A DNA stretch of 26,724 nucleotides, from the IMG/VR virus record IMGVR_UViG_3300046477_000515, positions 1 through 26,724 of that record; one strand, given 5' to 3'. Origin of the DNA: a virus. This document shows positions 1 through 26,724 of the stretch, piece after piece (position 1 is the first letter of the stretch; each line of letters opens with the position of its first letter). The notes under the pieces were generated by a model. The model searched no databases, was not told the DNA's origin, and was given only the letters and a program-made list of their open reading frames with translations. A program made the translations under genes and the position numbers.

Positions 1-1
1 G

Positions 2-403
2 CAGCGGGAGCAAATGCTTGTTGAGGTGCCGGATTACCTCGCGCAGTGTCGCCGGCTTCAACCGCGGGCGCTTCCAGTCGAAGTATCGCGGCAGCAGGGC
101 GCCGATCGTGGTGGCCGCCTCGACCCGGGCGCGAGATCGGTCGGCCGCCGGGTCGCCGCCAAGCTGGCGGACCGCCAGCAAGTCCTTGGCCTTGGCGCGC
201 GCCGCGGCCGTGGGAACGATCGCCGGCGAGCCGAGCGATATCTTCCGGGCGCGGCCGTGGACCTCGTACATGACGGTCCAGGTCCGGGCGCCGCTGGCGC
301 GGACGCGGAGCCCGAAGCCGGGCAGGTCCTCATCCCAAAACGTCGTGTCGGTCTTGTCGGCTGGGCAGGCCAGTGTGCGGATCGTCTTGTCGGTCAGTTT
401 CAT
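2..403 (-). CDS. int: Tyrosine-type phage integrase, N-terminal part (runs off left edge)
   Basis: Translating the minus strand from the ATG at 403 gives an open frame to the window edge (134 codons, no stop). The start reads MKLTDKTIRTL, then FWDEDLPGFGLRVRASG and RKISLGSPAI. This is the typical DUF4102 N-terminal arm-binding domain of P4/CP4-like integrases. It is followed by TLREVIRHLNKHLLPL, the start of the SAM-like core-binding domain. The catalytic domain with the R-H-R-Y residues lies outside the window. The family catalyses site-specific integration and, with an excisionase, excision. The upstream 40 bases hold two GGGTAGG repeats exactly 11 bases apart. The start is supported by the domain beginning directly at this methionine; no strong ribosome binding site is seen. 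Family assignment is firm; the host target site cannot be told. Confidence 0.9.
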   Translation of the reverse strand, partial: MKLTDKTIRTLACPADKTDTTFWDEDLPGFGLRVRASGARTWTVMYEVHGRARKISLGSPAIVPTAAARAKAKDLLAVRQLGGDPAADRSRARVEAATTIGALLPRYFDWKRPRLKPATLREVIRHLNKHLLPL

Positions 404-420
404 TGGCGGGGATCCTTTTG

Positions 421-438
421 GGGTAGGCCAGGGGTAGG
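421..438 (+). repeat. GGGTAGG direct repeat pair, 11-bp period
   Basis: GGGTAG occurs at 421-426 and 432-437, exactly 11 bases apart and 18 bases or more upstream of the integrase ATG. A second pair with the same 11-base period is at 673-678 and 684-689. Further copies are at 711-716 and 745-750, and inverted copies at 654-659, 806-811 and 973-978. The spacing of one helical turn suggests binding of paired protein subunits, such as integrase arm domain or excisionase. Confidence 0.55.
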
Positions 439-604
439 CCGGCGATGTATAACCGGCTTCCATCCATTTCCATTGGTTGCTACGCTAGTGTGCGGTTAGT
501 CATTGATACATCGAGCCTTTCTGCATCAGGTTTCCAACCTTAGCAATTCCTCGCCATGCATTGCAAGCGTCAAAATCACACAATACATGTGCAGAATAGC
601 GGCT

Positions 605-632
605 GAGATATTGCAAATATTGCCAATATCTC
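605..632. repeat. AT-rich inverted repeat with internal direct repeat
   Basis: GAGATATTG (605-613) is the exact reverse complement of CAATATCTC (624-632), with a 10-base spacer. The same stretch holds ATATTGC at 608-614 and again at 617-623, a 9-base period. This could be an integrase core-type site, an operator or a folded transcript element; the sequence alone does not decide. Confidence 0.4.
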
Positions 633-651
633 AAAGTCTTAGCCATTAACT

Positions 652-680
652 CCCTACCCAGGAAAAGCGCCTGGGTAGGG
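652..680. repeat. 11-bp perfect inverted repeat containing GGGTAG
   Basis: CCCTACCCAGG (652-662) and CCTGGGTAGGG (670-680) form a perfect 11-bp stem around the 7-base loop AAAAGCG. Neither strand has a T-run after the stem, so it is unlikely to be an intrinsic terminator. Each arm carries one copy of the hexamer repeated through the region, so it is more likely a protein-binding site. Confidence 0.55.
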
Positions 681-847
681 TATGGGTAGGGTTTTGGGCG
701 GATGGGCGCCGGGTAGGGCGCAGGAAGGGCCGAAGTAGGGCCCAGGGTAGGAATGCTGCTCCCGAGCCCACAAGCGGCCACCCATGCGCGTTCCGGACGC
801 GCCCGCTACCCTGGCCGCCCGGCCGACCGGGCGCACCACGGGCCGGC

Positions 848-1189
848 CTAGAGCCCGTTCGCGTCGAATCGCTCTGACATCTTCGGCGCGCTACTGCGGC
901 CGAGGATAAATTCCACATCGATCACATCCCCGTCGCGCAGCTCGTCCCAATGCTGTCGGATGTGGTCGTGGGCTACCCTGTGGGTCGTCGAACGCCAATC
1001 GTAGGGGTCATAGGAAACGCCGCGACACTGAGCATCGATCATGATCACGATTGGGTCGCCCGGGTCGCACGAGTAGCCGTCGCGCCGCAAGAGGTACCGC
1101 TGTCCTTCGTTGTCGGGCAGCGGCCGAATGCACATCACCGGGATGAAGGTACCGGCGTCCCGAATTTCCAGCATTTTGACCAGCATCAT
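848..1189 (-). CDS. Hypothetical phage protein, 113 aa
   Basis: The protein starts MMLVKMLEIRDAGTFIPV and ends SSAPKMSERFDANGL. It is acidic, mixed alpha/beta in character, with no signal peptide, membrane segment or catalytic motif that I recognise. The composition is that of a soluble cytoplasmic protein. The ATG follows directly on the TAA stop of the 58-aa gene (1190-1366), and GAGGA lies a few bases upstream, so the two are probably translationally coupled. It lies between the repressor and the integrase, the usual place for small regulatory or superinfection genes. The reading frame is convincing; the function is unknown. Confidence 0.75.
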   Translation of the reverse strand: MMLVKMLEIRDAGTFIPVMCIRPLPDNEGQRYLLRRDGYSCDPGDPIVIMIDAQCRGVSYDPYDWRSTTHRVAHDHIRQHWDELRDGDVIDVEFILGRSSAPKMSERFDANGL

Positions 1190-1366
1190 TTAAGTTTCCT
1201 CGCCATCGGCCAGGACCGCCACCGCGATGACGTCCGCGATGAGGCAGCGGCGAACGCGGGCCGCGCATCGATAGCGGCATTCCCCGTCGCCGGCGTGCGG
1301 GCAGCGCAGGCGCGGAGCGCCGTCGGCGGGTTCAGCCCTGGTCGTCTGGTGGTCGCGCTGTTGCAT
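1190..1366 (-). CDS. Small Cys-rich protein, 58 aa
   Basis: A short minus-strand frame begins MQQRDHQTTRAEPADGAP and continues with RLRCPHAGDGECRYRC and a hydrophobic, Ala/Val/Ile-rich end closing in DGEET. Cysteines 22, 30, 34 and 41 plus His24 could form a small zinc site; this is inference. The start overlaps the 3' end of the XRE gene by 35 bases. The stop TAA abuts the ATG of the 113-aa gene, so it fills the gap between those two genes exactly. It is supported by this tight operon packing rather than by homology. A longer competing frame (1186-1377) has Arg/Ala/Ser-rich composition typical of an out-of-frame shadow. Confidence 0.55.
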   Translation of the reverse strand: MQQRDHQTTRAEPADGAPRLRCPHAGDGECRYRCAARVRRCLIADVIAVAVLADGEET

Positions 1367-1670
1367 TGCCGCCCCACGACTTCGGCCGGATGCGCGGCAT
1401 GCGCGCGGCCCGCACGCGCGTCACCCGAATCCGTGGAATCGGTGCCTCCGGCGGCGCCACCAGGTCCTTGAGCGTGCAGTGCAGCGCCGCGGCGAGAAGC
1501 TCGAGCACCTTGGCGGTGATGCGCCGGTGGCCATGCTCATAATGATAGATCGCATACTTGCTGACGCCGATCGCCTCGCCGAGCGCGGCCTGCGTCATCA
1601 GGCGGTGCTCGCGAATCTGCGCGATCCGCTTGCCGATGACCGCATCTCTTTTGCTGATAACATGGTCCAT
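1332..1670 (-). CDS. XRE-family helix-turn-helix repressor, 112 aa
   Basis: From the ATG at 1670 the protein reads MDHVISKRDAVIGKRIAQIR, then QAALGEAIGVSKYAIYHYEHG and RITAKVLELLAAALHCTLKDL. This is a classic HTH_3/XRE DNA-binding domain over residues about 10-68. The last 40 residues are basic and unordered-looking, with no LexA-type peptidase domain, so it is not a RecA-cleaved CI of the lambda type. AAGAGGAG lies about 8 bases before the ATG and fixes this start; the in-frame ATG at 1784 has no such site. It faces away from the LuxR-type gene across about 290 bases. By position it is the likely lysogeny repressor, but no operator of its own was identified with certainty. Confidence 0.82.
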   Translation of the reverse strand: MDHVISKRDAVIGKRIAQIREHRLMTQAALGEAIGVSKYAIYHYEHGHRRITAKVLELLAAALHCTLKDLVAPPEAPIPRIRVTRVRAARMPRIRPKSWGGNATARPPDDQG

Positions 1671-1963
1671 CACCGGCGCTCCTCTTGATCTAAGTTGCGT
1701 GTGATTGATCCCCGGTATTTTTCTCCCGGCCGTCGTTACCGCCCCGATCCAATATGAAGCCAGGATGACACGCATTGCCACCAAAACGTGTAGCTATATG
1801 ACTCCCGTTTCCTCTTATAGCCGCTGCCGCTAGCGGCCCGGCCGGCGCCCGCAATCCGCGGGTTGTGTCAATTATGATTCCTTTACGCGAATCTCACGTT
1901 AAATTGACCCCTAATTTGTTAGGGGCGTATACCAAAATGTTCCAACGGTACGATGGGGTTGCA
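1671..1963. promoter_or_regulatory. Divergent control region between repressor and LuxR-type gene
   Basis: The 293-base gap separates the divergent XRE and GerE-type genes. It includes a perfect 12-bp palindrome GCCGCTAGCGGC at 1826-1837, an AT-rich segment at 1860-1950, and the rightward promoter described separately. I could not identify a confident leftward promoter for the repressor. By analogy with other temperate phages this is where the lysogeny switch should be. Confidence 0.5.
1904..1933 (+). promoter_or_regulatory. Sigma-70-like promoter with palindrome between -35 and -10
   Basis: TTGACC (1904-1909) and TATACC (1928-1933) are 18 bases apart and could drive the LuxR-type gene. CCCCTAA (1908-1914) and TTAGGGG (1919-1925) form a perfect 7-bp inverted repeat around TTTG, overlapping the -35 and filling the spacer. 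A protein bound there would block RNA polymerase, so it is a likely operator. The transcript would begin near 1940, upstream of the ATG at 1964. Confidence 0.5.
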
Positions 1964-2209
1964 ATGCCCCATAGACCAAAGCGCGCGCGCCCTCCTTCGA
2001 TGACACTGACGGCGAAACAGCAGCTTGTCCTGCGCCTCGTCGCAGACGGCAAAACGGCCAAGAGCATCGCTCGCGAGCTCGGCGTGACCACGACCACCGT
2101 CCTCGATCATATCGAGCGCATTAAAACCAATCTCGGCGCCACCAATCGCACCAACGCCGCCGTCATCGCCGTGCAGAAGGGATTGTTGAACAACAAGCCG
2201 AAAAAATAA
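1964..2209 (+). CDS. LuxR/GerE-type helix-turn-helix regulator, 81 aa
   Basis: The protein is a stand-alone LuxR C-terminal DNA-binding domain. Residues about 14-78 contain LTAKQQLVLRLVADGKTAKS, the recognition segment ARELGVTTTTVLDHI, and the dimer helix NAAVIAVQKGLL. There is no receiver or autoinducer domain, so activity is probably not signal-gated within the protein. I chose the ATG at 1964 because GGGG lies just upstream and a promoter sits at 1904-1933. The GTG at 1865 would give a longer form, but its extra residues overlap the promoter. The gene is alone on the plus strand, divergent from the XRE repressor, and ends in the A-tract that serves as the U-tract of the opposing terminator. 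It is likely an activator or an anti-repressor-like switch component. Confidence 0.78.
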   Translation: MPHRPKRARPPSMTLTAKQQLVLRLVADGKTAKSIARELGVTTTTVLDHIERIKTNLGATNRTNAAVIAVQKGLLNNKPKK

Positions 2210-2231
2210 AAAAAGCCCCGCAAGGCGGGGC
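2201..2231 (-). terminator. Rho-independent terminator of the lysis genes
   Basis: On the minus strand GCCCCGC-like arms (2215-2221 with 2225-2231) form a 7-bp GC stem with a 3-base loop, followed by a long T-run interrupted by one A (plus-strand A-tract 2201-2214). It begins about 20 bases after the amidase stop. It overlaps the last codons of the convergent LuxR-type gene. Confidence 0.88.
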
Positions 2232-2253
2232 CAAGTCATGGGGGGCAACGCCT

Positions 2254-3207
2254 TCACCTTATCGACAATTTCTCATAAGGGAAAATGACTTCGACCTCGT
2301 CGTCCGTCTGAATGCCGAGCGATTCCATCAAGCCGGGGCTGATGTCGGCGACGCGACCCGTATCCTCATGCGGTCCCCAATCCGCCGGAAAGGCGGTGAG
2401 CGACCGGCCGGTGGGCAGCGCGCGCACGAGCGCGACTTGCTCGAGCAGCATAGCCCGCGGCGTCACGTCGTAGTCCCATCGGCAAGCGATATAGTGGGCG
2501 TGGGGATCCAATCGACGCGCGAGGCCCGTAGTTTGCGGAGGCTGTCGAGGAAGAAAGAGATGCGGTGCATCCTCGACCTCATCAATAAAAGCCAATCCCT
2601 CATCTGATGCCACTCCCTTGTCATTCGGGCCGCCGAACCATGAAACCTTGCCGCACACCGACGATGCTTCCGGCGCTTGCACACCCTCGCCGCCGGCCAG
2701 GACACCGGCGATGGCGCGGCAGATCGGATCAAATTCCTCGTTGTAGAGCGCCGCGTCGGCCTCGCTGTCCACAAAGCACGTCTCAATCAGGATCGCCGGC
2801 ATAGCGGTGTTGTTGAGGAAATAGAGATCGGTGCGCTTCTTCGGACCGCGGTTGGTGAAGCCGCACGCGGCGATCGCCGCCGCCACCTGGCCGGCGAGCG
2901 CGTTCTGCGTGACGTAGAGCACCTCGGTCCCCATCGGCTTTGCCGTCTCCACATAGGCGTTGAAATGCACCGACACGTCGAGGTCGCGCTGCTGCGCATT
3001 GTGCGCCTCGACGATGGTCTTGAGGTTCTCGTCCTGCGATCGGGAGGTGTCGTCGTGAAATATTTTCACGTTCACACCGCGATCGCGCAGCCGATCGGCG
3101 AGCCGGTTGACCACGTTGCGGGCCTCTTCCACCTCATCGAGCAGCCCGCTCGCGCCGCGCACATAACAACCATGCCCACTACTGATAACGATGCGACCAT
3201 AAGCCAT
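2254..3207 (-). CDS. Endolysin: N-acetylmuramoyl-L-alanine amidase with C-terminal RlpA-like (DPBB) domain
   Basis: Residues 1-170 form an Amidase_3 zinc domain, which cuts the bond between muramic acid and L-alanine in peptidoglycan. The expected ligands are visible: His12 in SSGHG, Glu27 or Glu28 in EVEEARNV, His81 in SVHFNA, and the catalytic Glu142 in ILIETCFVD. After an Ala/Gly-rich linker, residues about 185-317 carry WFGGPNDKGVASDEGLAF, ARRLDPHAHYIACRW, PADWGPHEDTGRVADISPG and LGIQTDDEVEVIF. This pattern fits a double-psi beta-barrel of the RlpA type, here probably a glycan-binding or targeting module. No signal peptide is seen, so export would need a holin. GGAGG lies 7 bases before the ATG. 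The gene is 12 bases downstream of the membrane-protein gene and is closed by the terminator at 2201-2231. Confidence 0.88.
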   Translation of the reverse strand: MAYGRIVISSGHGCYVRGASGLLDEVEEARNVVNRLADRLRDRGVNVKIFHDDTSRSQDENLKTIVEAHNAQQRDLDVSVHFNAYVETAKPMGTEVLYVTQNALAGQVAAAIAACGFTNRGPKKRTDLYFLNNTAMPAILIETCFVDSEADAALYNEEFDPICRAIAGVLAGGEGVQAPEASSVCGKVSWFGGPNDKGVASDEGLAFIDEVEDAPHLFLPRQPPQTTGLARRLDPHAHYIACRWDYDVTPRAMLLEQVALVRALPTGRSLTAFPADWGPHEDTGRVADISPGLMESLGIQTDDEVEVIFPYEKLSIR

Positions 3208-3219
3208 TGAGTGGCCTCC

Positions 3220-3495
3220 TTAAGGTTTCTTGCCGAGTTCGCGCGTCATGATATCGACGACCTTGTCCAGCCGATCCTTGTTCGCCTGCGTCTCTTTCTC
3301 GGTGACAGTCAGGCGATTGTTGATCTCCGCGAGGTGCGGCGAGCCGCGCACTTCGAGAATGTTCACCCGCGCCTCCAGCTCGACCATGTAGGCAGTAATC
3401 GAGAGCACGGCCGCGCCGATGGCAACGCCTTGCGCCACCAGGAAATAGACCAGAGCTTGGTTCTCGTGGAACCACGATTTGACGGAAGTCATCAT
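3220..3495 (-). CDS. Holin- or i-spanin-like membrane protein, 91 aa
   Basis: The protein begins MMTSVKSWFHENQ, followed by one hydrophobic span (residues about 14-38: ALVYFLVAQGVAIGAAVLSI). A charged helix follows that looks like a coiled coil, with INNRLTVTEKETQANKDRL, and the end is ELGKKP. One N-terminal span plus a coiled coil fits either a class III-type holin accessory or an inner-membrane spanin. No partner lipoprotein with a lipobox was found in an overlapping frame. The ATG at 3495 was chosen over the upstream in-frame ATG at 3591 because the extra residues cover a hairpin region and look unstructured. It sits just ahead of the endolysin. Role in lysis is by position; exact class is uncertain. 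Confidence 0.6.
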   Translation of the reverse strand: MMTSVKSWFHENQALVYFLVAQGVAIGAAVLSITAYMVELEARVNILEVRGSPHLAEINNRLTVTEKETQANKDRLDKVVDIMTRELGKKP

Positions 3496-3781
3496 GTGAT
3501 CTCGGTTCCATCCGGAGCCTTGAACCCCGGCCCGGACTGACCTAATATTTGGGGTGGAGGGGCGAGCCCAAACCCGCCCCTCCTGCTTCACTGCATCAGA
3601 ACCACCGCACTTTGATGGTCAGTCGTGCGCGGTATCTTCTGATGGCTACAGAAATCGCGATCCATACCATCGCGGTTTCTCCCCATTCGGCGGGCACGGC
3701 ACGGCCGCTTTCGCGCCGGGAGGGGCCTAGACCTCCCGGCAGCGCCGCTGACCCGGCGCTTCGCCTCGCGCCCGCCAAAAC
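3496..3781. other. Gap with two perfect 9-bp hairpins
   Basis: GGAGGGGCG (3556-3564) pairs with CGCCCCTCC (3575-3583), and GCCGGGAGG (3715-3723) pairs with CCTCCCGGC (3732-3740). Neither is followed by a T-run on either strand, so they are not standard intrinsic terminators. Both also share the GGAGG/CCTCC core. They may be transcript-stabilising or processing structures between the regulator and the lysis genes. The only possible gene here is the 24-codon frame at 3596-3670. Confidence 0.5.
3596..3670 (-). CDS. Possible 24-aa membrane peptide
   Basis: A very short minus-strand frame starts at the ATG at 3670, 8 bases after GGGGAG, a good ribosome binding site. The peptide starts MVWIAISVAIRRYRARL: a short hydrophobic stretch followed by a basic tail. 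It lies between the RHH regulator and the holin-like gene, where small membrane peptides involved in lysis timing are known. The hydrophobic part is only about 9-10 residues, short for a full membrane span. Frames this short arise by chance, so it is a weak call. Confidence 0.28.
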   Translation of the reverse strand: MVWIAISVAIRRYRARLTIKVRWF

Positions 3782-4015
3782 CTAATCCGTGCCATCCTTC
3801 TTGCCTGGCCGTTGCCGCCGCCGCCCGGACAGCGCCTGCACGAGCAGCCGCCGGATCGCCTCGGGGCGGGACGGAGGGGGCTCCGGTTGCGCCGCCCGCC
3901 AGCCGTCCAGTTTTGCGAGTAAATCGGCCTGTAGCCTGGTCATGACCGGCGTCCCTATCTCTTTGGGACGACGACGTTTCTCATATTTCGTGATTTCACG
4001 ACTTGACGTGGCCAT
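3782..4015 (-). CDS. Ribbon-helix-helix (Arc/CopG-like) regulator, 77 aa
   Basis: After a basic N-terminus (KYEKRRRPKE) the segment GTPVMTRLQADLLAKLDGWR and then SRPEAIRRLLVQALSGR match a ribbon-helix-helix fold: one beta strand (GTPVMTR), a first helix, a turn starting with SRPEAIR, and a second helix. The tail is lysine/arginine-rich. RHH proteins bind DNA as dimers through the strand and are often autoregulators. Two matching palindromes lie at its 5' end, one just inside the coding sequence and one just upstream (see 3987-4034). No clear ribosome binding site precedes the ATG. It is divergent from the early operon and is probably its repressor. Confidence 0.75.
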   Translation of the reverse strand: MATSSREITKYEKRRRPKEIGTPVMTRLQADLLAKLDGWRAAQPEPPPSRPEAIRRLLVQALSGRRRQRPGKKDGTD

Positions 4016-4034
4016 GTGTTCGTGGTACCACGAA
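3987..4034. promoter_or_regulatory. Two operator-like palindromes, TTCGTG-N4-CACGAA
   Basis: TTCGTGGTACCACGAA (4019-4034) is a perfect 16-bp palindrome. TTCGTGATTTCACGAC (3987-4002) matches the same TTCGTG-N4-CACGA layout with one changed end base. Their centres are 32 bases apart, close to three helical turns. They bracket the rightward promoter and the RHH start codon, which suggests cooperative binding by the RHH protein. Confidence 0.65.
4003..4031 (+). promoter_or_regulatory. Promoter of the early operon
   Basis: TTGACG (4003-4008), a 17-base spacer and TACCAC (4026-4031) fit a sigma-70 promoter reading right. The -35 starts directly after the first palindrome and the -10 lies in the second, so a bound repressor would occlude it. 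Transcription would begin near 4038, and the first gene starts at 4103. Confidence 0.5.
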
Positions 4035-4040
4035 ACAGTC

Positions 4041-4075
4041 GGGTCGGCAAGGTGCTTGTAACACCCCGCCGACCC
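4041..4075 (+). promoter_or_regulatory. 5' leader hairpin of the early operon
   Basis: GGGTCGGC (4041-4048) pairs with GCCGACCC (4068-4075). Inside it GGTG (4051-4054) pairs with CACC (4062-4065) around a 7-base loop. This gives a 12-bp two-part stem starting at about +4 of the predicted transcript. There is no T-run afterwards, so it is not a terminator. It may protect the mRNA 5' end or be a regulatory fold. Confidence 0.5.
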
Positions 4076-4102
4076 TAACCCGAGAGCCGATGGAGGTTTC
4101 CC

Positions 4103-4504
4103 ATGGCACCCCAGGCTACCCCTAGCCGTACTACGATTCCGCCCGCCCCGTCAGCCGGGGCCGGCGCCCGTCCCCAGCTTCAGCCGATCGAGATCGCCCA
4201 TGCCGCGATGCTCGCCGGGCTCGCCCGCCTCGTCGTCCCGGTCATTCCCGCGGACAACGAGCCGGCGCATTTCGACGCCCTGGGTCAGCACATGCTGGAC
4301 ATCGCCGAGGTCGTCGACGACTACATGACCGCGATCGGCGACCACGTGGCCGAGAATGCCGCAACCAAGATCGACCTGAGCCTGTTCGCGGCCCCGCTGC
4401 TCGCGACCATCGAAGGCAATGCATTTTTCGAGATCGAGAACGCGGCCGCGGCCCTGCGCGAAGAGATCCGCGATCATTACGCGCCGAGGAGGTTCGCCCG
4501 ATGA
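4103..4504 (+). CDS. Hypothetical early phage protein, 133 aa
   Basis: The first 30 residues are Pro/Ala/Ser-rich and probably disordered. The rest is helical: PIEIAHAAMLAGLARLVV, an acidic middle with HMLDIAEVVDDYMTAIGDHV, and FFEIENAAAALREEIRDHY. No family is recognised. GGAGG lies 7 bases before the ATG. It is the first gene of the plus-strand early operon, and its TGA overlaps the ATG of the next gene (ATGA). It may serve replication or recombination, but nothing in the sequence shows that directly. Confidence 0.75.
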   Translation: MAPQATPSRTTIPPAPSAGAGARPQLQPIEIAHAAMLAGLARLVVPVIPADNEPAHFDALGQHMLDIAEVVDDYMTAIGDHVAENAATKIDLSLFAAPLLATIEGNAFFEIENAAAALREEIRDHYAPRRFAR

Positions 4505-4752
4505 CCTACGATCATTGGAAGGCGACCAATCCGGCCGATGCCGAGCTGGGCAACACCCACGCAGACCAGGGCAAGATCGTCACCCGCTACTGGGCCAAGC
4601 CGTTCCCGCTCCGTCAATTCGACTGGGAAGCATCCTACGACGGCGACGAGCCCAACGATGCCGGCCACATGGCGGTCGGCCACGGCCGCACCGAAGCTGA
4701 GGCCATCACCGACCTGATCGAAAATTATCCTTTGGAGGACGGCGCATGTTGA
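4501..4752 (+). CDS. Hypothetical early phage protein, 83 aa
   Basis: A small acidic protein, MTYDHWKATNPADAELG then RYWAKPFPLRQFDWEASYDG and GRTEAEAITDLIENYP. The last part, with a Gly-Arg-Thr turn leading into an Ala/Glu helix, looks like the tail of a small beta-beta-alpha fold, but I cannot name the family. The start overlaps the stop of the preceding gene (ATGA), and its own end overlaps the exonuclease start by 7 bases, so it is translated in a coupled row. The function is unknown. Confidence 0.75.
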   Translation: MTYDHWKATNPADAELGNTHADQGKIVTRYWAKPFPLRQFDWEASYDGDEPNDAGHMAVGHGRTEAEAITDLIENYPLEDGAC

Positions 4753-5540
4753 GCCCCCTTCAACTTGCCGCCCGCGAGGGCTGCCTGACCGCCTCGTTTC
4801 TGCCCAAGCTCATGGCCTGGGACGAGACTGAGATCCTGCGCGAATGGCAGCGCCTCGTCGGCGACCCGGCTTGGGAGCCGGAAGACCTCGACGATAAGTG
4901 GGCGGTACAATTCGGGTCCTGGATCGAGCCGTTCGCGCTCGACTGGCACGAACGCAAGACCGGCCGCGCTCTCTCGCACCGCGGCGACGTGGTGCACCAC
5001 CCCGAGCGCCCGTACTTTTGCTGCACGCTCGATGGGTTCCGCGCCGACGACTCCACCGTGATCGACTGCAAGGCGCCCGGACCATGGCGCAAGCTCGATG
5101 AGGTCGAGGCCTATTACACCCCGCAACTGATCGGCCAGCGTGCCTGCCTGGGAGCGGATCGGGCCGCGCTCTTGATCGTACACGGCGGGCAGGAGCCGGT
5201 TGAGCGTCTCATCGAGTGGGAAGCCGATTATGAGCGCGCGCTCTGGGAGCGGGTCGACAACTTCTGGCATTGCGTCGAGACGCTGACCGAGCCGGTGGCG
5301 CAAGTGCCGGTCGCCCCGCCGGTCAAACCCATAAAGACCTACGACATGACCGGCGACAATCTCTGGGCGTCGGAAGCCATCACCTGGCTCGACAACCGCG
5401 TTGCCGCCCGCAAGGCAGCGACCGCCGAAAAGGATCTCAAGGGCCTCGTCCCGCTCGACGCCGTGCGCTGCCACGGCCACGGCATCGAAATCCGCCGCGA
5501 CCGCGCCGGACGCCTCTCACTCAAGGAACAACGAGCATGA
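4746..5540 (+). CDS. YqaJ/lambda-exonuclease-like recombination nuclease, 264 aa
   Basis: The protein has the layout of a PD-(D/E)XK phage exonuclease. ASFLPKLMAW is near the N-terminus, FGSWIEP has the conserved Glu61, CTLDGF has Asp96, VIDCKAP has the Asp107-x-Lys109 pair, and YYTPQLIGQ has the conserved Gln of the core helix. Such enzymes resect double-stranded ends 5' to 3' to give single strands for annealing. The last ~60 residues (WASEAITWLDNRVAARKAAT onward) extend beyond the nuclease core. A good site, GGAGG, lies 8 bases before the ATG. The TGA overlaps the ATG of the annealing-protein gene, which strongly suggests a two-component recombination module. Asp instead of the usual Glu in the (E/D)XK motif is allowed in this fold. 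Confidence 0.85.
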   Translation: MLSPLQLAAREGCLTASFLPKLMAWDETEILREWQRLVGDPAWEPEDLDDKWAVQFGSWIEPFALDWHERKTGRALSHRGDVVHHPERPYFCCTLDGFRADDSTVIDCKAPGPWRKLDEVEAYYTPQLIGQRACLGADRAALLIVHGGQEPVERLIEWEADYERALWERVDNFWHCVETLTEPVAQVPVAPPVKPIKTYDMTGDNLWASEAITWLDNRVAARKAATAEKDLKGLVPLDAVRCHGHGIEIRRDRAGRLSLKEQRA

Positions 5541-6349
5541 AAACGGTCGTCACAACCGGCGGGCCGAACAGCGCCGACGAGATCATCGACGCTGTCATCA
5601 CCAAGGGCAATCTGGCGCAGCTCACGCCGCAGGAGCGCACGCGCTACTATGTGGAGGTCTGCAAAAGCGTCGGCCTCAATCCGCTGACCAAGCCATTCGA
5701 GTTCATCGAGCTAAATCAGAAGCTCACGCTTTACGCTTTGCGCAGTTGCACCGAGCAATTGCGGACGATCCATGGCGTATCGGTCGATGAGATGAGCCAT
5801 AGAACGCTGGAGGGAGTTTTTATCGTTACGGCCAAGGTCCGCAACAAGGATGGCCGCACCGACATCGCAACCGGCGCCGTGACAGTCAGCCAACTCAAGG
5901 GCGACGCGCTCGCCAACGCGATGATGAAGGCTGAGACCAAGGCCAAGCGCCGCGCGACGCTTTCGATATGCGGCCTGGGTTTTCTGGACGAAAGCGAGGT
6001 CGAAACGATCCCGCCTGCGTCCGTCCATTCGAGTCCTCCGCCGACTCCGTCGGTCCCCGCGAAGGCAGCGATCGAGCCACCTCACCATCCGGTGACCGGC
6101 GAGATCCAGATTGAGGACCCTCGCGCCATCGCGCTGCCAGAGGCACCCACCCAGTGGCGGCAATATGTGGCCTGGGGCAGCCGCTACATCGCAGCCATCG
6201 GCATGGCCAAGACGGCCGGCGAAATCGACAAGTGGCAAAAGCTCAACAAGGCCACGCTGGCAGACATCAAGACCAACGCGGCAAAAATCCATGACCGGAT
6301 CGAGGCGAACGTCGCGGCGGCGCGGAAGCGGCTCGCGCCATCGGAGTAG
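5537..6349 (+). CDS. Probable phage single-strand annealing protein (RecT-like group), 270 aa
   Basis: The ATG at 5537 overlaps the exonuclease stop (ATGA). Residues 30-75 read TPQERTRYYVEVCKSVGLNP, then FEFIELNQKLTLYALRSC. Residues 112-155 read GAVTVSQLKGDALANAMMKA then ETKAKRRATLSICGLGFLDE. The Lys/Arg-rich helix next to a Gly-Leu-Gly turn resembles recombinases of phages that pair with YqaJ nucleases. After a Pro-rich linker (155-195) the C-terminal ~75 residues form a helical region with WRQYVAWGSRYIAAIG. The expected role is annealing of resected strands during phage recombination. The pairing with the exonuclease is the strongest argument; exact SSAP family (RecT, ERF, other) is not certain. 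Confidence 0.7.
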   Translation: MKTVVTTGGPNSADEIIDAVITKGNLAQLTPQERTRYYVEVCKSVGLNPLTKPFEFIELNQKLTLYALRSCTEQLRTIHGVSVDEMSHRTLEGVFIVTAKVRNKDGRTDIATGAVTVSQLKGDALANAMMKAETKAKRRATLSICGLGFLDESEVETIPPASVHSSPPPTPSVPAKAAIEPPHHPVTGEIQIEDPRAIALPEAPTQWRQYVAWGSRYIAAIGMAKTAGEIDKWQKLNKATLADIKTNAAKIHDRIEANVAAARKRLAPSE

Positions 6350-6397
6350 CCATGGCGCCAATGAGCAAGTCTTTGGCCCCGGCGAGCAAGTCAAACG

Positions 6398-6430
6398 TAT
6401 AGAGACATTTTAACAATACGTGAAACACGT
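6398..6430 (+). promoter_or_regulatory. Possible promoter and small palindrome before the OB-fold gene
   Basis: TATAGA at 6398-6403 could be a -10, with TTGGCC at 6373-6378 as a -35, but the 19-base spacer is long. ACGTG-AAA-CACGT at 6418-6430 is an inverted repeat immediately ahead of the ribosome binding site. Weak evidence for separate expression of this gene. Confidence 0.25.
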
Positions 6431-6443
6431 GGAGAACTCGAAT

Positions 6444-6914
6444 ATGTCAACGTTTTCTAAAATCGTTACCGCCTGGGCCGTCGTCCTTGTCGTTGGTGGC
6501 ATCGTCGTTCTTAGCTCACAGCGATCGCAGAGCAATACGCCGGTTGCCGCGCAAGCCAGCAGGCCCGTACCAGCGAAAAGCATGCCACCGAACGAAGCCA
6601 GAACGGTGGTCCGTATCGACGTCGGAGTCCTGGCGGACGAATATGACAGCAACGAGATCGCGACGGACCTGAGACTCAAAGGCAAAATTATCGAGGTCAG
6701 CGGCACGGTGAATACGATCACCAAGGATGCAGTTGGATATTTGCGCGTCGATTTGGCGACGCGAAATCAATTTTTATCCGCGAGCATGAAGATGGACAAG
6801 AAACAAGAAGCGACGTTGGCGCATCTGCAAAAGGGCCAAAGGGTAATCATCCGCTGTGAGAAAATGCAGCGATGGGCTGGCACACCATACGGCGACAATT
6901 GCATTTTGATGTAA
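6444..6914 (+). CDS. Membrane-anchored OB-fold (tRNA_anti-like) protein, 156 aa; probable moron
   Basis: The N-terminus (MSTFSKIVTAWAVVLVVGGI) is a signal anchor, followed by a Ser/Pro-rich linker. The rest resembles a tRNA_anti-like OB-fold: an N-terminal helix VLADEYDSNEIATDLRLKGK, strand IIEVSGTVNTI, YLRVDLAT, then HLQKGQRVIIRCEKMQRW and a Cys near the end (DNCILM). Cys in RCEKM and in DNC could form a disulfide. The start at 6444 has GGAG 9 bases upstream; the GTG at 6420 is less likely. Base composition is more AT-rich than the recombination genes. It is not overlapped with the preceding gene, and converges on the YkgJ-type gene 3 bases away. This suggests an independently acquired, perhaps lysogeny-expressed gene exposed to the periplasm. 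Confidence 0.7.
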   Translation: MSTFSKIVTAWAVVLVVGGIVVLSSQRSQSNTPVAAQASRPVPAKSMPPNEARTVVRIDVGVLADEYDSNEIATDLRLKGKIIEVSGTVNTITKDAVGYLRVDLATRNQFLSASMKMDKKQEATLAHLQKGQRVIIRCEKMQRWAGTPYGDNCILM

Positions 6915-6917
6915 CGC

Positions 6918-7487
6918 TCAGGTCGTCCCTGCCCCGGTCAGCACCTCAACCCGGCACGCCGCCGCGGCGCTGTCGGGAAACTGCTCGACCTCCCATTCGC
7001 CGGGCGCGGCAATCTTCACGATGTAGGAGCCGCTGGTGATCTCGACGTCCCGGTTCGGCAACACCACCCACACCCGATTGTCGACTCGCACCTGCACGAC
7101 ATGAACCCGATCAGGGTCATCGACCTTGAGGCCTCGCAGGGCGAGCGCGCGCAGCTGCTGATGATAGTGCGGCTCGCGCCACACCAGCGGATAGCTTCCA
7201 TCGACCGTCACCGTGACCGTCTGCACGCCGCCGATCTTCGCCAGCGACAGGATCATATGGCAGGTCAGCGGATACCAGTCGTCACCGACGCCGCGCGATA
7301 ACATCCAGCCGCAAAAATAGCCGCGGCAAATCTGCGGCCGGGCGTCGTGGATCGCGCAGCCACCGTGACCTGGCTTGCAATGCTGGCACCATTGATTGGC
7401 CGCCTTGTCGAGCTCGAGCACGCGCAGGAGCTTGCAGCAGAGGGAGCATTTCCCGCACTCGCGTCCCGTTGTGATCTCGATCTTCAT
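6918..7487 (-). CDS. YkgJ-type Cys-cluster protein, 189 aa
   Basis: The N-terminus has ECGKCSLCCKLL (Cys11, 14, 17, 18), followed by Cys34, Cys37, Cys44, Cys54 and Cys59 in WCQHCKPG, GGCAIHD and QICRGYFCG. This is the CxCxxCC-type cluster of the YkgJ/Fe-S-or-zinc-binding family, whose role is poorly known. The C-terminal 110 residues are beta-rich and outside the family core. The ATG at 7487 comes 12 bases after the stop of the fibre gene with GGCGAGG just upstream; the upstream in-frame ATG at 7511 would overlap that stop. It is the last gene of the late operon, so it is probably expressed late. Possible roles include protein modification or redox work, but this is inference. Confidence 0.8.
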   Translation of the reverse strand: MKIEITTGRECGKCSLCCKLLRVLELDKAANQWCQHCKPGHGGCAIHDARPQICRGYFCGWMLSRGVGDDWYPLTCHMILSLAKIGGVQTVTVTVDGSYPLVWREPHYHQQLRALALRGLKVDDPDRVHVVQVRVDNRVWVVLPNRDVEITSGSYIVKIAAPGEWEVEQFPDSAAAACRVEVLTGAGTT

Positions 7488-7498
7488 GGCCTCGCCAA

Positions 7499-9139
7499 TT
7501 ACATGGACCAATTACCGAAGCCGGACGGAGGCGTAAAGGCGAAGGCGGACCCACCGAAATTCGCGGTCATGTTGTCGTTAAGCGCAGTACCGGTGCCACC
7601 GAACGTCAGATTCGGTGCGATGGCGGATCCACCAGTGGAGCCAGAACCAATGTAGCCGACTCCAGTTGCCGGATTGGCCGTCGGGTCACCATTCCAGTTA
7701 CCGCTGTTTCTTCGAACCCACACTTTTCCGTTGGTGAGATCAGCCGCATAACAAATGACATCTCCCGCCGTCCACGTCCCGACTGTCTTCCCCGTATTGG
7801 TGCCAACATAAAAGATCAGCCCACCCCCTCCATTAAACGCGACGACACCTCCCTGTCCTGAAATTATCGACGCAAAATTAGTACCTGAAATGACCAACGC
7901 AACGGAATCGTTGTTACCATGTGACGCTCCTATGGTAACCTCGAAATAATACTTGCCGGTGCTCAACAACATGGTGCTGGTCGCACCGGAATTTGAAGCA
8001 GTGCTGTTGTGCGTCGCCTTCAAATTACCATTCGTCAACGTGACATTGGCGGTCGTGCCATCAAACGTGGCGAGCACGGCAGACGCTGGTATTGTCGGTG
8101 CGTAGATTGTATCGACGTCGACGAACCCACCAGGAAGCAGGGACTTATCGAGGCCGAGGACTACATTTGCTATCAGTGGGATGGTATCGACATCGATCCA
8201 AATGTGCGGTGCCAGGCGTTGGAATAGAATTACGTTCGGTGCATATACAGTGTCGGTGAAATCGACGAGCGCGTCGAACGGCCATAGCGCCGGGTTGGAA
8301 CCAATAAACGGTGACAGGAAGGTGTCGTCGCTTCCTACCGACGCCGGCAACAGCGATGCGTAATGCACAACCGGTACGAAGAAGATATCATCATCGACGA
8401 ACAGACCCATCCGTCCAGGTGTTCGCAATTCCGGACCGATGAATACGTCGACGTCTAGGATGCGACTTGGGTTCAGTTGATTGAATATGAAGGGCGCGAA
8501 GAGTGTGTCTGCCGAACTGAACGCCCCAGGTTTGATGAAGGCAACTTGACCCGCCGGGTAGATGGCATCGTTGTTGGGGGAGTATTCGGTGACAAGACCG
8601 GGCCGAAGTCCGCTCCCCAACGTTGTGGTGAAGATGGCATCAGTATCAACAAAAACGTCGAGCAGTAGAACAACAGCATCATTGTGTCGAATGACCGACG
8701 GTCCGTAAATGATGTCGGCATCGATGACATTTTGGATCGGGAACGTCTGGTTGATCGTCGCCTTGCCCAGCGTGACCTTCTTGACGCCACCGAAGACATC
8801 GACATCGACGAACAGTTGCGGACCCAGCACATTGCTGAGAACAATCGGTGGGGCAATGATGTCATTGGCGACAACAAGTGGTGGAACGATGGCATAGGCC
8901 GCACCCTTGCTGAAACCATAGAAGACGTCGGGATCGACGACGAGCGCCGGATAGATACTGTTGTCAACATCACCGACATAGGGTTGATAGATCGTATCGC
9001 CTTCAACGAACGACCCTTCAAACAACAGAAAACCGGGGACACGAATAGTCGCCTGCGGAAAGACATCCGGATCCACATAGCCGTCGATTGGAACTGCCAA
9101 TCCCAGCAGCAACTCTTCCGCGATGACACCGACAATCAT
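7499..9139 (-). CDS. Tail fibre-like protein: ~15 D-x-D repeats plus C-terminal SPRY-like domain, 546 aa
   Basis: Residues about 1-370 are built from imperfect repeats of 18-27 residues with the pattern L-x-P, a few residues, D-x-D or its variants, then a hydrophobic strand and Pro. Examples are FVDVDTIYAPTIP, LFVDVDVFGG and LVVDPDVFYG. About 15 units can be counted. Residues about 370-546 resemble a SPRY/concanavalin-like domain, with KYYFEVTIGA, GDVICYAADLTNGKVWVRRN and APNLTFGG. The whole suggests a long repeat shaft ending in a binding head. The ATG at 9139 overlaps the stop of the previous gene (ATGA), so I chose it over the longer frame. It lies last among the tail adhesins. A second protein with the same repeat lies at 19366-20724. 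Base composition is lower in GC than that of neighbours. Function as a receptor-binding fibre is inference. Confidence 0.75.
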   Translation of the reverse strand: MIVGVIAEELLLGLAVPIDGYVDPDVFPQATIRVPGFLLFEGSFVEGDTIYQPYVGDVDNSIYPALVVDPDVFYGFSKGAAYAIVPPLVVANDIIAPPIVLSNVLGPQLFVDVDVFGGVKKVTLGKATINQTFPIQNVIDADIIYGPSVIRHNDAVVLLLDVFVDTDAIFTTTLGSGLRPGLVTEYSPNNDAIYPAGQVAFIKPGAFSSADTLFAPFIFNQLNPSRILDVDVFIGPELRTPGRMGLFVDDDIFFVPVVHYASLLPASVGSDDTFLSPFIGSNPALWPFDALVDFTDTVYAPNVILFQRLAPHIWIDVDTIPLIANVVLGLDKSLLPGGFVDVDTIYAPTIPASAVLATFDGTTANVTLTNGNLKATHNSTASNSGATSTMLLSTGKYYFEVTIGASHGNNDSVALVISGTNFASIISGQGGVVAFNGGGGLIFYVGTNTGKTVGTWTAGDVICYAADLTNGKVWVRRNSGNWNGDPTANPATGVGYIGSGSTGGSAIAPNLTFGGTGTALNDNMTANFGGSAFAFTPPSGFGNWSM

Positions 9140-10536
9140 CCGACGATGCTCGGGTCTGGTGTGTATTTTCTGATCAAGGCAGTCGGTTGGAACTGGTCGG
9201 TCGTACCGGTGTTGGCGCCAGTTATCCAATTCTTGCTCGTGTGCAACAGGAGCTCGGGCTTCTTGCCGAGCAACTGTTCCGCCAGTGGTCGCGGATCGTC
9301 CGCGGTGCCCGTTATTGGATCGGCTACGGTGCCCTTTGTCGGGTCGACAGGCTTCAGGGTTGCCTTGCCATCCTTGTCGCGGATCACATTGCCCTTATCA
9401 TCGCGCACATAATCAATGAATGCGCGACGATTGCTGTCAACACTGGTATCCAGCGTCACCTCGGTAAACATTTGAAACTCGGCCATCTCTACGCGGAGGA
9501 TGGAATCAACAAATTGTGGATTAGCAGGGATGCCCAACGGGGTGTCGATTCCCGCCGGGGTCCTGGATGTCGGAAGAGGCGTGGAAACATATTTGCATGT
9601 CGGTGCCGGTGCTGCCAGGTTTCCGATGTAAAAGTTCGCTGCCCCAGCAACGCTCCAGGCATTATCCGTCAGAATTGCATTCCGATCGTCACCGCCGCTG
9701 ACGAAGAACGGACCCAGATTATCTTCGCCATCGTAGTTTTTGTCATCGATGGCGTACCACAATTTGCAATAGCTGTCGGTCCCTTCCGCTATGGTCTCGT
9801 TCCGCCCCGCACCAGGCTCCACAGGAGCGTGGGTCTTGCAATCATTGCTCAGATCGAACGACAGCAGCAGATGATGCCACTGATCCGGCGCGATCGGGAA
9901 TGTCGTCTTGACCTTAAAGTACTCCGGCCTGGCATTCGACGCTTCCGGGAAATCCTTGATTCCGAGAGTAAGTCCCGCGTGAGGATTGATAGGCGGTACA
10001 GCGTTGTAATAATCCCAACCCGAGCCAGGAACCGTCGTCGGATCGAAATTTGGTCCCCAGCCAGGTGGCAATCCGCCCGGCAGGTCTGCGTCGAGGAGGT
10101 ACAGCTCCACTCCGGTCTGGGTTGACGCCATGCCGACAACATCGGCATGACCGGCAGTTTGCAGGATGAACGATAAAGCGGCAGTGATCTTCGATGGATC
10201 GGAAATGCTTCCGCCGCAATTGACGGCAATACAACACGGATCGGCCAGAAACGTCCCCTTGCTGGTGTAGCCGCTTACACCGTAAACAGGAGGAGCGTCT
10301 GCCCTAGGAAAATTCATGGCTTTGCTTACATCGACAAAATCAGGCTCGAGGTCTTCCACCTTGGGTGCAACGCCGAATGTCAACAATGGGATCGCCGTAT
10401 TCATCAAGTCGCTAAATCCAGGTTGGAAAGGCTTGCTCGCAGCTGTCGTGATCGATGCTTGCGGTATGCGGAACCAAAACGAAATCACCGCTTTGGAAAA
10501 ATCCGGGAGACCTCCCGGCAGGGTCAAATAACTCAT
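9136..10536 (-). CDS. Tail-associated LamG/concanavalin-like adhesin, 466 aa
   Basis: The start at 10536 (MSYLTLPGGLPDFSKAVISF) overlaps the previous stop. The sequence has the strand pattern of a LamG-like jelly roll: VISFWFRIP near the start, DQWHHLLLSFDLS in the middle, LWYAIDDKNYDG, AANFYIGN and VEMAEFQMFTEVTLD later. This fold usually binds sugars. Three inserts (residues about 80-200) expand the domain. The C-terminal ~70 residues hold DDKGNVIRDKDGKATLKP, a loop of Asp/Gly turns, and a short segment rich in Leu before the end. No signal peptide, as expected for a virion protein. It probably binds surface polysaccharide; the partner is unknown. Confidence 0.7.
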   Translation of the reverse strand: MSYLTLPGGLPDFSKAVISFWFRIPQASITTAASKPFQPGFSDLMNTAIPLLTFGVAPKVEDLEPDFVDVSKAMNFPRADAPPVYGVSGYTSKGTFLADPCCIAVNCGGSISDPSKITAALSFILQTAGHADVVGMASTQTGVELYLLDADLPGGLPPGWGPNFDPTTVPGSGWDYYNAVPPINPHAGLTLGIKDFPEASNARPEYFKVKTTFPIAPDQWHHLLLSFDLSNDCKTHAPVEPGAGRNETIAEGTDSYCKLWYAIDDKNYDGEDNLGPFFVSGGDDRNAILTDNAWSVAGAANFYIGNLAAPAPTCKYVSTPLPTSRTPAGIDTPLGIPANPQFVDSILRVEMAEFQMFTEVTLDTSVDSNRRAFIDYVRDDKGNVIRDKDGKATLKPVDPTKGTVADPITGTADDPRPLAEQLLGKKPELLLHTSKNWITGANTGTTDQFQPTALIRKYTPDPSIVG

Positions 10537-11294
10537 GGCGTCGATAACTGTTTCTGAGGATCCAGCGCGTTGGTTGCTCCGTCGCCAAACTCCACGGCGA
10601 GGCCGCCTCCCCAACTCACATTGACTATGTTCTGCAATGGATCGAGCCGCCACGGTGGATCGACCTCGGTGGTATCCGGCTGATCGGATCCGAATAGTCG
10701 CACCCAGTCGTTGTTGCCGAATTGCAGCAAGGGATCACTGAGCGAGTCGATCCCCCAAATATGCTTTTGCCAGATTAGACCATTGCCGGACGTACTGGTG
10801 AACTCCTGGATAATCTCGACCAGCAGGAATTGGCTGTCGTCCTTGCTGGCGAGCTGCACCGCATTGATATAATCGGCCATTGCGCTGGGTGGCTGACCGT
10901 TTCGGTCAATGGCGTCGCTTGCAAGGTCATAGCGATCAACTCTCCGGGTGTGAACGACGCGCGTGATGTTGTCTGGGTCGTTTCCATATGCGTGCGCTGC
11001 TCTCTGATAATCAAGTCCGGCACCGGCCTCGAGCGCTATGGCCGTTCGGATCGGGACCTTGAGGGTGATGCTCTCGTCATCAGGCTTTGTGATCTTTTTG
11101 ATTTCAGCCTTGTTCGGATCCGTTGGGTCGAATGTCGACCAATCATACGTGAAGACGTATCTTTGATAGGCGAGACCGGTGCCGACATCAAAAACTAATC
11201 TGTCAATGCGCTCGACATCGACCCAAGTATCACTTGTGGTGTCGTCGTCCTCATAGATTCGAACGACATGTGACACACGACCATCACCTGCCAT
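10533..11294 (-). CDS. Tail-tip structural protein, 253 aa, unknown family
   Basis: Reads MAGDGRVSHVVRIYEDDDTT at the start; no recognised domain. It is acidic and beta-rich, with long charged segments such as IKKITKPDDESITLKVPIRT. No membrane segment. It overlaps the next gene (ATGA at 10533-10536) and starts 3 bases after the stop of the CBM-like protein, so it belongs to the tail-tip/adhesin operon. Structural role is by position only. Confidence 0.65.
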   Translation of the reverse strand: MAGDGRVSHVVRIYEDDDTTSDTWVDVERIDRLVFDVGTGLAYQRYVFTYDWSTFDPTDPNKAEIKKITKPDDESITLKVPIRTAIALEAGAGLDYQRAAHAYGNDPDNITRVVHTRRVDRYDLASDAIDRNGQPPSAMADYINAVQLASKDDSQFLLVEIIQEFTSTSGNGLIWQKHIWGIDSLSDPLLQFGNNDWVRLFGSDQPDTTEVDPPWRLDPLQNIVNVSWGGGLAVEFGDGATNALDPQKQLSTP

Positions 11295-11297
11295 TTG

Positions 11298-12116
11298 TCA
11301 CACCGACAGTAAGCCGAACAGATCCCAGGTGTTGGCGCCGACCTTCTTTGCAGTTATGACCGCACCAGTCCCACCAGTCGCCGGTCGAAGTCCGGTGATC
11401 GTATTGATGGTAACCGCGGTGCCCGGCACCAGGGTCACCGGTGATGCAGTGCATTGTCGGAAGGAAATCTCGACCGAAAGCGGGAAACTCAATGTCGCGT
11501 CGCTCGGTATGGTGATGGAACAGCCGGACGCATTGACGCAGCGCACATAGCCTGCGATGTCGGCAAGGGTGAGCGTGTAGGTTGGATCCGGTGCCTCGCG
11601 CAATGTCATTGCGGGGAATATCGCCGGAGTTTGCCAATTAACGGCATAGTCTGCGTTACTGGACTTCGCGAGAAGTTGTCCCGTGAGTCCCCCAGGCGGG
11701 ATGATGCTCGACGGCTGCTCCAGCATCAGTCCGTAGTATGCGTGACCGGCCCCGTCGTTCGCCCCCGCATCGAACACAGTGGCGCTGATATGGTTGAACA
11801 ACACCATATAAACGGCACCGTTGTAGTCGGTGACATCGTTGAGCATGTAGTTCGTATTCGGTCGCCAGGTGCCGCGAAAGTTCCACGTCGTCACCGGCAA
11901 TGCGAACGGCCCCTGGATCGTCCCGTCGGTCATGTGAATGTAGAAGGCATTCCCACTGACCGCGAAATGATCGATGGAAACCAGTGTCGGTATCGTCTCC
12001 TCGGTGACGGTCAGACGATTGTTGATGTCGTAAAAATTGCCATCGACCTCGGCGGCAACGAGGTTTGCCCCCTTGCCGGCACCCCACGGTCCTATCGTTC
12101 GGTAAATGATTGCCAT
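11298..12116 (-). CDS. Tail fibre protein with CBM-like motif, 272 aa
   Basis: The N-terminus shows a common tail-fibre opening (AAEVDGNFYDINNRLTVTEE). Residues 78-106 (WNFRGTWRPNTNYMLNDVTD, then Tyr and Gly) have the spacing W-x5-Y-x3-D of carbohydrate-binding modules of the CBM5/12 type, a chitin/cellulose-binding fold. The last third is beta-rich: YTLTLADIAGYVRCV, ISFRQCTASPVTLVPG and a Gly/Thr-rich end. It probably helps the virion bind surface sugars. The ten residues INNRLTVTEE are almost shared with the holin-like protein (3220-3495), as is the DNA. Confidence 0.65.
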   Translation of the reverse strand: MAIIYRTIGPWGAGKGANLVAAEVDGNFYDINNRLTVTEETIPTLVSIDHFAVSGNAFYIHMTDGTIQGPFALPVTTWNFRGTWRPNTNYMLNDVTDYNGAVYMVLFNHISATVFDAGANDGAGHAYYGLMLEQPSSIIPPGGLTGQLLAKSSNADYAVNWQTPAIFPAMTLREAPDPTYTLTLADIAGYVRCVNASGCSITIPSDATLSFPLSVEISFRQCTASPVTLVPGTAVTINTITGLRPATGGTGAVITAKKVGANTWDLFGLLSV

Positions 12117-12129
12117 GCTTCAATCCGCA

Positions 12130-12390
12130 TCAGGCTTCTGGGGTGTTGACGACCTGGTAGCTCTGGCCGGGAGCGAGAATTATGCCGGTCGGAATCTCAT
12201 AGTAGTATTTGTCCTGGTAAAAGGATGCCGAAACCGAATAACCAGTCGAGATGGTCTTGGCCTTGCCGCCGAGCCCGATATTAATGATGACGTTCGGCTG
12301 TGGTGCAGCAGCCGCCGAAGCCAACGGTATGCGCGGCGGCGTCGTATCAAAAACGACAAATGGGCGAACAATCTGCTCAAGACTCGGCAC
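12130..12390 (-). CDS. Small tail protein, 86 aa
   Basis: A GTG start (12390) has GGAGG 6 bases upstream. The protein is mostly beta: MPSLEQIVRPFVVFDTTPP, NVIINIGLGGKAKTIS, TGYSVSASFYQDKYYYEIPT. It overlaps the end of the preceding 648-aa gene by 14 bases. No family is recognised; by position it may be a tail-tip or fibre-linking protein. Confidence 0.65.
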   Translation of the reverse strand: MPSLEQIVRPFVVFDTTPPRIPLASAAAAPQPNVIINIGLGGKAKTISTGYSVSASFYQDKYYYEIPTGIILAPGQSYQVVNTPEA

Positions 12391-14323
12391 TTGGAGCCTC
12401 CAGATTGATCATCGTCGGAACGATCAACGTCCCGACGGAAATATCGTACTCGGCCGCATAATCGGTTCCCGCCACTGATTTTAATTCCATCTCGAGCCAA
12501 GTCTGGTTGAGCGCGACGAATTCCTCGAACATCGCCTGCGCCTGTTGTTCCAATTGATTGTGGTGGTCCGCGGCAGTCTGCGCACTAGCCGGAACAGAAT
12601 TCGCGGGAGGGGAGGAAGCTGGCGTAGCCACGGGCATGCCGGGAAGATCGGGGGAGGGTGAGCCTTTATGCACCTCGTATTTGACGACCACCTGGTCATA
12701 CGTCAAAGGCAACACCAGACCGTCGTCGGTGACGCCACTCACCGGCACCGAAAATGCGACATCGGTCGTGGGCAGGCTGATGGTTGCATCCTTGTAGAAC
12801 TGGTAACCGACAGCCACGTAACCGTTATCGGCATAAACGGGACTGCCTTCGTTGATCGTGATAGCACCACCCTTGCCGACGACACTCTCGATCTGAACGG
12901 TGCCGATCAGTTGACCACTGCCGCCGTCGGCCTTGATATGATATTCGGTGATCTTGCCCAGCGCCTGCCCTCCCGGCAAGCGGGCGTCGTGTATCAACGC
13001 ATTCTTGCGACACGACAGATTGACGGCACGGTCCAACGTGCAATCGAAACCAATCTTGACAGCCCGCGCCGACTGCAGCAAATGTGCCCGCGCCACCAAC
13101 AGTGGGTATTGCAAGGACTGAATACCGCGGTCGGTCGGAAAAAACGCTGAGCGCCCCGGATCGGTCAGCGCTATTTCACCGGACGGCAACGGCAAGCCGA
13201 CATCGACGCCATTCATGGTCAATGCGATTGGAGCTGCCGCCTCGTCAACCGGTGTGGTCACTATGTCCTGCAGCGCACTGTTCATCGTGAAGCTGGCAAT
13301 TTCAGTGCGCCCCCTGGACATGCCATATTGCAAGGTCAAATTGGCTTTCAAAAAATAGGCGAGGAGCCCTAGATAATGATATTCCTCCGACGCCGATGAC
13401 GCCCCGCCGGTGGTGGAGCTGCCGGGAACAATGGATCCGGCGGACCACACAAGATTGCCATATGTGTCCACCCCGTTGTAGACCGTCTCATTGATACTCA
13501 CCGATAATGTGTCGCCGGTGCGATGCTTGCTCTCTTGGTTAGTGTAGCTGCCGGTGAGATTGTAGGTGGCAGCATTGCCAATGTTGTAAAGATCGTCAAT
13601 ATGGGCTTCGGCTATACTCCATCCTCCATTCAATGACGATCCTTGTTTCGGCCAACCTGACAGCCAGGCGTCACCGTTGTAGGCAGTGACTTTCAATTCC
13701 GGCATTTTGATCGTGCCGCCACCGGCCTGCGTCCACGTCACGCTACCGGTGAAGATGACCTGCGTCTGCGGCGATTGCCCAAAGCGGAGAGAAACACTGT
13801 CGTAGAATGAGTCTTCCGGTTTGAACTCTTCCGTCCCGTCCTCGCCCATAACAATATCGGATGTCGTGACGTTGAGAGTCACCCGATCAATGTGCCACGC
13901 CCTGGTATAGGATTCGAGGATCGTATCGGGATCGTTGATCTTCGTCTTGTCGATCCAGATCTGATCGTAGTACGGCGACACCTTGAGCGCGTCGGCGACC
14001 GCTTGCTTCTGAGCTAGGTAGTCGGGCGGGCGAGCCAGAAACTGCAGGGTCACGGTCTCATTGAACAAGTTGCTCGGCAACGCCGACAGACGTCCATTGA
14101 ACAACGGAACGATTTCACCGACCTGCGACACCCACGAGAACCAAACCCACTGCTTGCGCCCGGGCGCCAACAGACCGATGCGCGGGTTTTTGATCTCGAC
14201 GCTGAGCGTCGGGATCTGGCCCTCCAGGTGCGCCAGATCGAACGTCAGCACAACCTCGTCCTCGCGCAGGAGGCCGGGATCGAAAGGTGTGTTCGCGTCG
14301 ACCCAGGCAAAATGGAACGGCAC
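12377..14323 (-). CDS. Probable tail hub/baseplate protein, 648 aa
   Basis: A large beta-rich protein begun by GTG at 14323 with GGAGG 8 bases upstream. It opens PFHFAWVDANTPFDPGLLRE, then EDEVVLTFDLAHLEGQIPTL with a barrel-like strand pattern (FNGRLSALPS, VTLQFLARPPDYLAQ). These features are seen in central tail hub proteins that attach to the tube end. The last 100 residues are a Pro/Ser-rich linker and a helix (NQLEQQAQAMFEEFVALNQ) that may bind a partner. It lies after the tape measure and the 150-aa gene, where lambda-type and related phages encode tip proteins. Assignment to the hub is by context and fold-like impression. Confidence 0.6.
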   Translation of the reverse strand: MPFHFAWVDANTPFDPGLLREDEVVLTFDLAHLEGQIPTLSVEIKNPRIGLLAPGRKQWVWFSWVSQVGEIVPLFNGRLSALPSNLFNETVTLQFLARPPDYLAQKQAVADALKVSPYYDQIWIDKTKINDPDTILESYTRAWHIDRVTLNVTTSDIVMGEDGTEEFKPEDSFYDSVSLRFGQSPQTQVIFTGSVTWTQAGGGTIKMPELKVTAYNGDAWLSGWPKQGSSLNGGWSIAEAHIDDLYNIGNAATYNLTGSYTNQESKHRTGDTLSVSINETVYNGVDTYGNLVWSAGSIVPGSSTTGGASSASEEYHYLGLLAYFLKANLTLQYGMSRGRTEIASFTMNSALQDIVTTPVDEAAAPIALTMNGVDVGLPLPSGEIALTDPGRSAFFPTDRGIQSLQYPLLVARAHLLQSARAVKIGFDCTLDRAVNLSCRKNALIHDARLPGGQALGKITEYHIKADGGSGQLIGTVQIESVVGKGGAITINEGSPVYADNGYVAVGYQFYKDATISLPTTDVAFSVPVSGVTDDGLVLPLTYDQVVVKYEVHKGSPSPDLPGMPVATPASSPPANSVPASAQTAADHHNQLEQQAQAMFEEFVALNQTWLEMELKSVAGTDYAAEYDISVGTLIVPTMINLEAPSAES

Positions 14324-14326
14324 GGC

Positions 14327-14779
14327 TCAAACCTCCTCGAGATCGAGTTCCCAAGGCACGGTCCCAGCCCATTCGTCCGTCTGAACCTGATAATCGACGA
14401 TCATCATCGTCAACCGCGGCAGGTAGAACACAAAACCGCCTTCGGTGAAATCACTCCCAGCGATTACGGGCCGGCGCGGTGTCCCGCCAACTGGATAACT
14501 CAGGTAGGAGACGCAATCGACGACCACCGTCAAACCGGGAAATATGCCATCGACCGCTGGGGCGCGGGCATCGGTGCATGTGATCTTCGACTTGTATTTG
14601 AGAAACTGCGGATTGTTGACATCTGTCATAACACCATTGATTGATCGACGCTGATTTTTTGCGGCATCAATTGGTTGGATCAGTTGAGATAGTCCACGCG
14701 CAGAGTACAGCGGCACACCCATGACGCTGAGCGCAAGCAGCGTCTGGCTGTTGGACGGTGGGCCTGGATACAGCGTCAC
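14327..14779 (-). CDS. Tail protein, 150 aa, unknown family
   Basis: A GTG start at 14779 directly follows the tape measure stop. The protein has SQTLLALSVMGVPLYSARGL at the start, an even spread of beta segments (KITCTDARAPAVDGIFPGLT, VSYLSYPVGG) and an acidic end (WELDLEEV). It lies between the tape measure and the hub-like gene, where distal tail proteins are commonly found. No motif proves the role. Confidence 0.6.
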   Translation of the reverse strand: MTLYPGPPSNSQTLLALSVMGVPLYSARGLSQLIQPIDAAKNQRRSINGVMTDVNNPQFLKYKSKITCTDARAPAVDGIFPGLTVVVDCVSYLSYPVGGTPRRPVIAGSDFTEGGFVFYLPRLTMMIVDYQVQTDEWAGTVPWELDLEEV

Positions 14780-16312
14780 TCACCGCCTCCAGCTCTGCTT
14801 TCGTCCCGCACTGGCGATTTGACTACCGACCGCAAAGCGCTCGAGCGCGGAGGCGACGCCCTCCTGCATGGTCGCCGGCCCGAACGACCGGCCTTCGATC
14901 GTGAGGTGAAGCGCGCGCGAGCCGGCGGTCGCCCCCGCGAGCGACGGTGTACCTCCGGTATTCAACCCGCCCAACGCGAAGCGCGGAGCCAATGAATTGA
15001 TGGCGTGCAAGAACGGCAGCCCTACGCTGCGCACGGCTTGCGCCCGCACCACGAACTCACCCGCCGTCAGCCATGCGAGGTTGGTGTCGGTCCCTGGACG
15101 CCCCTGCACCTCGCCGCCCGCTGCCATCCCGCCGCCGCCACCCGCAGATACCGACGCGCCGCCGCCGGTCAGCCCGGCCCACAACGCCTTGGCGGCATCG
15201 ACCAGCCCCTGGATCCAGCCGCCGATCGTATCGATCACCGACTTGATCGGAGTAAGCATCGACGCGAAGGCGGCCACGACGGCGTGCTCAAGCTGCCCGA
15301 CGTAGCCCATGAAATTGGCGAACCCGGTCGCAAGAACCGCCCCCACCGCTTGCACCCACCCGCGCGCGCCGGTCTCCGCGTCGCCCGCGACTTGCGCCCA
15401 TGCCTTCTTGGATGCCGCAGCAAATTCATCCCATCCCTTCGCCAGATTATCGATAGACTTCTGCTGCTCCGGCGTGAAGAACGGCTTGGCGGCCGCGTCG
15501 TGCGCCTGCCTGACCGCATCGGTACCCTTCTTGATCCGTTCAATCTGCTCGGCGGAAAAGAAATCCTTCATCGTCTTTTCTAAATCTACACGCTGAAACT
15601 GATTCGCCGTCGCGTAGACCTGCGAGAAGAACACCTCCAACTGCTTGATGGCGTCGGCTGCCCGCTTCCCGCCGGCGGCAAGATCATCGAGGATCACGCC
15701 ACTGCGCTCTGCCGCCTCCAGCAAACCCTTCTTAAAGTTTTCCGGAGAGGTCAGTGACTCATATGCTCGCTTGACGCCATCGCGCAGGTATAGAAATTCG
15801 TCGGCGAGATGGTGGACGTCGTTCGCCCATTCCTTGTCTCCCTTCGCGGCGTTCATCGCCGCTCTGATCTGGATTATATTCTGAATGTGTTCGGTCGCTT
15901 CTTGCGCTGCTTTTTTCGTCTCTTCTATCTTGCCCTTGATGTAGGAGAACGCTTCGGCGGCGGCGAACAGCGCGAGTCCGATCGGCCCCAGCGCCGCCCC
16001 GATCTTTACGAACCCGACGGCGACGCTGGCCGCCGCTCCTTCGCCGACGGTGCGCATGACCGCGCCCATCGCCCGCATCTGGCGCGTGGTGACGACGGTT
16101 TTCTCCGTAACCTGCTCCAGCCCGGCGCCAAGCTTTTGCGCGCCAGTGCCCACCTGACCCGCCGCGGCCTGCACGCCGCCCATCGACTGCCCGGCGCTGT
16201 CGGCGGCCTTCTCCAACTTGTTGAACGAAGTCTGCGCGGTATCGCCAACCTTGGCGAGCGCGGTGTCATCGACCTCGATAACGACTTTTTGGACAATGTC
16301 TTCGTCGGCCAT
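14780..16312 (-). CDS. Tape measure protein, 510 aa (short)
   Basis: The N-terminus is a helical Ala/Gly/Gln-rich stretch. It has VGDTAQTSFNKLEKAADSAG, two hydrophobic segments around residues 95-125 (VAVGFVKIGAALGPIGLALF) and further Ala-rich helices, typical of tape measures. Near the C-terminus there is GGEVQGRPGTDTNLAWLTAG then EFVVRAQAVRSVG, a motif common in tape measure tails. AAAGGTGAG lies before the ATG. At 510 aa it predicts a tail of roughly 75 nm by the usual 0.15 nm per residue rule, short for a siphovirus. The protein sets tail length and probably helps DNA passage. It follows the G/G-T frameshift genes as expected. Confidence 0.88.
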   Translation of the reverse strand: MADEDIVQKVVIEVDDTALAKVGDTAQTSFNKLEKAADSAGQSMGGVQAAAGQVGTGAQKLGAGLEQVTEKTVVTTRQMRAMGAVMRTVGEGAAASVAVGFVKIGAALGPIGLALFAAAEAFSYIKGKIEETKKAAQEATEHIQNIIQIRAAMNAAKGDKEWANDVHHLADEFLYLRDGVKRAYESLTSPENFKKGLLEAAERSGVILDDLAAGGKRAADAIKQLEVFFSQVYATANQFQRVDLEKTMKDFFSAEQIERIKKGTDAVRQAHDAAAKPFFTPEQQKSIDNLAKGWDEFAAASKKAWAQVAGDAETGARGWVQAVGAVLATGFANFMGYVGQLEHAVVAAFASMLTPIKSVIDTIGGWIQGLVDAAKALWAGLTGGGASVSAGGGGGMAAGGEVQGRPGTDTNLAWLTAGEFVVRAQAVRSVGLPFLHAINSLAPRFALGGLNTGGTPSLAGATAGSRALHLTIEGRSFGPATMQEGVASALERFAVGSQIASAGRKQSWRR

Positions 16313-16327
16313 GTTATGTGCTCACCT

Positions 16328-16935
16328 TTAGTCCGTGTCAGACAACAGTTTTGCCAGATGTTGCTGCATGCCCTTGCCGTCGCCGTTGGCGTTACACAGG
16401 TTGACGAACTCGTGGGCGAGGTTGATTTGACGATTGCGTTCGGACAACTTTATCCAGGCTGCTAATTGACGGGTGGTGAGGCTCCACGCGTCAGACCAGG
16501 AGAGTCCGTCTGCAATACTGCGTTGGATGGCGCGTGCGATGAGTTCCCCGGCCCGCTCGACTGGCTCGGCGCATCCATTACCATCAACCGGGTTATCTGA
16601 TCGACGAAAGGGCCGAAGCCCTGCGGAAACGATAGTTTCTGCACCGCCGAGAGGATCGCCATTTGGTCGGCCGCCCCGAGCTCCCTTGCCTTTGCTATAA
16701 CGGCTACGTCGCCAGGCGAGCCGGTGGCTATCGCGATCACTTTTGCGAACAGATCGGGTGCCAACTCCAACATGCCGGAGCTGCTGGTACCCATTTGCGC
16801 GAGCGCTTGCTGCATATTGGGGAACTCGGCAAACAATTTGAACAGGTCGGCGGCCGTCAACCCATGCACCGTTAGTTTGAGGCCGCGAACATCGACTTCT
16901 TCGGTCAGCGGGCCGAGATCAAGCAGGCTGTTCAT
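16328..16935 (-). CDS. Tail assembly chaperone G-T fusion (programmed -1 frameshift), 202 aa
   Basis: The G frame (16462-16935) has a slippery site at 16606-16612. From there the -1 frame is open and reads RRSDNPVDGNGCAEPVERAG, then ELIARAIQRSIADGLSW, TTRQLAAWIKLSERNR, LAHEFVNLCNANGDGKGMQQ and HLAKLLSDTD, ending TAA at 16328. This gives 110 residues of G plus 92 of T. Lambda and many long-tailed phages make a G-T chaperone this way to build the tail around the tape measure, which begins at 16312, 15 bases downstream. The extension has real protein character; the frame lacks any start codon of its own with a ribosome binding site. Confidence 0.8.
16462..16935 (-). CDS. Tail assembly chaperone G, 157 aa
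   Basis: This is the product made without frameshifting. It reads MNSLLDLGPLTEEVDVRGLK with an N-terminal beta strand and helices (GLTAADLFKLFAEFPNM), then ALAQMGTSSSGMLELAPDLF and an Ala-rich helical region. After residue 110 (the slippery site) the sequence turns Ser/Pro-rich and low complexity, as expected of a tail that is only read in the unshifted product. AAAGGAG lies about 9 bases before the ATG. It sits between the major tail protein and the tape measure. Confidence 0.82.
   Translation of the reverse strand: MNSLLDLGPLTEEVDVRGLKLTVHGLTAADLFKLFAEFPNMQQALAQMGTSSSGMLELAPDLFAKVIAIATGSPGDVAVIAKARELGAADQMAILSAVQKLSFPQGFGPFVDQITRLMVMDAPSQSSGPGNSSHAPSNAVLQTDSPGLTRGASPPVN
16606..16612 (-). 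promoter_or_regulatory. -1 frameshift slippery heptamer C CCT TTC
   Basis: On the minus strand the bases CCCTTTC are in frame as C-CCT-TTC within codons GGC CCT TTC of gene G. This fits X-XXY-YYZ with X=C and Y=T. It is the only canonical heptamer I found in the region where the -1 frame is open. Confidence 0.75.
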
Positions 16936-16960
16936 TTACCGTTGCTCCTTTGTTTTGCGC

Positions 16961-17812
16961 CTACGTGGCCGCCGCTACCAGCGTATTCGTGCTGGTCGCT
17001 GGCGTACTGCCGATCGGATTGACGCCGGTGACGATCACCTTGAACGATTTGCCGGTGTCCCCGGCGACCACCGTATAAGTCTTGCCGGTCTGCGGTGGAG
17101 AGATCGGAACCCATGGGCCAGTAGTGCCAGTGACGCTCTGCCATGCGTAGGTATAGCTATGCGCTCCCGTCCATCCGCCGATCGTTGCGGTCAGAACATC
17201 CCCGACCTTGGGCGCACCAGGCGAGGAGACGGAGGCGCCGCCAGTGATCGTCGGCAGCAACACATTTGATGGCGCAATGGAATTCACCGGCGGCATCAGC
17301 GTCATTGTCCCGAACACACCGTCGATCGACTGCACCGAGCCACTGACCACCATTTTGATGAAGGCGTTGTCGATGATGGGCGAAAAATCACCACTGGGCG
17401 TCAGATTAACGCTGAGCAGATCGACATACCAACGCGGACCGACCTCGTTGGTGGCATAGAACTTCAGCTCACCGATGAACGAGCTGCGCGAGAAGATTTG
17501 TACCTGCGGATTTGACGGGGTGCCACCATCATTGCCGACGTCGCCCATCAGCAACATCGCCAAATTCTGCGCGGTCAACTCTTCCAGGTCCATCTTCACC
17601 TCGCCAGACTTCTCGGTGATGATGCTCAAATCCTTGATGCGCGACCCTCCCATCGATGAATAATGGTCGAGCAAGGTGACCTTGGGCGTGAAGGTAAACG
17701 TCGGCACGTTCCCGACGTGAAAGAAGCTGGCCTGATCGGTCGGCTTGAACAAGATGAAGCCCTTGCCGACAGCAAGGTTACTGACATCCGGGCTACTGAC
17801 ACCGTAAGCCAT
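16961..17812 (-). CDS. Major tail protein with C-terminal Ig-like domain, 283 aa
   Basis: The first ~180 residues (MAYGVSSPDVSNLAVGKGFI onward) have the beta pattern of a tube-forming major tail protein, with KPTDQASFFHVGNVPTFTFT and a late TLMPPVN. After a Pro-rich join, residues about 188-283 form an Ig-like domain. GAPKVGDVLTATIGGWTGAH, YTYAWQSVTG, KTYTVVAGDTGKSFKVIVTG and NPIGSTPATS show the strands B to G pattern, including the conserved Trp. Ig-like domains on the outer face of tail tubes are common and are thought to aid weak binding to surfaces. AAGGAG lies about 9 bases before the ATG. It is upstream of G/G-T, as in lambda. Confidence 0.82.
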   Translation of the reverse strand: MAYGVSSPDVSNLAVGKGFILFKPTDQASFFHVGNVPTFTFTPKVTLLDHYSSMGGSRIKDLSIITEKSGEVKMDLEELTAQNLAMLLMGDVGNDGGTPSNPQVQIFSRSSFIGELKFYATNEVGPRWYVDLLSVNLTPSGDFSPIIDNAFIKMVVSGSVQSIDGVFGTMTLMPPVNSIAPSNVLLPTITGGASVSSPGAPKVGDVLTATIGGWTGAHSYTYAWQSVTGTTGPWVPISPPQTGKTYTVVAGDTGKSFKVIVTGVNPIGSTPATSTNTLVAAAT

Positions 17813-17832
17813 GGTTTGATTCTCCTTCTCTT

Positions 17833-18306
17833 TTAGTTGAGGTCGTTCGGGTCGAGGACATAGCTCAGTCGAAAGTTAAGTTGCATTTGACCGACTACAG
17901 TCGACCCGGTCTGCAAATCCGTGATATGGCCAGAATGTATCAGCTCGCCGTTCGCACCGAGCAGCGCCCACAGCTCGTCATCTTTGGTGAACGCTTTAAG
18001 CACCTGCATCCGCAGCCCGGACAATTCCTCGCCAACGCCGGGATTGTCTATGGTGTCGCGCGGTCGCAGGACAATGAACACCTGCGGCGTCAGCTCGAAT
18101 ATGCCAGGGGCGCGCGCGCCCCCACGAGTATGCACCGCCTGCGGGTTTTTGAGGGTCTCACTGCCGTCGAGCAAGACGAGCGCCGGGAGCTTCTCAGTGG
18201 GGATTTCGGCGCGATTGCGGAACACGTTCAAGGGATCGGCCGTGCCGTTCACCGTCCCCAGCAGCGACACCATGCGCAGGAGTATGGCCTCGCGTTTGTC
18301 CTGCAT
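17833..18306 (-). CDS. Probable tail terminator / minor tail protein, 157 aa
   Basis: The protein starts MQDKREAILLRMVSLLG, a helix, and goes on to KLPALVLLDGSETLK, FELTPQVFIVLRPRDT and a helix ELSGLRMQVLKAFTKDDELW. This alternation of one helix, a sheet and a strand ending in VGQMQLNFRLSYVLDP is similar to gpU-like tail terminator proteins. It lies directly before the major tail protein, the usual position for terminators. The TGA of the preceding gene overlaps its ATG (TGATG). The family is not certain. Confidence 0.65.
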   Translation of the reverse strand: MQDKREAILLRMVSLLGTVNGTADPLNVFRNRAEIPTEKLPALVLLDGSETLKNPQAVHTRGGARAPGIFELTPQVFIVLRPRDTIDNPGVGEELSGLRMQVLKAFTKDDELWALLGANGELIHSGHITDLQTGSTVVGQMQLNFRLSYVLDPNDLN

Positions 18307-18647
18307 CAGCGCCGCACCTGCAGTTCCCAGTAAACCACCACATTGCCAGGCACCAATTTCCCGACCGGCGAAACGATACGCAGGGTCTCGAGCTCGGCGC
18401 CGGTCACGGGGTCGAGTGTCACCAGCCGGTCCTGCTCAGAGTCCGGATCAACCGTGAGATCGACCGGCGACAACAGAGCCTTGCGGTCGGTCTGGTTGAT
18501 GATCTTGCCTACGCGTTCGTGCGGCATGTAGTCCGAGATGAAGGCGAAGCACGGTCGATCGCCGTCGTCGCGCCGCAGGATTGCCGGCGCGCCGTATTTG
18601 CGGATCATGCCCTCGGCAATGGCGCGTTCCCTGGCGTAGTCGATCAT
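18306..18647 (-). CDS. Head-tail joining / neck protein, 113 aa
   Basis: I chose the ATG at 18647 (MIDYARERAIAEGMIRKYGA) because it overlaps the stop of the DUF4054 gene (ATGA). The longer frame upstream is a low-complexity shadow. It has an N-terminal helix, then beta strands ILRRDDGDRPCFAFISDYMP and VPGNVVVYWELQVRR. A small protein of this size between an adaptor and a tail terminator is typical of a head-closure or stopper protein. Its fold resembles gp16-like stoppers in outline only. Confidence 0.6.
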   Translation of the reverse strand: MIDYARERAIAEGMIRKYGAPAILRRDDGDRPCFAFISDYMPHERVGKIINQTDRKALLSPVDLTVDPDSEQDRLVTLDPVTGAELETLRIVSPVGKLVPGNVVVYWELQVRR

Positions 18648-19369
18648 ACGATGGCGATCCCCGGACTGTTGCGCCGCATCACCGCGAGGAACATCAACCC
18701 ATACGATGAATTGGTCAGGGACGGATAGGCCGACCCGCCGGAAGAGCTCGAAGCCGCCGCATACTGGACCGAAATCTGTCCGATCCGTTCGGACGTGACC
18801 AAACGCCCCGCTCCACCCGCTGCCGCCTGGCCCTGCGCTATGAAATGGGCCGCCAGGTAGAAAGTCGCGGCCTGCGCATCCACCGGGTCCCAATCGTCGC
18901 CGATGAAAAGCGCGGCCTCATCCAATGCCGTCTGCACCACGCTGTCGTCCACCGCCATGAACTCGGGAAACATGGATTTGAAGGCGACGACATTGATTGG
19001 GTTCGCGGTGTCGATCACCGTCATCGTTCCGATAGTCGGCGTCGAGCGATGCGTCGGATCGACATCCAGCGGATTGATGATGACGATCTCGTAGAAATAA
19101 TTACCCGCCAACGCCAAGGTATCGGCGCTGCGCAATTTAACCACGAAGGCGTAGCTTGCCGCGTCCTCGATCAAGATACCGCCGCCAGCCAGCGTCTTTG
19201 TGATCGCGGCCATGGTCTTATCGGCAACACCGCGCACTTGCGGATATGCCGTCCAACTCAATTGCGTCTGCGAGATGTCGAACGGCGGATCTGGAGGCGG
19301 CGTGATGCCGTAATCGACATCGGTAGTATCTCCGGTGATCAGGCTGAAGTTCTGCCGAAGTTCGGTCAT
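18644..19369 (-). CDS. Head-tail adaptor: BppU-like N-domain fused to DUF4054, 241 aa
   Basis: Residues about 125-241 match DUF4054 adaptor proteins in pattern. AFKSMFPEFMAVDDSVVQTA is followed by a helix with DEAALFIGDDWDPVDAQAAT and FYLAAHFIAQGQAAAGG, then the characteristic end SYGLMFLAVMRRNSPG. Residues 1-121 are a separate beta-rich domain, MTELRQNFSLITGDTTDVDY then ILIEDAASYAFVVKLRSADT and LAGNYFYEIVII. They look like the N-terminal BppU-type Ig-like domain that is usually a stand-alone gene or attached to a fibre. DUF4054 adaptors form a ring on the portal. Here the fused domain may decorate the neck or tie fibres to it. Its ATG overlaps the stop of the repeat protein, and its stop overlaps the next start. 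Confidence 0.72.
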   Translation of the reverse strand: MTELRQNFSLITGDTTDVDYGITPPPDPPFDISQTQLSWTAYPQVRGVADKTMAAITKTLAGGGILIEDAASYAFVVKLRSADTLALAGNYFYEIVIINPLDVDPTHRSTPTIGTMTVIDTANPINVVAFKSMFPEFMAVDDSVVQTALDEAALFIGDDWDPVDAQAATFYLAAHFIAQGQAAAGGAGRLVTSERIGQISVQYAAASSSSGGSAYPSLTNSSYGLMFLAVMRRNSPGIAIV

Positions 19370-20724
19370 GCTGCCTTCTTGCTTATCGAGCCGCGTAGCT
19401 TCCTGGGATAGGCCGTGGTCCCGAACATGTAAGCCGGGTCAGTGGTAGTCCCGAACATGTACTTCGGATCGGACACGGAGCTGAACAAATAAGCCGGATC
19501 AGAAACGGTCCCGAACATATCAGCCGGATCGGGAACCGAGCCGCTCATCGGCGGCTTAGGAACTGATTGCAATCCACCGATAACTTTGTTGTGCGGAAAT
19601 TGGTCGAATGCATATACCAGCGGCGGCCTAAGCATAGCGGCAGTCTGGCCGACGTTCCTCGGCGCCAAGATATCGTCGACGTCTTGATGCAGCGGCGCAT
19701 GAATATTTGCCGCTCCCGGCACCAGTATCGGCGAAGGAAGAAGATCAATATCGGCAACAGAAGCAGCATGCAATGCAACGCTGACAACAAGTTGGGGCGG
19801 CCCATGGAAGGTCTCGGCATCAGACACGAGACCGGGCGCGAAAATGATGGACTGGCCGATAACGCCGGTAGGAACACTGTCATTGTCGGCAAGCAGGCTG
19901 GGCAGCAAGCCGGCGCCGGCGCTCGAACTCGCGGCGAAGACCGTATCGGACGTGGGCAATGCCGCCGGCTGGAGCGCAACGGCGCCCGGAATAACCACGG
20001 CAGCGGGAAAGACATCGACGTCGGGATAAAGCGTTGGGAGTAGATTGCCGCCGAGCGCAAGCCCACCGGGGTAGATCGCGTCGTCGGTGGCATAGAGGGC
20101 GGGTGCGAGGAATTGGGTCGAGAGCCTGATATTGGTTACAGCGATCACATCGGCATCGGTGACCAGCGTCGGCAGAGCGACTTGCGAAAACAGCGGAGGA
20201 TAAGAGGCATCCGGATCGGTAACCAGCGACGGCGAGAGCGGCGCTGCGCCGGCCTGCGCGCCAGGCGCCGATATCGCATCTACATCGGTGACCTTCTGCG
20301 GCAACAATGCCGCCGATGCTGTGGGCGCGTAGGTCGCATCTAGATCAGGGACGAGAGCCGGCAATAACTTCGCGCTGGCAACAGCGGTCGCTGGGATAGC
20401 AGTATCTGGATCGGTGATTGCCGTGGGCGACAGGGTGACAGTCCCAGCCGCAAGAGCTGGGGCCGCGATCGCATCGGCGTCACTGACGGGTATTGGCAAC
20501 AGATACGAGACAGAAGCAGGGGAATAAAAAGCGTCAGCATCGCGAAAACACTGCGGAAAATTGTCGGCGGTTAGAGCTGTGACGTCCGCGGTCCAGCTTG
20601 TGGTATCGGTCGTCGGGGCTGTGATGTCGAATGGCACCAACGTCTGGGTATCGGGATTTGGATTTTGCTCAATCCAAATTCCGACGCCGAAACGTGTTCT
20701 GCCGATGCCAGGAATGAATGGCAT
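19366..20724 (-). CDS. Structural protein of ~14 D-x-D repeats, 452 aa
   Basis: From about residue 60 on, the protein is an array of 14 repeats of about 21-24 residues. Unit pattern: L-x-P-x-hydrophobic, then V-x-D-x-D-x-hydrophobic with P nearby, then a variable Ala/Gly stretch. Units include LLPIPVSDADAIAAP, LLPALVPDLDATYAP and LLPTLYPDVDVFPAA. At the C-terminus (residues about 395-440) there are decapeptides such as DPAYMFGTTA repeated four to five times, encoded by a 30-bp tandem repeat. The repeat unit matches the one in the 546-aa protein at 7499-9139. The first 60 residues differ and have no family. It lies in a head/neck gene area. A repetitive beta structure, perhaps a fibre or sheath, is inferred. 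The ATG lies 1 base after the stop of the preceding gene. Confidence 0.72.
   Translation of the reverse strand: MPFIPGIGRTRFGVGIWIEQNPNPDTQTLVPFDITAPTTDTTSWTADVTALTADNFPQCFRDADAFYSPASVSYLLPIPVSDADAIAAPALAAGTVTLSPTAITDPDTAIPATAVASAKLLPALVPDLDATYAPTASAALLPQKVTDVDAISAPGAQAGAAPLSPSLVTDPDASYPPLFSQVALPTLVTDADVIAVTNIRLSTQFLAPALYATDDAIYPGGLALGGNLLPTLYPDVDVFPAAVVIPGAVALQPAALPTSDTVFAASSSAGAGLLPSLLADNDSVPTGVIGQSIIFAPGLVSDAETFHGPPQLVVSVALHAASVADIDLLPSPILVPGAANIHAPLHQDVDDILAPRNVGQTAAMLRPPLVYAFDQFPHNKVIGGLQSVPKPPMSGSVPDPADMFGTVSDPAYLFSSVSDPKYMFGTTTDPAYMFGTTAYPRKLRGSISKKAA
19417..19546. repeat. 30-bp tandem repeats (decapeptide repeats)
   Basis: Units start at 19417, 19447, 19477 and 19507, exactly 30 bases apart, with a fifth degenerate one. 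A shared core is TCCCGAACATGTAAGCCGG with changes. Each unit encodes (S/T)DPxYMFGTx on the minus strand. The array lies at the 3' end of the repeat-protein gene and could vary in copy number. Confidence 0.75.
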
Positions 20725-20725
20725 T

Positions 20726-21259
20726 TTAATTCCAGGAACGCCAGATATGCCATAGCGGGATGACAGACGGCGCGACGCTGAAGGTCAAACCGATCCAGAG
20801 CGCACTTGCAACCGTCGTGTCGACTGACGTCGGCCCGCCAGAATGTGCAACGTAAGTCGCGCTGGCAGCGGTCGCTATTGCACCACCGCTCGACCACTCT
20901 CCCGAACAAACAACCGATGAGTTGGCGCCGGGGAGCCCTATCGAGCGAAATGCCAGATAACAGCGGTAAATAAAAGGCGCAGTGGTGATGCTCGGCACCA
21001 CGGTTTGCACTGGTGAAACGGTCAATGCAACGCCGCCGATGACGGTGCCGTAGCGCGGCTGGATCGTCAGCGTCCCGCTCGCGCCGGTAGTCACCGTTCC
21101 GCCGACGGCGAGCTCGTACACCTTGCCAGCACGCGGATCAAAAGCCGGGATCGGCGTGTACAGCGTTGGAATCAACACTGTTTCTGTTGTAGCGGTAATG
21201 GTGGCGAACGAGGCATTGACCGGCTCGCTCAAAACATCCGCAAAGTATTGTCTCGACAT
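20726..21259 (-). CDS. Phage structural protein, 177 aa, possible jelly roll
   Basis: MSRQYFADVLSEPVNASFAT is followed by beta segments (TTETVLIPTLYTP, KVYELAVGGTVTTGASGTLT, FIYRCYLAFRSIG) and a Ser/Gly/Ala-rich loop leading to ALWIGLTFSVAPSVIPLWHI. This reads as a beta sandwich, and a decoration or fibre-base protein is plausible. It has AGGAG upstream and its ATG overlaps the preceding stop (TGATG). No firm family. Confidence 0.62.
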   Translation of the reverse strand: MSRQYFADVLSEPVNASFATITATTETVLIPTLYTPIPAFDPRAGKVYELAVGGTVTTGASGTLTIQPRYGTVIGGVALTVSPVQTVVPSITTAPFIYRCYLAFRSIGLPGANSSVVCSGEWSSGGAIATAASATYVAHSGGPTSVDTTVASALWIGLTFSVAPSVIPLWHIWRSWN

Positions 21260-21540
21260 CAGCCCATTCTCCTGACGCTGTTCGTGATGAAATCGCCCAG
21301 CGTCAGCGGCGGGGCGCCCTCCTGCGCTCGTATCCGGTTCTCGTGATCGTACAGCACCGATTGCTCTGCGGTTGGCTCTGGCGCCACCGGCTCAGGCGGT
21401 ACGTAGGGATCGGGCACGCCGCCCTCGGCCAGCCATTGCTCGTATTCGATGCGGTCGCGATTTGCCGGGTCGTTTGGAATGCACGCACCGTCCGAAGTGC
21501 GGATCACGGAGTCGGTGTTTGTTAGTTGATAGTCTGCCAT
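21259..21540 (-). CDS. Small fibre-associated protein, 93 aa
   Basis: The core reads SDGACIPNDPANRDRIEYEQ then WLAEGGVPDPYVPPEPVAPE, a pattern I associate with small proteins encoded next to tail fibre genes (XkdW-like or tail fibre assembly-like). The C-terminal third is a helix with YDHENRIRAQEGAP. It starts 1 base after the stop of the fibre gene (21542) and overlaps the next start. A chaperone or adaptor for the fibre is inference. Confidence 0.6.
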   Translation of the reverse strand: MADYQLTNTDSVIRTSDGACIPNDPANRDRIEYEQWLAEGGVPDPYVPPEPVAPEPTAEQSVLYDHENRIRAQEGAPPLTLGDFITNSVRRMG

Positions 21541-21541
21541 C

Positions 21542-22780
21542 TCAAAGCCTCGCGTCCAATTGTAGATCGAAGCTATAGCCTGTGTTCACCGTCAACGGGG
21601 TGCCTGAGAAGATGACCCCACTCAGTCGATCTGGCGTAAGCACGCTGGTTGCGGTCAAAGTTGCTGCAAGGTAAGCACCGTTGAAATCATTTCTGACCTG
21701 ATTTTGCACGCCATTACACCATATCGAAAGAGTCGGTTGCGCGCGCATTGGGTCGAACTTCCACGAGCCGAAGATGGCGTTAGTCCCCACCGTATAGGTG
21801 TTGCCCATAAGCGAGCCACTTCCCCCGCCTTTCGGCACCTGACTGTTCGTGCATTGCCAGTAGCGACGGCAAAGCAAAAGTTCCTGATCGAACGACCGCA
21901 TGATGAACGGCGAGCGCGCGGCGGATGGCGCCTCGATGCCGGGCAGCACGACCAGGCCGGTGAGGCGGAAGGAGTCGGATGTCGCAGCAACCGCATTCAC
22001 CTGTCCTGGCGCAGCGGAATAGTTTCCTGCCAACCAAGTATTTGCCGATGATGCCGTTGCGCTAGAGCCTGCCGCCAGCGCAAAAACAACACTCATTCCA
22101 ACCGTGTTGTCGGTAGCCCAGACGCCTGCTGTGTCGCCCGGAATGGTGACGACATTGTACTGCCCTACGTCAGCAGCACTCTGCGTATAGGTAAAGGCAT
22201 AGCAACGATTGCTGGCGCTGTTGAGAACAGTACCGCTGTAAAGGCCCGGCCTGTGGTGGCTCGTCCAGAAGCCCAGCGTAATCGGCTGCGCATTTACAGT
22301 GCCCCACGCCAGCCGGGCAACGCGATAGCCTTCGATGGGTTGATAGATCTGCGCCACATCGGAAGCGCCGAGCGAGACTTCTGGCGTTTGAACACTCACA
22401 CCCAATGAGCGAGCAAATCCCGGAACAATATTCGACGTCTGCGCAGCAGTGACCACCATCGTGCCGACGAAATACAGCCTCCAGTTATCGCAAGGATAAC
22501 TACCGTTAACGGTGGTCCCGCTGGCAGCTTTCTCTTGGCTGACCTCCATTCCTCCGTTGATCTGCATACCGTTGTAGGCGAGCGCATCGAACGGCGCGGC
22601 GTAGACGTTGCTGCGGCCCTGCGTCTGCTGCGTATCTGTCAGCGATTGCGGGATGTCGACGCGCACCGGCGCGCCGTAAAGCTCGGTGAAATTTCCATTC
22701 GCCTTTATCCACGCGGTCCGCATCGGATCGCCCGTGCTATCATTCGGCGCCGAGCCCACATTGATGATCTGTTGAGTCAC
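21542..22780 (-). CDS. Tail fibre protein, 412 aa
   Basis: GTG start at 22780, 3 bases after the stop of the previous gene. The N-terminus INVGSAPNDSTGDPMRTAWI then KANGNFTELYG is the anchor motif of many virion fibres. Then QINGGMEVSQEKAASGTTVN, then DNWRLYFVGTMVV, a pattern seen in fibres and sugar-binding virion proteins. The rest is a long beta-rich region with Ser/Ala/Thr-rich loops and no chaperone domain. It lies in a block of fibre genes between capsid and neck genes. It probably binds the host surface. Confidence 0.72.
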   Translation of the reverse strand: MTQQIINVGSAPNDSTGDPMRTAWIKANGNFTELYGAPVRVDIPQSLTDTQQTQGRSNVYAAPFDALAYNGMQINGGMEVSQEKAASGTTVNGSYPCDNWRLYFVGTMVVTAAQTSNIVPGFARSLGVSVQTPEVSLGASDVAQIYQPIEGYRVARLAWGTVNAQPITLGFWTSHHRPGLYSGTVLNSASNRCYAFTYTQSAADVGQYNVVTIPGDTAGVWATDNTVGMSVVFALAAGSSATASSANTWLAGNYSAAPGQVNAVAATSDSFRLTGLVVLPGIEAPSAARSPFIMRSFDQELLLCRRYWQCTNSQVPKGGGSGSLMGNTYTVGTNAIFGSWKFDPMRAQPTLSIWCNGVQNQVRNDFNGAYLAATLTATSVLTPDRLSGVIFSGTPLTVNTGYSFDLQLDARL

Positions 22781-22783
22781 CGA

Positions 22784-23110
22784 CTATCTGCCATTCTTCT
22801 TCAGGTCGAATTCATCTTCCATGTGGTAGGCCATGCGGACAACTTGCGTGTGCGGGATCACCGTCCTTCGTCTGCCTGTGACAGCGTCATAGTGGTTGGC
22901 CAGAAGCATCTGCTTGCCGCGCCCGAACAGCTCGTCGAATTTCTGTTCGGCATCCTTCCGCAAAGGATAGTTCTGCCGGATCGCATTGATCAGCACGTTG
23001 ACGGCGGCTCCCATCACCGCATCCAAAGGCATGCCGATCGACGCACGGGTGATGACGTCGAACAGCAGTTTTTCGTTCTGCGGTAGATTTTTTAGGGGAT
23101 CGCTAACCAT
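22784..23110 (-). CDS. Small helical phage protein, 108 aa
   Basis: The ATG at 23110 overlaps the stop of the S74 protein by 8 bases and gives MVSDPLKNLPQNEKLLFDVI. The protein is helical and charged (NVLINAIRQNYPLRKDAEQK, KFDELFGRGKQMLLANHYDA) with a conserved-looking turn TGRRRTVIPHTQVVRMAYHM. No known family. The longer in-frame ATG at 23161 is unlikely. It lies in the fibre block; it may be a chaperone or small adaptor. Confidence 0.65.
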   Translation of the reverse strand: MVSDPLKNLPQNEKLLFDVITRASIGMPLDAVMGAAVNVLINAIRQNYPLRKDAEQKFDELFGRGKQMLLANHYDAVTGRRRTVIPHTQVVRMAYHMEDEFDLKKNGR

Positions 23111-23732
23111 GAATGGCGTGATCCATGACCTTCGCGTAGTCGACGGCCTGATAGGCGCCAAACCGGCCGACGCAATCCGGATATTGCTGCGCTACTTCGT
23201 GCGCCAACACGCCAACCGAAGGGGTGTGCGAGCGGCGGTAGTTGTAGCGGTACAGCGGCAGGCCATCCGGCAACTCACCGATGCGGATGATGTCTTCCTT
23301 CGCCTCGGCATCGCTCAAGGTAAATATCCCCGAGGCGTTCCAAGTGATGACGATGTTGCCTCCATTAGGTGTGACTGGCAAACCAGTCACCGACGTATCT
23401 TCGAACAGCACCAGGCGCCAGGTGGTGTTGGCTCCGGCGTTCTGCCGGTAGATCACGATCGCCCCGACCACCGTGCCCGAGACCGCCGTGAAGGTGACGT
23501 CGTCACCGTCGAACGTCCCATTGGCGACCGTCGGGGTGGTGATCGGCTGCGGCGTGCCGACGATGTTCGTCAGTGACGAATAAAATTGATGCGCGGCCGA
23601 ATACGCGTACCCGGACGAGGTCGTGATCAAGGCAGCGTAGGGCGCATTACTGCCCGTCTGGTTGAGTGACTTGTTGGCGTCGGCTTCGGTGAGAAGCGAC
23701 TGCTTGAATAGCGGGTAGACTGCGTTAGCCAT
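23103..23732 (-). CDS. Fibre/decoration protein with C-terminal S74 intramolecular chaperone, 209 aa
   Basis: Residues 1-138 form a beta-rich domain: MANAVYPLFKQSLLTEADAN, then GDDVTFTAVSGTVVGAIVIY and NTTWRLVLFEDT. From residue 138 the sequence FTLSDAEAKEDIIRIGELPD then GLPLYRYNYRRSHTPSVGVL, AHEVAQQYPDCVG and AVDYAKVM matches the peptidase S74 (endosialidase-type) chaperone. In that family, the Ser of SD and a Lys five residues later make the catalytic pair; here these are Ser140 and Lys145. The domain trimerises a fibre and then cuts itself off, so the mature protein would be ~139 aa. AGGAGG precedes the ATG. It is short for an S74 fibre, and the first domain is unlike a long fibre. Confidence 0.8.
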   Translation of the reverse strand: MANAVYPLFKQSLLTEADANKSLNQTGSNAPYAALITTSSGYAYSAAHQFYSSLTNIVGTPQPITTPTVANGTFDGDDVTFTAVSGTVVGAIVIYRQNAGANTTWRLVLFEDTSVTGLPVTPNGGNIVITWNASGIFTLSDAEAKEDIIRIGELPDGLPLYRYNYRRSHTPSVGVLAHEVAQQYPDCVGRFGAYQAVDYAKVMDHAIHG

Positions 23733-23767
23733 GACGCTGGCCTCCTATGAAGAACTGGGGGATATGG

Positions 23768-23793
23768 AAAAACGGGGCGAGCGCTGGCACCCC
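23768..23793 (-). terminator. Weak rho-independent terminator after the 152-aa gene
   Basis: On the minus strand GGGGTG and CGCCCC (23788-23793 and 23774-23779, with one G-T pair) form a 6-bp stem around an 8-base loop, followed by GTTTTT. It sits between the capsid genes and the fibre block and may reduce read-through. Confidence 0.45.
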
Positions 23794-23809
23794 AAACGAA
23801 ACGCAGGCG

Positions 23810-24268
23810 CTACTTCTTCTTGGCCGGAGCGTCCGGTGCCTCGGCAACCGTGTTCAGCGCATCCACGCCACCACGGCCCATGATGCCGATGCCGGTTTCG
23901 GCGGCGAGCTTCTGCCAATCCTTCTTGGCCATCTTCTCACGCGCCTCCTTGCCAGCCTCCTGGCCTGCCTGCATCAGCTCGGTTTCCTTCTCGGCCAATG
24001 CATGGCGTGACTTCTGCTCTTCCGGTGTCGCGGCCTCGACCTCGGACGGCTCTTCCTTCTCGGGCTCGTGGCCCGAAACCTCGAGATGGCTCCCGCGCTT
24101 TGACGCATCCTGCAGGATCTTCGCCTGTGGCTCCGCGACCTCGACCTCGGCCTCTTGGCCGGGGCCGATTACCTTTGCCTCACCGCTGGCGGCATGCAGA
24201 ACGTGCGGGGCCTTACCGGTGTTCTTGACTTTGATCGTCTGCTTCGCGACTTCCTTGTGCTCGGTCAT
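23810..24268 (-). CDS. Charged helical protein next to capsid genes, 152 aa
   Basis: The protein is small, soluble and highly charged. N-terminal ~60 residues (TIKVKNTGKAPHVLHAASGE, then VIGPGQEAEVEVAEPQAKIL) look like a small beta fold. The middle is Glu/Lys/Ala-rich (KEREMAKKDWQ-like helices), and the end is KKK. It has AGGAGAAC 5 to 12 bases before the ATG. It is directly downstream of the major capsid gene. It may be a head completion or decoration protein. The longer frame (23810-25087) reads through capsid coding DNA in another phase and is rejected. Confidence 0.65.
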   Translation of the reverse strand: MTEHKEVAKQTIKVKNTGKAPHVLHAASGEAKVIGPGQEAEVEVAEPQAKILQDASKRGSHLEVSGHEPEKEEPSEVEAATPEEQKSRHALAEKETELMQAGQEAGKEAREKMAKKDWQKLAAETGIGIMGRGGVDALNTVAEAPDAPAKKK

Positions 24269-24279
24269 AGAAGTTCTCC

Positions 24280-25233
24280 TCAAATTCCATCCAGGTATTG
24301 CATTGACTTGGGCCTTCTCACCTCGACGCCGCCGGTACGGAAGATGCCGGGAACGTCGAACCGGAGCGTCGTGACTTGCATCGGCGGTCGGAAATTGAAC
24401 GGCATCGGCAGATGCAGCTTGAGAATTTCCGGGGCACGCCGGTAGGCGATGGCACGGGCAACACCGCCGGCACCCGCCGTCTCGAGTCCGCGCACCGTGC
24501 GGATCGTGAGCGGATTGCCGGTCAACGCGGTGTAAGCATTGCCGGTCTGGACGAGGTTGAGCCCAGTAACCGCCGTATTGGTGACGAGCGATTGTGCCAA
24601 TGCCGTGAACCGATCCGGCGGCAGCAACAGCGTATCGGCGATTTCCGTTGTCAACGAGACGGTATAAACTCCCGACAGGATCAGGCCGATGTCGCGAGCC
24701 ATCTGGTTGGCGGTCTTGGTCGACCACAAGGCCGACGAGCCGGTACCATCCGCTGGTGCGCCGGTGATCGTGACGTTCGGATCGTTCGTGAGCCCGGTCC
24801 AGCCCTTGGTGGTGTCGCCGAAGAACGCAATGCGATCGATCATTTCCTCGGAGGCTCGGCGCGCAGCCTTGGCGCGTTCCATGACCCTGTTGATGGTCGG
24901 GCCGGAAATCATTGCTTGTTGGCCGGTCTCCTCCAAGGTCCAGTAGTAGCCGATCGCGGCCATTTCGATGCCCTGCTCGAATTTGTTGAGCATGACATCT
25001 GCGAACGGGACGTCTGCCGCAAGGTGATTGAACCAGCCTGCTTGGCCGACCTTGTCGCTCGATAAGAACGCGACCGATTTCATCCACTCATTGCCCGACG
25101 AATCGATCGGCACCAGGTTGGGATATTGGATCTCGGGATAGGCCACCTCGTACACTTGAGGCTCGATATATTGTGCCTGCTGCACCACGAAGCTGAGCGC
25201 CTGCTGAGCAGCATCGCCGAATTGGTAACTCAT
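24280..25233 (-). CDS. Major capsid protein, DUF2184 family, 317 aa
   Basis: The order of features fits DUF2184 HK97-fold coat proteins: a helical N-arm (MSYQFGDAAQQALSFVVQQA), then EVAYPEIQYPNLVPIDSSGN, the long axis helix NRVMERAKAARRASEEMIDR, the segment AFFGDTTKGWTGLTNDPNV, and C-terminal strands LPMPFNFRPPMQVTTLRFDV. Length (317 aa) is usual. GGAGACC lies before the ATG. It follows the cement gene by about 24 bases and precedes the 152-aa gene. It would form the shell together with the scaffold made from 25762-26322. Confidence 0.85.
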   Translation of the reverse strand: MSYQFGDAAQQALSFVVQQAQYIEPQVYEVAYPEIQYPNLVPIDSSGNEWMKSVAFLSSDKVGQAGWFNHLAADVPFADVMLNKFEQGIEMAAIGYYWTLEETGQQAMISGPTINRVMERAKAARRASEEMIDRIAFFGDTTKGWTGLTNDPNVTITGAPADGTGSSALWSTKTANQMARDIGLILSGVYTVSLTTEIADTLLLPPDRFTALAQSLVTNTAVTGLNLVQTGNAYTALTGNPLTIRTVRGLETAGAGGVARAIAYRRAPEILKLHLPMPFNFRPPMQVTTLRFDVPGIFRTGGVEVRRPKSMQYLDGI

Positions 25234-25257
25234 GTGTTGGTCTCCATCCTTGCCGGG

Positions 25258-25728
25258 TTACGCACCCGGAGCGGTTGCGGTAAGCCGCAGCAGCGCGAGC
25301 TGGCCGGCGCTGGCCGATGTGATGTAGCGCGAGGCCGGAATCGCCACGCCGGCCGCGACTGGGTTGAGCTGACCGGTCGTCGAATCGTAGGTCGCCGCCA
25401 AGCCGTGCGTGACGGCCGCGACCGGACGCACCCAGATATCGCCCTCGTTCAACACCGCCATACTATCGCGCTGTTGATACAGATCGACGGTCTGACCGGA
25501 TTTGATAATGAGCGTCGTGTCGATGGCGGTAATGCCGATGAATTTTGTGGCGCCGCCGAGCACCGCGCCGCGCGCATTGGTGCCTTCCGACACCGCGCGC
25601 CCGAATGCGATGCCAGCCGCGGTTTCGCAGAGTCGAGTCTCTACATCATCATCATCAAGCATGCTGGCGATCTGACCTTCCAGGCCAGGCTGAAGCGTCG
25701 CGGAATAAGTAGTTTGAACAGCAGGCAT
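25258..25728 (-). CDS. Capsid cement/decoration protein, 156 aa
   Basis: A small beta protein: MPAVQTTYSATLQPGLEGQI, then CETAAGIAFGRAVSEGTNA, TKFIGITAIDTTL, DLYQQRDSMAVLNEGDIWVR, PASRYITSASAGQLALLRLT. The order and the NEGDIWV-like motif resemble phage cement proteins encoded between scaffold and coat. AGGAGG lies 6 bases before the ATG. Such proteins sit on the outer shell and stabilise expanded heads. Confidence 0.78.
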   Translation of the reverse strand: MPAVQTTYSATLQPGLEGQIASMLDDDDVETRLCETAAGIAFGRAVSEGTNARGAVLGGATKFIGITAIDTTLIIKSGQTVDLYQQRDSMAVLNEGDIWVRPVAAVTHGLAATYDSTTGQLNPVAAGVAIPASRYITSASAGQLALLRLTATAPGA

Positions 25729-25761
25729 GTGCTGCCTCCTTTCGCTGTTACGGGTTTGGGG

Positions 25762-26322
25762 TTACGCACTCTTGGCCTTGTAGGCGTTGGTTAGGCCGTC
25801 GACATATTTTGCGTAGGCCGCCTGGGACGGACTCAAGCTCGGGTTGGGCAGTGGCCGCGACCATGCATCGATCGTCCGCTGCAATCCGCCTTTCTTGACT
25901 TCCCGCGTCACAGCGCGGAATACGCCGTTGATGGCTTCGTCCGACATCGTCTTGGCGTCGTCGTCACCGATCTCGGCGGCCACAACCTCGCGCTTGATTT
26001 GAATGTCGGTCTTGCCGTCGGTGACCAGCTTGTCTCCGAGCACGCACCGCGCGCGGTCGAACACTTCCATGCTTTCGCGGATGGACTGGTCGCGTTTCTG
26101 CGGCGTCCATTCGGCGTCGGCGAGTTTCTTGGTGAGACCGATGATCTCGCCGTCCTTGGTCTCGAGCGCCTTGCCGAGTACGGCGAGCTGCGCGTTCAAC
26201 TCGCCCAGCTTCTTTTCGTTGTCGGCCAGCTTGCTTTGCAGGCCGCCGAGGAAACGGTCGAGAATCTGACCGTCCTTGTCCTCGAGCTCGATCTGCACGC
26301 CGTCGATCGTCTTTGTGCTCAT
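25762..26322 (-). CDS. Nested internal start: scaffold protein, 186 aa
   Basis: Inside the DUF2213 gene an ATG at 26322 (MSTKTIDGVQIELEDKDGQI) is preceded 10 bases upstream by AAAGGAG (26332-26338 region), a strong ribosome binding site, directly after a short GC hairpin (26342-26354). The start falls exactly at the join between protease and coiled-coil tail. A separate scaffold would therefore be made in excess, as lambda does with C and Nu3. The frame is the same; only the start differs. Confidence 0.65.
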   Translation of the reverse strand: MSTKTIDGVQIELEDKDGQILDRFLGGLQSKLADNEKKLGELNAQLAVLGKALETKDGEIIGLTKKLADAEWTPQKRDQSIRESMEVFDRARCVLGDKLVTDGKTDIQIKREVVAAEIGDDDAKTMSDEAINGVFRAVTREVKKGGLQRTIDAWSRPLPNPSLSPSQAAYAKYVDGLTNAYKAKSA

Positions 26323-26724
26323 GATGGTGGTCTCCTTTCTCGGGGCAACGCCCCTTTGCTTGGGGATGCGCTTGCGATCTCCAATTTTCAGCTTGTCGCC
26401 GCCGCGGGCGAGCTTGACGATGGCGACATGGTTGGCGCGAATGTCGGTCTGCGTCGCGTTATAAGGCTCGCCGGCCGGCGTGACACCGTCGCCCCACACG
26501 AGCTTCGCGCCGTATCCGACGCTCAACTGCGCATGGCCGTTCTGCACCGCGGTGATCGCATCGTGATCCATGAGCGCCAGCGGCACTTCGATATAGTCAC
26601 CGTCGCGGGCCACCTTGCCGGTGACATACCCGACGGCAAGCTGCTTCCAGTTCTTCGCGGTGACTGCGTCGTCAGGATGATCGAGCGTGACCGGCCGCCA
26701 GGCCAGCGATGCCATTGCCGCCTT
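25762..26724 (-). CDS. Prohead protease/scaffold fusion, DUF2213 (runs off right edge)
   Basis: The minus frame is open to the window end (AAG GCG GCA before the first Met), so the start lies outside. The first part, SLAWRPVTLDHPDD then VGYVTGKVARDGDYIEVPLA, LSVGYGAKLVWGD and NHVAIVKLARGGD, is typical of DUF2213 prohead protease-like proteins. The part after residue 130 of the visible sequence is a coiled coil (LADNEKKLGELNAQLAVLGK) and a charged helical tail ending KAKSA, typical of a scaffold. Together it makes a protease with a scaffold tail, which is cut away during head maturation. Next in order are cement and coat genes. Confidence 0.82.
   Translation of the reverse strand, partial: KAAMASLAWRPVTLDHPDDAVTAKNWKQLAVGYVTGKVARDGDYIEVPLALMDHDAITAVQNGHAQLSVGYGAKLVWGDGVTPAGEPYNATQTDIRANHVAIVKLARGGDKLKIGDRKRIPKQRGVAPRKETTIMSTKTIDGVQIELEDKDGQILDRFLGGLQSKLADNEKKLGELNAQLAVLGKALETKDGEIIGLTKKLADAEWTPQKRDQSIRESMEVFDRARCVLGDKLVTDGKTDIQIKREVVAAEIGDDDAKTMSDEAINGVFRAVTREVKKGGLQRTIDAWSRPLPNPSLSPSQAAYAKYVDGLTNAYKAKSA
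26342..26354 (-). promoter_or_regulatory. Hairpin directly upstream of the internal scaffold RBS
   Basis: GGGGC (26342-26346 on plus) and GCCCC (26350-26354) form a 5-bp GC stem with a 3-base loop. On the minus-strand mRNA it lies just before GAGAAAGGAG. It may keep the site open or slow upstream ribosomes; it is too short to be sure. Confidence 0.4.

Follow-up and report, generated by a model that had tools for sequence, protein, structure and literature searches.

P1 and P2, two proteins encoded by a single phage, are built from tandem copies of the same short D-x-D repeat, and pattern-plus-tblastn scans of viral contigs recovered more than 30 further proteins of environmental phages, with 3-36 units each. 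On balance, we favor a reading in which the repeat forms the exchangeable shaft of an accessory virion adhesion appendage, paired in most phages with an arm encoded by a PHROG 644 gene. A fibre shaft had been proposed in the first-pass annotation of this DNA, and it remains the best reading in view of the linkage to PHROG 644 and the swappable head domains described below. The window (the whole stretch of DNA that was analysed, 26,724 bases) is an entire IMG/VR virus record, and P1 and P2 both occur with 100% identity in a 42,658-base contig of the same phage. Coordinates are collected in Table 1.

Table 1. Features of the window that bear on the repeat proteins and their neighbors
Feature	Position	Strand	Basis or remark
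P1, 546 aa, ~15 D-x-D units then SPRY-like domain	7499..9139	(-)	ATG at 9139
P1 repeat array, aa 16-350	8090..9094	(-)	automatic segmentation
P1 SPRY-like domain, aa ~356-546	7502..8074	(-)	phrog_10080; phmmer to RanBP10; 81%-identical domain in L004
P2, 452 aa, ~15 D-x-D units and short-repeat tail	19366..20724	(-)	ORF and unit scoring
P2 repeat array, aa 55-334	19723..20562	(-)	automatic segmentation; by eye 2 more units to ~aa 385
P2 C-terminal ~11-residue repeats (SVPDPADMFGT...)	19405..19563	(-)	read from translation
Head-tail connector (DUF4054)	18644..19369	(-)	phrog_302/477; immediately past P2
CxxCxxCC (YkgJ-like) gene	6918..7511	(-)	phrog_9155; PF03692 weak; immediately past P1
PHROG 644 gene, C-terminal S74-chaperone-like domain	23103..23732	(-)	phrog_644 E 1.8e-20; 2.4 kb upstream of P2

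Counted by eye, each protein holds about 15 tandem units, where the initial counts were about 15 and about 14; automatic segmentation, with all relatives as the training set, returned 14 for P1 and 13 for P2. The two proteins matched each other by blastp at E 3e-13. Because the bias correction in HMMER swamped single 22-residue units, we scored ungapped chains of units against shuffled sequences. Using a unit matrix built from 82 units, all from other phages, P1 scored 60.6 (best shuffle 9.3) and P2 scored 58.3 (best shuffle 17.1; 2,000 shuffles), while all seven other window proteins tested scored 0. With P1 units, P2 scored 126 (shuffle maximum 49); reciprocally, P1 scored 123 with P2 units (shuffle maximum 46). 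Matrix and reciprocal scores this far above those of shuffled sequence indicate that the P1 and P2 units are homologous. The original claim of one repeat common to both proteins was therefore borne out by blastp and by both kinds of unit score, and the units aligned far better than the shuffled sequence proposed as their test. The repeats at the end of P2, taken initially for decapeptides, are in fact about 11 residues long, and the P2 orthologs in two related loci (L004 and L027) also end in LTGS-type repeats similar to this tail.

All structural genes in the window lie on the minus strand. The head end reads head protease, decoration-like head protein, major capsid protein, PHROG 644 gene, tail-fibre-like gene and P2, followed by the DUF4054 connector, tail terminator, major tail protein, tape measure and further tail genes. 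P1 is the last gene of the tail cluster ahead of the lysis genes; the CxxCxxCC gene and the endolysin follow it. The repeat proteins had been placed at opposite ends of the tail cluster, which holds for P1, whereas P2 lies between the major capsid and connector genes and not in the tail cluster proper. A 75.7-kb relative (contig G002, locus L058) carries orthologs of both at the same two places: its P2 ortholog precedes the DUF4054 connector, and its P1 ortholog is followed by an ortholog of the CxxCxxCC gene. This CxxCxxCC (YkgJ-like) domain, a separate gene within the virion gene cluster in the window and in G002, is fused N-terminally to a D-x-D repeat protein in L044:7157-11866. A truncated integrase-like frame at the window edge (2-463) and a helix-turn-helix regulator-like ORF (1332-1784), both judged from their sequence, suggest that the phage may be temperate.

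The SPRY-like domain, previously described as a head, is present in P1 but sits at its C-terminus. It matched phrog_10080 (E 5e-13) and, by phmmer, the SPRY domain of RanBP10 (E 8e-4). The Pfam model PF00622 gave no match to P1 itself at E <= 1, while the closely related domain in L004 passed the Pfam cut-off (E 3.2e-7). The P1 ortholog in G002 (L058:6274-9684) is far longer, at 1,136 aa, and has four SPRY domains alternating with its D-x-D units; the same contig encodes two more SPRY proteins, one at each end. Elsewhere the same SPRY domain follows an EAASASDxxSA-type repeat that is not D-x-D (L005:9135-10064), and a SPRY head stands on collagen in L007. Conversely, D-x-D arrays carry other domains: a Gly_rich_2 domain in L018, and in L042:7724-10573 a zinc carboxypeptidase (M14, PF00246) inserted between two D-x-D blocks. 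Judged from these domain arrangements, shafts and heads are freely exchanged. Collagen-like phage shafts, although unrelated in sequence to the D-x-D repeat, occupy the same architectural place, as the L007 collagen stands where P1 has D-x-D units and both are joined to SPRY.

Across 34 proteins, 490 units gave the repeat consensus L-T-P-[SA]-L-[FY]-T-[DN]-x-[DN]-T-F-Y-A-P-T-V, after which come 3-9 variable residues. Units span 20-26 residues, mostly 20, 22, 23 or 25, and are rich in Pro, Ala, Gly and Thr. This composition, together with the low confidence of the AlphaFold models (see below), would be compatible with low-complexity, mostly disordered linkers that have no defined fold. We consider such linkers improbable, since several unit positions hold 2.5-3.3 bits of information, the lengths of the units fall into discrete classes, and covariation links pairs of positions both inside units and across them. 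Residue 16, for example, shows covariation with residues -1 to 3 of the unit that follows, a pattern that would fit either a hairpin-like contact or a coil corner. The Ca2+-binding beta-roll of RTX proteins was excluded, as no GGxGxD appears in the 490-unit profile and the units are mostly 20-25 residues long, unlike the nonapeptide GGxGxDxUx.

Unit positions 8 and 10 are coupled in an all-or-nothing manner. We counted 274 D..D units and 113 N..N units, two N..D units and no D..N unit; within the classes, E substitutes for D, and Q, S or T for N. Shuffling within proteins predicted 34 mixed units, with a minimum of 15 in 2,000 runs, compared with the two observed. The remainder of the unit is nearly identical between the D..D and N..N classes, and both coexist in 11 proteins, often alternating, as in L030: NNNANAANANANNN. 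Adjacent units agreed in class scarcely more often than by chance (79 v 70, p 0.008). The alternation and this near-chance agreement between neighbors place the coupling inside a single unit or, in an oligomer, between identical units. Two trivial sources of the coupling were considered and rejected. Asp and Asn codons are one base apart, so a mutational artefact should make mixed units common, and duplicate counting does not account for a coupling that persists after thinning to 50% identity (54/24/2).

The coupling suggests one cation site per unit, a shared site being arguably the simplest chemistry that would demand both residues or neither. The two acidic side chains of a D-x-D unit would thus probably share a cation, and the N-x-N unit would retain the same fold without it. 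Binding of Ca2+ at the Asp pairs had been put forward at the outset; the coupling is the pattern expected of a shared cation site, but the pair is not universal, as N-x-N, S-x-E and S-T-A variants were found. Cation binding cannot be essential to the fold, given that the acidic pair is missing from the S-T-A and S-x-E relatives. A metal-binding residue pair spaced one apart has a precedent in the T4 gp37 needle, where H929 and H931 bind iron along a trimeric fibre (PMC6957217). The likeness would be one of mechanism only, as the needle uses histidine and iron where the repeat has Asp and a putative cation, and the sequences are unrelated. For metal sites in fibres, the D..D/N..N switch provides a clean natural experiment. 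A bolder reading, which we consider quite unlikely, is that of a new class of shaft in which each 20-26-residue unit is an independent metal site, on (D..D) or off (N..N), plugged into the PHROG 644 arm. If true, a phage could adjust the stiffness or the ion dependence of its fibre one unit at a time, for instance in a homotrimer with six carboxylates around the axis.

The initial suggestion that the repeat spacing could form a beta-solenoid was examined using AlphaFold2. Monomer predictions of full-length P2 (55 rows) and a canonical L017 array of 9 units (90 rows) both gave one regular beta coil per unit, at low confidence (pLDDT 44 and 54, respectively). Such models would accord with a single-chain solenoid holding Ca2+ between coils through stacked D-x-D pairs: two runs with different queries converged on short-strand coils, and VIA-align returned Z up to 13.5 against beta-helix tailspikes and pectate lyases. 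However, Foldseek found no match to the models at E <= 1e-3, and AlphaFold2 over-predicts beta-solenoids for repeats (PMC11795689), so we take the solenoid as unproven. The mixing of D..D and N..N units within one protein, together with the near-chance agreement of neighbors, also makes the site look confined to a unit rather than shared between coils. We therefore regard the solenoid as possible but doubtful.

In all distinct contigs whose sequence extends at least 2.6 kb upstream of the repeat gene (20 of 20), an HMM search located a PHROG 644 gene upstream on the same strand, at distances of 4-7,124 nt. Its base rate was 210 in 50,697 phage records, and PHROG 644 was absent from the search pattern that found the repeat loci. 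At the repeat loci that lack it, the sequence ends no more than 1.7 kb upstream, and L016 lies at a contig end. PHROG 644 is also upstream in L046 and is located elsewhere in G002; P1 is not near it. In two contigs with SPRY heads but no D-x-D arrays, PHROG 644 was not found. Other kinds of repeat array lie near PHROG 644 in L072:4985-6841 (a Desulfofustis phage) and L068:5717-8378 (Pseudomonas phage F116), suggesting that the arm may take several kinds of shaft.

PHROG 644 is a family of 130-140 aa with no assigned function. In the window member, the S74 domain scored E 7e-4, slightly below the Pfam cut-off; S74 chaperones are typical of trimeric fibres. A family profile that included the window sequence matched chain Ra of PDB 9d93, named 'Tail wing arm, gp31' (E 3.6e-34). 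We take 9d93 to be from mycobacteriophage Bxb1, in line with citations in PMC13252515. In phage RidgeCB, the second gene past PHROG 644 matched the 9d93 'Tail wing brush, gp33', and the gene that follows PHROG 644 in the Mycobacterium phages Brujita and Catdawg encodes an S-x-A/S-T-A relative of the repeat. The 9d93 brush is glycine-rich, and a similar kind of sequence is fused to the D-x-D repeats of L018, but no chain of 9d93 was matched by any D-x-D array. Searched against solved structures, a profile of the repeat proteins hit no phage chain, its sole match up to E 10 being a nanobody (E 0.54). The placement of the repeat in a wing consequently rests on gene neighborhood.

We propose that P2 would be the repeat fibre that partners the PHROG 644 product encoded upstream, which by homology would be an arm attached to the tail or neck. 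P1 would form a second appendage, encoded at the end of the tail cluster and bearing a SPRY-like binding head. Array length would set reach and spacing, and the heads (SPRY, glycine-rich, carboxypeptidase or lectin-like) would contact the cell surface. Gene order also lends itself to another assignment, in which P2 and the proteins related to it would act as head fibres or decorate the capsid as fibres, bringing the phage to the cell surface in the manner of Hoc or the phi29 head fibre, and P1 would be a tail protein in its own right that has borrowed the repeat. P2 lies between the major capsid and connector genes, as noted above, most relatives are found among head and connector genes, and in L039, L035, L020 and L044 the repeat gene is between the portal and major head protein genes; carbohydrate-binding decoration proteins are also known (PMC7602432). 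Nevertheless, we judge a head fibre unlikely, because the constant partner has its homolog in a tail appendage protein, mycobacteriophages and Pam2 carry the pair near tail genes, and the tail cluster ends with P1, which has the same repeat. Under the appendage reading, a phage fibre repeat that is widespread but uncatalogued would gain a constant partner whose homolog has been solved, and many 'hypothetical' phage genes could become readable as one two-gene appendage module.

The repeat matched no Pfam or NCBIfam model, and a literature search on the 22-residue repeat found no paper, in line with the earlier statement that no family had been described. That statement needs qualifying, as PHROGs 8501 and 13352 ('minor tail protein') are, by sequence similarity, distant relatives of several D-x-D arrays, even though P1 and P2 themselves matched neither at E <= 1. 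These PHROGs were matched by relatives in L010, L013, L022 and L033, and PHROG 8501 matched the Pam2 array at E 3.7e-9. Their members Brujita gp24 and Catdawg gp61 share with the repeat the unit skeleton P-x-x-I/F-x-S-x-A-x-V-x-x-P-T-V-x-x-G and the PHROG 644 neighbor, but differ in having S-x-A for D-x-D, a short length (~132 aa) and no head domain.

Good matches among the 50,697 phage records came only from Pseudanabaena phage Pam2 and Microcystis phage Mwe-JY26. The Pam2 structural proteins identified by mass spectrometry are listed in a figure of the published description, the text of which does not name gp68. Weaker relatives included an S-x-E form in a Promineifilum plasmid, the S-x-A form in Brujita gp24, and forms with S-T-A turns in Catdawg gp61 and the prophage-like loci L064 and L065. 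In bacteria, where the repeat is rare, a consensus query gave no match in a first scan of genomes and a second scan identified one Mesorhizobium prophage. By profile search, 1 of 385 Alphaproteobacteria genomes carried arrays, as did 3 of 298 genomes from the family of Mesorhizobium sp. Root157. Within the window itself, a tail-fibre-like protein at 11298-12116 shows a weak match to the CBM_5_12 carbohydrate-binding module (E 3.8e-5, slightly below the Pfam cut-off).
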